DNA from: Corynebacterium pacaense
Lineage (GTDB): Bacteria > Actinomycetota > Actinomycetes > Mycobacteriales > Mycobacteriaceae
Direction: 5' to 3'
DNA: 64,000 nt
NCBI RefSeq assembly: GCF_900169525.1
Contig: NZ_LT821239.1
Span: 1,200,708-1,264,707 of the forward strand
In this document: piece by piece, positions 1 through 64,000 of the stretch
Numbering within the stretch: the first letter of the stretch is position 1
Layout: every line of letters starts with the position of its first letter
Made by a program: the position numbers and the translations under genes
The notes under the pieces: generated by a model
Database searches by the model: none
What the model saw: the letters and a program-made list of their open reading frames with translations, nothing else
Told to the model about the DNA's origin: nothing

Positions 1-787
1 GGAAGATGAGATTCATCGCGACGCCGCGCAGTGAGTCCATCTGATGCCACCAGCGGGACTGCGGGCGGGTGATCTCGACGGTCCGTCCGTAGCGGGTGCT
101 GAAATCATCGAGTTCCCGGGTCTCCGCGACGAAGCTCTTGACCACCTTGACCTGCCCCACGACCTCGGCGAAACGACCGTTGGCCAGATCGATCTCCCCG
201 TTCTTCGCGGCCTCGAGCTTCTGCCAGCGTTTTGAGGTCAGTGCCGTCAACCACATGTAGATCGGGAAGAGCGCGGCCAGCAGGACGGCCAGCGGCCAGT
301 AGTACACCGCTGAGATCGCCAGAACGGCCGCGGCGGTGATGAGCATGGGGAAGAAATTGTTGGAGAAGCTCTGCATGAACTGCGTGACGCCATTGATCGA
401 ACGGTCCAGGCGCGCGATGATGGTCCCCGTCACCTGGTTGTCAAAGTACTTCTGCGGCAGCGCGAGCAGCTTGGCGTAGTACCGGGTGGCAAGTATCTGG
501 CGCATCCGCGCGGACATGACATCGCCGATGTAACCGCCGATGTTGCTGATCACCGTGTTGAGGGCGTCCGCGATGAACAGGACCAGTGCCAGGATGATGA
601 TGGTGCGGGTCACGGAGTCGAGGGCGCGTTCTCCGTTGACTGCGGAGACGATGGTGTTGGTGGCCTCACGCAGGATGAAGGGCGACACCAGGGCCAGCGC
701 CGCCACCGTCACCGATGCGAGGATGATTCCGAGGTAGTAGGGCCAGAGAGCGGAGGTTGTCTTGAGAATGCGTCCAAGAAGTCGCAT
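1..787 (-). CDS. ABC transporter permease/ATP-binding protein (exporter type), 3' part outside window
   Basis: The visible 262 residues form the N-terminal membrane domain of a fused ABC exporter (ABC transmembrane type 1). They begin MRLLGRILKTTSALWPYYLG and show several hydrophobic helices plus the typical cytoplasmic-loop sequence (RMRQILATRYYAKLLALPQKYF, then VTGTIIARLDRS). The nucleotide-binding half lies beyond base 1, so substrate cannot be judged. The ATG at 785-787 is preceded on the minus strand by a GAGGAAGG-like ribosome site. It lies downstream of malQ on the same strand with about 150 bp between them, which contain a CTCGGGG...CCCCGAG hairpin (804-832) with no T-run. Multidrug or lipid export is the usual role of this family; that is inference. 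Confidence 0.85.
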   Translation of the reverse strand, partial: MRLLGRILKTTSALWPYYLGIILASVTVAALALVSPFILREATNTIVSAVNGERALDSVTRTIIILALVLFIADALNTVISNIGGYIGDVMSARMRQILATRYYAKLLALPQKYFDNQVTGTIIARLDRSINGVTQFMQSFSNNFFPMLITAAAVLAISAVYYWPLAVLLAALFPIYMWLTALTSKRWQKLEAAKNGEIDLANGRFAEVVGQVKVVKSFVAETRELDDFSTRYGRTVEITRPQSRWWHQMDSLRGVAMNLIF

Positions 788-939
788 GGTTTACTGGACC
801 TTCCTCGGGGTGGGATGGAGGGGAGCCCCGAGAAAGCCATTGTGGACCAAGTCGCGTACCCACCACAACTCCGCCGGCGGGGCTGCGACCGGCGCCGGTT
901 GCCACCCGATCCCGCTCCGGTGACCGGACCCGGCGGGGG

Positions 940-3066
940 TCAGTGCCTCCGCGCAGCCCTGGAGACCCTGTGATAGAGCTCATTGTCGCGCAGGGACTCG
1001 ATGGTTACGGGGTTGCCGTCGTTGTCGCACAGCGGCACGCACCAGTTGGGGTAGAGGTCACTGGTGGTCCCCGGCTGATTCTGGGCACGTTTGTCGCCGA
1101 CGAGATCCACCAGTGAGACGCAGGCGAGCGCCGCGGGTGTGCCGGCGATGAAGCGATGCAGCGCGACCATGAGATCGGCGAGGTCGCCACGGTCGTGCCT
1201 GTCCGTGCCGAAGAACACGCCATCGAGCTCCCCGGCCTCCACGACGCGGTCGAGGATCTCGTTCTGCCACACCAGATCCTCGGCATCCTCGGTGGCGGCA
1301 TCGCGGGTCAGTACACCCAGGCGATCGCGCAGGGTAATGTGCTCGCCCGCGAGATACCCGGCGGTGGGCGGGAGGTCATGGGTGGTCACCGATGCCAGCG
1401 CCAGGGCGCGGTACTCCTCCTGACGACGGGGACCGGGGCCGTTGGGGGAGTGCTCGAACCAGAGAATGGAGGTGCCAAGGATCCCGCGCTCGGCGAGGAA
1501 GTCCTGGACCCAGGGTTCGAAGGTGCCCAGATCCTCCCCGATGACCACGGCTCCCGCGCGCTCAGCCTCGAGGGCGAGGATGCCCACGAGTGCGTTGTGG
1601 TCGAAGCGGATGTAGGTTCCGGTGGCCGGCGACTGCATCCTCGGCATCACGAAGAGGCGGAAGAGCCCGAGGATGTGATCGACGCGGATCCCCCCGGAGT
1701 GCCTGAGCACGGTGCGCAGGAGGTTGCGCCAGGGGATGTATCCCTGTTCGGCGAGTCTGACCGGGTGCCACGGGGGCTGGGACCAGTCCTGTCCCTGCTG
1801 ATTGTAGCCGTCCGGCGGGGCACCGACCGAGATATCGGGGGCGAGGACGTAGGCGAGGTTGTGGGCATCGGCACCGCCGGGATGCACCCCCACGGCCAGA
1901 TCCGCCATGATCCCGATGCTCATGCCGGCGTCCGTGGCACGATGCTGGGCGAGGGCGAGCTGGTCATCGCAGATCCACTGCAGCCACATGTAGAAGGTGG
2001 TCAGCTCATCGCGATCGGGTTCGGCGCTGTGCGCCGATGAGGTCTGCGAGATCTCACGGTCGGCGCACCAGGTGGCGAAATCGATCAGGCCACGGCCCTC
2101 ACGTTGGACGAAATCCCTGAAGGCGCCCTCGCGGGCGGCCGAACGCGGGAGCGTGAAGATCTCCCTGAGCACCTGGAGCTTCGCGGCGTAGATCGGGTTC
2201 CGGTCGATGACATCGGAGGTGTGATTGAGCTCGCGGAACTCCTCGGCGATCTCCGCCACATCATCGCGCAGCTCGACGGGCAGCTGGTTGAACTCCGGAA
2301 CATCCTCGACACGGATGTAGATGGGATTGCTGAAGCGCCTGGTGGTGGGCAGGTAGGGGGAGTCCTCGGTGGGGGGCAGGGGTTCCGCCGCGTGCATGGG
2401 ATTGATCAGCAGGAAATCCGCGCCGTCCTGTGCGAGGATCCCGGCCAGGTTGCCCAGGTCGTTGAAATCGCCCATTCCCCAGGACAGGGTGGAACGCACG
2501 GAATAGATCTGGGCCATCACACCGGTTGCGGGTGATTTGAGGTAGGTGTCCGCAGTGGACAGCCGCGCCGGGGTTATGATCAGCCCGCAGGATGCGCTCG
2601 ATCCGTTGGACTCCAGGTGGAGCTGATGCCAGCCCAGGGGAAGATCCCCGGGGAGGCTGAACGAGGCCTCACCCCAGGTGATGCCGTCCACCTCCCGCGG
2701 CGGGGTCCAGTTCTCCACCTGGAGGGCCTGCCGGATCGAGCCGTCCTCGAGCTCGATGCTGACCGCGGCGGGCGCACCGTCATGGACGTGGACCGGGAAC
2801 ACATGGCTGTCCCCGGCAACGGCGACGACACACGGTGGGAGCATGCGGGTGGATTCGCGATCGCGGAGACGCTCGATGGCGGACTCCAGTACGTCATCGG
2901 TGGGCACGTATGCGGTGGCGGGATCCCCGAGATCCACGTCGAGCGCGCGCAGCACCGTGATCAGGGTGTCATCGCTGACATCAATTCGTTCACCCCGGTA
3001 GTCGGTGTACGAGGTTGATACGCCGTATGCTTCGGCAAGGTCATGTAAGGGTCCACGAGCAGTCAC
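940..3066 (-). CDS. malQ: 4-alpha-glucanotransferase (amylomaltase)
   Basis: This 708-residue protein belongs to glycoside hydrolase family 77. It transfers maltosyl/maltodextrinyl units between alpha-1,4-glucans in the cytoplasm, serving maltose and glycogen metabolism. Family sequences are clear: GMGDFNDLGNLAGILAQDG, the IRVDHILGLFRLF motif with its catalytic aspartate, VVIGEDLGTFEPWV with the acid/base glutamate, and TTHDLPPTAGYL. The long N-terminal extension (about 150 residues before the catalytic domain) is usual in actinobacterial MalQ. GTG at 3064-3066 is used as start; no strong ribosome site is visible. It diverges from the acyl-CoA synthetase gene across a 267-bp gap. Confidence 0.95.
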   Translation of the reverse strand: MTARGPLHDLAEAYGVSTSYTDYRGERIDVSDDTLITVLRALDVDLGDPATAYVPTDDVLESAIERLRDRESTRMLPPCVVAVAGDSHVFPVHVHDGAPAAVSIELEDGSIRQALQVENWTPPREVDGITWGEASFSLPGDLPLGWHQLHLESNGSSASCGLIITPARLSTADTYLKSPATGVMAQIYSVRSTLSWGMGDFNDLGNLAGILAQDGADFLLINPMHAAEPLPPTEDSPYLPTTRRFSNPIYIRVEDVPEFNQLPVELRDDVAEIAEEFRELNHTSDVIDRNPIYAAKLQVLREIFTLPRSAAREGAFRDFVQREGRGLIDFATWCADREISQTSSAHSAEPDRDELTTFYMWLQWICDDQLALAQHRATDAGMSIGIMADLAVGVHPGGADAHNLAYVLAPDISVGAPPDGYNQQGQDWSQPPWHPVRLAEQGYIPWRNLLRTVLRHSGGIRVDHILGLFRLFVMPRMQSPATGTYIRFDHNALVGILALEAERAGAVVIGEDLGTFEPWVQDFLAERGILGTSILWFEHSPNGPGPRRQEEYRALALASVTTHDLPPTAGYLAGEHITLRDRLGVLTRDAATEDAEDLVWQNEILDRVVEAGELDGVFFGTDRHDRGDLADLMVALHRFIAGTPAALACVSLVDLVGDKRAQNQPGTTSDLYPNWCVPLCDNDGNPVTIESLRDNELYHRVSRAARRH

Positions 3067-3333
3067 ACTTGATCATCATGCCACCTGTGGGCGAATTGGA
3101 CACGGGGAACAAACACCAAAGGCGCGAAACAGGTAACTTCGGGGGCAGAACTTTTCTTGGTCACACCGTCGGATCGTGCCCGTACCACTGAGAGAATCAT
3201 CTTCTGGTGGCTAGGGTGTAATGAGCATTAGTCAAAAGGACACGAGCGGTCTCCGGTGGGCAGCCACCGGTTTTCGGCGCCCTGCTGAAGAGCCGTACCG
3301 AGAGCCGTATTGAGAAAGGCGAGACACATTTCC
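3067..3333. promoter_or_regulatory. Divergent intergenic region malQ / acyl-CoA synthetase
   Basis: The 267 bp between the two divergent starts should hold both promoters. For the rightward gene a TAGGGT hexamer near 3213 followed by a TGTAATG context is the best -10 candidate, giving a leader of roughly 110 bases. No convincing operator or riboswitch fold was found. A TTG at 3310 could extend the rightward gene by eight residues. Confidence 0.35.
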
Positions 3334-5181
3334 ATGAGTTCAGAGTCAACACTGGAGGAATTCACCACCCCTGCCCAGTACACGGTCGGTGAGCACGAAA
3401 CGTGCCTGAGCGCGCTGATCGACCAGGTCAGGGCCCGTCCCTACGGTATTCTCTTTTCCCGCCCTGCCAACTACGAGTGGGTCAATGTCACCGCCCAGGA
3501 CTTTCTCGACGAGGTCTTCGAGGTGGCCAAGGGAATCATCTCCACAGGTGTCGCACAGGGTGACCGCGTGGCACTGCTGGCCAACACCCGCTACGAGTGG
3601 TCGGTTCTCGATTATGCGATCTGGGCCGCGGGTGCGGTCAGTGTGCCGATCTACAGCTCCTCCTCACTGTCACAGGTGCAGTGGATCATCGAGGACTCGG
3701 CGGCCGTGCTCGCCATCACGGAGACACCAGAGCACACCGATCTGATGAAGCACCTGGTCCATGATGAGGAGGGGACCCCCGGGCTGCGCGGATCGACCTC
3801 CCAGCTGCGCCGGATCCTGGAGATCAACTCCTCGGCCATGGACACCCTGAAGTTCGAGGGTCGCGGGCTTGACGACGCCCAGGTCTGGGAGCGCATCAAC
3901 GCCACCAGGTCCGCTGACCTCGGCTCACTGGTGTACACCTCGGGCACCACGGGCAGGCCGAAGGGGTGCGAACTCACCCACGCCAACTGGCTCTCGGAGG
4001 TCCGCGCGCTGTTGACGCATCCCATCGGGGCGATCGCGGTCCCAGGGACCCGGGTCCTGACCTTCCTGCCCATGGCGCACGTGCTCGCCAGGGCGGTCTC
4101 CCTGGCCATGGCGATCGGGGGTTCCACCCAGTCACACTGGTCCGATTTCTCCACCATCGCCCTGGAATTCCAGCGTGCACGGCCGAACCTGATCCTCGGG
4201 GTGCCGAGGGTGTTTGAGAAGGTCCGGAACTCCGCGGCCGCAAATGCGGCCGAGGGTGGGCCGGTGCGGGCGGCACTGTTCGCCCGCGCGGAGCGGACCG
4301 CGATCGAATACTCCCGGGCGCTCGACACTGCGGAGGGACCCAACCGCGGATTGAAGACGGCCCACCGTTTCTTCGACCGGCTTGTCTACGGAAAGATCCG
4401 CGCCGCCGTGGGCAATGATGTCCAGTACTGCATCACCGGCGGTTCCGCGATGAGCCACGAGCTGCTGCACTTCTTCCGGGGACTCGGAATCCCGATATAC
4501 GAGGGCTACGGATTGACCGAGACGGCGGCCGCGGCCGCGGTGGACTTCGAGGACCAGAAGATCGGCACCGTCGGCCGCCCCATGGGTGGCATGACCATCC
4601 GAATCAACAGTGACGGTGAGATCCTGCTCAAGGGCGAGATGCTGTTCAAGGGGTACTGGAACAATCCGGAGGCGACGGAGGAGGCGCTCCACGACGGCTG
4701 GTTCAACACCGGCGACCTGGGTGAGCTTCTGGAGTCGGGGCACCTTGTGATCACCGGCCGGAAGAAGGATCTCATCGTCACCGCCGGGGGCAAGAACGTC
4801 TCCCCGGGGCCGCTCGAGGACATCATCCGCGCGCATCCCATGATCAGTCAGGCGATGGTGGTCGGAGACGGCAAGCCCTTCGTCGGTCTCCTGGTCACCC
4901 TCGACCCCGACGCCCTGAAACGATGGAAGCTCAACCGGAACATTCCGGAGTCGCGCACCATCCAGGATCTCGCGGTCGATCCGGCCCTGCGTGCGGAGGT
5001 ACAGGATGCGGTGAACAAGGCCAATGCCACGGTCTCGCATTCGGAGGCCATCAAGAAATTCTTCATCCTCGACACCGACCTCACCGAGGAGGCCGATGAA
5101 CTGACGCCCACGCTGAAAGTCAAGCGCAACGTGGTGTACCGTCGCTACGCAGACGCCATCGAGCACATCTACCGGCGATGA
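3334..5181 (+). CDS. fadD15: Long-chain fatty-acid--CoA ligase (FadD15-like)
   Basis: An AMP-forming ligase of about 615 residues that activates fatty acids to acyl-CoA. The P-loop signature LVYTSGTTGRPKGCELTH, the GYGLTETAAAA A5-type motif, and FNTGDLGELLESGHLVITGRKKD (adenylate binding and hinge) are all present, as is the C-terminal domain with GGKNVSPGPLE. The longer-than-usual C-terminus and overall layout match bacterial long-chain (FadD15/FAA1-like) enzymes. I chose ATG 3334 (MSSESTLEEF) over an in-frame TTG at 3310. It overlaps the next gene by 4 bp (ATGA), implying translational coupling. The family is certain; chain-length preference is inferred. Confidence 0.9.
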   Translation: MSSESTLEEFTTPAQYTVGEHETCLSALIDQVRARPYGILFSRPANYEWVNVTAQDFLDEVFEVAKGIISTGVAQGDRVALLANTRYEWSVLDYAIWAAGAVSVPIYSSSSLSQVQWIIEDSAAVLAITETPEHTDLMKHLVHDEEGTPGLRGSTSQLRRILEINSSAMDTLKFEGRGLDDAQVWERINATRSADLGSLVYTSGTTGRPKGCELTHANWLSEVRALLTHPIGAIAVPGTRVLTFLPMAHVLARAVSLAMAIGGSTQSHWSDFSTIALEFQRARPNLILGVPRVFEKVRNSAAANAAEGGPVRAALFARAERTAIEYSRALDTAEGPNRGLKTAHRFFDRLVYGKIRAAVGNDVQYCITGGSAMSHELLHFFRGLGIPIYEGYGLTETAAAAAVDFEDQKIGTVGRPMGGMTIRINSDGEILLKGEMLFKGYWNNPEATEEALHDGWFNTGDLGELLESGHLVITGRKKDLIVTAGGKNVSPGPLEDIIRAHPMISQAMVVGDGKPFVGLLVTLDPDALKRWKLNRNIPESRTIQDLAVDPALRAEVQDAVNKANATVSHSEAIKKFFILDTDLTEEADELTPTLKVKRNVVYRRYADAIEHIYRR

Positions 5182-5543
5182 GTACCCAGGTGCAGTTCGA
5201 CTGGGACGGTTCCGCATGGAGCGCAGCCGAGGTCGGTGATGAACCGACCGTCTTCGCCTTCGGCGTGATGGACGGCTTCGCCTTCATCATCGCCGGCGGT
5301 TCCGGGGAGGAGTCGGAGTTTTTCACCCTGGGGTCCAATCCCGGCCTGGAGTACGGCGACCCGGAATGGATCTTCGCCCAGAATGATCCGGACCATGTGG
5401 TGGCCCGCATCGGTGCTCCCGCGGCGCGGGCGGTGGTGGACAGGTACCTGTCCAGGCTCGAGGATGAGGCGCCCAGGGGTCTGCCCCGCCGGATTCTGGA
5501 TGAGATCGTCGGTGCGGCGGCACTCCCACCGCTGCCCTGGTGA
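5178..5543 (+). CDS. Conserved hypothetical protein, coupled to the acyl-CoA synthetase
   Basis: This 121-residue acidic protein (MSTQVQFDWDGSAWSAAEVG) starts inside the stop of the upstream ligase with an ATGA overlap. There is no signal peptide, membrane segment or known catalytic motif. A central hydrophobic beta-like stretch (FGVMDGFAFIIAGGSG) and an end rich in PRGLPRRILDEIVG suggest a small globular cytoplasmic protein. Function is unknown; the overlap hints at co-expression with fatty-acid activation. Confidence 0.7.
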   Translation: MSTQVQFDWDGSAWSAAEVGDEPTVFAFGVMDGFAFIIAGGSGEESEFFTLGSNPGLEYGDPEWIFAQNDPDHVVARIGAPAARAVVDRYLSRLEDEAPRGLPRRILDEIVGAAALPPLPW

Positions 5544-5668
5544 TCGGGATGGGGGTATTCCGGCGTGCCGGAACACTTTTCCAAGCGTTCTCCCATAAAG
5601 TCAGTGTCCGAAAGCATGAACCTTCAACCATCCGTTGAGGTTCTCTGTTCCTGAGAAGAAAGGACGGT

Positions 5669-6361
5669 GTGCAGGAGAGCATGGCCAACTCCATCGCGCA
5701 GTTACGCCACCGTGAACTGACCCAGGAAATCTACAATATCGGCGACGAGGTCGCGGAGTACATCGAACATCTCATGGAGGCCATCGCCGACTGGGATGTC
5801 GAGCTGGTGGAGGACTGCCTGGCGGAGTTCCGGGAGATCGCCACCGAGGCGGTCGCGGACTCCAGGATGGTGGTCGCCGAACTCGCCGGCCTGAGGCAGG
5901 CGCTGACCTCAGGGATCCGCAGGGGCACGGTCAGTGCACGCGCCTCGGTGGGGCACGGTGCGCCCCGCCCGGAGTCGATCACCGCGGCGGATCTGGAAAG
6001 GTGTTTCCCCATCGATGAGGGCCTCGTGGTGGTCCGTGACCTCGCGGACGCACTCAATGCGCGCAGCGAGGCGGTGCGTTCACGGCTGGGTGATTTCGTG
6101 GAGTGGATCCTGGCGCAGACGGAGGTCGCCGCCGGGGACCTGGACGCGCTGTCCCTGCCCCGCACCCACGCGCTGCTCGCCGAGGAGGTGGAAACCACGG
6201 TGGGGGCGTGGACGGAGTCGGTGGCGGTGTCAAATCCCGCCTATGTGCGTACCCGCAGGGGCGACAACCCGCCGGCGTTCCTCGCCGAGCGCGCACGTGT
6301 CGACGCCGTGGTGGCACGGGTGGCGAGCACCCTGCAGGGCAAGCGCGACGCCGTATCCTGA
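5669..6361 (+). CDS. Hypothetical all-helical protein
   Basis: This 230-residue protein appears almost wholly alpha-helical, with long amphipathic stretches around residues 15-75 and 125-175. It is acidic at its N-terminus and has a short basic tail. No signal peptide, membrane helix or family signature was recognised. GTG 5669 is favoured because AAAGGA at 5659-5664 sits five bases upstream; the ATG at 5681 is too close to its AGGAG. It converges on the secreted-protein gene that ends at 6372, only 10 bp away. The function is unknown. Confidence 0.65.
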   Translation: MQESMANSIAQLRHRELTQEIYNIGDEVAEYIEHLMEAIADWDVELVEDCLAEFREIATEAVADSRMVVAELAGLRQALTSGIRRGTVSARASVGHGAPRPESITAADLERCFPIDEGLVVVRDLADALNARSEAVRSRLGDFVEWILAQTEVAAGDLDALSLPRTHALLAEEVETTVGAWTESVAVSNPAYVRTRRGDNPPAFLAERARVDAVVARVASTLQGKRDAVS

Positions 6362-6371
6362 GAGGGAAGGT

Positions 6372-6836
6372 TCAGTTCCGGAAGAGTCCGGCCACGAAGG
6401 GGATCTGCGGCAGTCGGAACGCCAGCTCCGAGATGATCCGGACCAGGAGGTTCATGTCCTCGGTGTGCCTGGCCAGCTTCGGCCGGAGGTATTGGACGTT
6501 GACCTGGAAGGTGTCAATTTCCCGTCCATTCTCCGAGACGGTGAACACCGGGGACACCTCGGAGGCACCTGGGAAGAGGCGGGGAACGGTGACCAGAATC
6601 GACTGATCTTTCAGGACGCGGGTGGAGAACCCGGTGAAGGCGTCGGGGACACCGACGGTGATGTCGCCGACCGCATCCGTGCCCTCGAAGGGGACCACGA
6701 TGGACTGCCCGGGCGTGCCGCTGGTGTTCTTCCACGGATCACTGTGCTCAACGGTGGTTTCAGTGGCATGGGAGGGAGCGACCTGCCCCGTCATGAGTGC
6801 CATCGACATGATGACAGCTAATCCCAACCGCTTCAT
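6372..6836 (-). CDS. Secreted hypothetical protein
   Basis: A 154-residue protein opening with a clear Sec signal peptide (MKRLGLAVIMSMALMTGQ, then VAPSHA as the probable cleavage region). The mature part looks beta-rich (VPFEGTDAVGDITVGVPDAF; SVLVTVPRLF-like strands), followed by a helical C-terminus with hydrophobic stretches. I chose ATG 6836 rather than GTG 6845 because a TATAGT -10 hexamer lies at 6844-6849, seven bases upstream on this strand, exactly where a leaderless transcript would begin; GTG 6845 would fall inside that hexamer. It diverges from hemW. No family was recognised; an envelope or extracellular role is inferred from the signal peptide. Confidence 0.7.
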   Translation of the reverse strand: MKRLGLAVIMSMALMTGQVAPSHATETTVEHSDPWKNTSGTPGQSIVVPFEGTDAVGDITVGVPDAFTGFSTRVLKDQSILVTVPRLFPGASEVSPVFTVSENGREIDTFQVNVQYLRPKLARHTEDMNLLVRIISELAFRLPQIPFVAGLFRN

Positions 6837-6920
6837 AAGCTGCACTATAGCGGAATCTACATCTTTTTCACAGCCCGACGTGAAATGGGACCTTTTCGGA
6901 ACAGGTACTATGCTTGCCGC

Positions 6921-8066
6921 ATGTCAGTTTTCGGTGTCTATGTCCATGTGCCCTTCTGTTCGACGCGGTGCGGCTATTGCGACTTCAACACCTACACCGC
7001 GGGGGAGCTCGGCAGCTCCGCGGGCCCGGACACCTATCTGGATTCACTCGAAATGGAGCTGGAGATGGCCGTGGCCTCCCTCGATCCCGGCGACCGCCGT
7101 GCCGCGGAGACCGTGTTCATTGGTGGCGGCACCCCCTCGCTCCTGGGTGCCGACGGCCTCGGCCGGGTGCTCGGCGCGGTTCGGAACACCTTCGGTCTCG
7201 CCCCCGGTGCGGAGGTGACCACCGAATCCAACCCGGAGTCGACCTCACCGGAGTTCTTCGCTGACCTGCGTGAGGCCGGCTACACACGGGTGTCCCTGGG
7301 CATGCAGTCGGCGTCGTCACGCGTTCTCCGGGTTCTTAACCGCGCGCACACCCCGGGTCGGCCGATCGCGGCGGCCAGGGAGGCCAGGGCCGCCGGCTTC
7401 GAGCACGTCAACCTGGATATGATCTATGGAACCCCGACCGAGACCGATGATGATGTACGCGCCACCCTCGACGCCGTGATCGAGGCCGACGTGGACCATG
7501 TGTCGGCCTATTCCCTGATCGTCGAGGACGGTACGGCCATGGCGCGGAAGGTGCGCAGGGGCGAGCTGCCGGAACCGGATGAGGATGTCTACGCCGATCG
7601 CTACGGTCTGATCGATGACCACCTGCGCGCGCACGGCTTCGACTGGTACGAGGTCTCCAACTGGGCGAGGCCGGGCGGGGCCTGCCGCCACAACATGGGG
7701 TACTGGGTTGACGGGGACTGGTGGGGTGCCGGCCCCGGCGCCCATTCACACATCGGTGACCGCCGTTTCCACAACGTCAAACACCCGGCACGCTATTCGT
7801 CCATGATCTCCGCGGGCGAGCTGCCCATCGCGGAGGTCGAGGATCTCAGCGCGCTGGATCACCACACCGAGAGGGTGATGCTGGGTCTGCGTCTGAGGCA
7901 GGGGCTCCCGCTGGAGATCTTCCCGCCGGCCTCGCTGGAGGTCATCGCCGGGTACACCGGCACCGGGCTGCTCCACCGCACCGCGGGCAGGGTCGCGGTG
8001 ACCGATGCGGGCCGCCTGCTCGCCGACGGTATCATCGCCGATATTCTGCTGGCGGGGGAGCGATAG
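6921..8066 (+). CDS. hemW: Radical SAM heme chaperone HemW
   Basis: This 381-residue protein is a HemW/HemN-like radical SAM enzyme, often misannotated as oxygen-independent coproporphyrinogen oxidase. The 4Fe-4S cluster cysteines are at 13, 17 and 20 ([13 protein letters not shown]), followed by [10 protein letters not shown], the TTESNPES strand and [10 protein letters not shown]. These are typical of HemW, which lacks the extra N-terminal residues HemN needs for decarboxylation. ATG 6921 places the cluster at the normal distance from the N-terminus. A TATGCT hexamer ends six bases before it, so the mRNA may be leaderless. hrcA starts 14 bp after its stop. Confidence 0.93.
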
Positions 8067-8079
8067 TAGAGTACAACTC

Positions 8080-9108
8080 ATGGTTAGTGCAACGGAGAAA
8101 CGCAGGTACGAGGTTCTGCGCGCCATCGTCGCCGACTACATTGCCCTCCAGGATCCGGTGGGTTCCAAGGCACTCCTGGAGCGTCACCACCTCAATGTCA
8201 GTTCCGCGACGATCCGCAACGACATGTCGGTGCTCGAGACGGAGGGATACATCGTTCAGGAGCACGCGAGTTCCGGGCGGGTGCCCACCGAGAAGGGATA
8301 CCGCCTTTTCGTGGACTCCATCCATGAGATCAAGCCCCTGTCGCTGGCGGAACGCAAAGCCATCATGGGTTTCCTCGAGGGTGGTGTGGACCTGGAGGAT
8401 GTGCTGCGCCGCTCGGTGCAGCTGTTGTCGCAGTTGACCAGGCAGGCGGCAGTGGTGCAGCTGCCCACGCTGAAGACCTCCCGCGTCAAGCACTGCGAGG
8501 TGGTGCCTTTGTCACCGGTGCGGTTGCTGCTGGTGCTGATAACCGACACCGGGAGGGTGGAGCAGCGCAACGTCGAACTCGACGAGCCCCTGGGCCAGGA
8601 GAAGGTCAATGTGCTCAAGGAACTGCTCAACGGTGCCCTGGCGGAGAAGACACTTCACGACGCCTCGGTGGCGCTGGAGGAACTCGCCGAGAGAGCCCCG
8701 GCCGATATCCGGGCCACCATGGACAAGTGCCTGAGGGTCCTGCTGTCCACACTGGTGGAGCAGCCATCGGACCGGCTGATCCTGGCGGGGGCGTCCAACC
8801 TCATGCGCTTCCCCCGCGACATCGCCGCCAGTGTCCCCATGGTCCTCGAGGCCCTGGAGGAGCAGGTGGTCATGCTCAAGCTGCTGTCCAACGTCACCGA
8901 TCTCAACCAGGTCAGTGTTCACATCGGTGAGGAGAACGAGGATGTGGAGCTGCGCAGCTCCTCGGTGGTGACCACCGGTTACGGATCCCAGGGCAACACA
9001 CTCGGTGGACTGGGAGTGGTCGGTCCCACATACATGGACTATCCGGGAACAATCTCCAAGGTCTCAGCCGTTGCTAAGTATGTTGGGCGAGTTCTCGCGG
9101 GGGAGTAG
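8080..9108 (+). CDS. hrcA: Heat-inducible transcription repressor HrcA
   Basis: A 342-residue HrcA protein. It has an N-terminal winged-helix DNA-binding domain ([52 protein letters not shown]) and a C-terminal dimerisation/GAF-like domain. HrcA represses class I heat-shock genes through CIRCE operators with GroE as co-factor. ATG 8080 is seven bases downstream of TAGAGT (8067-8072), consistent with a leaderless mRNA. No CIRCE repeat was seen upstream of this gene or of dnaJ, so its targets (groE-type operons) lie elsewhere. It forms the usual actinobacterial hrcA-dnaJ pair. Confidence 0.95.
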
Positions 9109-9178
9109 TTCCCGGCTAGAATGGGCCTTTTGTCTGATCTGTTCGCCTAAATGAGAGTTAAAGGAAGAAACATCCACC

Positions 9179-10318
9179 GTGGCACGTGACTATTACGGCA
9201 TTCTCGGAATCGACCGCAACGCAACCGAATCGGAGATCAAGAGGGCGTACCGGAAACTCGCCCGCAAGTACCACCCCGATGTCAACGGTGGCGAGGAGGC
9301 CGCGGAGAGATTCCGTGAGGTCTCCGTGGCCTATGAGGTGCTCACGGATGCGGACAAGCGCCGCATCGTCGACATGGGAGGCGATCCCATGGAGCAGAGC
9401 GGCGGGGCGGCCGGCGGTTACGGCGGTTTCGGCGGCGGCGGGCTGGGAGACATCTTTGACGCCTTCTTCGGCGGTGGCGCCGGAACCTCGCGGAGTCCGC
9501 GATCCCGCGTCCAGCCGGGTTCTGATACCCTGTGGCGCGCCTCCATCACCCTGGAGGAGGCCTTCACCGGGACGAAAAAGGAGATCACCCTGGACACCGC
9601 GGTGCTGTGCACCGTCTGCCACGGTTCCGGCTCGGCGAGCAATGCCGCCCCGGTGACCTGCGGCACCTGCCACGGTTCCGGTGAGATCCAGGAGGTGCAG
9701 CGCAGCTTCCTTGGCAATGTCATGACATCGCGGCCCTGCCACACCTGCAACGGCACCGGCGAGATCATCCCCGATCCCTGCCCGGAATGTGGCGGGGACG
9801 GTCGGGTCCGCGCACGCCGTGAGGTCACCGCGACGATTCCCGCCGGAATCCAGTCCGGGATGCGCATCCGGATGGCCAGCCAGGGCGAGGTCGGCCCCGG
9901 CGGCGGTCCGGCGGGCGACCTCTACGTGGAGGTCCAGATCCGTCCACACGCCGTGTTCACCCGCGACGGTGACAATCTGCACGCCAGCATCCGGGTGCCC
10001 ATGATCGACGCCGCCCTCGGCGTGGAACTCGATGTGGAGAACCTCGTCGGTGATGAGGTCAGGGTCACCATCCCGGCCGGCACCCAGCCCAACCAGATGA
10101 TCGTCTTCGCCGATGAGGGTATGCCGCGCCTACGCGCGGAGGGCAGGGGCGACCTGATCGCCCATGTCGATGTCATCGTTCCCACGGAACTGGATGAGAC
10201 CACCCGGGAGCTGCTCGAACGGGTCCGCGACCACCGCGGCGACGGTGCCTCCGTGCACCGTGAGGACGATGAATCGACGGGGTTGTTCAACAAGATCAAG
10301 AACAAGTTCCGTAAGTAG
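9179..10318 (+). CDS. dnaJ2: Chaperone protein DnaJ (DnaJ2 type)
   Basis: A 379-residue type I Hsp40 co-chaperone that stimulates DnaK. It contains a J domain with HPD at residues 32-34, a Gly-rich region (about 80-100), and four zinc-finger repeats of CxxCxGxG type: CTVCHGSG, CGTCHGSG, CHTCNGTG and CPECGGDG. The C-terminal substrate-binding domain follows. The start is GTG 9179, with AAAGGAAGAA about ten bases upstream. It is the second DnaJ typical of actinobacteria, linked to hrcA rather than to dnaK-grpE; the numbering is by convention. rsmE follows after 2 bp. Confidence 0.95.
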   Translation: MARDYYGILGIDRNATESEIKRAYRKLARKYHPDVNGGEEAAERFREVSVAYEVLTDADKRRIVDMGGDPMEQSGGAAGGYGGFGGGGLGDIFDAFFGGGAGTSRSPRSRVQPGSDTLWRASITLEEAFTGTKKEITLDTAVLCTVCHGSGSASNAAPVTCGTCHGSGEIQEVQRSFLGNVMTSRPCHTCNGTGEIIPDPCPECGGDGRVRARREVTATIPAGIQSGMRIRMASQGEVGPGGGPAGDLYVEVQIRPHAVFTRDGDNLHASIRVPMIDAALGVELDVENLVGDEVRVTIPAGTQPNQMIVFADEGMPRLRAEGRGDLIAHVDVIVPTELDETTRELLERVRDHRGDGASVHREDDESTGLFNKIKNKFRK

Positions 10319-10320
10319 CC

Positions 10321-11046
10321 ATGTCGCTGCCCGTGTTCATTTCAGACACCGACGCGGACGTCGGTGAGTCGGTGGAGCTCGGCGGTGCCGAGGGCAGGCA
10401 CGCCGTGACCGTCCGGCGCCTGCAGCCCGGTGAGAGGATCGTGCTTATCGACGGCCGCGGCGGCAGGCGCACCTGTGTGGTGCGCAGCACCGCGGGCAGG
10501 GACCGGCTCGGGCTGGTTGTTGAGTCCCTCGAGGTTGTGGCGGCGCCGGATCCCCGGGTCACGATCGTGCAGGCCATCCCGAAGGCGGAGCGTTCGGAAC
10601 TGGCCGTGGACCTGCTGACGCAGGCTGGAGCGGATCGCATCGTGGCGTGGCAGGCCTCGCGCAGTATCGCAAGGTGGGCGGGCAAGGAGGCGAAATCCCT
10701 GGCCAAGTGGCAGGCGGCCGCGGAGGCGGCCGCCAAACAGGCACGGCGTGCGTTCATCCCGCAGGTCAGCGGGGTCGTCGGTGCCGCCGGCGTCGAAAAG
10801 CTCATCGCCGACGCCGATCTGGCGCTGATCCTGCACGAGGAGTCCAGCACACCGATCCGCGAGTTCACCTTCAGCGGTGAGGTGGTGGTGATCATCGGCC
10901 CCGAGGGCGGGGTCGCCCCGGAGGAGGTGGAGGCCTTCAGCGCCGCCGGTGCGCATCCGGTCCGGCTGGGTCCGGAGGTGCTGCGGACCGCCTCGGCGGG
11001 AATGGTCGCACTTTCAGCCATCGGCGTTTTGTCGCAGCGCTGGTAA
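10321..11046 (+). CDS. rsmE: 16S rRNA (uracil(1498)-N3)-methyltransferase RsmE
   Basis: A 241-residue SPOUT-superfamily methyltransferase that methylates N3 of U1498 in 16S rRNA. It has an N-terminal PUA-like domain (GAEGRHAVTVRRLQPGERIVL) and the C-terminal trefoil-knot motifs IIGPEGGVAPEEVE and VRLGPEVLRTASAG, which bind S-adenosylmethionine. The length is normal for the family. The start is ATG 10321, two bases after dnaJ, so the two are probably co-transcribed, followed by phoH and ybeY. Confidence 0.95.
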   Translation: MSLPVFISDTDADVGESVELGGAEGRHAVTVRRLQPGERIVLIDGRGGRRTCVVRSTAGRDRLGLVVESLEVVAAPDPRVTIVQAIPKAERSELAVDLLTQAGADRIVAWQASRSIARWAGKEAKSLAKWQAAAEAAAKQARRAFIPQVSGVVGAAGVEKLIADADLALILHEESSTPIREFTFSGEVVVIIGPEGGVAPEEVEAFSAAGAHPVRLGPEVLRTASAGMVALSAIGVLSQRW

Positions 11047-11099
11047 AGTGACCCACAAAACTTATTGGAAAATCCCAGAAAGCAGGCAGATTCAGCACC

Positions 11100-12143
11100 T
11101 TGACCGCACAGCGAAGCACCCGCACCGACGTGGTCACCACCGTCTATGAGCTTGATCGTGAGCTGGCGCAGACGGTTCTGGGGATCACCGACGACAACCT
11201 GAAAGTGCTGGACAACCAGCTTGACTGCGATATTTTTGTAAGAGGGACCCGGGTCGAGCTCACCGGCCCGGCCCATGAGGTGTCCCGGGCCACCAAGATC
11301 TTCGATGAACTGCAATCCATCGCCAGACGGGGTCATGTGATCAGCCCGGACACCGTGAAGAGCGTGGTGGGGATTATCCGGGTGGAAACTCCGCAATCGG
11401 CCGCGGAGATCCTTTCCGGGGAGATCATAGCGCGCCGTGGCAGGGTCGTCCGCGCCAAGACCCTCGGGCAGAAGGAGTACGTCGACGCCATCGACGTCAA
11501 CACCATCGTCTTCGGCCTCGGGCCGGCCGGTTCGGGCAAGACCTACCTCGCGGTGGCCAAGGCGGTCCAGGCCCTGCAGCTCAAGCAGGTCAGCCGGATC
11601 ATTCTCACCCGTCCCGCCGTCGAGGCGGGGGAGAAGCTGGGATTCCTGCCGGGCACGCTCAATGACAAGATCGACCCCTACCTTCGTCCGCTCTATGATT
11701 CCCTGCGCGACATGCTGGAACCGGAGATGATCCCCAAGCTCATGGAGGCCGGGGTGATCGAGGTGGCGCCGCTGGCGTACATGCGCGGGCGCACGCTCAA
11801 TGATGCCTTCGTGATCCTCGACGAGGCCCAGAACACCACCCCTGCGCAGATGAAGATGTTTCTTACCCGCCTGGGGTTCGGCTCGAAAATGGTGGTCACC
11901 GGCGATATCACGCAGGTGGACCTGCCCGGTGGGCAAAGATCCGGGCTGCGTCTGGTCCGGCACATTCTCCGCGGCGTGGATGATGTGCACTTTTCCGAGC
12001 TGACTTCCGGGGACGTGGTGCGCCACCAGCTCGTCGGAAGGATCGTCGACGCCTACCAGGACTATGAGGACCTCGAGGAGCTGCGCGCCGCCGAGCGCAA
12101 GCGTGCGCGGGCGGCCCTCCGTGAGAAAGCGACTGAGCAGTGA
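11100..12143 (+). CDS. phoH: PhoH-family ATPase
   Basis: A 347-residue PhoH-like protein (PhoH1/YbeZ group): an N-terminal KH-like segment (about residues 30-110), then a P-loop ATPase with Walker A GPAGSGKT at 141-148 and a Walker B-like [31 protein letters not shown] and a late arginine complete the helicase-like fold. Members act in RNA metabolism and partner with YbeY, whose gene overlaps by 4 bp here. The likely start is TTG 11100, with a weak AGAAAGCAGG upstream. The C-terminal tail is Arg/Lys/Glu-rich ([15 protein letters not shown]). Confidence 0.93.
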
Positions 12144-12727
12144 GCATCGAAGTTTTCAACGAGTCCGGATATGACGGCGTCAATGAGGAGATGCTCATCG
12201 ATGTCCTCTCCTTCGCGCTCGGCGAGATGGATATCCACCCCGACGCGGAGGCTTCCATCCACATCGTGGACATGGACACCATCGCCGATCTGCATGTCAA
12301 GTGGCTCGACCTTGAGGGCCCCACCGATGTGATGAGCTTCCCCATGGATGAGCTCACCCCCGGCTACTCGCGCCCGGACGGCGCCACCCCGGGACCCGCG
12401 ATGCTCGGCGATATCGTGCTGTGCCCGGAGTTTGCGCAGAAGCAGGCCCACAAGGCGGGTCACGGTCTCGGCCACGAGCTCGCCCTGCTCACGGTGCACG
12501 GCTGCCTCCACCTGCTGGGCTATGACCATGTGGAGCCGGCGCAGGAACGGGAGATGTTCGCCCTGCAGAATGAGCTTCTCGCCGATTGGTACGACAACGT
12601 GGAGGCCCGCGGAATCGAGTTTCAGACCAAGCCCTCGGGCCCCGGTGCCTTCCCCACCGCCTCCGAGCGTCTCGAGCTCGATCTGAGGCTTGATGCAGAT
12701 GATCATGATGAATCCGAAGGTAAGTAA
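12140..12727 (+). CDS. ybeY: Endoribonuclease YbeY
   Basis: This 195-residue protein is the single-strand-specific metallo-endoribonuclease used in 16S rRNA 3'-end maturation and ribosome quality control. The zinc-binding signature [11 protein letters not shown] has its histidines at about 120, 124 and 130, and [10 protein letters not shown] is the upstream family motif. The protein is about 40 residues longer than typical YbeY because of a C-terminal extension ([20 protein letters not shown]). GTG 12140 overlaps phoH by 4 bp, and the membrane CBS protein follows 4 bp after its stop. Confidence 0.95.
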
Positions 12728-12731
12728 ATAG

Positions 12732-14057
12732 ATGGATGATCCCGTCATATGGTGGATGCCCGTCGCCATCATCGCCGCGCTGCTGCTCTCCGGATTGCTC
12801 GGGGCGGTGGAGTCCGCGGTGTCCGCGGTGTCGAGGGCCCGCGTCGAACAACTGCACAAGGATGATGAGCCGGGGGCCGCTGCGCTGCTCGGGGTGATCG
12901 ACAACCGGGCGACCAACATCAACATCCTGGTGCTGCTGCGCACCCTGCTCGATGCGACCGCAGCCGTGCTCGCCGGTGCCGTCGCGGTGATGGAACTGGG
13001 CAATGACGGCGGGGCGATAGCCGGCGCCATCGTTGTGATCGCCCTGGTCACCTTCGCGGTCGTCGGAGTCTTCGCCCGCACCGTGGGACGGAAGAACCCC
13101 TACACCGTTTCGCTGCGCTCCGCCGTGGTCCTCGGTGTCGTGGCCAAGATCCTCGGCCCGCTGGCACGGCTGCTGATCTGGATCGGCAACATCCTCGCGC
13201 CCGGTCCGGGGTTCCGAAACGGCCCCTACGCCACCGAGGTGGAGCTGCGCGAGATGGTCGATATCGCCCAGGAGCACGGCGTCGTGGAGATGGAGGAGCG
13301 GCGCATGATCCAGTCTGTCTTCGATCTCGCCTCCACCACGGCACGCCAGGTGATGGTCCCGCGTCCGGAGATGATCTGGATCGAATCGGGGAAGTCCGCC
13401 GGGCAGGCCACCGCGCTGTGCGTGCGTTCGGGGCATTCGCGGATTCCGGTGATCGGGGAGAACGTCGATGACATCATCGGCATCATCTATCTCAAGGATC
13501 TGGTGCAGAAGACCTACTATGCGACCGACGGCGGGCGTTCGGTCACTGTCGACGAGGTCATGCGCGCACCCACCTTCGTCCCCGATTCGAAGTCCCTGGA
13601 TGCCCTGCTCCAGGAGATGCAGGAACAGCACAACCACATCGCCATGCTCGTTGACGAGTACGGCGGTGTGGCCGGACTGATCTCCATCGAGGACATCCTC
13701 GAGGAGATCGTCGGCGAGATCGCCGATGAGTATGACAACAGTGAGGTCGCCCCCATCGAGGAGCTCGGGAAGCGCACCTACCGTGTGGTGTCCAGGCTGT
13801 CGCTTGAGGATCTCATCGAACTGATCAAGGACGAGCTCGATGAGGACCTGGTGTTCTCGGAGGAGATCGAGGATCAGGTGGATACCGTCGGCGGCCTGCT
13901 CGCCTTCGAACTCGGGAGGGTGCCGCTGCCCGGTGTTTCGGTGCGTACCTCCGGGCTGACCCTGACCGCGGAGGGCGCCAGAAACCGCCGTGGCCGGCTG
14001 CGGGTGCATTCCGTGGTGGTGGAGGTGGGAGATCTCAGTGTGGACGATGAGGACTGA
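12732..14057 (+). CDS. CNNM/CorC-type hemolysin-family membrane protein
   Basis: A 441-residue protein with an N-terminal DUF21/CNNM membrane domain (three to four hydrophobic segments within residues 1-140). Two CBS domains follow (about 200-330, including VPRPEMIWIE, IIGIIYLKDLV and HIAMLVDEYGGVAGLISIED), then a C-terminal CorC_HlyC domain. Related proteins are linked to magnesium/cobalt efflux; a haemolytic role is not supported. It sits in the ybeY-era interval, as in most actinobacteria, and is probably co-transcribed with phoH and ybeY. Confidence 0.9.
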   Translation: MDDPVIWWMPVAIIAALLLSGLLGAVESAVSAVSRARVEQLHKDDEPGAAALLGVIDNRATNINILVLLRTLLDATAAVLAGAVAVMELGNDGGAIAGAIVVIALVTFAVVGVFARTVGRKNPYTVSLRSAVVLGVVAKILGPLARLLIWIGNILAPGPGFRNGPYATEVELREMVDIAQEHGVVEMEERRMIQSVFDLASTTARQVMVPRPEMIWIESGKSAGQATALCVRSGHSRIPVIGENVDDIIGIIYLKDLVQKTYYATDGGRSVTVDEVMRAPTFVPDSKSLDALLQEMQEQHNHIAMLVDEYGGVAGLISIEDILEEIVGEIADEYDNSEVAPIEELGKRTYRVVSRLSLEDLIELIKDELDEDLVFSEEIEDQVDTVGGLLAFELGRVPLPGVSVRTSGLTLTAEGARNRRGRLRVHSVVVEVGDLSVDDED

Positions 14058-14155
14058 GTCCGCGGTGCCGGCAGCGCCGGAACGATGCCCGGATTCCCGC
14101 ATCGAGCGACTATGCTGGTAGATCAACCGTCAAATGAGATCTAGTAAGAGGATCA

Positions 14156-15073
14156 ATGAGTTTTAGCGATACCCCGGAGGGTTTCCGTTCCGGTTTCGTC
14201 AGCTTCGTCGGACGCCCCAACACGGGCAAGTCCACGCTGACCAACGCGCTGGTGGGGGAGAAGATCGCGATCATCGCCGATCAGCCGGAGACCACCCGCC
14301 ACCCCATCCGTGGCCTGGTGCACCGGGAGGACGCACAGATCATCGTGGTGGACACCCCGGGTCTGCACCGGCCGCGCACCCTGCTCGGCGAGCGGTTGAA
14401 TGAATCCGTCAGGGACACCTACGCCGATGTGGATCTGATCGGTCTGACCATCCCCGCGAATGAGAAGATCGGTCCCGGCGACCGCTGGATCCTCGAGGCC
14501 GTCCGCACCGTCGCCCCGCGGACGCCGATCGTGGGCATCATCACCAAGATCGACAGGGTCAGCCGCGATGAGGTCGCCGCCCAGTTGATGGCGGTGCACG
14601 AGCTTCTCGACGGACGCTCCGAGGTTGTCCCCGTATCCGCCGCCACAGGCGAGGGGGTGGACGTCCTCTCCGACGTCATCGCCGGGCTTCTTCCCGAGGG
14701 GCCGAAGTTCTACCCCGATGACCACGTCACCGACGAGGACAGGGACACCAGGATCGCCGAGGCCATCCGCGAGGCGGCCCTTTCCGGGCTCAAGGAAGAG
14801 CTCCCGCACTCGGTCGCGGTGGAGGTCGATGAGATCCTGCCGGATCCCGAGCGGGAGAACACCCTGAGCGTCCATGCGATACTCTACGTCGAGCGTCCCG
14901 GTCAAAAGGACATCATCACCGGTTTCAAGGGGCAGCGGCTGGGCCGGATCATCCACAACTCCCGTCTGGAGATCATCAGGATCCTGGGCCAGAACGTCTA
15001 CCTCGATCTGCGTATCAAGGTGCTCAAGAACTGGCAGTCCGATCCCAAGGCCCTGAACCGACTGGGTTTCTAG
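14156..15073 (+). CDS. era: GTPase Era
   Basis: A 305-residue ribosome-assembly GTPase. The G1 motif is at residues 19-27 (GRPNTGKST), G3 is DTPG (VVDTPGLHRP) and G4 is TKID (IITKIDRVS). The C-terminal KH domain that binds the 3' end of 16S rRNA contains GQRLGRIIHNSRLEI. The effector-region sequence PETTRHPIRG is slightly unusual, since H-P replaces the common residues before the conserved I-x-G. A TATGCT hexamer at 14111-14116 is a candidate -10. recO follows after 8 bp. Confidence 0.95.
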   Translation: MSFSDTPEGFRSGFVSFVGRPNTGKSTLTNALVGEKIAIIADQPETTRHPIRGLVHREDAQIIVVDTPGLHRPRTLLGERLNESVRDTYADVDLIGLTIPANEKIGPGDRWILEAVRTVAPRTPIVGIITKIDRVSRDEVAAQLMAVHELLDGRSEVVPVSAATGEGVDVLSDVIAGLLPEGPKFYPDDHVTDEDRDTRIAEAIREAALSGLKEELPHSVAVEVDEILPDPERENTLSVHAILYVERPGQKDIITGFKGQRLGRIIHNSRLEIIRILGQNVYLDLRIKVLKNWQSDPKALNRLGF

Positions 15074-15081
15074 GGAGCCGG

Positions 15082-15804
15082 GTGCGCAGGGGCAGTTACC
15101 GGGACCGCGCGCTGGTGGTGCGGACCCATGACTTCGGTGAGGCCGACCGCATCATCGTGCTGCTGACCAGGGAACACGGAATCGTTCGCGGTGTGGCCAA
15201 GGGCGTACGCAGGGCCAAGTCGCGCTTCGGCTCCCGCCTGCAGCTCTTCGTCGAACTCGATGTCCAGCTCTACCCGGGCCGGAATCTGGCCACGATCTCG
15301 GGCGCCGACACCGTCGGCTACTACGCCTCGGGGATCATCGACGATTTCATCCGCTATTCCTGTGCCTCCGCAGTCCTGGAGATCGCCGCGCAGATCAGCG
15401 ACGGCGATCCCGAGCTTTTCGACGCCACCACCGGCACCCTGCAGGACCTGCAGGGTGCCCGCGAACCGCTGCTGCTCCTGGATGCCTACATGCTGCGGGC
15501 GATGGATCACGCGGGCTGGGCACCCAGCCTGTTCAACTGCGCCCAGTGCTCCCGTCCGGGGCCGCACAACGCCTTCCACCCTGGTGCCGGTGGGGCGGTG
15601 TGCCTCTACTGCCGCCCACAGGGCAGCGCGGAGGTGCAGCCGGAGGTTCTGCACATGATGTGGCTGCTCGCACGGGGCGATCAGTCCGAGGTGCTCCGCC
15701 GCCGCCCGGAGATGATCCCCACCATCCACCGCCTGACAACCGCGCATCTGCAGTGGCATCTGGAGCGCAGGCTGCCAACCCTGGCGGTCCTGGATCAGGC
15801 GTAG
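15082..15804 (+). CDS. recO: DNA repair protein RecO
   Basis: A 240-residue RecO, which anneals single strands and loads RecA in the RecFOR pathway. It has an N-terminal OB fold (YRDRALVVRTHDFGEADRIIVLLT; GVAKGVRRAKSRFGSRLQ) and a helical C-terminus with a zinc site formed by FNCAQCSRPG and VCLYCRPQ. The start is GTG 15082 with GGGAGCC upstream. The era-recO-uppS order is the common actinobacterial arrangement. Confidence 0.95.
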   Translation: MRRGSYRDRALVVRTHDFGEADRIIVLLTREHGIVRGVAKGVRRAKSRFGSRLQLFVELDVQLYPGRNLATISGADTVGYYASGIIDDFIRYSCASAVLEIAAQISDGDPELFDATTGTLQDLQGAREPLLLLDAYMLRAMDHAGWAPSLFNCAQCSRPGPHNAFHPGAGGAVCLYCRPQGSAEVQPEVLHMMWLLARGDQSEVLRRRPEMIPTIHRLTTAHLQWHLERRLPTLAVLDQA

Positions 15805-15841
15805 TGGGTGCGGGTCAACGGGCATGGCACAATAGTGACTT

Positions 15842-16573
15842 GTGAGTGAACTTGTACCACCGAACATCCCCGCGAAATTCCTCCCCGGACACATTGCCCT
15901 GGTGATGGACGGCAATGGCCGCTGGGCCACCGACCGCGGGCTCAAGCGCACCGAGGGGCATCGGCGCGGGGAGGCGGTGCTCCTCGACGTTGTGGATGCC
16001 TGCCTGGCCCTGGGGATCCCCTATCTCTCCGCCTACGCCTTCTCCACGGAGAACTGGCGACGCTCCACGGATGAGGTCCGCTTTCTCATGGGATTCAACC
16101 GCGACGTGCTGCGCCGGCAGCGCGATGGACTCAACGAGAAGGGGGTCCGGGTGCGCTGGGTGGGCAGGCGGCCGCGGCTGTGGCGTTCGGTGATCCGCGA
16201 GCTGGAAATCGCAGAGGATCTGACCAGGGACAACACGAGGATGACGCTGGCGATGTGCGTCAACTACGGTTCCCGCGCGGAAATCGTGGACGCCGCGAAG
16301 GAGATCGCGCGGCAGGCCGCGGCCGGGGAGCTCCGCCCGGAGCAGATCACCGAGAAGACCTTCCCGGACTTCCTCGACGAGCCGGACATGCCCGATGTGG
16401 ATCTGTTTCTCCGGCCCTCGGGGGAGAAGCGCATCTCCAACTTCCTGCTGTGGCAGTCGGCCTATGCGGAAATGGTCTACCAGGACAAACTCTTTCCCGA
16501 CTTCACCCCGCAGGACCTGTTCGCGGCGGTCGAGGAGTATGCGCGCCGTGACCGACGGTTCGGAAGCGCGTAG
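15842..16573 (+). CDS. uppS: Isoprenyl diphosphate synthase (decaprenyl/undecaprenyl, UppS family)
   Basis: A 243-residue cis-prenyltransferase that makes the polyprenyl diphosphate lipid carrier for peptidoglycan and arabinogalactan synthesis. The catalytic aspartate lies in [13 protein letters not shown] (about residue 23). Also seen are [22 protein letters not shown] and the C-terminal [20 protein letters not shown]. The start is GTG 15842. Chain length (decaprenyl in related bacteria) cannot be read from the sequence. It follows recO by 37 bp and precedes the VIT1-type gene by 33 bp. Confidence 0.93.
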
Positions 16574-16606
16574 ATTGAAGCGGATGTCCAACGGAGGTAA
16601 CCGAGT

Positions 16607-17707
16607 GTGGAGAAGGAAATCGCAGTGAACACCAGTGCACCGACACCGGCGCAGATCAGGAGATGGCAGCAGTATCTGGCCAATGAGCGGGCCGAGGCCA
16701 GTGTCTACCGTCAGCTCGCGCACCGGCGCAGCGGGGAGGAGCGGGATATCCTCCTGCGCATCGCCGAGGCCGAGTCCCGCCATGAGCGCTACTGGGAGGA
16801 CAAACTCGGGGATGCGGCGCAGAGTATCCCGCGCGCGGATCTGAGAACCCGGATGCTCGCGGTACTCGCCCGCCGATTCGGTTCGGTCTTCTCCCTGGCG
16901 CTGATGCAGTCCGCGGAGTCGCGGAGCCCCTATGCCGACGATGAGGACGCCTCCGGACAGATCAGTGCCGATGAACGGATTCACGCGGAGGTTGTCCGGG
17001 GACTGGCCAGCAGGGGAAGGGAGCGGATGAGCGGTACCTTCCGCGCTGCGGTCTTCGGGGCGAATGACGGACTGGTTTCCAACCTCGCGCTGGTTCTCGG
17101 CGTTATGGCCAGTGGCGTATCGCCGCAGGTGGTGCTGGTCACAGGTGTCTCGGGTCTACTTTCCGGTGCCTTGTCGATGGCGGCTGGCGAGTACATCTCG
17201 GTGAAGTCGCAGAATGAGCTGCTCGAGGCCTCCGCACCAAATCCCGATATCACCTCAGCGCTGCCCGAGCTCGATGTCAACGCAAATGAACTGGAACTGG
17301 TGTACCGGGCGCGGGGTATGAGCCAGGAGGCGGCGAGCCAACGTGCGAGCCAGGTGTTCGCCGGTCTCCAGCGGGCCCACGGTGAGGAAGCCCCGGAGCT
17401 GATCGAGAAGCCCGCCGAACACGGGACGATGAGTTCCGCGCGTTCGGCCGCGCTGTCGAGCTTCATCTTCTTCGCCTCCGGTGCACTGATCCCGATCCTG
17501 CCGTTCATTTTCGGTGCGACGGGACTGACCGGTGGAGTGATCTCGCTGGTACTGGTCGGATTGGCGCTGCTGTGCACCGGTGGGATCACCGGTGTGCTGT
17601 CCGGCAAGCCCCCGACCATGCGGGCACTCCGGCAGCTGGGAATCGGCTACGGTGCGGCCGCCGTGACCTATGTTCTGGGGCTGGTTTTCGGCACGGTGAT
17701 CGGCTAG
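16607..17707 (+). CDS. Ferritin-like domain plus VIT1/CCC1 membrane transporter
   Basis: A 366-residue fusion. Residues about 10-150 form a helical ferritin-like (rubrerythrin/MbfA) domain with NERAEASVYRQLA and EAESRHERYWEDKLG, which carry Glu/His metal ligands. Residues about 160-366 are a VIT1/CCC1 domain of five membrane helices, with FGANDGLVSNLALVLGVMASG, LSGALSMAAGEYISVKSQNEL and a final GIGYGAAAVTYVLGLVFG. MbfA-type proteins export iron or manganese; the substrate here is inferred. GTG 16607 is placed nine bases after GGAGG. Regulation by an iron-responsive factor is possible but no box was identified. Confidence 0.85.
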   Translation: MEKEIAVNTSAPTPAQIRRWQQYLANERAEASVYRQLAHRRSGEERDILLRIAEAESRHERYWEDKLGDAAQSIPRADLRTRMLAVLARRFGSVFSLALMQSAESRSPYADDEDASGQISADERIHAEVVRGLASRGRERMSGTFRAAVFGANDGLVSNLALVLGVMASGVSPQVVLVTGVSGLLSGALSMAAGEYISVKSQNELLEASAPNPDITSALPELDVNANELELVYRARGMSQEAASQRASQVFAGLQRAHGEEAPELIEKPAEHGTMSSARSAALSSFIFFASGALIPILPFIFGATGLTGGVISLVLVGLALLCTGGITGVLSGKPPTMRALRQLGIGYGAAAVTYVLGLVFGTVIG

Positions 17708-17747
17708 CCGCGCCCCGCAGGGGTGTCCCCGCTCAATCGGTGGGGGT

Positions 17748-17764
17748 TGACGTAAGCCACGTCA
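17748..17764. promoter_or_regulatory. Perfect inverted repeat, candidate GntR operator
   Basis: TGACGT-aagcc-ACGTCA is a perfect 6-bp inverted repeat with a 5-bp spacer, ending 6 bases before the regulator's first possible start (17771). A second dyad, ATGGT-C-ACCAT (17774-17784), overlaps the start region and fits the FadR-type TGGTnACCA pattern. Either could be the autoregulatory operator of the downstream GntR protein. The inference rests on position and symmetry only. Confidence 0.45.
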
Positions 17765-17770
17765 CAGTAC

Positions 17771-18568
17771 ATGATGGTCACCATGAACCTGTCTGACAGC
17801 TGGACACCCCAACAGCATGCGATCCACCGGACCAGTGCAGCCGAGGAGGTCTTCGTCGCCCTGCGTGCGGCGATCGAGGCCGCGGACATGCCCCTCGGCG
17901 CAAAACTGGGCTCGGAGGCGGCACTGGCACGGGCGTACGGGGTCAGTCGCTCCGTGGTCAGGGAGGCGCTGCGTTCCTGCGCGGCGCTGGGACTGACCCG
18001 TACCGAAACGGGACGGGGCACCTTCGTCATCTCCCGCACCCCGACCAGGGGTCTGGTGCTGGGAAACTACTCCGCCAGCGATCTCTACGAGGCACGCCCT
18101 CACATCGAGATCCCCGCGGCCCGGCTCGCCGCGGAACGCAGGAGCGAGGCGGACGTGGAGCATCTGTTCGGCCTCATTGAGCACATGGAGGTCGAGGAGG
18201 ATTCCGCCCCCTGGGTCGAGCTGGACACCGAGTTCCACGCCTCCGTCGCCCGTGCCAGCCGCAACTCCGTGTTCAAGCAGGTGGTCGGGGATATCCGGGA
18301 ATCACTCGCCAGGCAGTCCGAGACCGTCAACCTCGTGGCGGGCAGACGGGAGCCCTCCAATATCGAGCACCGCGCGATCGTCGAGGCCATCGCCGCCGGG
18401 GAACCCGATGCCGCGGCAGCGGCGATGGCCAGGCACCTCTCCGCGGTCCAGGTCATAGTTGACGCCATCGTGAGTACCGCGGACGCCGGTGAGCGGCACG
18501 CGACCCCGGTGAAAGCGCACAGAAGTGCAACGCCCAAGGATCCGACCCCTCCCACCGTTCAAGGATGA
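17771..18568 (+). CDS. GntR-family (FadR/FCD) transcriptional regulator
   Basis: A regulator of up to 265 residues: N-terminal winged helix ([49 protein letters not shown]) and an all-helical FCD ligand domain with conserved metal-binding positions around DTEFHASVA and [19 protein letters not shown]. The start is uncertain among ATG 17771, 17774 and 17783, and no ribosome site is visible. Its stop overlaps the start of an amino-acid permease gene (ATGA), so it probably controls that transporter in response to a small carboxylate or amino acid. Because the permease frame is broken, the unit may no longer work. Confidence 0.88.
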
Positions 18569-20045
18569 CAATGCATAACAACCGACACGATCAAACCGGT
18601 CCTACCGTAAAGGTCCGGCCGGAGACCGCCATCACGGCGGGGGACAACGACTACCACAAGGGGCTGAGTACCCGGCACGTGAACATGATCGCCATCGGTG
18701 GTGCCATCGGCACCGGCCTGTTCATGGGTGCCGGAGGGCGTCTGGAGCAGGCGGGACCGGGCATCGTGTTCAGCTACGCCGCGTGCGGTCTGCTGGCGTT
18801 CCTCATTCTCCGGGCACTGGGGGAGCTGGTGATGCACCGGCCCTCCTCGGGATCCTTCGTCTCCTACGCCCGTGAGTTCTATGGAGAAAAGCGGCCTTCG
18901 CCACCGGATGGCTCTACTGGATGAACTGGGCGATGACATCCATCGTCGATATCACCGCCGCCGCCCTGTACATGAACTTCTTCGGCCGCTACGTCCCCTG
19001 GATAGCGGCGGTCCCGCAGTGGGGCTGGGCACTGGCGGCCCTGACCCTGGTTCTGGGGATGAATCTGATCTCCGTGAAGGTCTTCGGGGAAATGGAGTTC
19101 TGGTTCGCGCTGATCAAGGTGGTGGCGCTGTCGGTGTTCCTCGTGATCGGGTGCTACTTTGTCATCTTCGGCACACCCATCGAGGGCCATGATGTCGGGT
19201 GGTCGCTGATCACGGACAACGGCGGACTGCTTCCCGGCGGAATCCTTCCCGTCATCGTTCTGATGCAGGGTGTGGTGTTCGCCTACGCCTCGATCGAGTT
19301 GATCGGTACGGCCGCGGGGGAGGTGGAGAACCCCGAGAAGATCATGCCGAGGGCGATCAACACGGTGATTGTCCGGATCGCGGTGTTCTACGTCGGTTCG
19401 CTCATCCTCCTGTCGCTGCTGCTTCCCTACACCGAGTACCGGGCGGGGGAGAGTCCCTTCGTGACATTCTTCGCCGCCATCGGCGTTCCGGGCATGGATG
19501 TGGTGATGAACCTGGTTGTGCTCTCAGCGGCACTGTCCTCCCTCAACGCGGGGTTGTACTCCACGGGAAGGATTCTGCGTTCGATGGCGCTCAACGGCTC
19601 GGCTCCCCGCTTCGCCGGCCGGATGAGCACCTCCGGAGTCCCCTACGGGGGCATCGTGATCACCGCGGTGGTCGCCGCGTTCGGGGTCGGTCTCAACGCG
19701 ATCGTGCCGTCGCAGGCCTTCGAGATCGTGCTCAACTTCGCCGCCCTGGGCATCATCGCGTCCTGGGCGATGATCGTGCTCTGCCACATCGCCCTTGTCC
19801 GCCACGCCAGGGCAGGTAGGCTGCAACGACCGGCGTTCAGGATGCCGCTGGCGCCCTACTCCAGCTGGTTCGTGCTGATCAGCCTGGTGTTCATCGTCAT
19901 CATGATGGCCTTTGACAAGCCGGTGGGAACTTGGACCGTGGCCGGTCTGGGTGTGATCATCCCGCTGCTGGTCGGAGGGTGGTACGCCTGCCGCGGAAGG
20001 ATCACCGCCATCGCCGCCGAGCGCGGGGCGGAGCTCAACCCCTAG
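18565..20045 (+). pseudogene. Amino-acid permease (AAT/APC family, AnsP-like), frameshifted
   Basis: Two adjoining frames together encode one complete 12-helix amino-acid permease of about 493 residues. Residues 1-109 ([39 protein letters not shown]) run in the first frame up to YGEK near 18888. The continuation [16 protein letters not shown] lies in the frame one base back, and the first frame soon ends at a TGA. The loss of a single base at or near AAAAG (18887-18891) explains this. The helix content and [24 protein letters not shown] motifs match the asparagine/aromatic permease group; the substrate is not certain. It is translationally coupled to the GntR gene. Sequencing error, true inactivation and programmed -1 slippage remain possible. 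Confidence 0.85.
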
Positions 20046-20473
20046 GAAAGGAGCTGACAGTCGGGGCAGAGGCCGAAAACCTCCGCCTCGTGGCTGCTCA
20101 CCAGAAAACCGTGGGAGGAGGCCACCTCCCGGGCCCAGGATTCCACCGGGCCCCCGTCGATCTCCACCGTTTTCCCACACCGCGTGCACACGAGATGGTG
20201 GTGGTGATGGCCGGCGACGCACTGCCGGTAGAGCGTTTCGCCCCCGGCTACGTTGAGCACGTCCACGGCGCCGATCTCGGTAAGGGACTGGAGGGTGCGG
20301 TACACGGTGGTCAATCCTACCGCGAGGCTCCTGGAATCGAGCTCGGAATGAATCTCCTTCGCCGAGGCGAAATGATCGAGCTCGTTGAGTACATCGACAA
20401 CCGCCTTGCGCTGCCGGGTGCTGCGCACACCGAGCTTGGGGGCGCTCGCCTGCCCGACTCTGTTGGGGCCCAC
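20042..20473 (-). CDS. zur: Zinc uptake regulator Zur (FurB)
   Basis: A 143-residue Fur-family repressor. Its winged-helix domain shows STRQRKAVVDVLNEL and VGLTTVYRTLQSL, and the metal sites are in AGHHHHHLVCTRCG and VFGLCPDC, giving the two CxxC structural zinc motifs plus the regulatory His cluster. In related corynebacteria and mycobacteria Zur represses zinc-uptake genes when zinc is replete. GTG 20471-20473 has AGGAGG at 20481-20486. It is downstream of, and on the same strand as, the ArsR gene (67-bp gap), the known zinc-responsive pair arrangement. Its 3' end overlaps the permease 3' end by 4 bp. Confidence 0.92.
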   Translation of the reverse strand: MGPNRVGQASAPKLGVRSTRQRKAVVDVLNELDHFASAKEIHSELDSRSLAVGLTTVYRTLQSLTEIGAVDVLNVAGGETLYRQCVAGHHHHHLVCTRCGKTVEIDGGPVESWAREVASSHGFLVSSHEAEVFGLCPDCQLLS

Positions 20474-20540
20474 CTCGTGCCCTCCTGAATCCTGATAGAA
20501 AACGTTGAATCTCTCCCGTATCCTACCCCGGACCGACGTG

Positions 20541-20930
20541 CTACTGCTGTTCCTGGCTGTAGGAGCTGGCCTCGTGGGCCGCTCTGATCACGTCGATGAC
20601 GGGCGGTGCACTGAGGCAATAGGTCATCTGTCTGCCGTTGCGGGTCGCCGAAACTATCCCGGAATCCTTGAGCACCTTGAGATGCTGGCTGATCAGGGGC
20701 TGGGAGTTTCCGATGACCGAGACCAGCTCGTGGACGTAGTGGGGGCGTTCGTACAGCGAGAGAATGATGTGGATGCGGATGGGGGAATCGAGCAATCGGA
20801 TCAGGTTCGCGGTTGCGACCAGCGCGGCCCGTGATTCGATCACCGAGGAACCGGTGGGAACGGGATCGGTCGCTTGAAGATCGCTCACCTGATCCAGCGG
20901 ACTCATGAACTCTCGCGGGGTGTCAAGCAT
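20541..20930 (-). CDS. znr: ArsR/SmtB-family metalloregulator (Znr-like)
   Basis: A 129-residue ArsR-type winged-helix repressor. The helix-turn-helix is HELVSVIGNSQPLISQHLKVLKDSG and the wing is SATRNGRQMTYCL; RPHYVHELV fits the dimer core. Its position directly upstream of zur and next to glyS is the same as the cg2500-zur arrangement of C. glutamicum and Rv2358-furB in M. tuberculosis, where the ArsR protein represses the pair and is released by zinc. The metal specificity is inferred from this synteny. The start near 20930 is an ATG or GTG preceded by AGAAAGGGG-like sequence. Confidence 0.88.
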   Translation of the reverse strand: MLDTPREFMSPLDQVSDLQATDPVPTGSSVIESRAALVATANLIRLLDSPIRIHIILSLYERPHYVHELVSVIGNSQPLISQHLKVLKDSGIVSATRNGRQMTYCLSAPPVIDVIRAAHEASSYSQEQQ

Positions 20931-21218
20931 CTCCGGTAACCCCCTTTCTATCGGGATGCAGGATAGGTTTTCCTACCCCTAACGACTAGCAATAATGCTA
21001 TGCTATCGCATTTGAGATCTTCTGCCGGGTATTTGTGCCACCATTCACCGGAGGTGGGGATAACTGCAGGAAATTCCGCACCCGGCGCGCACAATCCACG
21101 GGGATTTCCGTCCGTGGGGGTCAGGGATGAAACCGGGGCATCTTGGGCTAGAATCGGACGGGTATGTCCCCGAGGGGGACCTGAGTTTTAGTAATCAATC
21201 TGGAGGAGAGCATCCGAC
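20931..21218. promoter_or_regulatory. Divergent promoter region for the znr-zur unit and glyS
   Basis: The 288-bp gap carries an imperfect palindrome AATGC-(9 bp)-GCATT at 20994-21012, inside an AT-rich patch with repeated TATGCT-like hexamers. A second near-palindrome (GGATAGG-TTTT-CCTACCC) lies around 20961-20978. ArsR proteins bind AT-rich dyads close to -10 elements, so the first is the better operator candidate for znr autoregulation. The glyS start has GGAGGAGAG at 21201-21209. There is no T-box leader. Confidence 0.35.
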
Positions 21219-22604
21219 GTGGCTCAGCAATCGATCATCGACACCGTAGTCAACCTGTGCAAACGACGCGGATTGGTCTACCCGTGTGGTGAGATCTACG
21301 GTGGCACCCGGTCCGCATGGGATTACGGTCCGCTGGGAGTGGAGCTGAAGGAGAACATCAAGCGTCAGTGGTGGCGTTCCATGGTGACCTCCCGGCCCGA
21401 TGTCGTCGGCGTGGACACCTCCGTGATCCTGCCCCGTCAGGTCTGGGTCACCTCCGGGCATGTCGAGGTGTTCACCGATCCCCTGGTGGAATCGCTGCAC
21501 ACCCACAAGCGCTACCGCGCCGACCACCTGCTCGAGGCCTATGAGGAGAAGCACGGCCACCCGCCGGTCAACGGCCTGGCCGATATCAACGACCCCGAGA
21601 CCGGTCAGCCCGGCAGCTGGACCGAGCCGAGGGCCTTCTCCGGCCTGCTCAAGACCTTCCTCGGTCCGGTCGATGACCAGGAGGGGCTGCACTACCTGCG
21701 CCCCGAGACGGCGCAGGGTATCTTCATCAACTTCAAGAATGTGATGAACTCCGCCCGGATGAAGCCGCCGTTCGGCATCGCCAACATCGGAAAGTCCTTC
21801 CGGAACGAGATCACACCCGGAAACTTCATCTTTCGTACCCGTGAGTTCGAGCAGATGGAGATGGAGTTCTTCGTCAAGCCCGGTGAGGACGAGGAGTGGC
21901 ACCAGTACTGGATCGACACCAGGCACCAGTGGTACCTCAACCTGGGTGTGCGGCCGGAGAACCTCCGCCTCTACGAACACCCCAAGGAGAAGCTCTCGCA
22001 CTACTCCAAGCGCACGGTTGACATCGAGTACGCCTTCAACTTCGCCGGCAGCAAGTGGGGCGAGCTCGAGGGTGTGGCCAACCGCACCGATTATGATCTC
22101 CGCGTGCACTCCGAGGGATCGGGGGAGGATTTATCCTACTTCGATCAGGAGACCGGGGAGCGCTGGATCCCCTACGTGATCGAGCCCGCCGCGGGTCTCG
22201 GTCGCGCGATGATGGTCTTCCTCATGGATGCCTATCACGAGGATGAGGCTCCCAACTCCAAGGGTGGAGTGGACAAGCGGGTCGTGCTCAGGCTAGACCG
22301 CCGTCTGGCACCGGTCAAGGTCGCGGTGCTGCCGCTGTCGAAAAAGGACACGCTCACCCCGGTCGCCGAGAAGCTCGCCGCGGAGCTGCGCCAGTTCTGG
22401 AACGTCGACTATGACACCTCCGGAGCCATCGGGCGCCGCTACCGTCGCCAGGATGAGATCGGCACCCCCTTCTGCGTGACCGTCGATTTCGACACCCTCG
22501 AGGACAACGCAGTGACCGTGCGCGAGCGCGACACCATGGAGCAGGTCCGTATCCCTCTGGATGAGTTGCAGGCATACCTCGGTGAGCGCCTCCTGGGCTG
22601 CTAG
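21219..22604 (+). CDS. glyS: Glycyl-tRNA synthetase (single-chain, class II)
   Basis: A 461-residue homodimeric-type glycyl-tRNA synthetase that charges tRNA-Gly in the cytoplasm. The class II motifs are visible: [15 protein letters not shown]-like motif 1 ([15 protein letters not shown]), [25 protein letters not shown] as motif 2, and [12 protein letters not shown] as motif 3. The C-terminal anticodon-binding domain contains [11 protein letters not shown]. The start is GTG 21219 ([10 protein letters not shown]) after a good ribosome site. The chain is of normal length. Confidence 0.96.
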
Positions 22605-22670
22605 ACTTCCTCGTATGTCCAACTTTTGATTGACACCGGCTTTGTTCAGGGCCGGTGCTAATCTGTTTTC

Positions 22671-23243
22671 ATGACCACGAAGGATCTCGCCGTGACCTCA
22701 TATACCTCCTGGAGCAAGCGCAGTAAACGCGAAGGGCAGCTGTCCACCGACCTGTTGCGGGGGGAGGAGGGCACGAAGGTGGCAACATTCGGGGATTCCC
22801 CGGCAAAGACATTCGAGTCCACCGCCACCGTCGAGAACGCGGACTGGAAGATCCACTTCGCAATCGGCGGTGAGGCGAGTGCGACCCTGCCGGACGGCCG
22901 GGTCTTCACCGCCGATCCCGGGGATAAGGGGTTCAGCAAGAGCAAGAGCATCGAGATCGATATGGCGGGTTTAAAGATGCTCGCGCTCAACGAGAACAAG
23001 AACAACTGGATCATCGACGACGCCGATTCGCAGAAGGTCGCGCAGTTCACCGGGGTCAACAACGGCGTGCGCCGGTCCATTCTCGAGTTCGAGGACGGGG
23101 TCGCGCTCCCTCTGGATCAGGAGGTTTTCCTGTCCTGGGTCGCACGGAAAACACTGGAATCCCGGCTCGTCGGCTCCAGCTGGGGCCTGACGCTCTTCCT
23201 CATCATCCTCACACCGATCATCATTTACCTCACCTTCAACTAG
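22671..23243 (+). CDS. Conserved hypothetical protein with C-terminal membrane anchor
   Basis: A 190-residue protein with a beta-rich body (about residues 1-160) and a single C-terminal membrane helix (WGLTLFLIILTPIIIYLTF), suggesting a tail-anchored cytoplasmic domain. TAATCT at 22659-22664 ends six bases before ATG 22671, so the transcript may be leaderless. A CACCGGC/GCCGGTG hairpin (22634-22657) lies just upstream. The next gene, 13 bp away, shares a LPxxxxVFLSW signature and a similar strand pattern, indicating a paralogous pair. Function is unknown. Confidence 0.7.
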   Translation: MTTKDLAVTSYTSWSKRSKREGQLSTDLLRGEEGTKVATFGDSPAKTFESTATVENADWKIHFAIGGEASATLPDGRVFTADPGDKGFSKSKSIEIDMAGLKMLALNENKNNWIIDDADSQKVAQFTGVNNGVRRSILEFEDGVALPLDQEVFLSWVARKTLESRLVGSSWGLTLFLIILTPIIIYLTFN

Positions 23244-23256
23244 GGGATCGGCGCTG

Positions 23257-23745
23257 ATGGAAGGCACGGACCACGCCAAGGCGGGCATCTTCGGCGCCCA
23301 CGCCCAGGAGATCTGGGTGTGGATGGGGAATGAGCTTTTCGACGACAACGGGGGCGTCATCGCCGAGGTGCGCTCCGACGTGCTCTACGTGGCACATGAA
23401 CGCATGCTCATCGAATCCACGCGGGGTTCCATGAAGTTCCGCTGCCGGGCGACCACGGCGGGCGGTGAGGTGTACACGATCACCCAGGAATCCTTCACCG
23501 TGTCCGAGCTGCACGCCAGTTGCGGGCAGCGCAGCTACACGCTGCGCAGGGTCTCGCCCTGGCGCAAGGAACGCGTCATCGACAACACGGGGGTGGAGGT
23601 GGCGCGGGTGCGCCCGATGACCAGTGGCCGGGTTGAGTTCCAGGTGGGAACCGTCGGCGATGAGAAGCTGCCCTTCATCGATGCGGTGTTTCTCAGCTGG
23701 GGCTGCGTGCTGGTCGATTCCGCGGTACGTCGTCCAAGATTCTAG
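23257..23745 (+). CDS. Conserved hypothetical protein, paralogue of the preceding gene product
   Basis: A 162-residue soluble protein predicted to be mostly beta strands (EIWVWMGNELFDDNGGVIAEV; RSYTLRRVSPWRKERVI). It shares LPFIDAVFLSW with LPLDQEVFLSW in the preceding protein, plus a similar order of strands, but it lacks the C-terminal membrane helix. The overall pattern resembles LURP/Tubby-like barrels, though this is only an impression. Its last 53 bases overlap the 3' end of the opposing TPM-domain gene. The ATG start is 23257; no known catalytic motif is present. Confidence 0.65.
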   Translation: MEGTDHAKAGIFGAHAQEIWVWMGNELFDDNGGVIAEVRSDVLYVAHERMLIESTRGSMKFRCRATTAGGEVYTITQESFTVSELHASCGQRSYTLRRVSPWRKERVIDNTGVEVARVRPMTSGRVEFQVGTVGDEKLPFIDAVFLSWGCVLVDSAVRRPRF

Positions 23746-25657
23746 AATCGACCTCCGCGGAACTGATCACCATTCCGGTCACGATGGCGCCGCCCGCGCC
23801 ACCCCCTCGATTGTTACGGTTGTTGTAGTCTTTGATGTCCGAACGCGCCGATGCGGTTGCCCGCTGCGCCGCAACTGCCGACTGTCTGGCGAAATCAATG
23901 GCCTGGCGGGTGTCGGAGGTGCGTTGCTGTTGGGCCTGCGCATAGAGTCGTTGGGCATTGGCCAGGTGGGTGCGAGCCTCGGTTTGGATGATCCTTCCCC
24001 TGGTGGACACCAGATCCTCGGCACCCTGGATCTGCTTCGCCGCGGACTGCAGTTGTTGATCGAAGATCTGCAGCTGGCGGGCCTGATCGGCGGCGGTGGC
24101 ACGGACCGTGTCCAACTGTTCATCCAGTGCGGAGTCGATGTCGGTGAGCTCGGTGTAGGTGCCCAGTGGGTCAGCGGAGGCGTCGGAACGCGCGCTCTGC
24201 ACGGCGGCGACGGCCTTGCGCACCACCCGGTCGAGGGACTCCCAGTCCGCCTTCGTGCCGTCGGTGGCGGCGCGTTGCTTGATGTCGCCGGCCTCGCGTA
24301 TCTCATCCTCGATCTCGGAGATCAGATCACCTACGTGAGCCCGTGCGGTGGCGATGTTCTCGTCGGCATTCTCCACACCCGACAGCAACCGGTCGGCGGT
24401 GGCGATCGCATGCTCCGAATCCCGGATGGCGTCGACGAGACCTCCCTGCTGGCCCGCCGGCTTCTCCTCGAGCCGCTGTGCCAGTGACAGTGTCTTCTCG
24501 GCCTCGTCGAGAGCCGCCGAGGCCAGATCGACGTTGTGGTCGATGCTCTCCAGCACCGCCGCGTCGTAGCTGCCACGCAGGGTGTCGAGGGTCTGCTGGG
24601 CCTTCGGCAGCCGCGTGCGCAGATCGATGGTCCGCTGGGTCAGCTCATTGAGTTTCGTGCCCGCGGTGAGCAGCAGATTGCGCATCTGACTGAAGTTCTC
24701 CGCCTCCGCGTCCAGGGCGGCATCGGCCTGCCCGCAGGAGGAGATGATCTCCACCAGCATGGACCGCCGCTCCGCCTCGGTCTCCGGAATGGAGTCGTGG
24801 AGCCGCTGCTTGATCTGGAAGGCGTTCTGCAGGGTGCCCACCGAATGGTTCATCGCCCTGGTGAAGCTCCTGGTGCGTTCGACACCGAACTCCGATTGCG
24901 CCAGTTCAAGTTCCTCCTTCCCCCGGCGGATGGATTCGTCCGTGGAGCTGAGCTCCTCCTCCGCGAGGTCCTCGAGGGTCTGCATCGGCAGCGAGATCAG
25001 GCGGTTGGAGTCCGCGGGGTCGATGGAGCGGGCATCCTCGAGCGTCGCGGCATTCTTCCTCTTGCCCTGGCGCCGACTGTAGGCCCAGATTCCGCCGCCG
25101 GCGGCAGCAACACCCGCCGCCCCGGCACCCAGCCACGCAGCGGACGCGCCGGATCCGCCGCCGCCGAGCGATTCCGCGACGGCAACCGCCGATCCCGCGA
25201 TATTGCCCTGCTGCAGCTGCGCACGGGCGGCTCTGTCAGCCGCATCGAGCTGGGAGGCGGTCCACTGGCTGCCTCCGAGAATGCCATAGGTGCCCTCGCT
25301 GGGGGCGACGGCGTAGATGAGCACGTTGCCGGAGCCGTTCGCCGTCAACGCCTGGCGTGTCCAGGTCTCCGGATCCACACCCTCGAAGGAGTTGAGGATG
25401 ACCACGAAGATCTCCTTCTGCTCCCTGGTGCGGACGGTATCGATGGCCGAATTGATCTCCGTGATCTCCGAATCGCCGAGTGTGCCGGTGTAATCGGTGA
25501 CGCGGTCGGTGTAGCGCTGCGGTTGCTGCGCCAGGATCGAGGCGGGCGCGGCCATGGCGGGAAAGGTTCCCGTCATGACCATCGCCCCCGCTCCGATCGC
25601 GATGGCGGCGGAGGCTGTGGCGGCGATTTTTCGGACACGCGCCGGATTGGAGTTCAT
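23693..25657 (-). CDS. Exported TPM-domain protein with long coiled coil
   Basis: A 654-residue protein starting at ATG 25657 (MNSNPARVRKIAATASAAIA). It has a signal peptide, then a TPM domain (about residues 45-170, with VTDYTGTLGDSEITEINSAI and KEIFVVILNSFEG). A Gly-rich linker and a membrane helix near residues 180-200 (SAAWLGAGAAGVAAAGGGIW) lead to about 400 residues of heptad-rich helix, and a Gly/Arg-rich tail. The TPM domain would sit outside and the coiled coil inside the cell. TPM proteins have been linked to envelope maintenance and photosystem repair elsewhere; the role here is unknown. The N-terminal upstream extension to 25756 is unlikely because it would overlap the divergent DUF218 gene. 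Confidence 0.78.
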   Translation of the reverse strand: MNSNPARVRKIAATASAAIAIGAGAMVMTGTFPAMAAPASILAQQPQRYTDRVTDYTGTLGDSEITEINSAIDTVRTREQKEIFVVILNSFEGVDPETWTRQALTANGSGNVLIYAVAPSEGTYGILGGSQWTASQLDAADRAARAQLQQGNIAGSAVAVAESLGGGGSGASAAWLGAGAAGVAAAGGGIWAYSRRQGKRKNAATLEDARSIDPADSNRLISLPMQTLEDLAEEELSSTDESIRRGKEELELAQSEFGVERTRSFTRAMNHSVGTLQNAFQIKQRLHDSIPETEAERRSMLVEIISSCGQADAALDAEAENFSQMRNLLLTAGTKLNELTQRTIDLRTRLPKAQQTLDTLRGSYDAAVLESIDHNVDLASAALDEAEKTLSLAQRLEEKPAGQQGGLVDAIRDSEHAIATADRLLSGVENADENIATARAHVGDLISEIEDEIREAGDIKQRAATDGTKADWESLDRVVRKAVAAVQSARSDASADPLGTYTELTDIDSALDEQLDTVRATAADQARQLQIFDQQLQSAAKQIQGAEDLVSTRGRIIQTEARTHLANAQRLYAQAQQQRTSDTRQAIDFARQSAVAAQRATASARSDIKDYNNRNNRGGGAGGAIVTGMVISSAEVDSRILDDVPRNRPARSPS

Positions 25658-25697
25658 GGGCACCACATTACCCATCCTGCCTGGCAAACTGGATACG

Positions 25698-26372
25698 GTG
25701 AGAAGAAAACTTCTGGTCCTGCTGGGTGTGGTGCTCGTCCAACCCGCGCTGCGCATTCTGGGCTATTCCCTGGTCCGTCGCCCCAATGATGGAGAGACGA
25801 TCGATTCCATTCTGGTGCTGGGCACCGCGCAGTACGATGGGCGGCCGTCGAAGCAGTTCGCGGCACGGCTGCGGCACACCGCCGAGCTGTGGCACCAGTG
25901 CGAAACGCAGCGTGTGTACACCGTGGGAGGAAAACTCCCCGGCGACCGCTTCAGCGAGGCCGCGGTCGGTAGGGAGTTTCTGCTGCGGGAGGGGGTGGAT
26001 CCCGACTTGATACGGGTGCACCCGCACGGCTCGGACACCCGCGGATCCTACGCCGACCTGGATCCGCGGGAGGTCGGCCGGGTGCTCATCGTCACCGATC
26101 CGAACCACTCCTACCGTGCTGTGCGCATCGCGCGCCGCATGGGCTTCGACGCCGCGCCGTCCCCGACTCCCTTCAGCCCCACGGTCTTTCCGTCGAGAAG
26201 CTTTTTTCTGACCCTTCTCCACGAATCGGGCGGGGTGGTGGTCCTGGACGTGTCGGCGGTTTTCGGGCAACGGGTGGCCGATAGGCTGGAGGACACACTG
26301 AGATCGCTGCAGGCGGTGCTCCGGCCTTCCAGGCGGGTGCGCCATGAGCAGCTGCGAAGGCTGAGGGATTAG
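25698..26372 (+). CDS. DUF218/YdcF-family membrane-anchored protein
   Basis: A 224-residue protein that starts with a short basic N-terminus and one membrane helix (MRRKLLVLLGVVLVQPALRIL). A DUF218 domain follows: DSILVLGTAQYDGRPSKQF, YTVGGKLPGDRFSEA, RGSYADL and VLIVTDPNHSYRAVRIARRMGFD. Family members are implicated in envelope processes, SanA- or YdcF-like; the enzymatic activity is unproven. GTG 25698 is chosen because longer starts would run into the divergent TPM gene. dgt begins on the very next base after its stop, implying coupling. Confidence 0.8.
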   Translation: MRRKLLVLLGVVLVQPALRILGYSLVRRPNDGETIDSILVLGTAQYDGRPSKQFAARLRHTAELWHQCETQRVYTVGGKLPGDRFSEAAVGREFLLREGVDPDLIRVHPHGSDTRGSYADLDPREVGRVLIVTDPNHSYRAVRIARRMGFDAAPSPTPFSPTVFPSRSFFLTLLHESGGVVVLDVSAVFGQRVADRLEDTLRSLQAVLRPSRRVRHEQLRRLRD

Positions 26373-27641
26373 ATGTATCACTACACCGCCGCGGATTCCG
26401 CGCGCCGACTCACCGAGCGTCCGAAGACGAGCAGAATGGCCTTCTCGGACGAGGATTCGCGCAGCGACTTCTCCCGTGACCGTGCCCGCGTGCTCCATTC
26501 CGCGGCGCTGCGGCGGCTGGCTGATAAGACCCAGGTGGTCGGACCCCGTGACGGGGACACGCCGCGCACCAGGCTCACGCACTCGCTGGAGGTGGCCCAG
26601 ATCTCGCGTGGAATGGGTCAGGGACTCGGGCTGGATCCCGATCTCTCCGATCTGGCGGGGCTGTGCCACGACATCGGTCACCCTCCCTACGGGCACAACG
26701 GTGAAACCGCACTCAACATGGTCGCCGGGGCCTGCGGGGGCTTCGAGGGGAACGCCCAGACACTGCGGATACTCAGCCGACTCGAACCCAAGGTGGTCTC
26801 CGCGCAGGGGGAGAGCTTCGGTCTGAACCTCACCCGCGCGGCACTGGATGCCGCCTGCAAGTATCCCTGGACGAAAACGAACCTCGACGGTGGCACCAAC
26901 CGCAAGTACGGCGCCTATGACGAGGATGCCGGGATTCTGGCTTGGGCGCGGGAGGGGCACCGAGATCTCCGGCCCAGCCTTGAGGCACAGACCATGGACT
27001 TCTCCGATGACATCGCATACTCGGTGCACGATGTCGAGGATGGAATCGTCTCCGGGCGCATCGATCTGAAGGTGCTCTGGGACCTGGTGGAGCTGGCCGC
27101 GCTGGCGGAGAAGGGCGCGCGCGCCTTCGGCGGCGACCCGGAGGAGCTCATCGAGGGGGCGGCGCAGTTGCGGGCCCTGCCCGTGGTGGCGGCCGCTTCG
27201 GATTTTGACGCCTCCCTCAGCTCCTACGCGGCACTGAAGGCGATGACCTCGGAACTGGTGGGCAGATATGTCGGTTCCACGATCGCGGCCACCAGGGCCG
27301 CGGGCGGTGAACTCGGACGCCAGCACGGCTCCCTGGTGATCCAGCCCAGGGCCGAGCGGGAGGTCAAGCTGCTCAAGACCCTGGCCGTGCTCTACGTCAT
27401 GGACGACCCGGGCCATCTCGCACGCCAGGACAGGCAGCGCGACCGGATCTTCCGTGTCTTCGACTACCTGACCCTCGGCGCGCCGGGAGCCCTGGACCCG
27501 ATGTACCGGCAGTGGTTCATCGACGCGGTGGATGATGCCCAACGGGTGCGGGTCGTGGTGGACCAGATCGCCTCGATGACGGAGTCCAGGTTGGAGCGTG
27601 TGGCCAGAAAGGCCTCTGAGATCTCCGGCTTCCTCGGGTAG
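26373..27641 (+). CDS. dgt: Deoxyguanosinetriphosphate triphosphohydrolase-like protein
   Basis: A 422-residue HD-superfamily dNTP triphosphohydrolase. Metal ligands are in RTRLTHSLEVAQISRG (H), LCHDIGHPPYGHNGE (HD) and FSDDIAYSVHDVEDG (D). Such enzymes cleave dNTPs to nucleoside and tripolyphosphate, controlling dNTP pools. ATG 26373 directly abuts the DUF218 stop. A strong hairpin follows 13 bp after its stop, ending the unit. In many actinobacteria dgt lies next to dnaG; here glmS and the mtl genes intervene. Confidence 0.93.
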   Translation: MYHYTAADSARRLTERPKTSRMAFSDEDSRSDFSRDRARVLHSAALRRLADKTQVVGPRDGDTPRTRLTHSLEVAQISRGMGQGLGLDPDLSDLAGLCHDIGHPPYGHNGETALNMVAGACGGFEGNAQTLRILSRLEPKVVSAQGESFGLNLTRAALDAACKYPWTKTNLDGGTNRKYGAYDEDAGILAWAREGHRDLRPSLEAQTMDFSDDIAYSVHDVEDGIVSGRIDLKVLWDLVELAALAEKGARAFGGDPEELIEGAAQLRALPVVAAASDFDASLSSYAALKAMTSELVGRYVGSTIAATRAAGGELGRQHGSLVIQPRAEREVKLLKTLAVLYVMDDPGHLARQDRQRDRIFRVFDYLTLGAPGALDPMYRQWFIDAVDDAQRVRVVVDQIASMTESRLERVARKASEISGFLG

Positions 27642-27654
27642 GGAATCGGGCACT

Positions 27655-27701
27655 AACCCACATTTGGGGTGAGTTGTATCACCATAAATGTGGGTTTTCT
27701 T
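27655..27701 (+). terminator. Strong hairpin terminator after dgt, with an embedded GTGA-N6-TCAC dyad
   Basis: AACCCACATTT (27655-27665) pairs perfectly with AAATGTGGGTT (27686-27696), followed by TTCTT. The loop contains GGTGA-N6-TCACC (27668-27683), which extends the stem and matches the GTGA-N6-TCAC core bound by the cAMP-responsive regulator GlxR in corynebacteria. It lies about 180 bp upstream of mtlA. Termination is well supported by structure; GlxR binding is a hypothesis. Confidence 0.75.
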
Positions 27702-27862
27702 CCGGGCCGGCCCATCTGTGCTCGCCTGAAGCCGTGTAGCCGCTCAAACGTGTCCCCGATGTTTCACAAAACCAATGGACAAGACCTGTGTTTGTGGGGT
27801 TAGCTGGACTATAGGAAAACGATTTCATAATCATCAATCCACCACATGGAAGGGTTGAAGCA
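27702..27862 (+). promoter_or_regulatory. Upstream region of the mannitol operon
   Basis: This AT-richer stretch includes TATAGG and CATAAT hexamers near 27810-27831 that could serve as -10 elements for mtlA, and an AAGGG just before the TTG start. No MtlR-type regulator gene is adjacent and no further dyad stood out. Confidence 0.35.
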
Positions 27863-29899
27863 TTGTCTACTTCAACACAAACTCAACAGAAGAGCGGGGG
27901 TATCCGGGTAGCGATTCAGAAGCTCGGAACCTTCCTCTCCTCGATGATCATGCCGAATATCGGCGCGTTCATCGCCTGGGGTCTGATCACCGCGTTCTTC
28001 ATCCCGGCGGGATGGACGCCCAACGAGCAGATCGGAACGCTCGTCGGCCCCATGGTCACCTATCTCCTGCCGATCCTCATCGCCTACAGCGGTGGGCGCC
28101 TGATCTACGATGTCCGCGGCGGCGTCGTCGGCGCCATCGCCACCATGGGTGTCATCCTCGGCACCTCCTCGCCGGTGTTCATCGGTGAGGACGGCAACTC
28201 CTCGCCGATGTTCCTCGGAGCCATGATCTGCGGTCCGCTCTTCGCCTGGCTGATGAAGAAGATCGACGGACTCTGGGACGGCAGGATCAAACCGGGATTC
28301 GAAATGCTGGTGGACAACTTCTCCGCTGGCATTTTTGCGGGCTTGGGTGCGATCGCATCGATGTTCCTTCTGACCCCGGTTATGAACCTGTTCATGCGTT
28401 CCGCAGGTGCCGCCGTGGAGTTTCTCATCAATAACAACTTGCTGTTCTTCACCTCCATTCTCATTGAGCCCGCGAAGGTGCTGTTCCTCAACAACGCCAT
28501 CAACCACGGTGTGCTCACACCGCTGGGCACCGAGCAGGCCGTGGAGACCGGGAAGTCGGTTCTCTTCCTCCTCGAGGCCAATCCCGGCCCCGGTCTGGGC
28601 ATTCTCCTCGCCTACATCTTCTTCGGCAGCGGCGCGGCACGCGCGACCGCTCCCGGTGCCGCGATTATCCACTTCTTCGGTGGTATCCACGAGATCTACT
28701 TCCCCTACGTCCTGATGAAGCCCACGCTCATCATCGCCGCGATCGGTGGCGGAATGACCGGCGTGTTCGTCAACACCATCCTGGGCGCGGGACTGCGTTC
28801 ACCGGCTGCCCCCGGATCGATCCTGGCCATCTACGCCACCACCGCCTCCGACTCCTACCTGGCGGTCACACTCGGTGTGGCCAGTGCGGCCATCGTGTCC
28901 TTCCTCATCGCCGCGGCGATCCTGAAGTTCTCCAAGGCAAGTGACGAGGACCTCGCGGAGGCCACCGCGAAGATGGAATCGCTCAAAGGTAAGAAATCCT
29001 CGGTGTCGGGTGCCCTGACCGGCAACGATGCCGAGAAGGCGCCACTGATCTCGAAGATCGTCTTCGCCTGCGATGCGGGCATGGGATCGTCGGCGATGGG
29101 TGCCTCGGTACTGCGCAACAAGATCAAGGAGGCGGGATTCGGCAAGGATGTCACCGTGGTCAACTCCGCGATCAACAATCTGCGCGATGAGTTCGATCTA
29201 CTCGTCTGCCACGAGGATCTCATCTCCCGCGCGGAACCCCCGACGCCGTCGGCCATCCATGTGACCGTGGACAACTTCATGGCCTCGCCGCGCTATGACG
29301 AGATCGTGGATCTGGTCCGCAGTCAGCGTGAGGGTGGCGGCGCGGCGGAGCCCGCACCGGCGGGGTCCGCACCTGCGGGGGCGTCGGCACGCGGGGGCGC
29401 CGCCCAGGGGGCTACCGCAACCGCCACGGCCACCCGGGCTGAGGCGGAGGCCGAAGCGGAGGAGGAGAAGAAGGTCTTCACCCTCGACAGCATCGTCCTC
29501 GGTGGCACCGCGAGAAACCGTGACGACGCCATCGCCGAGGCTGGACAGATTCTGGTCGACAGTGGAGCCGTCGACGCCAGCTACGTTGACGCCATGCGCG
29601 AGCGTGAGACCTCGATTTCCACGTACATGGGCAATGGCCTCGCCATTCCGCACGGAACGAACGAGGCGAAGGATGCCATCCACGGATCGGCGATCTCCTT
29701 CATCCGCTACGACGAGCCGGTGGACTGGGGCGGGAATCCCGCCAGGTTCGTGGTCGGCATCGCCGGTGCGGACGGCTCCCACCTCGGGCTGCTGGCGAAG
29801 ATCGCGAAGATCTTCGGCAACAAGTCCGCAGTGGAGAAGCTCGAGCAGGCAGCAACCCCAGAAGAAGTTCTCGAGATTTTCGGAAAGGTCAACAAATGA
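27863..29899 (+). CDS. mtlA: PTS mannitol-specific EIICBA component
   Basis: A 678-residue fused phosphotransferase permease that imports mannitol as mannitol 1-phosphate. The EIIC membrane domain (about 1-350) holds GGIHEIYFPYVL with the conserved GIHE at 274-277. EIIB has its phospho-cysteine near 403 (VFACDAGMGSSAMGAS), and EIIA has its phospho-histidine near 597 (NGLAIPHGTNEAKD). An Ala/Gly/Pro then Ala/Glu linker (about 495-535) separates B from A. The start is TTG 27863. mtlD overlaps by 4 bp. Since EIIA is fused, no separate mtlF is needed. The pair appears inserted between dgt and glmS relative to the C. glutamicum order I know. Confidence 0.95.
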   Translation: MSTSTQTQQKSGGIRVAIQKLGTFLSSMIMPNIGAFIAWGLITAFFIPAGWTPNEQIGTLVGPMVTYLLPILIAYSGGRLIYDVRGGVVGAIATMGVILGTSSPVFIGEDGNSSPMFLGAMICGPLFAWLMKKIDGLWDGRIKPGFEMLVDNFSAGIFAGLGAIASMFLLTPVMNLFMRSAGAAVEFLINNNLLFFTSILIEPAKVLFLNNAINHGVLTPLGTEQAVETGKSVLFLLEANPGPGLGILLAYIFFGSGAARATAPGAAIIHFFGGIHEIYFPYVLMKPTLIIAAIGGGMTGVFVNTILGAGLRSPAAPGSILAIYATTASDSYLAVTLGVASAAIVSFLIAAAILKFSKASDEDLAEATAKMESLKGKKSSVSGALTGNDAEKAPLISKIVFACDAGMGSSAMGASVLRNKIKEAGFGKDVTVVNSAINNLRDEFDLLVCHEDLISRAEPPTPSAIHVTVDNFMASPRYDEIVDLVRSQREGGGAAEPAPAGSAPAGASARGGAAQGATATATATRAEAEAEAEEEKKVFTLDSIVLGGTARNRDDAIAEAGQILVDSGAVDASYVDAMRERETSISTYMGNGLAIPHGTNEAKDAIHGSAISFIRYDEPVDWGGNPARFVVGIAGADGSHLGLLAKIAKIFGNKSAVEKLEQAATPEEVLEIFGKVNK

Positions 29900-31041
29900 A
29901 AGCCCTCCATTTCGGAGCAGGCAACATCGGCCGTGGATTCGTCGGTGTGCTGTTGCATGAGGCGGGATATGAGATCGTGTTCGCGGATGTCGCGGGCGGG
30001 CTCATCGATTCCCTCAACGAAAAGGACTCCTACACCGTCCACGAGGTAGGCCTGGAGCCGCGGGACATCGAGGTCACCGGTTTCTCCGGTGTCAACTCCG
30101 CCACCGACCCGGAAGGACTCGAGGCGCAGATTCTCGACGCCGACGTGATCACCACCGCCGTCGGGCCCCGTGTCCTGACCATCATCGCCCCGGCCATCGC
30201 CGCCGGTCTGCGCGCCCGCGCCCGGTCCGGCAACGACTCGAAGGTGGCCATCATGGCCTGCGAGAACGCCATCAACGCCACCGACGGTCTGGCCGAGGCA
30301 ATCAGGGCCGAGTTCCCCGAGGCGGATGAGGTGGCCATCTTCGCCAACACCGCCGTCGACCGGATCGTGCCCAACCAGAAGCCGGGCCAGGGCCTGGATG
30401 TGACCGTGGAGAATTACTACGAATGGGCCGTGGAATCCACCCCCTTCGACGGTGAGACGCCGAACATTCCGGGTATCACCTGGGTGGAGGATCTCGCCCC
30501 ATACATCACCCGCAAGCTGTTCACCGTGAACACGGGCCATGCGGCCACCGCCTATTTCGGCTACGGCGCGGGCATTGAAAAGATCGCCGATGCGCTTGCC
30601 GACGCCTCCGTCCGCGACCGGGTCGCCGGTGTGCTGGGGGAGACCAAGCAGCTGCTCGTGGAGAAGTTCGGGTTCGCCCCCGAGGTGCAGCAGGGGTATG
30701 TGGACAAGATCCTCCACCGCTTCGCCAATCCCTCCCTCCCTGACACCGTGGTGAGGGTTGGCCGTGCCCCCCTCCGCAAGATCTCGGCCAATGAGCGTTT
30801 CGTCGGCCCGGCGGCCGAGCTGGTGGAGCGGGGCTTCCCGGCGGACAATCTCGTGGCCGCCGTCGGTGCCGCCCTCGCCTTCGACGTGGCGGAGGATCCG
30901 GAGGCCGTGGAGCTGCAGGCACGACTCGAGGCCACCCGTGGGGATGACGCTGCACGTGACGCACTGGTGACCGAACTCACCGGAGTGGAACCGACGCACC
31001 CGCTGTTCCCCGCACTGTCGAAGGTCTTCGCCGCCGCCTGA
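29896..31041 (+). CDS. mtlD: Mannitol-1-phosphate 5-dehydrogenase
   Basis: A 381-residue member of the polyol-specific long-chain dehydrogenase family that oxidises mannitol 1-phosphate to fructose 6-phosphate with NAD+. The NAD-binding motif is KALHFGAGNIGRGFVG at the N-terminus. Further motifs are CENAINATD, NTAVDRIVP, WVEDLAPYITRKLFTVNTGHA and HRFANPSLPDTVVRVGR. The length is standard for the phosphate-specific enzyme, shorter than free-mannitol dehydrogenases. Its start overlaps mtlA (ATGA), and a terminator hairpin follows 17 bp after the stop, so mtlAD is a two-gene operon. Confidence 0.95.
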   Translation: MKALHFGAGNIGRGFVGVLLHEAGYEIVFADVAGGLIDSLNEKDSYTVHEVGLEPRDIEVTGFSGVNSATDPEGLEAQILDADVITTAVGPRVLTIIAPAIAAGLRARARSGNDSKVAIMACENAINATDGLAEAIRAEFPEADEVAIFANTAVDRIVPNQKPGQGLDVTVENYYEWAVESTPFDGETPNIPGITWVEDLAPYITRKLFTVNTGHAATAYFGYGAGIEKIADALADASVRDRVAGVLGETKQLLVEKFGFAPEVQQGYVDKILHRFANPSLPDTVVRVGRAPLRKISANERFVGPAAELVERGFPADNLVAAVGAALAFDVAEDPEAVELQARLEATRGDDAARDALVTELTGVEPTHPLFPALSKVFAAA

Positions 31042-31058
31042 GAACACCATCGATGATC

Positions 31059-31094
31059 GGCCCGCCGTGTGGTTTCACCATTCGGCGGGCCTTT
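31059..31094 (+). terminator. Intrinsic terminator of the mtl operon
   Basis: GGCCCGCCG (31059-31067) pairs perfectly with CGGCGGGCC (31083-31091) over a 15-base loop and is followed by TTT. It lies 18 bases past the mtlD stop. Confidence 0.85.
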
Positions 31095-31138
31095 CCCCGT
31101 TCGCATACCTGTGCGTGGAAAATGGATTCAACGAGTGC

Positions 31139-31184
31139 GTACCGGTACCCACTGAATGGGCACCCGTGATGTACAGTTTGCTCC
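31139..31184 (+). promoter_or_regulatory. glmS promoter with probable leaderless start
   Basis: TACAGT at 31172-31177 lies exactly seven bases before the glmS ATG (31185), which places the transcription start at or next to the first codon. A perfect GTACCGGTAC palindrome (31139-31148) sits where a -35 or operator could be. No glmS ribozyme fold is present. Confidence 0.5.
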
Positions 31185-33056
31185 ATGTGCGGAATTGTTG
31201 GATACATTGGCCAGGCGGGCGAATCCCGCGATTATTTTGCTCTCAATGTGGTGCTGGAGGGGCTGCGTCGTCTCGAGTACAGGGGCTATGATTCCGCAGG
31301 TGTGGCGGTTCTCACCGATGGTGAGATCAGTTTCCGGAAGAAGGCCGGAAAGGTCGCCTCACTGGAGCAGGAGATCGAGCGCGCGCCCCTTCCCGATGCC
31401 ATCCTCGGTATCGGTCACACACGGTGGGCCACCCACGGAGGCCCCACCGACGCCAACGCGCACCCCCACGTCGTGGACAATGGCCGGCTCGCCGTCGTTC
31501 ACAACGGCATCATCGAGAACTTCTCCGAGCTGCGCGCGGAACTGTCCGCGAAGGGCTACACCTTCGTCTCTGAGACCGACACCGAGGTTGCGGCGACGCT
31601 GCTCGGCGAAATCTACAACAACGAAGCTGAGGGTGATCTCACCCGCGCCGTGCAGCTGACGGCACAGAGGCTCGAGGGTGCGTTCACCATTCTCGCCATT
31701 CAGGCCGATCACGGAGACCGGATCGTCGCTGCGCGGCGGAACTCCCCGCTGGTCATCGGCGTCGGCGAGGGCGAGAACTTCCTCGGCTCCGATGTGTCCG
31801 GGTTCATCGATTACACGCGCAAGGCTGTGGAGCTGGGCAATGACCAGGTGGTCACCATCACCGCCACGGATTACACCATCACCAATTTCGACGGCACACC
31901 GGCCTCCGGAAAGCCCTTCGACATCGAGTGGGATGCCGCCGCAGCGGAAAAGGGCGGCTTCGACTCCTTCATGGACAAGGAGATCCACGACCAGCCCGCC
32001 GCCGTGCGCGACACCCTGATGGGACGCCTCGATGAGGACGGCAAGCTCGTTCTTGATGAGCTTCACATCGATGAAGCCATCCTGCGCAGCGTGGACAAGA
32101 TCATCGTTGTCGCCTGCGGCACCGCCGCCTACGCAGGTCAGGTCGCCCGCTACGCCATCGAGCACTGGTGCCGTATCCCCACCGAAGTGGAGTTGGCGCA
32201 CGAGTTCCGTTACCGCGATCCGATCGTGAACGAGAAGACCCTCGTGGTGGCCCTCTCGCAGTCGGGGGAGACCATGGACACGCTCATGGCGGTGCGTCAC
32301 GCGCGCGAGCAGGGTGCCAAGGTCATTGCGATCTGCAACACCGTCGGCTCGACACTGCCCCGTGAGGCGGACGCCTCCATCTACACCTACGCGGGCCCGG
32401 AGATCGCCGTGGCCTCCACCAAGGCGTTCCTGGCACAGATCACCGCCTCCTACCTCCTCGGCCTCTACCTGGCGCAGCTGCGCGGCAACATGTTCTCCGA
32501 TGAGGTCACGGGCATCCTGGAGAGTCTGCGGCAGATGCCGGAGAAGATCCAGACGGTCATCGACCATGAGGACCAGGTGAAGAAGCTCGGTCAGGATCTG
32601 GCGAATTCCGACTCGGTGCTGTTCCTTGGCCGCCACGTCGGGTTCCCCGTTGCTCTGGAGGGCGCGCTCAAGCTCAAGGAGATCGCCTACCTCCATGCCG
32701 AGGGTTTCGCCGCCGGCGAACTCAAGCACGGGCCGATCGCCCTGATCGAGGATGGACAGCCGGTCTTCGTCATCGTTCCGTCCCCTCGTGGACGCGATTC
32801 GCTGCACTCCAAGGTGGTGTCCAACATTCAGGAGGTTCGCGCCCGTGGCGCCATCACCATCGCCATCGCGGAGGAGGGGGATGAGGCCGTGAACGCCTAC
32901 GCCAATTTCGTCATCCGGATCCCCCAGGCGCCGACACTCATGCAGCCGTTGCTGTCCACCGTTCCACTGCAGATATTTGCATGCGCCGTGGCCACCGCCA
33001 AGGGCTACGATGTGGATCAGCCCCGCAACCTGGCCAAGTCCGTGACCGTGGAATAA
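31185..33056 (+). CDS. glmS: Glutamine--fructose-6-phosphate aminotransferase (isomerizing)
   Basis: A 623-residue enzyme making glucosamine 6-phosphate, the first step of amino-sugar synthesis for peptidoglycan. The N-terminal class II glutaminase starts with the nucleophile Cys2 (MCGIVGYIGQ) and contains GIGHTRWATHG. Two SIS domains follow (VVACGTAAYAGQVARY; ALSQSGETMDTL; LFLGRHVGFPVALEGALKLKEIAY). The end NLAKSVTVE is the typical active-site lid. No strong ribosome site is needed if the mRNA is leaderless, as the promoter spacing suggests. Confidence 0.96.
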   Translation: MCGIVGYIGQAGESRDYFALNVVLEGLRRLEYRGYDSAGVAVLTDGEISFRKKAGKVASLEQEIERAPLPDAILGIGHTRWATHGGPTDANAHPHVVDNGRLAVVHNGIIENFSELRAELSAKGYTFVSETDTEVAATLLGEIYNNEAEGDLTRAVQLTAQRLEGAFTILAIQADHGDRIVAARRNSPLVIGVGEGENFLGSDVSGFIDYTRKAVELGNDQVVTITATDYTITNFDGTPASGKPFDIEWDAAAAEKGGFDSFMDKEIHDQPAAVRDTLMGRLDEDGKLVLDELHIDEAILRSVDKIIVVACGTAAYAGQVARYAIEHWCRIPTEVELAHEFRYRDPIVNEKTLVVALSQSGETMDTLMAVRHAREQGAKVIAICNTVGSTLPREADASIYTYAGPEIAVASTKAFLAQITASYLLGLYLAQLRGNMFSDEVTGILESLRQMPEKIQTVIDHEDQVKKLGQDLANSDSVLFLGRHVGFPVALEGALKLKEIAYLHAEGFAAGELKHGPIALIEDGQPVFVIVPSPRGRDSLHSKVVSNIQEVRARGAITIAIAEEGDEAVNAYANFVIRIPQAPTLMQPLLSTVPLQIFACAVATAKGYDVDQPRNLAKSVTVE

Positions 33057-33064
33057 AATCCGCT

Positions 33065-33098
33065 CCACCGTCCCCTCAACACCGGCGCGGTGGCTTTT
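33065..33098 (+). terminator. Terminator of glmS
   Basis: CCACCG (33065-33070) pairs with CGGTGG (33088-33093) and is followed by CTTTT. It lies between the convergent ends of glmS and the barstar-like gene. Confidence 0.6.
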
Positions 33099-33350
33099 CT
33101 ATCGGGGCAGCACCAGCTCCACGCCGAGGTCATCGAAGACCTCCTCCAGGCGTTCGGTGTTCCGGGCGTCCACCGTCCAGGATCCGTGCACATCGACACG
33201 GCCAACATGGGATTCTCTCAGTAGATCAGCCAGGCCGTCGAGGTTTGTGGGTGCGGGTCTGTCCGGACCCCACACCGCACGTCCCAGTAGGGTGTAAAAA
33301 TCCCCGATCCTGTTGAAGTTGGCGTACAGAACGGTGTTTGTGGTGTCCAT
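33099..33350 (-). CDS. Barstar-like ribonuclease inhibitor
   Basis: An 83-residue acidic protein with the barstar layout: a short strand, a helix containing FYTLLGRAVWGPDRPAPTNL, then LDGLADLLRE and a final strand-helix with RNTERLEEVFDDLGVELVL. The acidic helix that plugs the RNase active site in barstar corresponds to the NLDGLADLL region. Its start is 12 bases after the stop of the RNase reading frame, in the order RNase then inhibitor. It should protect the cytoplasm from the RNase before secretion. The family call rests on pattern recognition over a short protein. Confidence 0.75.
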   Translation of the reverse strand: MDTTNTVLYANFNRIGDFYTLLGRAVWGPDRPAPTNLDGLADLLRESHVGRVDVHGSWTVDARNTERLEEVFDDLGVELVLPR

Positions 33351-33362
33351 TGTGTCCGTGGC

Positions 33363-33906
33363 TCAGCCTTCCGCGTCGGTGATCGTGCAGAATGTTTCGT
33401 AATGGTCACCGGTGAAATACCAGACATCCGGGTCGGTCTGCGTCCCCCCGCCGGTGACGATACGCAATGGGCCACGGTGGCCCAATCCCGGGGTGGGCAC
33501 CGTGTACTCGCGGTAGTAGTTCCGGGATTCCTCGGGAAGCGCACCCTCGTAGTTGCCGAAACGCACCCCGTCATTGTCGGGATAGCCGAAGGGGCCTCCC
33601 GCGAGGATATCATCGACGACGAGCTCCGTCTGGTCCGGAAGCGTCTCCAGTGCGCAGGAGGGCACGTTTCCGTTGGGCCCTGATTCCTGCGCGGTGGTGC
33701 GGGAGGCGGGGGATTGATTAGGCGTGGTCGGGGTGGTCGGGGAGGCTGGAGGCGGGGGATTGATTAGGCGTGGTCGGGGTGGTCGGGGAGGCTGTGGTCG
33801 GGGTGGCCCGACCCTGTTCGTCCTCGTAACCCACACCCAGCCATGCGGCGACGAGCATGAGTGCCGCCCCGGCCGCCCCTGCGACCACTTTCTTACCGTT
33901 GACCAT
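33363..33906 (-). pseudogene. Secreted guanyl-specific ribonuclease (RNase Sa/N1 type), frame broken by a 46-bp duplication
   Basis: Translation from ATG 33906 gives a signal-peptide or anchor sequence (MVNGKKVVAGAAGAALMLVA) and a Thr/Pro linker. The frame then ends at TAA 33718 after 62 codons because a perfect 46-bp unit is present twice (33702-33793). The RNase domain continues in another frame: CALETLPDQTELVVDDILA, AGGPFGYPDNDGVRFGNYEG, YYREYTVPTPG, GPLRIVTGG and FTGDHYETFC. These carry the Glu, Arg and His expected for RNase Sa-family catalysis. With one repeat copy removed, the two parts join into an intact 165-residue preprotein. The barstar-like gene follows. dnaG diverges 43 bp away. 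Confidence 0.85.
33702..33793. repeat. Perfect 46-bp direct tandem duplication
   Basis: Copies at 33702-33747 and 33748-33793 are identical over all 46 bases, each beginning GGAGGCGGGGGATTGATTAG. They encode the Thr/Pro/Ser linker of the RNase. Since 46 is not a multiple of three, the second copy shifts the frame. Within the unit, shorter GGTCGGGG repeats would favour slipped-strand events. Confidence 0.95.
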
Positions 33907-33949
33907 GGTCTTGATCCTTCCATACGGTGATGAGGATAGAGTGTTGGGC

Positions 33950-35845
33950 ATGGCGAAGGGACGGATACCGGAGAGTGACATTCAGGCAATCCGCGAACGG
34001 ACCCCGATCGAGGAGATCGTGGGGGACTATGTACAGCTCAAGTCGGCCGGAGCGGACTCCCTGAAAGGGCTCAGCCCCTTCAAGGACGAGAAGACCCCGT
34101 CCTTCCACGTCCGCCCGAACCGTGGATACTACCACTGCTTTTCCACCGGCAAGGGTGGGGATGTGTTCTCATTCCTGATGGAGATGGAACATATCACCTT
34201 TCCCGAGGCCGTCGAAGTGTGCGCGGAGAAGATCGGCTACCAGATCAACTACCAGGGTGGGGGACCTGGCCGCAGGGAGGAACCGGGGACCAGACAGCGT
34301 CTGGTGGCCGCTAACAGGGCAGCCCACCAGTTCTACCGCGAGCAGCTGGAGACCGCCGAGGCGGAACCCGCCCGGGATTTCCTGCTCCAGCGCGGGTTCA
34401 GCCAGCAGCACATCTACACTTTCGAATGTGGCTATGCGCCCGCCGGCTGGGACACGCTGACCAAGCATCTGTTGCGGAAGGGTTTTAAGTTCCAGGAGCT
34501 CGAGGCCGCGGGGCTGTCCAAGATGGGCAAGCGCGGGCCGATCGACCAGTTCCACCGGCGCCTGCTATGGCCGATCAAGAATCTTTCCGGGGACGTCATC
34601 GGATTCGGTGCCCGCAAACTCTTCGATGATGACAAAATGGGCAAGTACATGAACACCCGCGACACCCTGCTCTACAACAAGTCCAAGGTGCTCTTCGGTC
34701 TGGACACCGCCAAGCGTGCGATCGCCGTGGGACACCAGGCCGTGGTGGTCGAGGGGTACACCGATGTCATGGCGATGCACGCCGCGGGGGTCACTACAGC
34801 GGTCGCGGCGTGCGGCACAGCCTTCGGTGACGAGCACCTGCAGATGCTGCGCCGGCTGATGCTGGATGACAACTACTTCCGCGGGGAGCTGATCTACACC
34901 TTCGACGGCGACGAGGCCGGGCAGAAGGCCGCCATGCGGGCCTTCGAGGGCGATCAGAAGTTCACCGGGCAGTCCTTCGTCGCCGTCGCCCCCGACGGCA
35001 TGGATCCCTGCGATCTGCGCCTGGAGAAGGGCGATGCCGCCCTGCGGGATCTGATCGCCGGCCGCGTGCCCATGTTCGAGTTCGTCCTCCAGTCCATGAT
35101 CGCCGAGTACCAGCTCGACACAGTGGAGGGACGCCTGTCCGCTTTACGACGCACGGTGCCCGTGGTCGCGGACATTCAGGACAGGACACTGCAGTCGGAA
35201 TACGCCCGCCTGCTGGCGGGCTGGATCGGCTGGGCCGATCCTGCGGAGGTGCTCCAGCAGGTTCGCGAGGAGGCGCGGCGCCCCAGGCAGCAGCGCAGGC
35301 AGAACAGGGCAACGCGAATCACCGAGACCGTCGAGGACCAGTCCAGGCGACCGTCGATGACCATGCCCAACCCCCGCAACCCCGCACTCTGGCAGGAACG
35401 GGAATCACTCAAGCTCGCTCTGCAGTATCCCGAGCTCGCCGGAAGCTACTTCGACGGCCTGGCCACCGACAGTTTCACCAACCCCGCCTACCGGATGGTC
35501 CGCGATGCGATCACAGCGGCGGGTGGTTGTGACATGGCGGCCTCCGGGGTGGACTGGCTGCCGAGCGTTTCCGAGCAGATGAACGACATCCTCGGCACCT
35601 CCCTGGTATCCGAGCTGGCGATGGAACCCATCGCCATCGAACCAGAGGACCTGGAATCCTATACCGATGCGGTGCTCTCGCGCCTGCAGGAGGCCCGGGT
35701 GGGCAATCAGATCGCGGTACTGAAAAGTCAGCTCCAGCGGATGCGCCCCTCCGATGATGAGCAGGCCTACAACTCCCTGTTCTCCGACCTGGTGGCCATG
35801 GAGCAGGCGCGCCGGGAACTGCTCTCCCGGGCGTTCAGGGGATAG
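33950..35845 (+). CDS. dnaG: DNA primase
   Basis: A 631-residue primase that makes RNA primers at the fork. ATG 33950 (MAKGRIPESDIQAIRERTPI) is chosen, with the GTG at 33941 as the alternative. The Toprim core is intact (VVVEGYTDVMAMHAAG; IYTFDGDEAGQKAA) and RRLLWPIKN and FGARKLFDD are conserved. The C-terminal helicase-interaction domain follows. The N-terminal CHC2 zinc ribbon is degenerate: residues aligned with the four ligands are S42, K45, C63 and T66 (LSPFKDEKTPSF; YYHCFSTGKGG) rather than C, H, C, C. The gene diverges from the broken RNase gene. Confidence 0.95.
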   Translation: MAKGRIPESDIQAIRERTPIEEIVGDYVQLKSAGADSLKGLSPFKDEKTPSFHVRPNRGYYHCFSTGKGGDVFSFLMEMEHITFPEAVEVCAEKIGYQINYQGGGPGRREEPGTRQRLVAANRAAHQFYREQLETAEAEPARDFLLQRGFSQQHIYTFECGYAPAGWDTLTKHLLRKGFKFQELEAAGLSKMGKRGPIDQFHRRLLWPIKNLSGDVIGFGARKLFDDDKMGKYMNTRDTLLYNKSKVLFGLDTAKRAIAVGHQAVVVEGYTDVMAMHAAGVTTAVAACGTAFGDEHLQMLRRLMLDDNYFRGELIYTFDGDEAGQKAAMRAFEGDQKFTGQSFVAVAPDGMDPCDLRLEKGDAALRDLIAGRVPMFEFVLQSMIAEYQLDTVEGRLSALRRTVPVVADIQDRTLQSEYARLLAGWIGWADPAEVLQQVREEARRPRQQRRQNRATRITETVEDQSRRPSMTMPNPRNPALWQERESLKLALQYPELAGSYFDGLATDSFTNPAYRMVRDAITAAGGCDMAASGVDWLPSVSEQMNDILGTSLVSELAMEPIAIEPEDLESYTDAVLSRLQEARVGNQIAVLKSQLQRMRPSDDEQAYNSLFSDLVAMEQARRELLSRAFRG

Positions 35846-35860
35846 CGGCGGACCCGTGGT

Positions 35861-36103
35861 TCAGTCCTGATCGGGTTCCAAAACGGTGTTGCCGTCGTCG
35901 GTGCGGTAGTTCTTGACTTCCTTCATCCGCGGCTGCGGGTCGAGCTTGTTGGCGATCATCTTGCGGGTGGCCGTGACGGCGTTCCTGGTCACCGGCGAAT
36001 TGATCGCGGTCTCATAGCCCTTCTTGATCTGGTGGTACCGCTTTCGCCCCGCCTTGGTGCCGAAAACGTAGCCCGCGGCGGCGCCGATCACGAACTGGAT
36101 CAT
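35861..36103 (-). CDS. Small YtxH-like membrane-associated protein
   Basis: An 80-residue protein beginning with a short hydrophobic Gly/Ala-rich segment (MIQFVIGAAAGYVFGTKAG), then a basic amphipathic helix and an acidic tail. This resembles small YtxH-type stress or envelope proteins. ATG 36101-36103 has GGGAGAG-like sequence upstream. It converges on dnaG (15 bp between stops) and is downstream of the GH15 gene on the same strand. Function is unknown. Confidence 0.65.
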   Translation of the reverse strand: MIQFVIGAAAGYVFGTKAGRKRYHQIKKGYETAINSPVTRNAVTATRKMIANKLDPQPRMKEVKNYRTDDGNTVLEPDQD

Positions 36104-36150
36104 GGGTGGAATACTCTCCCTAAAGCTCTGGTGGTGGTCTGCAGACCAGA

Positions 36151-37992
36151 CTACCTGTTTCTGGATTCCTCGAAATTGATGGCACGGGCCGCGCTGAGCA
36201 GTCCGATATGGGAGAAGGCCTGGGGGAAGTTTCCGGCGAGGCGATGGTGGGTGGTGGAATACTCCTCCGCGAGTAGCCCCAACGGTGTCTGGACGGCGAG
36301 GATCGTATCCATGATCCTCTTCGCATCCTCCAAACGCCCGGAGTGGGCGTACTGCTCGACCAACCAGAAGGAGCAGATCAGGAAGGGGTATTCGTCGCCG
36401 GCCAGGCCGTCACCGCCGTCGGTGTGGTAGCGGTGGAGGAAGCCGTGGGAATCGAGAAGCTCCTCCTCGATGCGGGCGACCGTGGAGACGATGCGGGGAT
36501 CGTCATAGGGTAGGAAACCGATCTGGGACAGTTGAAGGAGAGAGGCGTCCATCTTCGTGTTGTCATAGGTTTGGGTGAAGGCCCGGATCTCCGGGTTGAA
36601 TCCTCTGGTGAGAATCTCGTCCCGCAGTTGATCCCTGCGTTCACGCCACCGTTGAACCGGGCCGTCGAGTCCGAACTCCTCGACGGCCTTGACCCCGCGG
36701 TCGAAGGCGGCCCACATCATCGCCCGGCCGTGGGTGAAATACTGGGGATCCGAACGCATCTCCCAGATTCCCTGGTCCTTCTCATCGAAGCGGGCGTCCT
36801 GGAACTCAAGCATCGCCTTCTGCAGCTCCCAGGAGAACTCATCCTCCGCATGTCCGGCACGGCGTATGCACTCCAGCGCGATCATGACCTCGCCGACGAC
36901 ATCGGCCTGGTACTGCTCCGCCGCGCCGTTACCCACGCGCACGGGCACGGAATCCTCATAGCCCCGCAGATGGGGAAGTTCGCGTTCCGGCAGGTGGCGC
37001 TCGCCGCCGAGACCGTACATGATGCGCAGGTTTTCCGGGTCTCCGGCGATGGCTCGCAGCAACCACGCGCGCCACTGGCGGGCGGCCTTGGATAGCCCGT
37101 ACTCCACCAGCGCCTCGATCGTCAGCGCGGAGTCACGCAGCCAGACATAGCGGTAGTCCCAGTTGCGCACGCCACCGAACTCCTCCGGGAGTGAGGTGGT
37201 GGGGGCGGCGACGATGCCGCCGGTAAGCATGTCGGTCAGAGCCCGCAGCACCAGCATGGACCGTCGGACCTCGGCGTCGTAACACTTTTCGGTGGGGATG
37301 TCCCTCATCCAGTCGGCCCAGAATTCCTTGGTGGCCTGCAGAGAGCGGGAGTAGTCCGGCATGGGGGGATGATCCTCGTAGGAAGGCGCCCAGGTGAGCA
37401 CCCAGGACAGGGATCCGCCCTCCTCGAGCGTGTAGGCACCGCTGTGGCAGTCCTTCGAGGGCCGGTGCGGCATCTTCGGTCCGCTGACATAGACGGCGTT
37501 GGGGCCCGCGACGGCCTGGACGATGGAGAGATCCCCCGCATCGGTGCTGCGGAAGTAGGGCGTGGACTCGCCGTAGTCGAAGCGCAGGCGGAGGATCGAC
37601 TCCACCTCCACCGAGCCCTCCAGACACCGCACCGAACGAACAAGGTCGGTGAGGTTCGGCTCGCCGTTAATGTGCACGGGCATGAAATCGGTGACCCTGG
37701 CGGTTCCGGTCGGGGATTTCCACACCGTGCGCACGATGAAGGAATCGCGGAGATACTCCTGACTGATCACCTCACCCCCGGAGATGCGCACACTCCAGTG
37801 GCCGTGCTCGCGATCGCCGAGAAGCCTGGTGAACACCGCATCGGAATCAAAGCGGGGCAGACACAGCCAGTCGATGCTGCCCTGGCGGGAGAGCAGTGCC
37901 GCGGTGTGGGTGTCCGAGAGCAGGGCATAGTCCTCCAAGGGAGTGTCCAGGGGGACATTGGATGGTTGCGGTTCGCTCGCCGTGATTCTCAT
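36151..37992 (-). CDS. Glycoside hydrolase family 15 protein (trehalase/glucoamylase-like)
   Basis: A 613-residue GH15 enzyme: an N-terminal beta-sandwich domain (DYALLSDTHTAALLSRQGSIDW, LPRFDSDAVF) followed by an (alpha/alpha)6 catalytic domain with SLPEEFGGVRNWDYRYVWLRDS, GYEDSVPVRVGNGAAEQYQ and DEYPFLICSFWLVEQYA near the C-terminus. In actinobacteria this clade includes phosphate-dependent trehalases, so trehalose hydrolysis is the leading guess; glucoamylase is the alternative. There is no signal peptide, so it acts in the cytoplasm. Its start faces the tRNA-Asn terminator about 60 bp upstream. Confidence 0.88.
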   Translation of the reverse strand: MRITASEPQPSNVPLDTPLEDYALLSDTHTAALLSRQGSIDWLCLPRFDSDAVFTRLLGDREHGHWSVRISGGEVISQEYLRDSFIVRTVWKSPTGTARVTDFMPVHINGEPNLTDLVRSVRCLEGSVEVESILRLRFDYGESTPYFRSTDAGDLSIVQAVAGPNAVYVSGPKMPHRPSKDCHSGAYTLEEGGSLSWVLTWAPSYEDHPPMPDYSRSLQATKEFWADWMRDIPTEKCYDAEVRRSMLVLRALTDMLTGGIVAAPTTSLPEEFGGVRNWDYRYVWLRDSALTIEALVEYGLSKAARQWRAWLLRAIAGDPENLRIMYGLGGERHLPERELPHLRGYEDSVPVRVGNGAAEQYQADVVGEVMIALECIRRAGHAEDEFSWELQKAMLEFQDARFDEKDQGIWEMRSDPQYFTHGRAMMWAAFDRGVKAVEEFGLDGPVQRWRERRDQLRDEILTRGFNPEIRAFTQTYDNTKMDASLLQLSQIGFLPYDDPRIVSTVARIEEELLDSHGFLHRYHTDGGDGLAGDEYPFLICSFWLVEQYAHSGRLEDAKRIMDTILAVQTPLGLLAEEYSTTHHRLAGNFPQAFSHIGLLSAARAINFEESRNR

Positions 37993-38052
37993 GGACCTAG
38001 ACTAGATCGTCGACGGCCCGGCATGAAACCCCGACTCTGTTTGCACGCAAAG

Positions 38053-38081
38053 AAGCCCGGCTCGCTATGAGCCGGGCTTTT
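38053..38081 (-). terminator. Terminator of tRNA-Asn (symmetrical hairpin)
   Basis: AAGCCCGGCTC (38053-38063) pairs perfectly with GAGCCGGGCTT (38069-38079) over a five-base loop. On the minus strand it follows the tRNA-Asn 3' end by nine bases. The A/T-flanked arms make it potentially bidirectional. Confidence 0.85.
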
Positions 38082-38087
38082 AATCTG

Positions 38088-38160
38088 CTCCTCCAACTGG
38101 GCTCGAACCAGTGACCCTTCGATTAACAGTCGAATGCTCTGCCAACTGAGCTATGGAGGA
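38088..38160 (-). tRNA. tRNA-Asn (anticodon GTT)
   Basis: The 73-nt minus-strand gene folds as a cloverleaf: acceptor TCCTCCA/TGGAGGA, D-arm GCTC...GAGC, anticodon stem TTCGA/TCGAA around CTGTTAA with anticodon GTT, and T-arm with GGTTCGAGCCC. The 3' CCA is not encoded. It has its own promoter upstream and terminator downstream. Confidence 0.96.
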
Positions 38161-38212
38161 ATACGCTGCCCGAAGCATGGCTGTCATTCGGCCTGCGGTG
38201 CAACGAGAACTA

Positions 38213-38242
38213 ACTATAGTTGGCTTCTTTCAGAAGGGGCAA
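38213..38242 (-). promoter_or_regulatory. Promoter of tRNA-Asn
   Basis: On the minus strand TTGCCC (38237-38242) and TATAGT (38213-38218) are separated by 18 bases and lie about 50 bases before the tRNA, a good sigma-A-type promoter. Confidence 0.65.
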
Positions 38243-38339
38243 ATCGCCAGCTTGATTGATGTATTTGGGCGGTTTCCCGGGGCGGATCCGGTGGTTTGCC
38301 GGGGTATCCTGCCAAGGTGTCCGTTAGAACCAGCGCCGT

Positions 38340-38370
38340 TTGCCAACTGCGGTGGAACTCCCGCTATAAT
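38340..38370 (+). promoter_or_regulatory. Promoter of the CAT-anticodon tRNA
   Basis: A consensus -10 TATAAT at 38365-38370 with TTGCCA at 38340-38345 (19-base spacing) lies 45 bases before the tRNA. The rest of the 255-bp gap between the two tRNAs (38161-38415) holds only these divergent promoters; I see no gene in it. Confidence 0.65.
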
Positions 38371-38415
38371 GACGGGGTTGCCGTAGGGCGGATTATCGTT
38401 TCCCGCCGGCATGGA

Positions 38416-38489
38416 GGGGCTATAGCTCAGTCGGTTAGAGCTACGGACTCATAATCCGTTGGTCCCGGGTTCGAGCCCCGGTGGCCCCA
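38416..38489 (+). tRNA. tRNA with CAT anticodon (elongator Met, or Ile2)
   Basis: The 74-nt cloverleaf has acceptor GGGGCTA/TGGCCCC, D-arm GCTC...GAGC, anticodon stem ACGGA/TCCGT around CTCATAA (anticodon CAT) and a T-arm CCGGG/CCCGG. The lack of the initiator-type C1-A72 mismatch and GGG/CCC anticodon pairs excludes the initiator. Elongator tRNA-Met and lysidine-modified tRNA-Ile2 cannot be separated by eye. CCA is not encoded. Confidence 0.93.
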
Positions 38490-38569
38490 CAAACACCTGT
38501 TCGACCGACCCCGGGCGGCTCTTCTCCTGCCGCCACCCCACGGGCGGGGATCCACCCCGGAGGAGCGGG

Positions 38570-39913
38570 CTAGGGTGCCGGGGAGTCCCCCATGGGCACC
38601 AGCAGGATGTCGGTGGCACCCTCGGCGATCGCGGTGTCGGTGTCGGGACCCGCGGTCGTGGCGTCGATAGGCACCTGCTCCACCTGGAGCACCCCGGGAT
38701 CGCCGGCCTGCCCGGGCGCCGTCCGGAGACTGCGGGTCTGCGGGCCCTGGTTTATTCCGAAGTAGGTGTCCAATCCCTTCACGTTGAACTGCGTGGACAT
38801 GTACCGGCTGTTGTTGGAGGTGTTCCACTGGGAGACGATGAGATCCATGTTGCCCAGAGTGGAGCCGGGTGCGATGTAGCCGCCGTAGAGCTGGGTGAAG
38901 TTATCGGGGTTCTGGGTCGAGCCCCAGCCGCCGGTGCCTGCGACGACCACATTGGCCACGGGTACGGAGTTCCAGTCGATCGCGATGTCGGAGGAGATTC
39001 GGATCTCGATCGCCATGGTCTCGGCATTGAACATCGCCAGTACCCAGTGTCCCTCGATGTAGCGAAGTGACATCTCGCCGGCGCTGACACGTTCGCTGAG
39101 TACAGGTGAGACCCTGCCGCCCCAGGATCCGGTGCCATCCTCCGCCAGGGAGAAGTGGCTCCATTTCGAGCGGTCGCCGATATCGCCGGGGAGAAAGCGG
39201 GTGAGGTAGACGTCATCGCGACGCTGGAAGCCCGAGGACATCATGTACACATAGCCGTCCGGGCCCAGTTCCCAGGTGATCAGCTGTGCCTTACCACCCA
39301 GGTAGGAGGCGGGAATGGTGCCCAGGCTTTGCCAGCTCGCCCCCTGGTTCTCCGACTTCCAGATCTGGGTGCGCAGCACGTTTCCCACGCCCTCATTCCA
39401 CATGCCCTGCATGTAGAGGGTGCCGTCGATGTTGATCACATCCGAGGGCAGCAGGGTCAGGCCGCGGTCGTTGTGGGAGTAGTTGAGCAGCTGCTGGGCC
39501 TTCTCGCCCTCGTTGAGGGCGCGTTTGATGATGATCCGTCCAGCCTCGTCGAACTCCGCGACCACCCCGACGGGACTCAGCCATTCGCCCTCCCCGAAAC
39601 GGGCCCCGCGGAAGGAATCGCCGAAGATGATGGCAAATTCCCTGCCCGTGCCGATTGCGGTCATGATGCCGAGATCACCGGCGAGAACACCGATGTGCTC
39701 GGAGACGCCCGGGCCGAGCACATCGCCGATGAGATTGACCACCAGCCCCTCGGAGACGCCGGGGGCCCAGGGGGTGGGGTCGGGCCTGGAATCCGAGGAG
39801 GAGGACGAGCTTGACGACGACTGCGCCGTCACGGGCGCAACGAGGAGCAGTTGGGTTGCGGTACCCAGGGTCACCGCGCAGGCGAGTGCACGCAGGTGCA
39901 TGGAGGAGTTCAT
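38570..39913 (-). CDS. Secreted DUF4185 protein, candidate endo-D-arabinanase (GH183)
   Basis: A 447-residue exported protein: signal peptide (MNSSMHLRALACAVTLGTAT, cleavage near VTAQ), a poly-Ser stretch, then a beta-propeller-like DUF4185 domain with EFAIIFGDSFRG, GTLYMQGMWNEG, SLRYIEGHWVLAMFNAET and QLYGGYIAPGS. DUF4185 proteins of mycobacteria and corynebacteria were shown to include endo-D-arabinanases (family GH183) that cut the arabinan of arabinogalactan and lipoarabinomannan. A role in cell-wall arabinan turnover is therefore likely but inferred. It follows the tRNA convergently. No second enzyme of arabinan breakdown is adjacent. Confidence 0.82.
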   Translation of the reverse strand: MNSSMHLRALACAVTLGTATQLLLVAPVTAQSSSSSSSSSDSRPDPTPWAPGVSEGLVVNLIGDVLGPGVSEHIGVLAGDLGIMTAIGTGREFAIIFGDSFRGARFGEGEWLSPVGVVAEFDEAGRIIIKRALNEGEKAQQLLNYSHNDRGLTLLPSDVINIDGTLYMQGMWNEGVGNVLRTQIWKSENQGASWQSLGTIPASYLGGKAQLITWELGPDGYVYMMSSGFQRRDDVYLTRFLPGDIGDRSKWSHFSLAEDGTGSWGGRVSPVLSERVSAGEMSLRYIEGHWVLAMFNAETMAIEIRISSDIAIDWNSVPVANVVVAGTGGWGSTQNPDNFTQLYGGYIAPGSTLGNMDLIVSQWNTSNNSRYMSTQFNVKGLDTYFGINQGPQTRSLRTAPGQAGDPGVLQVEQVPIDATTAGPDTDTAIAEGATDILLVPMGDSPAP

Positions 39914-39951
39914 TTCAGGGAGCCTAGCAAGCTCACTACCCGTTGGCGCGG

Positions 39952-40527
39952 TTAGCTCAACGCACGCAGGATCAACGCCACCTCCGCGTCGGCGTCGCCG
40001 TATGACGGAGCCGGATCCAGAGCCTGCATGAGCAGTTCGCGGCCGATGATCGACAGACTCAGCGTCTCGATGGCGCCGTTCCGTGGCTCGGGAATCTCCC
40101 CGCGCAGAACGGCCCGCCGCAGCATCGCTTTCAGGTGCTGGTCCGTGGCCTCGATGACCTCGGTGCGCAGGATTGCCCTCAGCTCAGTGTCATGGCAGGA
40201 CTCGGCGAGCAGGGACAGCAGGGCGGTGCCGACCTGGTCGAAGAGTCCGCGTTTGCGGGTGATCAGCTGGTCCAGGTCCCCCGCCAGCGTCCCGGAGTCG
40301 ATCTCTCCCAGGGCGTCGAGAGTCAGACTGCGGGCGACATCGGAAACCAGTGCCTGCTTGGTGGGCCAGCGCCTGTAGAGACTGGCGGTGGAGGCTCCCG
40401 CGCGCCCGGCCACCGCCGCGGTGGTCACCGCGCGGTAGCCCTCGCTGGCCAACAGGTCGAGCGTTGCCTGCATGAATCGGCTGCTCAGGCGTGGATCTGC
40501 GGGACGGCCCCTGCCGTTGTCAGCCAC
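39952..40527 (-). CDS. TetR-family transcriptional regulator
   Basis: A 191-residue TetR-type repressor with the N-terminal helix-turn-helix LLASEGYRAVTTAAVAGRAGASTASLYRRWPTKQALV-like segment (RAVTTAAVAGRAG, TASLYRRWPTKQ) and an all-helical ligand-binding C-terminus. GTG 40525-40527 overlaps the stop of the aldehyde dehydrogenase gene by 8 bp on the same strand, so the two form an operon. It probably represses that operon, and perhaps the divergent hydrolase, in response to an aldehyde, acid or lipid. The inducer is unknown. Confidence 0.88.
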   Translation of the reverse strand: MADNGRGRPADPRLSSRFMQATLDLLASEGYRAVTTAAVAGRAGASTASLYRRWPTKQALVSDVARSLTLDALGEIDSGTLAGDLDQLITRKRGLFDQVGTALLSLLAESCHDTELRAILRTEVIEATDQHLKAMLRRAVLRGEIPEPRNGAIETLSLSIIGRELLMQALDPAPSYGDADAEVALILRALS

Positions 40528-41935
40528 GTCGCTGCACCTTTCCGATCACCCCGAGCAGGTGTGGAGCGGTTCCGGGGTTGAGCAGTCTCAGCGTGTCGGG
40601 GAAACTGGGCTTGTTCAGAACCGGCTTGAGGTGGGAGAAGGTCCGGATCGACTCTCTGCCGTGGTAGGCGCCGATGCCGCTGGCGCCCACTCCGCCGAAG
40701 GGTAGCGAGCCGTCGCCGACATGGATGATGGCGGCCCCGGAAACCACCGCACCCGATGAGGTGTTGTCCTCGAAGTATCGGCGTGTCTCCCTGGAATCGC
40801 TGAACACGTACAGGGCCAGCGGCTTGTCCCAGGCATTGATCACCCTGGCGGCCTCCTCCTTCGTGGAGACCGTGACGATGGGCAGGATCGGGCCGAAGAT
40901 CTCATCGCGCAGCAGCTCAAACGGGGCGTCCGGACCCACGACGGCACGCTCGAGATCGGGGAAGGTGATCACCGTCGGTTCGATGTAGAGATCATCGCGG
41001 TCGTGGCGGCCGCCGAACTCGATCCGACCCTCGTCGAGGTACCCCGCGAGGCGGTCGAAGTGTCCTTCATTGATGATGCGCACATACTCCCCGCCGGTCG
41101 CAGGGTCGGTTCCCCACAGCTCCAGCACGGCACGGCGGAGAGCCGCGACCAGCGCGGGCACGCGCTCAGGGGTGGTCAGGACATAGTCGGGGGAGACGCA
41201 GGTCTGCCCGGCGTTGGTGAACTTTGCCCAGACCAGGCGGCGCGCCGCCGTCTCGAGGTTGCGGTCATCGTCGAACCAGGCTGGTGATTTCCCTCCGAGC
41301 TCGAGGGTCACGGGTGTGAGATGCTTGGCCGCGGCCTCCATCACCACTCTTCCGATCCGGCCGGAACCCGTGAAGATGATGTGGTCGAATCGTTCCTCCA
41401 GCACCTGCTGCGCGACCTCGACGGATCCGGGCAGGACCTGCACGGCGCCGTCCGGGAGGTACGTAGGGACCAACTCCGCGAGCAGTCGCGAGGTGTGCGC
41501 GGACTCCGGGCTGGGCTTGATCACCGCGGTGTTGCCCGAGGCGAGAATGCCCACCAGGGGCACCAGGGTGAGGTTGATGGGGTAGTTCCAGGGGGATATG
41601 ACCAGCACCACGCCGAGGGGCTCGGGGACCAGCCGTGCCGAGGCCGGCCAGAGGGTCGGTGAGACCGTGGTCCGCCTGGGGGAGGTCCATCTCCGGAGAT
41701 GGCGCAGGGTGTGGTTCGCCTCGCCGATGGCCACATCAATTTCGGTGAGACCGGCCTCACGCCTGCTCTTGCGCAGGTCCGCGTGCAGGACCCTTTCGAA
41801 ATCCGAGCGGTTCTCCTCGAGCATGCGCCTGATTGCCGCCACATTGCGTCTGCGGGCGGACAGCGAGCGGGTGCCTCCTGATTCGAATACTGCTCGTGCG
41901 CGGTCAACTGTTTGGGTTACCTGTGTCTTTTGCAT
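40520..41935 (-). CDS. Aldehyde dehydrogenase (class 3-like)
   Basis: A 471-residue NAD(P)-dependent aldehyde dehydrogenase. The catalytic glutamate is in PVTLELGGKSPAWF and the nucleophilic cysteine in NAGQTCVSPDYVL; PWNYPINLTLVPLVGILASGN and LPFGGVGASGIGAYHG match the ALDH3/fatty-aldehyde group. It lacks the hydrophobic C-terminal anchor of the membrane forms. On the minus strand TAGGCT lies six bases before ATG 41935, so the transcript may be leaderless. It oxidises aldehydes to acids; medium- or long-chain or aromatic substrates are plausible. Confidence 0.92.
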   Translation of the reverse strand: MQKTQVTQTVDRARAVFESGGTRSLSARRRNVAAIRRMLEENRSDFERVLHADLRKSRREAGLTEIDVAIGEANHTLRHLRRWTSPRRTTVSPTLWPASARLVPEPLGVVLVISPWNYPINLTLVPLVGILASGNTAVIKPSPESAHTSRLLAELVPTYLPDGAVQVLPGSVEVAQQVLEERFDHIIFTGSGRIGRVVMEAAAKHLTPVTLELGGKSPAWFDDDRNLETAARRLVWAKFTNAGQTCVSPDYVLTTPERVPALVAALRRAVLELWGTDPATGGEYVRIINEGHFDRLAGYLDEGRIEFGGRHDRDDLYIEPTVITFPDLERAVVGPDAPFELLRDEIFGPILPIVTVSTKEEAARVINAWDKPLALYVFSDSRETRRYFEDNTSSGAVVSGAAIIHVGDGSLPFGGVGASGIGAYHGRESIRTFSHLKPVLNKPSFPDTLRLLNPGTAPHLLGVIGKVQRRG

Positions 41936-42057
41936 GAGCTCAGCCTAGGTTACAAACGATACGAGTACAATCAGTTTCGTTATTCGGTGGTGCACCTCCG
42001 GTGCATGCCGAGCGGGTGGGGCTTGTGCGTCGACAAGCAAGGCGCGACACTGGGGGT
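41936..42057. promoter_or_regulatory. Divergent promoter region, candidate TetR operator
   Basis: The 122-bp gap between the divergent dehydrogenase and hydrolase contains an AT-rich patch with arms AACGA (41955-41959) and TCGTT (41977-41981) around 17 bases. This is the only dyad I see that could be the TetR operator; support is weak. Confidence 0.3.
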
Positions 42058-42969
42058 ATGCGTCTCAAAGAAATTGACCCCCGCCTGCGGGCGGCTGCGG
42101 TGTACTCAAATATCCGGGGTGTGGACAGGCCGTTCATGCGCGGGGTGCTGCGCTTCGGAATGCGTCACCTACCTTCATTGAGGGTGAAGGGGGTCGGTGT
42201 CCGGGTTGTGAGGAGCGGCCTCATCACCATGCGGGTTTTCGAGCCGGAGGGGGAGCGGCTGCGCCCGGGTCTGCTGTGGATCCACGGAGGGGGCCTTGTC
42301 GTGGGCTCGGCCCGGCAGGATGATCGAATGTGTGCGCGGACCGCGGCGGAGCTGGACGCGGTGGTCGTCTCCGTTGACTATCGCCTGGCCCCCGAACATC
42401 CCTATCCTGCGGCGATCGATGATGTCCACGCGGCCTGGCTCTGGCTGGTGGACAATGCCGAGCAGCTGGAGGTGAACACCTCACACCTGGCCATCGGCGG
42501 CGAGAGTGCCGGCGGTGGGTTGGCTGCCTGCCTAGTCCAACGGGTCCATGACGAGGGCGGGGTCCAGCCGGTCGCTCAATGGCTGTTCGCCCCGATGCTC
42601 GATGATCGGACCGCGGCGAACACCGACCTCGACGCAATCAACCATCTCGTTTGGAACAACAAGGCGAATCGTTACGGCTGGTCGGCCTACCTCGGGAGGT
42701 CGCCGGGTGCGACCGTGGTGCCGGAGTATGCGGCGGCGGCCCGCAGGGCGGACCTGACCGGCCTGCCGCCCACCTGGATCTACACCACCGACCTGGAGCT
42801 TTTCCATGATGAGGTGACCACCTATGCCGCCCGGCTTCGGGATGCGGGGGTGGACGTCGAACTGCGGACCGTGCCCGCTGCGGCGCACGCCTTCGAGCTG
42901 ATGGAGAACACTGCGCCGGCCCGCGAGCTCATGGCGGAGGCCAGGCGATGGTTGGGGACCACCCTTTAG
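42058..42969 (+). CDS. Alpha/beta hydrolase, HSL-type esterase/lipase
   Basis: A 303-residue hormone-sensitive-lipase-family esterase. The oxyanion motif is LWIHGGGLVVGS, the nucleophile elbow is AIGGESAGGGLAA, the acid is likely in TTDLELFHDE and the histidine is in AAAHAFELM. There is no signal peptide. ATG 42058 (MRLKEIDPRLRAAAVYSN) is chosen; an in-frame extension to 42001 lacks support. It diverges from the aldehyde dehydrogenase/TetR unit, and may supply alcohol or aldehyde precursors from ester cleavage (inference). A serine hydrolase gene follows 48 bp later. Confidence 0.9.
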   Translation: MRLKEIDPRLRAAAVYSNIRGVDRPFMRGVLRFGMRHLPSLRVKGVGVRVVRSGLITMRVFEPEGERLRPGLLWIHGGGLVVGSARQDDRMCARTAAELDAVVVSVDYRLAPEHPYPAAIDDVHAAWLWLVDNAEQLEVNTSHLAIGGESAGGGLAACLVQRVHDEGGVQPVAQWLFAPMLDDRTAANTDLDAINHLVWNNKANRYGWSAYLGRSPGATVVPEYAAAARRADLTGLPPTWIYTTDLELFHDEVTTYAARLRDAGVDVELRTVPAAAHAFELMENTAPARELMAEARRWLGTTL

Positions 42970-43017
42970 CGCGGCTTTTCCGCCATGTCCTGCCAGGCTA
43001 TCCACAGAGATCCTGCT

Positions 43018-43854
43018 ATGGTTCGGGGCATGGTTCGGGATCTGGAGAGTTTCAACGCACTGGACGCTTGGCCGGTGGACCACGTTTCCGCGGCTGTGAT
43101 CGCCGGAGGTGAACTAAGCACCCATGGTGATATTGAACGCGTCTTTGAGCTGATGAGTGTGACCAAACTACTGGTCAGCTACGGAGTGCTCATAGCGATC
43201 GAGGAGGGTGTCCTGGAGCTCGATGACCCGCTGGGGCCGCCGGGTTCAACCGTTCGGCATCTGCTCTCGCATGCTTCCGGAGTTGCCTTTGATTCCCCGG
43301 CACCGCAGCGGAAAGTGGGGGAGCGTCGCATTTATTCCTCAGCTGGGATGGACATTCTTGCAGACAAGGTTGCCGGGGAGACCGGCATCGCCTTCCCGGA
43401 GTACCTTCGGCAGGCGGTTTTCGAGCCACTGGGCATGGAATCCTCCGAGCTGTGGGGTTCCGCCGGCCACGATGCCCGATCCACCGTTGCGGACCTGGCG
43501 AGTTTCGCCCGCGAGCTGACCGCTCCGAGGCTGCTCTCCCAGCAGACCCTGGATGAGGCCTTCACCGTGCAGTTCCCCGAGCTGATAGGCACCATCCCGG
43601 GCTACGGCATGCAGAAACCCAATCCATGGGGCCTGGGTTTCGAGATCAAGGGGAGAAAATCGCCGCACTGGACCGGGGCGTCGATGCCGACGACCACCGC
43701 GGGGCATTTCGGGCAGTCAGGGACCTTTCTGTGGACGGTTCCGGGTTCCGGTGTCGCCGCCGTCGTGCTGACCGACCGGGACTTCGGAGACTGGGCGAAG
43801 CCATCGTGGGCGGCGTTCAACGATGCTCTGTGGACGGAGATCACAGACTCTTAA
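43018..43854 (+). CDS. Beta-lactamase-like serine hydrolase (class C/esterase family)
   Basis: A protein of about 278 residues with the penicillin-binding-like fold. The SxxK motif is FELMSVTKLLVSYG, the second motif is RRIYSSAGMDILAD (Tyr-Ser-Ser), and HFGQSGTFLW takes the place of the KTG box. There is no export signal, so a cytoplasmic esterase or peptidase is more likely than a resistance enzyme. Starts at ATG 43018 and GTG/ATG 43030 are both possible because MVRGMVRD repeats the start context. The stop overlaps an AACCT-A-AGGTT palindrome (43853-43863). Confidence 0.82.
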   Translation: MVRGMVRDLESFNALDAWPVDHVSAAVIAGGELSTHGDIERVFELMSVTKLLVSYGVLIAIEEGVLELDDPLGPPGSTVRHLLSHASGVAFDSPAPQRKVGERRIYSSAGMDILADKVAGETGIAFPEYLRQAVFEPLGMESSELWGSAGHDARSTVADLASFARELTAPRLLSQQTLDEAFTVQFPELIGTIPGYGMQKPNPWGLGFEIKGRKSPHWTGASMPTTTAGHFGQSGTFLWTVPGSGVAAVVLTDRDFGDWAKPSWAAFNDALWTEITDS

Positions 43855-44079
43855 CCTAAGGTTGAGCTTGAGTAAATGGGGGATAAAGCGGGGCTTTAGG
43901 GTTGTCGGTCCGGGCCGAAGTGGCCAAAATCGCATGTATCAGTCATTTGAGTCATTGACGAGAACGACGCACACGCGAGGCCGTTGGGGAAGACGAACCT
44001 CGTCTTAGATCGCCTGGAGGCAGACCTTTAGAACAGGGTGCCAATCCGGGCGGTGTCAGTGTTGCCGAAGGAATCCGAC
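43855..44079 (+). promoter_or_regulatory. Intergenic region before hypothetical gene
   Basis: This 225-bp gap begins with a perfect AACCT-A-AGGTT dyad (43853-43863) without a T-run and ends with a GAAGGA ribosome site for the next gene. I see no other gene or RNA in it. Confidence 0.3.
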
Positions 44080-44508
44080 ATGACTAATTTTGCATTAACC
44101 ATGCCCACCCGGACTCGCCATAACATGGACCTGCTCTCGGCAGACTTCTGGGAGGACATGGACTTGCCCCAACAGCCGACGCCCGTTGTCGAAACAGTTG
44201 AGGACCTAGCTCGACCAGCGCTCACCGCTGTGCTGAACATCAGTGGCATGCCTCGTCAGTTCCGTCCACGTGTTGAGACTGCAATGGTTGTCTGCATTTC
44301 CAGCCCCTCCGAACTTGTCGTCGCAGGTGCCGATCCGTTGACCGCGCACTGGTTCACCAACTGGCGACGCGATCCCTTCGAACCGGGACTCATCGAGTGC
44401 CGAGAAGTGATCACCGGTTCCGCCCGGGAGCTGGACCACCTCCGCGTGGTACTGGACAATCTCTCCGTCGAACACAACTTCGACGCGGACGTGCGAATCG
44501 TCGACTAG
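44080..44508 (+). CDS. Hypothetical protein
   Basis: A 142-residue protein (MTNFALTMPTRTRHNMDLLS) with no signal peptide or membrane helix. The N-terminal third looks disordered; the remainder alternates strands and helices (RVETAMVVCISSPSELVVAG; ELDHLRVVLDNLSVEHNFDA). ATG 44080 follows GAAGGA with suitable spacing. The gene is isolated: a hydrolase lies upstream and a repeat region downstream. No family was recognised. Confidence 0.6.
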   Translation: MTNFALTMPTRTRHNMDLLSADFWEDMDLPQQPTPVVETVEDLARPALTAVLNISGMPRQFRPRVETAMVVCISSPSELVVAGADPLTAHWFTNWRRDPFEPGLIECREVITGSARELDHLRVVLDNLSVEHNFDADVRIVD

Positions 44509-44571
44509 CCGGGGCCGCCGGATGGTGCGGTGAGGCTGCGGTTTTCCGGTGGCCCGTCTGCGCGCCGATCG

Positions 44572-44913
44572 CCCTGTGGCCCTGGTGGCTTCCCCACCGG
44601 GTGCCGGTGGGCGGCGGCTGCGTCACCTGTGGTGGGGGCCGGTGTGGAGGGCGTGTGGATGGCAGGGGTGAACTTTCCGATGCGGCGACCGAAAGCCCAG
44701 GGGCCGGAAAGTTTCACCCGCCTGTGCACACACTGTGAGCATGTGGCCCTGTGGCCCTGGTGGCTTACCCATCGGGTGCCGGTGGGCGGCGGCTTCGTCA
44801 CCTGTGGGGGGGCCGGTGTGGAGGGCGTGTGGATGGCAGGGGTGAACTTTCCGATGCGGCGACCAAAAGCCCGGGGGCCGAAAAGTTTCACCCGCCTGTG
44901 CACACACTGTGAG
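44572..44913. repeat. Two tandem ~168-bp direct repeats with internal hairpins
   Basis: Copies at 44572-44739 and 44747-44913 are nearly identical, with a few substitutions and one deleted G. Each contains an inverted repeat, GGGTGAACTTTCCG facing CGGAAAGTTTCACCC, enclosing about 25 bases, and ends in CTGTGCACACACTGTGAG. They fill the gap between two convergent genes (44509-44923). Open frames through the repeats have a low-complexity composition and no ribosome sites, so I do not call them genes. Confidence 0.9.
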
Positions 44914-44923
44914 GACCCAGCGT

Positions 44924-45946
44924 TCACGCATCCGGTCGGGAGCCGAAGGGCGAGGAGCGATAGGCGCGGAGTAGTTCGTAGCCGTCCCTGCCGAAGATGG
45001 CATCGCCTGTGCGCCGTGCCTCCACGAGCGCCCCTGTCGTACCGTGGGACAACACGTGTTCGCCGGAGCTGAGCCGGCGAATGGCGAGGCCGGCGATGCG
45101 ATCGGGGTGTTCGTTCGCCGCTTCGCCGTAGATCAGGGGATCGTGTTGGCCGTCGTCGCCGATGAGTAGCCAGCGCATCTCCGGGTACTCGATGATCAGG
45201 TTTCGCAGCTGGACCTTCTTGTGCTCCTGCCCGGAGCGGAACAGGCCGGTCTGTGTCGGGCCCCAGTCGGTGAGCAGCATCGGCCCTTCGGGGAATCCGT
45301 GACTGGATAGAAAGGCCTTCAGGGCGTCGAAGGTGTTCCAGGCTCCCGTGGAGAGGTAGAACACCGGCGCGTTCGGGTGGTCCCTTAGGATCTCGGCGTA
45401 GAAGTCGGCCATGCCGGGAACGGGTTTGCGTGTGTTGGTGTGGCGGATCCAGGAGTTCCAGGCCGCCACCAGGGCGCGGGGCAGCCAGGTGACCAGGACC
45501 GTGTCATCGATATCCGATATCACTCCGAAGCGTGCGGAGGAGTCGACGATGAGAACCTCCGCGGACGCGGAGACGACCCCTTCCCCGGAGATGGTGACCT
45601 CGTGCCAACCGGGTGGGAGACCGTGGTCGTCGATAAGGACGTCGACGTAGCCGTTGCCATCGGTCACCGTCTCGAAGCGTGGACCATCGGGGCCACCGAA
45701 ACTGATGACGAGCGGGAGATCGCCGACTTGGATGGTGAGGAACTGCCGCCACCCGCGCGCCTGCAGCGAATCCGACTCGCTGGCGGGATTGGTCATGAGC
45801 ACCCGGCCCAGCACGCGCATGCGTCGGGGCGAACCGTATCCGGAGAATCCGCTTACTCGAGGCACCCATCCGGCGCTGGCCGTCCTTCTCAGCCCGATTC
45901 GGTTGATGCCCCGTTCAACGGCGCGTGCAAAATCGGAGATGGCCAT
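44924..45946 (-). CDS. App1-type phosphatase (DUF2183)
   Basis: A 340-residue protein. The C-terminal half has the HAD-like DxDxT motif in GVISDIDDTVLVTW and downstream LSTGAWNTFDALKAFLSSHGFPEGPML and LIGDDGQHDPLIYGE, typical of DUF2183/App1 phosphatidate phosphatases. The N-terminal half is beta-rich (YVDVLIDDHGLPPGWHEVTI). ATG 45946 (MAISDFARAVERGINRIG) is chosen; the frame stays open far upstream but over other genes. It starts 11 bases after the stop of the HAD gene upstream, so the pair is likely co-expressed. Lipid phosphate hydrolysis is inferred. Confidence 0.83.
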   Translation of the reverse strand: MAISDFARAVERGINRIGLRRTASAGWVPRVSGFSGYGSPRRMRVLGRVLMTNPASESDSLQARGWRQFLTIQVGDLPLVISFGGPDGPRFETVTDGNGYVDVLIDDHGLPPGWHEVTISGEGVVSASAEVLIVDSSARFGVISDIDDTVLVTWLPRALVAAWNSWIRHTNTRKPVPGMADFYAEILRDHPNAPVFYLSTGAWNTFDALKAFLSSHGFPEGPMLLTDWGPTQTGLFRSGQEHKKVQLRNLIIEYPEMRWLLIGDDGQHDPLIYGEAANEHPDRIAGLAIRRLSSGEHVLSHGTTGALVEARRTGDAIFGRDGYELLRAYRSSPFGSRPDA

Positions 45947-45957
45947 GGGCGGTGGGG

Positions 45958-46773
<816 letters not shown>

Positions 46774-46809
46774 AGCACCATTGTGCTCTGAATCGGCTGG
46801 AATGTCTCG

Positions 46810-47067
46810 CTATTGACCGGCTTCGAGGCCCGCGGTGATGAAGTCGACGATGTCGGCCACGGTGTGGAATTCCTTCGCGTCCGAATCCTCGATGCGCACC
46901 CCGAAGGCGTCCTCGGTGTGCACGACGGCCTCGATGAAGTTCAGGGAGCTGATTCCGAGATCCTCGGTGATGCGCGATTCCGGTTTGATCTCCTCCGGGG
47001 AGAGACCGCCGACGTCGGAGAGAATGGTGCTCAGGGTGTCCAGAACTGGAGGGGTGTTCGTGCTCAT
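46810..47067 (-). CDS. acpP: Acyl carrier protein
   Basis: An 85-residue acidic four-helix protein with the phosphopantetheine attachment serine at position 41 in EDLGISSLNFIEAVV (the usual D-S-L becomes S-S-L). It presents acyl chains to fatty-acid or mycolic-acid synthases. Corynebacteria rely on type I fatty-acid synthase, so this discrete carrier probably serves another acyl transfer. ATG 47065-47067 is used; the gene diverges by 41 bp from the alpha/beta hydrolase and precedes the HAD phosphatase by 36 bp. Confidence 0.92.
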   Translation of the reverse strand: MSTNTPPVLDTLSTILSDVGGLSPEEIKPESRITEDLGISSLNFIEAVVHTEDAFGVRIEDSDAKEFHTVADIVDFITAGLEAGQ

Positions 47068-47108
47068 GCGAGTTAACGCTACCGCTATGTGCTTGTAGTG
47101 TCATACCC

Positions 47109-48170
47109 ATGAAGTTGAGACCCGCACACCTCGGCTCCACGCTGCGTTCCCTCGCCCTTCGGGTGACCGCGAGGGGGAGGCGTCGATTAGCACTTGAACA
47201 TGGTGCGCTGCACAGCCGCACCCGGAAGCCGGGGCTGGTCGGAGTGGATTTCGAGGGCACCGTCTCCTCCGACGGCCTGGAGATCAGCACCTATGTCGTC
47301 GGGCCGGATGACGCGGAGGCCACCGTGGTGTTCATCCACGGGTTCACCCTGGCCGCCGAGGTGTTCTACATGCAGGTGGACTACCTGCGCACCAACTTCC
47401 CCGGCGTGAGAAGCCTGCTTATCGACGCCCGCGGCCACGGGCAGACCGGCCCCGTCGCCCCGGCGCTGTGCACGGTGGAGGGAACGGCGCACGATGTGCT
47501 CGCCGCCATCAGGGAGCATGCGCCCACCGGCCCGTTGATCCTCGTCGGGCACTCGCTGGGCGGACTCACCGCACTGAACCTGATCAAGAACGCCGATCAC
47601 GAACTCGCTTCGCGCATCAGCGGGTTGGTGCTGGTGGCCACCTCGATCGAATCGCTGTCCGCGCAGGGACTGCCACAGGTGCTGGCGTCCCCGATAGCGG
47701 ACAGGGTCAGGGGCACGGCGGAGGCATCCCCCGGTGACGCCGCGAAATTCCGGGAGTACGCCTCGCAGTTCCTCGCCCCGACGCTGGCCACCGCGGTTTT
47801 TCACCGGCCCACCAACTGGAAGGTCATCGAGTTTCACGCCGCGATGATCCATGAGACACCGCTGGAGACATTCGTCGGCTTCTTCGATGATCTCCAGGAA
47901 CACGATGAGCTCGACGCCGCCGCGGCTCTGGAGGATGTGGACGGCTTCGTGATCGCGGGGGAGAAGGACAACGTCACCCCGCTCGGACAGGCCGAGCGCA
48001 TCTGCGAGCTGTGGCCGAAGGCGCATCTCCAGATCGCCGCTGACGCCGGGCACATGATTCCGCTGGAGGCTCCGATGATCCTCAACAATGCCATCGCCGC
48101 CCTGCTCCGCGGAATCAGCCGCCGAAGATCTGCTCCCAGAAACCGACAGGCTCGTCGGGGCTCTTGGTGA
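47109..48170 (+). CDS. Alpha/beta-fold hydrolase
   Basis: A 353-residue hydrolase with VVFIHGFTLAAEVFYMQVDYL (oxyanion region), LVGHSLGGLTALNLI (nucleophile serine), IAGEKDNVTPLGQ (aspartate region) and DAGHMIPLEAP (histidine). No signal peptide is evident, although the N-terminal 30 residues are basic and hydrophobic. TAGTGT at 47096-47101 ends seven bases before the ATG, indicating a leaderless mRNA. It diverges from the acyl carrier protein gene, so a thioesterase or lipase role is plausible. The last 56 bases overlap the opposing DUF1707 gene. Confidence 0.87.
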   Translation: MKLRPAHLGSTLRSLALRVTARGRRRLALEHGALHSRTRKPGLVGVDFEGTVSSDGLEISTYVVGPDDAEATVVFIHGFTLAAEVFYMQVDYLRTNFPGVRSLLIDARGHGQTGPVAPALCTVEGTAHDVLAAIREHAPTGPLILVGHSLGGLTALNLIKNADHELASRISGLVLVATSIESLSAQGLPQVLASPIADRVRGTAEASPGDAAKFREYASQFLAPTLATAVFHRPTNWKVIEFHAAMIHETPLETFVGFFDDLQEHDELDAAAALEDVDGFVIAGEKDNVTPLGQAERICELWPKAHLQIAADAGHMIPLEAPMILNNAIAALLRGISRRRSAPRNRQARRGSW

Positions 48171-48771
48171 TCACCCTCAGCGTCGACCCCCGCGAGATTC
48201 CGGTGATGACCACGCGCGGTGCGTTGGGGGCGGGTGCTGAGGTGTCTATCTTGAACTCCGACCAGTTCTTGTTCTGCATCTGGACATCAACGAACACACC
48301 GGGCGGGACGATGATGGTCATGCTCGCCATGGAGGCGGTGATGTCGAAGGTGATCACCGGTGCGGCGGCGGTGGCCCTGCGCAGATCAAGATGAAGATCC
48401 GCACCGTTGAGCCGGTATTTCGAGTACGCGGGCACCAGCCACTGGCCGGTCCTGCGGATCGCGCCCATGGTGGATTTCTCCTCGACGTTCTGCGGGGTGG
48501 GCAGGTGCCCACCCATCGGGAAACCCTGCTGCTGGGGCGGCATCTGCCGGGGAGGCATCTGTTGGGGCGGCATCTGTTGGGGCACGCCGCCGAAGTACCG
48601 CCCACGGATCGCATTCAGATCCGAGGCCTGTGCGGTCGACCAGACGATGTCGACCAGCTCCTGATAGGTATCCAAATCCAGGCGTCCCTGCCCGACGAGG
48701 CGGGTGAGATCGGCCTGGAGAGCCTCGCGTTCGGCGTCGCTCGGCTGTGGGGTGTGTCCTGGGAGATTCAT
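48115..48771 (-). CDS. DUF1707 domain protein
   Basis: A 218-residue protein starting at ATG 48771 (MNLPGHTPQPSDAEREALQA). The N-terminal DUF1707 domain (GQGRLDLDTYQELVDIVW) is followed by a repetitive Met/Pro/Gln linker (PQQMPPQQMPPRQMPP) and a beta-rich C-terminus resembling cell-wall-active-antibiotic-response domains (TIIVPPGVFVDVQ). No membrane helix is obvious. Its stop lies within the opposing hydrolase gene. A role in envelope stress sensing is suggested by family company only. Confidence 0.75.
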   Translation of the reverse strand: MNLPGHTPQPSDAEREALQADLTRLVGQGRLDLDTYQELVDIVWSTAQASDLNAIRGRYFGGVPQQMPPQQMPPRQMPPQQQGFPMGGHLPTPQNVEEKSTMGAIRRTGQWLVPAYSKYRLNGADLHLDLRRATAAAPVITFDITASMASMTIIVPPGVFVDVQMQNKNWSEFKIDTSAPAPNAPRVVITGISRGSTLRVITKSPDEPVGFWEQIFGG

Positions 48772-48914
48772 GATGCCGTCCACTTTAGTCGCCCACGCTC
48801 TCAAACGGGGGTCACCCGGTTGGCCTAATGAGCTGCAGAACAAGTATCTTCAAATCATGAATCAGCTCACAGAGCCGACTCCCTAATTTGTCCGCGCCGA
48901 CAGAAAGACTACTC

Positions 48915-49895
48915 ATGACCGCTCCACGCACAAAGCTCCTCGCCGGAATTGTGACCGCAGGTGCCCTGGTCCTTTCCGCTTGCTCCAGCGATACCTCCGG
49001 CTCCGATTCCGCCGGTGGGGATTCCTATACCATCGGCATCAACCAGCTGGTTCAGCATCCGGCGCTGGATGCCGCAACGGAAGGGTTCAAGGAGGCATTC
49101 GCCGATGCGGGCGTTGACGTCGACTTCAAGGAACAGAACGCCAACGGTGAGCAGTCCACTGCACTGACGATCGCCCAGCAGTTCGCCTCGGACAACCTCG
49201 ACCTGGTCCTCGCCGTGGCAACACCGGCGGCGCAGGCGACGGCGCAGAACATAACCAACGTACCCGTGGTCTTCACCGCCGTCACCGATGCGGTGTCAGC
49301 GGAGCTGGTGGACTCCAATGAGGCTCCCGGCGGCAACGTCACCGGAACCTCCGACGCGGCTCCCATCGAGGATCAGCTGGAACTGCTCAAGCAACTGGTT
49401 CCCGATGCCTCCACCATCGGTATCGTCTACGCCTCCGGTGAGGTCAACTCCCAGGTCCAGGTCGACGCCGTCGAGAAGGCCGCACAGCCGCTCGGCATTG
49501 AGGTCAAGACCCAGACGGTGACCACCGTCAACGAGATCCAGCAGGCAGTTGACGCGCTCGGTGACGTCGATGCGATCTACGTGCCCACCGACAACATGGT
49601 TGTCTCCGGCATCTCCTCCCTGGTCCAGGTGGCCGAGCAGAAGCAGATCCCGGTGATCGCGGCGGAGGCCGGCACCGTGGAGGGAGGGGCGATCGCCACC
49701 CTCGGCATTGACTACACCGAACTGGGCCGCCAGACCGGCGAAATGGCACTGCGGATCCTGCAGGACGGTGCGGATCCGGCGACCATGCCCGTGGAAACCG
49801 CCACCGAGTTCACCTACGTGATAAATGAGGATGCGGCCAGGGCGGTCGGCGTCACCATCCCCCAGGAGATCCTGGACAAGGCTGAACGCGTATGA
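48915..49895 (+). CDS. ABC transporter substrate-binding lipoprotein (TrpX/DUF534 family)
   Basis: A 326-residue lipoprotein: lipobox LVLSAC with the modified Cys at 23, then a two-domain periplasmic-binding fold (GINQLVQHPALDAATEGF; VVFTAVTDAVSAELV; VYVPTDNMVVSGISSLV-like). The family (ABC_sub_bind) takes up amino acids or related small molecules; tryptophan in some firmicutes. ATG 48915 follows AGAAAG; an in-frame ATG at 48888 adds nine unlikely residues. The permease and ATPase genes follow, with a 4-bp overlap. No T-box or riboswitch was seen upstream. Confidence 0.9.
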   Translation: MTAPRTKLLAGIVTAGALVLSACSSDTSGSDSAGGDSYTIGINQLVQHPALDAATEGFKEAFADAGVDVDFKEQNANGEQSTALTIAQQFASDNLDLVLAVATPAAQATAQNITNVPVVFTAVTDAVSAELVDSNEAPGGNVTGTSDAAPIEDQLELLKQLVPDASTIGIVYASGEVNSQVQVDAVEKAAQPLGIEVKTQTVTTVNEIQQAVDALGDVDAIYVPTDNMVVSGISSLVQVAEQKQIPVIAAEAGTVEGGAIATLGIDYTELGRQTGEMALRILQDGADPATMPVETATEFTYVINEDAARAVGVTIPQEILDKAERV

Positions 49896-50827
49896 TCGGC
49901 GCCGTCGAAGTCGGTCTCATCTACGGTGTGATGGCACTTGGTGTCTTCCTCACCTTCAGGGTGCTCAACTTCGCCGACCTGACCGTCGATGGCAGTTTCA
50001 CCACCGGGGCGGCCACCTCCGCAATGGCGATCATGGCCGGCTGGAATCCCATTCTGGCCACGCTCGCCGGATTCGTCACCGGATTCATCGCGGGTATGGT
50101 CACCGGCCTACTGCACACCAAGGGCAAGATTGACGGGTTGCTCGCCGGCATCCTGACCATGATTGCGCTGTGGTCGATCAACCTCCGGATCATGGACGGA
50201 GCCAACGTCCCGCTGCTGCGCCAGGACACCATCTTCACCCCGCTGCGCGACGCCGGCCTGCTGGGTACCTGGGCCGGCCCGGGGATCCTCGCAGTGGCGG
50301 TTCTCCTCCTGGGTGGCGTGGTCATCTGGTTCCTCAACACCGACCTCGGACTCTCCCTGCGCGGTACCGGGGACAACGCCCCCATGGTCCAGTCCTTCGG
50401 TGTCTCCACCGATTTCACCAAGACCCTGACCATCGCCCTGTCCAACGGTTTCGTCGGCATGTGCGGCGCACTGATCGCGCAGTACCAGGGCTTCGCCGAC
50501 ATCTCCATGGGTATCGGCCTCATCCTCGTCGGCCTCGCCTCGGTGATCATGGGCCAGGCAGTCTTCGGTCACCGTCGGGTGTGGATGTCGGTGATCGCCG
50601 TTATCATCGGCGCCGTGCTCTACCGCCTGATCATTTTCGCTGCACTACGCGTGGGGCTCGACCCCAATGACATGAAGGCGATCACCGCCCTGCTGGTGAT
50701 CATCGCTCTGCTGCTGCCCAGGTGGAAGGCGCTGAGCGGGAGATTCTCCCGCAAGCCCGCCGCGCCCGCCGCGGCGGGCACCAAGAAGGACGCACCCGCA
50801 CCCGCCGTCGCCGGAAAGGAGGTGTAG
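49892..50827 (+). CDS. ABC transporter permease (branched-chain/TrpY type)
   Basis: A 311-residue integral membrane protein with eight or more hydrophobic helices (GVMALGVFLTFRVLNFADLTVDGSF; GLSLRGTGDNAPMVQSFG is the conserved cytoplasmic loop). The C-terminal tail is Ala/Pro/Lys-rich. It overlaps the lipoprotein gene by 4 bp and is followed within 6 bp by the ATPase gene. It forms the channel of the importer. Confidence 0.9.
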   Translation: MIGAVEVGLIYGVMALGVFLTFRVLNFADLTVDGSFTTGAATSAMAIMAGWNPILATLAGFVTGFIAGMVTGLLHTKGKIDGLLAGILTMIALWSINLRIMDGANVPLLRQDTIFTPLRDAGLLGTWAGPGILAVAVLLLGGVVIWFLNTDLGLSLRGTGDNAPMVQSFGVSTDFTKTLTIALSNGFVGMCGALIAQYQGFADISMGIGLILVGLASVIMGQAVFGHRRVWMSVIAVIIGAVLYRLIIFAALRVGLDPNDMKAITALLVIIALLLPRWKALSGRFSRKPAAPAAAGTKKDAPAPAVAGKEV

Positions 50828-50833
50828 GCGTTG

Positions 50834-51625
50834 ATGCTGAAGATCTCCGGTATCGGAAAGACATTCTTCCCCGGAACGGTCAATGAGCGCCGTGCACTCG
50901 ATGGGTTGAATCTGGAAATGAAGGAGGGGGATTTCGTCACCGTCATCGGTTCCAACGGCGCGGGCAAATCCACACTCCTCAACGCCGTCTCTGGCCGGCT
51001 GTTCGTGGACACCGGAACCGTCGCCATCGACGGTGTCGTGGTCAACAGGATGTCCGAACACAAACGCGCCCGCTACGTGGGCAGGGTCTTCCAGGACCCG
51101 CTCGCGGGAACGGCGCCCAACCTCAGTATCGAGGAGAACCTCTCGCTGGCGCTGCTGCGCGGGAAACCCCGGGGTCTGGGTCTGAGCCTGAGCACGAAGC
51201 GGCGCGAGGAGTTCAGGGAGCAGCTGACCACCCTGGAGCTGGGACTCGAGGACCGACTCACCGCGAAGGTCGGACTGCTCTCCGGCGGCCAGCGCCAGGC
51301 GCTTTCACTGCTCATGGCGGGTTTCACAAACCCGAAGATCATGCTTCTCGACGAGCACACCGCAGCACTCGACCCGCAGCGCGCGGAGCTGGTGACCACG
51401 CTGACGCAGAAGATCGTCGACCAGGGTGGGCTGACCACCCTGATGGTCACCCACAACATGGAGCAGGCGATCCGCCTGGGTAACCGGCTGATCATGATGC
51501 ATGAGGGCCGGATCGTCTACGAGGCCGATCAGGCCACGAAGAAGAAGCTGACCGTCCGTGATCTCCTGAAGGAGTTCGCCACCATCAAGGGGGCGACCCT
51601 GTCCGACAAGGCTCTTCTGGGTTAG
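50834..51625 (+). CDS. ABC transporter ATP-binding protein (TrpZ type)
   Basis: A 263-residue ATPase with Walker A GSNGAGKSTLLNAV, a Q-loop (VFQDPLAGT), the signature LSGGQRQALSLLM and Walker B IMLLDEHTAALD with H-loop VTHNMEQA. The DEHT form of Walker B is characteristic of this importer group. ATG 50834 is preferred over TTG 50831, with GGAGG about 12 bases upstream. It completes the three-gene importer unit. Confidence 0.93.
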   Translation: MLKISGIGKTFFPGTVNERRALDGLNLEMKEGDFVTVIGSNGAGKSTLLNAVSGRLFVDTGTVAIDGVVVNRMSEHKRARYVGRVFQDPLAGTAPNLSIEENLSLALLRGKPRGLGLSLSTKRREEFREQLTTLELGLEDRLTAKVGLLSGGQRQALSLLMAGFTNPKIMLLDEHTAALDPQRAELVTTLTQKIVDQGGLTTLMVTHNMEQAIRLGNRLIMMHEGRIVYEADQATKKKLTVRDLLKEFATIKGATLSDKALLG

Positions 51626-51648
51626 CGGGCATCCCCAGGTGAACCCGA

Positions 51649-51680
51649 ACGCCCGCCTCCAGCACAGCTGGGGCGGGCGT
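51649..51680. terminator. Bidirectional terminator between the ABC operon and pntB
   Basis: ACGCCCGCC (51649-51657) pairs with GGCGGGCGT (51672-51680), and inner arms CCAGC/GCTGG extend the stem. It sits between the convergent ends at 51625 and 51697. There is no clear T-run. Confidence 0.65.
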
Positions 51681-51696
51681 CGTCACGCGTGGGTGC

Positions 51697-53151
51697 TCAC
51701 AGATCGGCGATGATGCCGTTGACGGAGTCCTTCGCGTCGCCGAGGAGCATATCGGTGTTGTCGTTGAAGAACAGCGGATTCTGCACACCCGCGTAGCCTG
51801 CGCCCATGGAGCGTTTGAACACGATCACGTGCTCCGCCTCCCACACCTTGAGCACCGGCATGCCCGCGATCGGGGAGCCGGGCTCGTAGGCGATCGGGTT
51901 GACGGTGTCATTGGCCCCGATGACCAGCACCACGTCGACGGTGTCGAAGTCATCGTTGACCTCGTCCATCTCCGTGACAATGTCATAGGGGACCTTCGCC
52001 TCCGCCAGGAGCACATTCATGTGGCCGGGGAGCCGGCCGGCGACCGGGTGGATACCGAAGGTGACGTTGACGCCGCGTTCGCGCAGCTTCCGCGTCAGCT
52101 CGGCGACGGGATACTGCGCCTGCGCGACGGCCATGCCGTATCCGGGGGTGATCATGACATTCTTCGCCTCCCGCAGCAGCTCCGCCGTCTCGGCTACGCT
52201 TGTCTCGGTGTGGCTGCCGTAGTCACGGTCATCGGCCACGGCACCGCCGTCGGAACCGAAACCGCCCAGGATCACCGAGATGAAGGAACGGTTCATCGCC
52301 CGGCACATGATGAAGGACAGGTAGGCACCCGAGGAGCCGACGAGCGCGCCGGTGATGATCAGCAGCGGATTGGAGAGCATGAAACCCGCGGCCGCCGCCG
52401 CCCAACCCGAGTAGGAGTTGAGCATGGAGACCACCACCGGCATGTCACCGCCCCCGATGGCGGCCACAAGGTGCAGCCCGAGCAGGAGCGCCAGCACGGT
52501 CATCGCGATGATGGACACCCACGCCCACACCCCGTGCCCTCCGCTGAGGATGAAGATCACCATGAACGCCAGGGAGGCGAGGAGGATACCCAGATTGAGC
52601 AGATTGCGTCCTGGCAGGGTCAGCGGGGCTCCCTTTATCTTCCCCGACAGCTTCAGATAGGCGATGATGGATCCGGTGAAGGTCACCGCACCGATGAACA
52701 CGCCGAGGAATACCTCGCCGAGGTGGAAGGATTCCATGTCCGCGGTCAGGCCTTGGGGGTGCAGCCAGGAATTGAAGCCGATGAGTACCGCCGCCAGTCC
52801 GACGAAGGAGTGCAGCAGCGCGATGAGTTCGGGCATACCGGTCATCTCCACCCCGCGTGCCCGCGGGATGCCGATTCCGGCGCCGATCGCCATGGCCAGC
52901 GCGATGAGGATGGCGGTGGTCAGCGCGGAGCGGTAATGCTCCGGTTCGGTGTGCGACTGCACCAGGGCCTTGATGATGGTGGCCACCAGCGCGATCGCCA
53001 TGCCCGCGATACCGAAGGTGTTCCCGCGTTGGGCGGTTTCCTGCTTCGACAGTCCCGCGAGAGCCAGGATGAACAGCACCGCGGCGAGCAGGTATGCGAG
53101 GTTTGTCCCGCGTGTGGTCCAGGTCAGGAGTTCGGCAAATGGTGTTGTCAT
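51697..53151 (-). CDS. pntB: NAD(P) transhydrogenase subunit beta
   Basis: A 484-residue membrane protein. About nine helices (residues 1-260) form the proton channel, followed by the NADP-binding dIII domain with [50 protein letters not shown] and [19 protein letters not shown]. With PntA it couples proton import to NADPH formation from NADH. It begins 6 bp after the pntA stop. C. glutamicum is known for lacking a transhydrogenase, so this is a strain- or species-level difference. Confidence 0.95.
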
Positions 53152-53157
53152 GATGTC

Positions 53158-54717
53158 CTAGGCCTCCCTGGTGAACATGCTCAGCATGCGGTGGGTGACC
53201 GTGAAGCCACCGAAGATATTGATCGAGGCCACCACGATCGCGGCGAAGGCCATGATCGAGACCGCGAGGTTGGCGGAACCGACCTGCAGGATCGCACCGA
53301 CCAGGATGATTCCGGAGATCGCATTCGTCTCCGACATCAGGGGTGTGTGCAGCGAGTGCGTAACCGAGGTGATCACGTAGAAGCCGACCACAACCGCGAG
53401 CATGAGCACCATGTAATCGGCACTGACCTGAGCGGGACTGGCGAGCACGAGGGCCACTCCGAGCAGTCCGGCCACCCATTTCCACCAGGCACCCCGCTTC
53501 TCGACGCCCACCTCCGCGCCCGTGGGCACCGCGGGCGGGGCCTCCGCCGGCGCCACCGACGGGGCGGCGGACACCTTCACCGGCGGGGGCGGCCACAGGA
53601 TGTCCGTGAGTTCGCGTCCGTCCCTTACATGGTTGTAGGTCACCGTGATGCCGCGGACGATCTCATCCTCCAGATCGAGCACCACCCGGCCATCGCGGTC
53701 CGGGGTGACCAGGGTCAGCAGATTGACGATGTTCTGCCCGTAAAGCTGCGAGGCCTGCCCGGGCAGCCGCCCCGCCAGATCGGTGTATCCTATGATGCGC
53801 ACTCCGTTGTCGGTGGTGAACACCTCACCGGGGCGGGTGAGTTCGCAGTTTCCCCCGTTGGCCGCGGCCATGTCCACGATCACCGAGCCGGGTCGCATGG
53901 CCGCGACATCGTCCGCAGTGAGCAGGATGGGGGAGGTGCGGCCGGGAATGTTCGCGGTGGTGATCACGATATCGGCCATGGCCGATTCCCGCGCGTAGAG
54001 GGCCGCGGCCGCGCGCGCCTGATCGTCGGTCATCTCCCTGGCGTAGCCGTCCTCGGATCGCCTTGTTTCGGCGGGGATGGCCACGAACTCCGCTCCCATG
54101 GACTCCACCTGCTCGCCCGCCTCCGGGCGCAGGTCGGTCGCCCGGACGATCGCGCCCATGGAATTGGCGGTACCGATGGCGGCGAGGCCGGCGACGCCGG
54201 CTCCGATCACGTACACCGTCGCCGGGGGAACCTTGCCCGCCGCGGTGACCTGCCCGGTGAAGAGCCTGCCAAAGTGGGAGGCCGCCTCGATGACCGCACG
54301 GTAGCCGGCGATGTTCGCCATCGAGGACAGCACATCCATGGACTGGGCGCGCGAGATGCGCGGGACCGCGTCCATGGCCAGGGCGGTCAGCCTCTGTTGC
54401 GCCAGGGATTCCACCAGTTCGGGGTGGCGTCCCGGGGCCATGCGGGCGATGAGCACGGTGCCCGGACGGATCCCCGACAGGATCTCCGCGGGCGGAGTGT
54501 CCAGGGTGGTTATAATATCCGAGTTTCCCCACACGGAGTGGTCGACGATCCCGGCTCCGGCCGCGGCATACAGATCATCGGGGTAGGAGGCCGCGGCGCC
54601 TGCACCCTTTTCCACATCGACCTGATATCCGAGCTTGATCAATTTGGCCACGGTATCCGGGGTTGCGGCCACGAGCGTCTGCTCGGGATCCGGTTCCCGG
54701 GGCACTCCGATGAGCAC
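53158..54717 (-). CDS. pntA: NAD(P) transhydrogenase subunit alpha (undivided)
   Basis: A 519-residue subunit holding both the NAD-binding dI domain (VYVIGAGVAGLAAIGTANSMG; ATDLRPEAGEQVESMGA) and a C-terminal membrane segment of about four helices (after residue 400), so the E. coli-type undivided form rather than split PntAA/PntAB. A Pro/Ala linker (PPPPVKVSAAPSVAPAEAPP) joins the parts. GTG 54717 has GAGGAG upstream. It supplies NADPH from NADH using the proton gradient. Confidence 0.95.
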   Translation of the reverse strand: MLIGVPREPDPEQTLVAATPDTVAKLIKLGYQVDVEKGAGAAASYPDDLYAAAGAGIVDHSVWGNSDIITTLDTPPAEILSGIRPGTVLIARMAPGRHPELVESLAQQRLTALAMDAVPRISRAQSMDVLSSMANIAGYRAVIEAASHFGRLFTGQVTAAGKVPPATVYVIGAGVAGLAAIGTANSMGAIVRATDLRPEAGEQVESMGAEFVAIPAETRRSEDGYAREMTDDQARAAAALYARESAMADIVITTANIPGRTSPILLTADDVAAMRPGSVIVDMAAANGGNCELTRPGEVFTTDNGVRIIGYTDLAGRLPGQASQLYGQNIVNLLTLVTPDRDGRVVLDLEDEIVRGITVTYNHVRDGRELTDILWPPPPVKVSAAPSVAPAEAPPAVPTGAEVGVEKRGAWWKWVAGLLGVALVLASPAQVSADYMVLMLAVVVGFYVITSVTHSLHTPLMSETNAISGIILVGAILQVGSANLAVSIMAFAAIVVASINIFGGFTVTHRMLSMFTREA

Positions 54718-54827
54718 TGGGCACTCCTCACACGTTAAATTTCCGCATTCATTTCCGGATCCAATTCTAGTACCTCAACCGGACATAACCAGGCATATCG
54801 GAAATGGGGAGAATCACAGAAAAGGCA

Positions 54828-54862
54828 CACTCCCGTCCAAGGTGGGACCTTGAGCGGGAGTG
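54828..54862 (-). terminator. Terminator of aceE
   Basis: A 16-bp near-perfect stem (54828-54843 with 54847-54862, two mismatches, GGG loop) is followed on the minus strand by a TTTTCT run. It lies just beyond the aceE stop and ahead of the pntA promoter region. Confidence 0.85.
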
Positions 54863-54885
54863 CGCGGGGTGTGAGCGGGGGGTGG

Positions 54886-57654
54886 TTACTCCTCCGGTGC
54901 GTCCAGCGGTACCGACACCGAGGTCGGATCCGCGATCTGGAACTTCTCCGCGGCCAGGGCGGCCACGGACTCGTCGATCTTGCCCTCGCGGGCGAGTCCG
55001 TTGAGGACCGCGACCACGATGGACTCCGCATCGATGTTGAAGTAGCGTCGGGCCGCGGGCCGGGTGTCGGAGAATCCGAAACCGTCCGCGCCGAGCACCG
55101 TGTAGTCCCCGGGGACCCATTCCCGGATCTGGTTCGGCAGATCGGTGGCGAAATCGGACACCGCGACGTAGGGGCCGGATGCCTGCTTGAGCTGGGTGGT
55201 CACGAAGGCCTCACCCACATCGCTGCCGGGGTGGCGGAGGAATTCGCGGTTGCGGCGGGCACCGTCGCGGGCCAGTTCCACCCAGGAGGTGGCGGAGAAG
55301 ATGTTCGCACGCACACCGTACTCGTCCCGGAGGATGTGCTGGGCCTTGATCGCCCACTGCATGCCGACACCGGAGGCGAGGATGGAGGCCTCGTGACCGG
55401 TTCCCTCACCCCTGGAGTAGAGGTAGATTCCCCTGTGCAGGCCCTCGACATCGAGATCCTCGGGCTCCGCCGGCTGCGGGACCGGCTCGTTGTAGATGGT
55501 GAGGTAGTAGATGACATTCTCACCCTTGCCCGGGCCGTACATGCGGTCGATGCCGCGGTGGACCAGGTGCGCGATCTCGTAGGAGAACGCCGGATCGTAG
55601 CTGAGGACACCCGGGTTGGTCGAGGCCAGGATCGGGGAGTGGCCGTCCATGTGCTGAAGGCCCTCGCCGGTCAGCGTGGTGCGTCCCGCGGTGGCGCCGA
55701 GGAGGAAGCCACGGGTCATCTGATCGGCTGCGGCCCAGATCGAGTCACCGGTGCGCTGGAAACCGAACATCGAGTAGAAGATGTACAGCGGGATCATGGC
55801 CTTGCCGTGGGTGGCGTAGGAGGTGCCCGCGGCGATGAAGGATGCCAGGGAACCGGCCTCATTGATGCCCTCATGGAGAATCTGACCGTCGCTGGCCTCA
55901 CGGTAGGACAGCATGAGGTCGTGATCGACGGGGACGTAGTTCTGGCCGTGCGGGTTGTAGATCTTGAGTGTCGGGAACCAGGAGTCCAGTCCGAAGGTGC
56001 GCGCCTCATCCGGGATGATCGGGACCAGGCGCTCGGCGAGGTTCTTGTCCCTCATGAGCTCCTTGAAGGTGCGCACGGTCGCCATCGTGGTGGCCACCTG
56101 CTGTTTGCCGGAGCCCTTGCGCACCGAACGCAGCTTGTCCAGCGGCGGAACGACCAGGGGTTCGTAGTTCTCCCGGCGTTCGGGAAGATAGCCGCCGAGT
56201 TCCTGGCGACGCCGCTGCATGTACTCGATTTCCTCGGTGTCATTGCCGGGGTGGTAGTACGGGGGCAGGTAGGGATCCTTCTCCAGTTCCTCGTCGGAGA
56301 TCGGGATGCCCTGCTTGTCGCGGAAGAGCTTGAGGTCCTCGAGGGTCAGCTTCTTCATCTGGTGGGTGGCGTTGCGGCCCTCGAAGTTGTGTCCGAGTCC
56401 GTATCCCTTGATGGTGTGGGCGAGGATGACCGTCGGGCGGTCCTTGGTCTCAAGGGCACGCTTGTAGGCTGCGTAGACCTTGCGGTAGTCGTGTCCACCG
56501 CGGGGCAGCTTCCAGATCTCCGCGTCGGTCATGTCCTCGACGAGCTTGGCGGTTCGTGGATCGCGGCCGAAGAAGTGCTCGCGGACATAGGCGCCGTCGT
56601 TGGCCTTGTAGGTCTGATAATCACCGTCGGAGGTGTTGTTCATCAGTTCGACGAGCGCGCCGTCCTTGTCCTTCTCCAGCAGCGCATCCCACTCGCGCCC
56701 CCAGACGACCTTGATCACGGACCAGCCGGCGCCGCGGAAGAAGGACTCCAGTTCCTGGATGATCTTGGTGTTTCCGCGCACCGGGCCGTCGAGACGCTGC
56801 AGGTTGCAGTTGACCACGAAGGTCAGGTTGTCCAGGTTGTTCAGTGCGGCCAGCTGGATGAGTCCGCGTGACTCGGGCTCATCCATCTCGCCGTCACCGA
56901 GGAACGCCCAGACGTGCTGATCGGAGGTGTCCTTGATGCCTCGGTTGTGCAGGTAGCGGTTGAAGCGCGCCTGGTAGATGGCATCCATCGGGCCGAGGCC
57001 CATGGACACCGTGGGGAACTCCCAGAACTTCTTCATTCCGTGCGGGTGCGGGTAGGAGGGGATGCCACCCTGCGGGCGGGAAACCTCCTGGCGGAATCCG
57101 TCGAGGTCGTCCTCGCTGAGACGTCCCTCCATGAAGGCGCGGGCGTACATGCCCGGCGAGGCGTGTCCCTGGAAGAAGATCTGGTCACCACCACCGGGGT
57201 GGTCCTTGCCGCGGAAGAAGTGGTTGAAGCCGACCTCGTAGAGTGGGGCGGCGCCGGCGTAGGTGGAGATGTGCCCGCCCACCCCGATCCCCGGACGTTG
57301 GGCGCGGTGGACCATGATGGCGGCGTTCCAGCGGATCCAGCGGCGGTAGCGCTTCTCAATTTCCTCGTCCCCCGGGAAGTCGGGTTCCATGGACGTGGGG
57401 ATCGTGTTGACGTAGTCCGTCGAGGTCATCGGCGGCAGTGAGACGCGTTTCGCGGAGGCCCGCTCCAGCAGCCGCAGCATCAGGTAACGGGCGCGCTCCG
57501 GGGATGAATCCTGAAGGAGTCCGTCGAGGGAGTCCATCCACTCATTGGTCTCCTCCGGATCGGCATCGTTGAGATAAGATGCAACGCCGTCGCGGATCAG
57601 CGCGAAGTTCGTGTCATCCGAGGGCTTGCCACCAAGTTTTGCTTGATCGGCCAT
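54886..57654 (-). CDS. aceE: Pyruvate dehydrogenase E1 component (homodimeric)
   Basis: A 922-residue thiamine-diphosphate enzyme that decarboxylates pyruvate and passes acetyl groups to the E2 subunits of the pyruvate dehydrogenase complex. The ThDP motif is [12 protein letters not shown] through [31 protein letters not shown] and [20 protein letters not shown] are strongly conserved. ATG 57654 ([10 protein letters not shown]) is six bases after AGGAGGTGTGG, and the GTG at 57660 is too close to it. The length equals that of the C. glutamicum enzyme. In corynebacteria transcription is controlled by several regulators acting in the long upstream region. Confidence 0.97.
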
Positions 57655-57667
57655 TTCCACACCTCCT

Positions 57668-58306
57668 GTTGGAATGTTTGTTTTCGTTCATGCGGTCAGT
57701 TGCCCGACAAGAACCGGCAAAGATGGGGTACCGCCTGGAGCTGGACGTAGGGAACAGCACTCAGCGTCTCGCATCTTCCCGGAATTCAACGCACAAGTCA
57801 TTTCCCAGAATACGCGGGATTGCTCCGGAGGCCGCACCGGTACCCCGGCAGTGAGGTTGCAGCGGTACACCGGTGGAGCGGCACCGGGCTTTACAAGATA
57901 TCTCACGCTCGGCCTTGATGTGATCTATGACGCGGGTTGACCACTGTGTTCGAGTGGACGGGACGTGGGAGGTGAAAGTTCGCAAAGTTAACAAAAAGTC
58001 TAGTCGGCGTTTGCAGGGGTGGTAGGAGTTGTCGGAATGCTGTGAGCTTTCTCTCACCCCGTGGTTCGCGGTGTCCGGGTGGGGAATAAAAGGCCGTTTT
58101 CATGTCACGAATGAGGTCGATGATTGCCCAGTTCCGTGCCGCTTTTTCAACGCCGGACCCAAAATAATCCATTTAAGTCTGGGAAAACCATAGGGGGAGA
58201 CGGTATTGTGCATTGCGTATAAAGGAAATACGTCTCTTCCGGAGCCGATTGCCGCACAGCGTGGCCGAACTCCGGCGGGGCACTATCTATCAGGAGGAAC
58301 ATTACA
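57668..58306. promoter_or_regulatory. Long divergent regulatory gap between aceE and the DUF3052 gene
   Basis: About 640 bp carry no convincing gene. Around 57975-57999 is GTTCGCAAAGTTAACAAA, whose reverse (AACTTTGCGAA) resembles the RamB box. TGTGATCTATGAC near 57919 has one GlxR half-site with the TA centre. A TATCTT-like -10 for aceE lies near 57898 on the minus strand, and GAGGAAC (58292-58298) precedes the rightward gene. These are candidates by eye only. Confidence 0.4.
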
Positions 58307-58741
58307 GTGGCCGACGCTCCGGGCGCAGTCAAGCAGGGTGCCCAGGATTATGCTCAACTCCTCGGCATCCAATCGGGCCATTCCGTCCAGGAAGTTGGCT
58401 GGGATAACGATTGCGATTCGCTGATCAGTGAATCCATCGAGGACGTCATCGGTGAGGAACTCCTCGATGAAGAAACCGACGAGCTGTGTGATGTCGTGCT
58501 GCTCTGGTGGCGCGAGAGCGATGGGGATCTCGTTGACGGCCTCGTGGATTGCATCCGCTCGCTCGCGGACAACGGTCGAATCTGGCTCCTTAGCCCGGGT
58601 GCTGGCAAGCCGGAGGCGCTCGCCTCCGGGGTCATTTCCGAATCCGCACAACTGGCGGGACTGGTCCAGACCAAGGCGGAACGGCTCGGTGAGTGGCAGG
58701 GCTCCTGCCTGGTCCAGCGGGGCACCAAGAAGATCGTCTAG
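58307..58741 (+). CDS. DUF3052 family protein
   Basis: A 144-residue cytoplasmic protein of the actinobacterial DUF3052 family (Rv2239c-like), with LGIQSGHSVQEVGWDNDCD, SIEDVIGEELLD and EWQGSCLVQRGTKK. The start is GTG 58307, with AGGAGG at 58291-58296. The gene sits next to aceE, divergently, as in mycobacteria, so a link to central metabolism or its regulation is possible, but the function is unknown. Confidence 0.85.
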   Translation: MADAPGAVKQGAQDYAQLLGIQSGHSVQEVGWDNDCDSLISESIEDVIGEELLDEETDELCDVVLLWWRESDGDLVDGLVDCIRSLADNGRIWLLSPGAGKPEALASGVISESAQLAGLVQTKAERLGEWQGSCLVQRGTKKIV

Positions 58742-58852
58742 TCCCGGCCCCGCAGGTGACCTGCGGTTTCCGCGTCGCCGTCACCTTGTGTTAACATTTC
58801 AACCGGTGATTTCGGGCCACCACGAGCAGAGGTGTGGCCCGGGGTTGCGTGC

Positions 58853-58928
58853 GCGCCTTTAGCTCAGCTGGAAGAGCAGCTGGTTTACACCCAGCAGGTC
58901 GGCGGTTCGAGCCCGTCAGGGCGCACCA
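58853..58928 (+). tRNA. tRNA-Val (anticodon TAC)
   Basis: The cloverleaf has acceptor GCGCCTT/AGGGCGC with discriminator A and encoded CCA (58926-58928). The D-arm is GCTC...GAGC, the anticodon stem GCTGG/CCAGC encloses TTTACAC (anticodon TAC), and the T-arm carries GGTTCGAGCCC. It is the only one of the three tRNAs here with an encoded CCA. Confidence 0.96.
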
Positions 58929-59098
58929 TTGTTGAAGCAGGTCAGGACAGGTTTTGCATTAACCGTCCCGGCCTGTTTTCTTGTTCGCGGGCACAATCCG
59001 CCCACATCAGGGGGCATGATCGACCGGGCACACGATCCCGACGCTTCCGCTACATTGAGATGGTCAACCCTGTTCAAGTCCGAGGAGCCCGATCTCCG

Positions 59099-60052
59099 AT
59101 GCACAGAGTAGCCGGAATTGCAGCCGGAGTGGCAGCCGACCGCATCATCGCCGACCCCTCGGGTCCCTTCCATCCCGTCGCGATGTTCGGAGCCTACGCA
59201 TCCGAGCTGGAGAAGCGTCTCTACGCACCGTCCCGGACCCGCGGGGCGCTGTTCTGGGCGGCCGCGGTCCTGCCCCCGGTGGTCCTCAGCGCGGTCATCG
59301 CGCGCCGCGCCCCGGCGCTAGCCACGGCGGTGGCGCTGTGGGCCTGCCTGGGCGGCTCGATGCTTGAGGACACCGGACTCCGGATGGCCGCGCGCCTGGA
59401 GGAGGGCGACATCGACGGTGCCCGGGAACTCGTGCCCTGGCTGTGCTCGAGGGATCCGGAGCTTCTCGACGCCGCGGGCATGGCTCGCGCCACTGTGGAG
59501 TCACTGGCGGAGAACACCAGCGACGCGGCGATCGCGACGCTGTTCTGGGCCGGCGTGGGTGGGGCGCCCGCGGTGGTCGCGCACCGCTGCATCAACACCC
59601 TCGATGCCATGGTTGGCTACCGCAACAGCCGCTACCGCGACTTCGGTTGGGCATCGGCGAGAATCGACGATCTCGCCGCGTGGTTGCCCGCACGCCTCAC
59701 CGCGGGTGTCCACACCGCGCTGGCAGCCCTGCACGGCAACGGTGCGGAGGCGGTTCGCGCGTGGCGCGAGGACGCGCCGGCGCACCCCAGCCCCAACGCC
59801 GGACCGGTGGAGGCGACTGCCGCCGCGGCACTGGGGGTGCGGCTCGGCGGGTTGACCGTCTATGGTCACGGCGCGGAGCTGCGACCGGTCATGGGCCGGG
59901 GCGGGGACCCGGACGTGGCGACGGTGCGCCGGGCGGTGTCGTTGTCCCGGACAACGCAGATCGCCAGCACCCTGATTGCAGTGGTGCTGGCGGCCGGGGC
60001 ACGGAAGGTGCGTCAGAAGCGTTCCTCGTGTCGCTTGTTGAAGTGCGAGTAG
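59099..60052 (+). CDS. cobD: Adenosylcobinamide-phosphate synthase (CobD/CbiB)
   Basis: A 317-residue membrane enzyme that attaches aminopropanol phosphate to adenosylcobyric acid in cobalamin synthesis. Family motifs include AADRIIADPSGPFHPVAMFG, DTGLRMAARLEEGD, ATVESLAENTSDAAIATLFW and the DGVIAPLF-equivalent region before NTLDAMVGYRN, plus HPSPNAGPVEATAAAALGVRLGG. ATG 59099 follows GAGGAG. Its stop lies inside the end of the opposing SURF1 gene (40-bp overlap). cobC lies a few genes downstream, as in M. tuberculosis. Confidence 0.92.
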   Translation: MHRVAGIAAGVAADRIIADPSGPFHPVAMFGAYASELEKRLYAPSRTRGALFWAAAVLPPVVLSAVIARRAPALATAVALWACLGGSMLEDTGLRMAARLEEGDIDGARELVPWLCSRDPELLDAAGMARATVESLAENTSDAAIATLFWAGVGGAPAVVAHRCINTLDAMVGYRNSRYRDFGWASARIDDLAAWLPARLTAGVHTALAALHGNGAEAVRAWREDAPAHPSPNAGPVEATAAAALGVRLGGLTVYGHGAELRPVMGRGGDPDVATVRRAVSLSRTTQIASTLIAVVLAAGARKVRQKRSSCRLLKCE

Positions 60053-60972
60053 TGATCCGGGTGCTGATCACCGTAGCGGGATCGACGGCGCACCTGCGAG
60101 ACGGTGGGGGTCTCCTCCGCTGGTGTGGCCTCGGTGACGGTGGTCGCTGACATCTCGGCGCGCTCGGCCCTGTCACGGCGCCGCTCGCGCAGCTCCGCCC
60201 AGATGAAGTATCCCAGTCCCAGGGGTGCCATGATTCCGAAGGCGATCCACTGGAACCCGTAGGACAGGTGACTGCCCCGGTCCAGTTGGGGAATCGGCAT
60301 GGGGGTCAGGACACCGGGCTCTCCCTCAGCCAGCTGGACGTAATCCTCCCCGAGATCAAGGCCCGTCAACTCACCGATCTGCCCGGTGTTGATTCCATAA
60401 ACCTGCTGGTAGCCGGCATCACTCATGGGAGCGGAACCCGGGACCCTCTCATTCTTGCGGAGGAAACCGACGACGGTGACATCACCCGAGGGCGCCGCCT
60501 GCATCTCCGGAACCACATTGCCCTTCGAGGGCATGTAGCCGCGGTTGACCAGGACGACGCGGCCTCCGTCGAGCTGAAAGGGGACCAGCGATTGGTACGC
60601 GGGGTTGTCAGCGACCGGGCGCAGGCGCAGCAGCACCTCGTCACCGGGCAGATAGTGGCCGGTCAGTGAGACGCGGTACCACTCGTTGTCATCGGCGACG
60701 GTGCCGTCGGCGTCGACAAGCTCGGAATAGGGGACCACCTCGTTGCTGAAACCCTCCTGGATCTGGTGGTTCCTGCTGGTGATATCGGCGTCCTTATTCA
60801 ACTGCCACGGGGCGAGCATGGTGATCGCCGCATAGGAGAACGCCACGATCAGGACCGCCGAGATCAGCCAGCCGGGCGTGAGAAAGGCCCGAAGGCCCTT
60901 TCCCCGGGGCCTGCGGCTGCTGCTGTCGGAACCGTGATCTTTTCCCTGTTCCCTGGTTTTCACACCCATCAC
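60013..60972 (-). CDS. SURF1 family protein
   Basis: A 319-residue protein with the SURF1 layout: an N-terminal membrane helix (FLTPGWLISAVLIVAFSYAA), a large extracytoplasmic domain with FQLDGGRVVLVNRGYMPS, and a second helix (LSYGFQWIAFGIMAPLGLGYF) near residue 250. The tail is charged and includes HPDHYSHFNKRHEE. SURF1 helps assemble cytochrome aa3 oxidase, inserting heme a. The tail overlaps cobD by 40 bp in the convergent direction. Confidence 0.92.
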   Translation of the reverse strand: MMGVKTREQGKDHGSDSSSRRPRGKGLRAFLTPGWLISAVLIVAFSYAAITMLAPWQLNKDADITSRNHQIQEGFSNEVVPYSELVDADGTVADDNEWYRVSLTGHYLPGDEVLLRLRPVADNPAYQSLVPFQLDGGRVVLVNRGYMPSKGNVVPEMQAAPSGDVTVVGFLRKNERVPGSAPMSDAGYQQVYGINTGQIGELTGLDLGEDYVQLAEGEPGVLTPMPIPQLDRGSHLSYGFQWIAFGIMAPLGLGYFIWAELRERRRDRAERAEMSATTVTEATPAEETPTVSQVRRRSRYGDQHPDHYSHFNKRHEERF

Positions 60973-60996
60973 CTTAGATCCAGTTTCCCCGATCGC

Positions 60997-61496
60997 CTAA
61001 GTGCGCGACTCAGTGTGATCGATCACCCACCGGAGGATTCCAGGGACGGCATCCTCGATGTTTTCTCTGGTGAGTGCGAAATCGGAGTCGGTTCCGTAGT
61101 AGGGATCCGCCACGTCGTCGGTCGGTTCCGACTCCGGATCGAAGGACCTCAGCAGACGGATCTTCTCATTCGGTGCACCTGTGGCCGCCAGCTCATGGGC
61201 GTGGCCGGAATCCAGCGCGATGAACAGATCGGCGCGCATGTGCTCGGGGCCGAGCTGGGCGGCGCGGTGCGCCGCGCCGTCATAGCCGTGCCGCGACAGT
61301 TCGGCCACCGCCCGGCGGTCGGCGGGTTGACCGACTGCCAGTCACCCATGCCGCAGGAGGAGAAGATCACCTGATCGCCGAGGCCGGCCTCCTCCGCACG
61401 GCTGCGCGTGATGATCTCCGCCATCGGTGAGCGGCAGATGTTTCCGGTGCAGACGAACACCACCTCCAGCGGGCGGGTTGGTTCAGGACCATTCAT
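60997..61496 (-). pseudogene. ptpA: Low-molecular-weight protein tyrosine phosphatase, frameshifted
   Basis: From ATG 61496 the first frame gives VVFVCTGNICRSPMAE (nucleophile Cys16, Arg22) up to GMGDWQ. The rest (VAELSRHGYDGAAHRAAQLG, then VADPYYGTD with the acid aspartate) runs in another frame. Adding one base around 61335-61337 (TGG-CAx-GTC) restores W-x-V-G-Q-P-A-D and a full-length protein of about 166 residues. As in M. tuberculosis the gene sits between the SURF1 and HAD genes and overlaps the HAD stop by 14 bp. Whether the gene is truly inactive depends on read support. Confidence 0.87.
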
Positions 61497-62139
61497 GGAT
61501 GATCTCCTCGAGCTGCTCAGGTGTCTCCGCGATATACCGGGCGCGTGCCCATTCCTCCGGGGTTCCATAGCCCCAGGTGACTGCGACGCAGTCGATGCCG
61601 AACTCCGTGGATCCCTCGATGTCGTGCTCACGGTCGCCGATCATGAGCACCCGCTCGTGATCGTCGAGGCCCACCGAATCGATCACATGCCGGATCACCT
61701 GGGCCTTGCCCCGACGCGGCCCCTTCTCCTGGGCGGCACCGAGAAAGTCGAAGAGATCGAACATGTCGAACTTGCGCAGCACCTTCTCGGCGAAGAACTC
61801 GCCCTTGGAGGTCGCGGTGCACAGGCGGTACCCCTGCTCCCTCAGTCTGATCAGCAGCTGGCGCATCCCGGGAAACGCGGATGACATGTCCCAGCCGACC
61901 CTGCCGTAGTCCTCCAGGTAGATCGCCAGGCCGCGCTTCGCCTGCTCCGGGCTCATACCCAGATCCTGCAGGGTCCATTCCATCGGTGGTCCGGGGACCC
62001 GGGCGATCCGCTCCTCCCCGGGGACCTCCCAGTCCATCGCCCTGAGGGTGTGCAGAAACGAGGCGCGGATGCCGGGAAAGGAATCCACGAGCGTGCCGTC
62101 TAGATCGAAAAGCAGGGTTTTCTGATTCTGTTCATTCAC
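61483..62139 (-). CDS. HAD-family phosphatase (phosphoglycolate phosphatase-like)
   Basis: A 218-residue HAD hydrolase: motif I KTLLFDLDGTLVDSF, a helical cap, motif II LCTATSKGEFF, lysine in FLGAAQEKGPRRGKAQ and motif IV VLMIGDREHDIEGS. It is of the Gph/5'-nucleotidase type. GTG 62139 is preferred since longer starts run into the divergent cobC promoter. In M. tuberculosis a HAD gene lies at the same position near cobC. The substrate is unknown. Confidence 0.88.
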   Translation of the reverse strand: MNEQNQKTLLFDLDGTLVDSFPGIRASFLHTLRAMDWEVPGEERIARVPGPPMEWTLQDLGMSPEQAKRGLAIYLEDYGRVGWDMSSAFPGMRQLLIRLREQGYRLCTATSKGEFFAEKVLRKFDMFDLFDFLGAAQEKGPRRGKAQVIRHVIDSVGLDDHERVLMIGDREHDIEGSTEFGIDCVAVTWGYGTPEEWARARYIAETPEQLEEIIHEWS

Positions 62140-62164
62140 GGTCACCACTCTGCCAGAAAGTAGT

Positions 62165-63223
62165 ATGAATGTGGTGAGTGTCAACAGTGGTCATCCCCTC
62201 CGCTATCACGGTGATCAGGCGGCAGCCGGGGCGAGGCTGGATTTCGCCGTCAACGTGGTCTCGCCCTCGCCCCCGGAATGGCTGCAGCGGGTCCTCATCG
62301 ATGAGATTCCGCGGCTGGGTTCCTACCCGCCCGCAGAGCTGCAGCGTCGTGCGGTGGCCGCGGTGGCGGCCGGGGTGGGCGTCGACAAGCACGACGTGCT
62401 GCTGCTCAACGGTGCCGCGGAGGGCTTTTCACTATTGTCGCGTCTGCAGCCGCGCAGTGCGGTGGTGCTTCATCCCGGATTCACGGAACCACAGGCGTGT
62501 CTGGAGGATGCCGGGGTCACGGTCGGGGAGGTGATCATGTCCGCCCCCTACACCCTGGACACCGTCGCCGTTGATGAGGCCGCGGACATGGTGGTCATCG
62601 GAAACCCCACCAATCCCACCGGGGTGCTGCATCCGGTTGACCAGCTCAGCGCACTGGCGCGCCCGGGGAGGTTCCTGGTCGTGGATGAGGCCTTCCTCGA
62701 TGTCACCGGAGGTGAATCCATGGCTTCGCTGGTCGGAAGGCTGCCCGGTCTAATCGTCCTGCGGAGTCTGACCAAGACCTGGTCGATCGCGGGGTTGAGA
62801 TGTGGTTTCCTCATCGCCGATCCGCAGACGGTGGACAGGCTCGCGGCCTTCCGCCCGCACTGGCCGCTGGGCACGCTGCAGCTTGCGGCGATGATCGCGG
62901 TGATGGATCGGGGAGGGGAGTTTCTCCCCGGGATCAGCGCGGACATCGCGGCGCAGCGTGCGGACATGGTCGCATCCCTGGGTGCGGCGGGTTTCCACGT
63001 CCACCCCTCCCGGGCGCCCTATCTTCTGGTCAACCCGCCCGGGGACGCGGAGGGGCTGCGGCTCGGACTGGCGGCACGGGGCATCGCGGTGCGTCGATGC
63101 GATACTTTTCCTGGGCTAGACTCAAGGTTCTGGCGCCTGGCGGTGCGTCCGCCGGAGCAGGTGGACGCACTGCTGGAGGCCGTGGAAGAACTGACCCGTG
63201 TTAAGGACGTGAGACGTGAGTGA
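62165..63223 (+). CDS. cobC: Aminotransferase/decarboxylase CobC (cobalamin-associated, HisC-like)
   Basis: A 352-residue fold-type I PLP enzyme. The Schiff-base lysine lies in LRSLTKTWSIAGLRCGF; VVIGNPTNPTG and FLVVDEAFLDV mark the cofactor pocket. CobC/CobD-type enzymes make aminopropanol phosphate for the cobalamin nucleotide loop, consistent with the nearby cobD. Its similarity to HisC means that histidinol-phosphate activity cannot be excluded. The start is ATG 62165; the following NIF3 gene overlaps by 8 bp. Confidence 0.87.
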   Translation: MNVVSVNSGHPLRYHGDQAAAGARLDFAVNVVSPSPPEWLQRVLIDEIPRLGSYPPAELQRRAVAAVAAGVGVDKHDVLLLNGAAEGFSLLSRLQPRSAVVLHPGFTEPQACLEDAGVTVGEVIMSAPYTLDTVAVDEAADMVVIGNPTNPTGVLHPVDQLSALARPGRFLVVDEAFLDVTGGESMASLVGRLPGLIVLRSLTKTWSIAGLRCGFLIADPQTVDRLAAFRPHWPLGTLQLAAMIAVMDRGGEFLPGISADIAAQRADMVASLGAAGFHVHPSRAPYLLVNPPGDAEGLRLGLAARGIAVRRCDTFPGLDSRFWRLAVRPPEQVDALLEAVEELTRVKDVRRE

Positions 63224-64000
63224 ACTGACCGTCGGCGGAATCCGAGAGATCATGGATGCGGCCTACCCGCCCGCGCTGGCCGAGAGCTGGGACAGGGTCG
63301 GCTTGATCTGCGGCGACCCGGAGAATCCGGTACGCAGGGTGGCACTGGCACTGGACTGCACCCAGGAGGTCGCCCAGCGGGCGGTGGACATCGGCGCGGA
63401 CATGCTCATCATCCACCATCCGCTCCTGCTGCGCGGGGTCACCTCGGTTGCCGCGGATGAACCGAAGGGCAGGGTGCTGCACACCCTGATCCGGGGCGGG
63501 GTGGCGCTGTTCTCCGCACACACCAACGCCGATTCCGCCCGTCCCGGGGTCAATGACAAGCTCGCGGAACTGGTCGGTATAACCCCCGGCCGCCCCATCT
63601 CCCCGCGCTACCTCGGTGGATTGGACAAATGGGGCGTGCATGTTCCGGGCAAGGATGCGGCCCAGGTGAAAAGAAGGCTTTTCGACGCCGGCGCAGGCAC
63701 CATCGGCGACTACAGCGAGTGCACCTTCGAGGTGGAGGGCACCGGACAGTTCCGCCCCCTCGAGGGGGCGAACCTCACCGAGGGGGAGCCTGATGAGCTT
63801 TTCCGCGCACCGGAGCTGCGCATTGAGTTCGTCGCGCCGCGCCACCTGCGCGACACCCTCATCGACGTACTCCGCGAACAGCACCCCTACGAGGAACCCG
63901 CCTTCGACATCGTGGGCATGGAATCGACAATCCCCCTCGACAGTGCCTTCGGGCTCGGCAGGGTGGGCGAGCTGCCCGAGGCGATGCGCCTTGCGGACTT
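63216..64000 (+). CDS. NIF3/YbgI-family dinuclear-metal protein, 3' end outside window
   Basis: The 261 residues visible from GTG 63216 (MSELTVGGIREIMDAAYPPA) show the NIF3 family core: ESWDRVGLICGD, LIIHHPLLLRGV with metal-binding histidines, and SAHTNADSARPGVNDKLAEL. An inserted domain in the middle is typical of the long (about 370-residue) Gram-positive form. The frame is open to the end. Function is uncertain; it has been called GTP cyclohydrolase type 1-like without firm proof. It overlaps cobC by 8 bp, the same order as Rv2231c-Rv2230c. Confidence 0.9.
   Translation, partial: MSELTVGGIREIMDAAYPPALAESWDRVGLICGDPENPVRRVALALDCTQEVAQRAVDIGADMLIIHHPLLLRGVTSVAADEPKGRVLHTLIRGGVALFSAHTNADSARPGVNDKLAELVGITPGRPISPRYLGGLDKWGVHVPGKDAAQVKRRLFDAGAGTIGDYSECTFEVEGTGQFRPLEGANLTEGEPDELFRAPELRIEFVAPRHLRDTLIDVLREQHPYEEPAFDIVGMESTIPLDSAFGLGRVGELPEAMRLAD

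Follow-up and report, generated by a model that had tools for sequence, protein, structure and literature searches.

DnaG primase of Corynebacterium pacaense and its genus lacks three of the four zinc ligands of the N-terminal ribbon

The DnaG primase encoded in a 64,000-nucleotide stretch of the Corynebacterium pacaense genome (the window) raises the question of how its N-terminal ribbon is held together. S42, K45, C63, and T66 of this protein align with the Cys/His/Cys/Cys zinc ligands of the solved zinc domains 1d0q and 2au3 (phmmer), and only C63 is itself a ligand residue. A sequence-only reading of the window had made the same assignment, and the translation and the codons (S42 AGC, K45 AAG, C63 TGC, T66 ACC) agree with it. 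The coordinates of the gene, its domains, and its neighbors are collected in Table 1.

Table 1. Features of the window, with positions counted from its first nucleotide.
Feature	Position	Strand	Evidence or remark
dnaG, DNA primase, 631 aa, start MAKGRIP	33950..35845	+	translation, domain profiles, single genome match
N-terminal zinc-ribbon-fold domain, residues 7-102, zinc ligands lost	33968..34255	+	PF01807, 99.1 bits (cut-off 24.9)
Codon 42, AGC, Ser at zinc Cys 1	34073..34075	+	Ser 108/108 in clade; Cys 41/41 in family relatives
Codon 45, AAG, Lys at zinc His	34082..34084	+	Lys 104, Thr 4 of 108; His 41/41 in relatives
Codon 63, TGC, Cys, the one ligand kept	34136..34138	+	Cys 107, Asp 1 of 108
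Codon 65, TCC, Ser at invariant Gly	34142..34144	+	Ser 101, Ala 7 of 108; Gly 41/41 in relatives
Codon 66, ACC, Thr at zinc Cys 4	34145..34147	+	Thr 103, Ser 5 of 108; Cys 41/41 in relatives
Toprim motif EGYTD, residues 268-272, catalytic domain, intact	34751..34765	+	sequence and alignment
DnaB-binding domain, residues 483-610	35396..35779	+	PF08278, 99.4 bits
zur (FUR family), context only	20042..20473	-	FUR family match; shared synteny
ArsR-family regulator (znr in PMC2823685), context only	20541..20930	-	arsR family match; shared synteny
Barnase-like ribonuclease	33363-33989	-	PF00545; between glmS and dnaG
Small acidic protein	33099-33350	-	beside the barnase-like ribonuclease; no Pfam match

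We found that the protein (MAKGRIP...GLSPFKDEKTPSF...GYYHCFSTGKGGDV) is without doubt DnaG. It scores 362.1 bits against the TIGR01391 dnaG equivalog (cut-off, 283.6), and its Pfam matches are DNAG_N, the zinc-ribbon profile, DnaB_bind, and DnaG_DnaB_bind, with PF10410 and PF08278 making up the C-terminal DnaB-binding part. The Toprim motifs EGYTD and DGDEAG (residues 319 to 324) align with those of solved primases. A further upstream ATG at 33857 merely lengthens the frame. The sequence-only reading had argued that no frameshift was involved, and the intact frame with all expected domains bears this out; the profile scores and the recurrence of the same change in 79 genomes led us to reject a sequencing error as well. 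The zinc-ribbon profile and the whole protein each gave one match in the C. pacaense genome. We therefore found no second dnaG and rejected the idea of a further, zinc-bearing copy. We infer that the sole dnaG found in this genome encodes a working replicative primase. Compared with the CHC2 zinc ribbon (PF01807), the domain has the profile score and the predicted fold of the family and does not have its Cys-His-Cys-Cys ligands. Judged by those ligands, the Ser-Lys-Cys-Thr domain is a homologous ribbon fold that would have no zinc site, and bound zinc is probably absent.

Whether the change is genus-wide was a question that the sequence-only reading had put to an alignment of corynebacterial DnaG. 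We ran the zinc-ribbon profile on 151 Corynebacterium genomes, of which 149 match (79 read as sequence and 70 by score only), and found that the same three ligands are absent in all 79 genomes read, far more often than chance would give. Among the scores listed, Corynebacterium lies at 92 to 108 bits; other family members lie mostly at 111 to 127 bits among the matches listed, and G171, whose partial match scores 101.8 bits, is CHC2 over the matched stretch. Named zinc-less records include C. amycolatum, C. xerosis, C. lactis, C. halotolerans, C. variabile, and C. vitaeruminis; C. glutamicum was counted by profile match as a control genome. Two sister genera, g70 and g71, give equally low scores. 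Three of the 23 g70 genomes have no match, and of the 20 read, 19 are zinc-less and 1 (G607) is CHC2. Both g71 genomes are zinc-less, and one of them (G425) has an additional CHC2 match. The CHC2 rows from G607 (L149) and G425 (L145) look like foreign contigs in draft assemblies because they sit on long branches far from their own genus in the tree described below; both stayed in the counts as CHCC. By size and position, the two sister genera may correspond to Dietzia and Lawsonella. The 40 genomes read from ten other genera of the family are CHC2.

The two Corynebacterium genomes without a profile match were G002, which has just the C-terminal part of dnaG at a contig start, and G131 (82% complete), in which no match to the whole DnaG protein was found. 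A whole-protein search of 16 genomes (15 without a zinc-ribbon match and C. pacaense itself) left ten without any match (G131, G576, G160, G173, G293, G667, G722, G828, G844, and G866), G160 giving a weak sub-threshold match that reads SPFH. Beyond the family, we found no clear independent loss in Actinomycetota among the low-scoring genomes read in the order and phylum surveys, in which most genomes were judged by score only. In one survey set, all 18 low-scoring genomes outside the sister genus are CHC2. Three cysteines and a histidine are present in 17 of the 19 phylum-survey loci, f32 having the wider spacing CPYPDH; of the other two, L188 is a non-homologous frame and L189 lacks everything before FGC.

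Several side observations came from these surveys. G059 carries two dnaG copies on one contig (C1), L010 and L062, about 29 kb apart, both zinc-less and resembling different species' versions. In G405, a second CHC2-like match (L168, 43.9 bits) lies outside dnaG in a 345-aa frame. In eight other genomes of the order (G176, G195, G228, G314, G239, G179, G207, and G194; loci L125-L132 with L135-L142), an insert beginning CLAGET at the equivalent of C63 splits the zinc-ribbon match in two. The L127 insert has the far junction LTGN/CFGC and a LAGLIDADG_3 match, as expected of an intein. Split matches in the f32 genomes G776, G839, G860, and G880 may be inserts of the same kind.

Among 194 distinct DnaG sequences, 108 are zinc-less (SKCT in 99, STCT in 4, SKCS in 4, and SKDS in 1) and 85 are fully CHC2; the remaining row, a spirochaete (L213), is misaligned, its own sequence reading CPFHGNGNERTPSC...YCFAC. 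No intermediate ligand state was seen in this set. We built a maximum-likelihood tree on residues 112 to 430, with the zinc domain excluded; its 123 rows comprised one in three of the SKCT rows, a few selected ones, and all the rest. One branch (99/95) parts the zinc-less rows from the zinc-bearing rows. In this tree, g70 is sister to g71 plus Corynebacterium, and g5 and g6 are the nearest CHC2 relatives. On this topology, the zinc ligands were lost once, at the common ancestor of Corynebacterium, g70, and g71. Both AGY and TCN codons encode Ser42 within the clade; the residue has thus been retained while its codons turned over.

The sequence-only reading had linked the ligand loss to the nearby zur and ArsR genes and to a relaxed dependence on zinc. 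A related explanation is that the ligands were lost because the habitat is poor in zinc, on the model of the zinc-free ribosomal protein paralogues under Zur control; several actinobacterial Zur regulons include such paralogues, according to PMC2823685. We found the same zur-arsR-glyS-dgt-dnaG block in two relatives with a four-ligand DnaG: G157 and G231 (L222), where the gene order is identical and the block fits into about 9 kb. The same paper describes a similar location of znr-zur in C. glutamicum and M. tuberculosis, and its main text has 0 occurrences of dnaG or primase. Because the synteny is common to relatives that retain all four ligands, the proximity of zur and ArsR is uninformative, and the proposed link is not supported. 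A general relaxation of zinc dependence also fits poorly, since the two other sites tested in the same genome, RecR (CRIC...CRIC) and LigA (CPDC...CPNARSC), keep four-cysteine ribbons. These ribbons, the shared neighborhood, and the single dnaG copy found in the genome, with no second one to switch to, make zinc limitation an unlikely cause. Between glmS and dnaG, the small acidic protein that follows the barnase-like ribonuclease could, by its look, be a barstar-like inhibitor of that enzyme.

Another possibility is that C63 still takes part in binding a metal together with H62, H53, H81, or C91, or that a metal sits at the interface of two subunits. Cys63 is kept in 107 of the 108 zinc-less sequences, and H53 (107/108) and H62 (105/108) are nearly as constant. 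However, the two histidines are about equally conserved in the four-ligand relatives (38/41 and 41/41) and hence are not replacements, and C91 and H81 occur in just 53 and 72 of the 108 sequences. We looked for other Cys or His residues taking over and found no new fixed Cys or His at any position when the 108 clade sequences were compared with the 41 relatives. The statement of the sequence-only reading that C63 remains holds for C. pacaense and not for the whole clade: G097 has Asp there (L106, HDFSSGEGG), so its DnaG is without any of the four ligands, and Asp is also found at position 63 in 44 of the 71 zinc-less phage rows described below. Because Cys63 is so widely kept, we allow a small probability to a weak or shared site, such as one formed by two DnaG molecules or one that includes His62/His53, and regard a variant metal site in general as improbable. 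The sequence-only reading had proposed that loss of zinc could alter template recognition. Published work holds the zinc ribbon to be essential for primase function, and one residue beside the ribbon of the C. difficile primase sets its trinucleotide preference (PMC5204125). His62, retained in 105 of the 108 zinc-less sequences, aligns to that residue, and we infer that it would be its counterpart.

The ribbon might instead be dispensable and decaying under relaxed constraint, so that the catalytic and helicase-binding domains would carry the whole function. Three ligands were lost together, and position 68, which is Glu in all 41 relatives, is now Lys, Glu, Gln, or Asn. However, the ribbon domain is present in the dnaG of each of the 79 corynebacterial genomes read, and Ser42 is invariant in the clade. 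We compared zinc-domain with catalytic-domain distances, leaving out pairs with a catalytic distance under 0.1. The ratio was 0.67 within Corynebacterium (96 sequences, 4477 pairs) and 0.69 in the whole zinc-less set (108 sequences, 5670 pairs), against 0.92 in the 41 CHC2 family relatives (755 pairs). By bin, the zinc-domain distance in zinc-less sequences versus relatives was 0.11 versus 0.12, 0.17 to 0.18 versus 0.25, and 0.21 to 0.22 versus 0.24; at short distances, the zinc domain is merely equally constrained (0.113 versus 0.120). Constraint on the zinc-less domain is thus roughly equal to, or stronger than, that in relatives, and decay is very hard to reconcile with this result.

Differences fixed between the clade and its relatives (85% or more on both sides) number 12 over 602 positions, and 6 of them (42, 45, 65, 66, 77, and 85) lie inside the 102-residue zinc domain (hypergeometric p 0.008). 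Four of these six are the three ligands and the Gly-to-Ser change at position 65, which accompanies the ligand changes. Met77 was considered as a compensating change and rejected, since 1d0q, with its zinc intact, also has Met there.

The N-terminal domain is predicted to keep the ribbon fold. AlphaFold2 models were built from alignments of 24 sequences for the full protein and 23 for the domain alone. In the former, residues 11 to 100 form a block with pLDDT 81 to 93 (whole-protein mean, 75), and in the latter the mean pLDDT was 89. The ribbon strands, predicted with good confidence at 38-40, 52-55, 60-63, and 68-70, also argue against decay. The predicted domain matched 1d0q_A with a Z score of 16.3 (1.8 A, 100 of 102 residues aligned, 46% identity) and 2au3 with a Z score of 15.2; the next row scored 6.8. 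A model built from a homologous alignment tends toward the fold of its family even where the apo protein would be unfolded, and the prediction speaks for compatibility with the ribbon fold, as distinct from stability without zinc.

Zinc-less primases with nearly the same residues exist in phages, and the domain could in principle have come from one of them by recombination, which is scarcely credible: the domains of the window, g70, and g71 have 66 to 83% identity to four CHC2 relatives and at most 50% to any zinc-less phage domain (70 to 83% and at best 48% for g70 and g71 outside the ligand columns), all 214 matching phage records are under 60% identity, and the corynebacterial rows fall within Actinomycetota in a tree built without the ligand columns. 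From the high identity to the CHCC relatives and the low identity to the phage domains, we conclude that the residues were substituted in place.

A scan of viral contigs with the corynebacterial domain gave 41 loci, three of which read Ser-Thr-Cys-Ser. Zinc-less primases were found in Cellulophaga phage Ingeline_1 (KSPFVAEKTGSF...FKCFSSGKGG), Flavobacterium phage 6H (KSPFTDDKTASL...WKDFSSGKGG), and Flavobacterium phage laban6-1 (KSPFVEEKSPSF...WKDFSSGKGG). From a scan seeded with such zinc-less phage domains, the best 80 of 105 loci were taken; eight loci repeating contigs already present were skipped. The phage, viral-contig, and plasmid rows comprised 71 zinc-less (67 distinct) and 19 CHC2 rows out of 90, counts that are no frequencies since the rows were gathered by zinc-less queries. 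Ser42 and Ser65 are present in all 71 zinc-less rows. Position 63 is Asp in 44 and Cys in 27, and position 66 is Ser in 61, Thr in 7, and Ala in 3. Among the 19 CHC2 rows, Gly stands at position 65 in 12, Ala in 4, Ser in 2, and Val in 1. The motif EG[YFWH]xD is absent from the 350 residues read in 30 of the 71 zinc-less and 13 of the 19 CHC2 rows, which makes it a poor test of completeness, and not all of the zinc-less rows need be complete primases. Chromosomal DnaG of flavobacteria may also be zinc-less of this type.

We built a second tree from 108 rows, omitting the five trait columns and the rows L173 and L355. In this tree, the product of a quick search with several long branches, the trait requires 7 parsimony changes of state, at least 5 of them forced by well-supported branches. 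A single clade for all zinc-less rows was rejected (AU p 0.00043). Separate lineages thus appear to have reached nearly the same residues, including Ser65, which is not a ligand. A Cys-to-Ser change takes one base and is near-isosteric, and the repeated serines at 42 and 66 are therefore weaker evidence of a common solution than Ser65. The viral contigs L365 and L375 carry CHC2-bearing primases nested in a zinc-less phage clade; this nesting would imply either that the four ligands were all regained or that they were lost several times in parallel.

Position 45 is free in the zinc-less rows, where Lys, Thr, Val, Asn, Ser, Gln, Gly, Ala, and Ile are tolerated. Lys occurs there in 12 of the 44 Asp63 rows and in 0 of the 27 Cys63 rows, and 11 of the 12 belong to one clade, so that covariation of Lys45 with Asp63 is suggestive only. 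Lys45 is paired with Cys63 in corynebacteria and with Asp63 in all 12 Lys45 phage rows. Because so many residues are tolerated at position 45, a specific ion pair between Lys45 and Cys/Asp63 is not general.

We consider it quite probable that in this presumably working replicative primase the structural zinc has been replaced by a polar, hydrogen-bonded core, with the ribbon fold and priming retained. According to this model, Cys-His-Cys-Cys became Ser-Lys/Thr-Cys-Thr/Ser in the ancestor of Corynebacterium, g70, and g71, together with Gly65 to Ser. A cluster of S42, S65, and T/S66 with the thiol or carboxylate at 63 would hold the ribbon instead of Zn(II), and the side chain at 45 would fill the former metal cavity. 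The template-contacting face would still be offered to single-stranded DNA, and the domain would work with the catalytic and DnaB-binding domains. Priming would no longer depend on zinc at the ribbon site, which should resist oxidation and chelation, a putative benefit. One observation speaks against a purely polar core: such a core would not require Cys63, yet Cys63 is kept in 107 of 108 sequences. With more reserve, we lean toward a broader reading, in which the zinc of the DnaG ribbon acts as a staple that can be exchanged. Two or more lineages, and several on the quick tree, would have converged roughly on S-P-[FWL]-x...[CD]-[FY]-S-[STA]. A network of two Ser and a Ser or Thr, arranged about a thiol or carboxylate, would then take the place of the metal in an enzyme essential for replication.

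A natural and apparently zinc-free version carried by a genus offers a direct test of the role of the metal in fold, template choice, and redox sensitivity, and the repeated, nearly identical residues could serve as a sequence rule for recognizing zinc-free primases; profile searches still label the zinc-less domain a CHC2 zinc finger. A ribbon of this kind is also relevant to inhibitors that target the zinc domain of primase. In the open-licence literature, represented mostly by listings and the starts of abstracts, we found no description of a zinc-less DnaG, which is weak evidence of absence.

DnaG of the CHC2 family relatives (g2, probably Mycobacterium, and g5) has the same domain order and neighborhood, with 58 to 59% whole-protein identity to two relatives; these have Cys-His-Cys-Cys and Gly65, whereas C. 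pacaense DnaG has Ser-Lys-Cys-Thr and Ser65. The 1d0q zinc domain shares the fold and differs in having all four ligands. The Zur-controlled, zinc-free ribosomal paralogues described in PMC2823685 likewise dispense with the zinc motif of their relatives; they are second copies switched on by lack of zinc, whereas C. pacaense dnaG is the only copy found. The DnaG-type primases of Cellulophaga phage Ingeline_1, of the Flavobacterium phages 6H and laban6-1, and of IMG/VR contigs likewise have Ser65, and of their ligand positions the first holds Ser, the third Cys or Asp, and the fourth Ser, Thr, or Ala. They differ in belonging to separate lineages, in having mostly Asp at the third position, and in a second position occupied by Thr, Asn, Lys, Ser, or Val.
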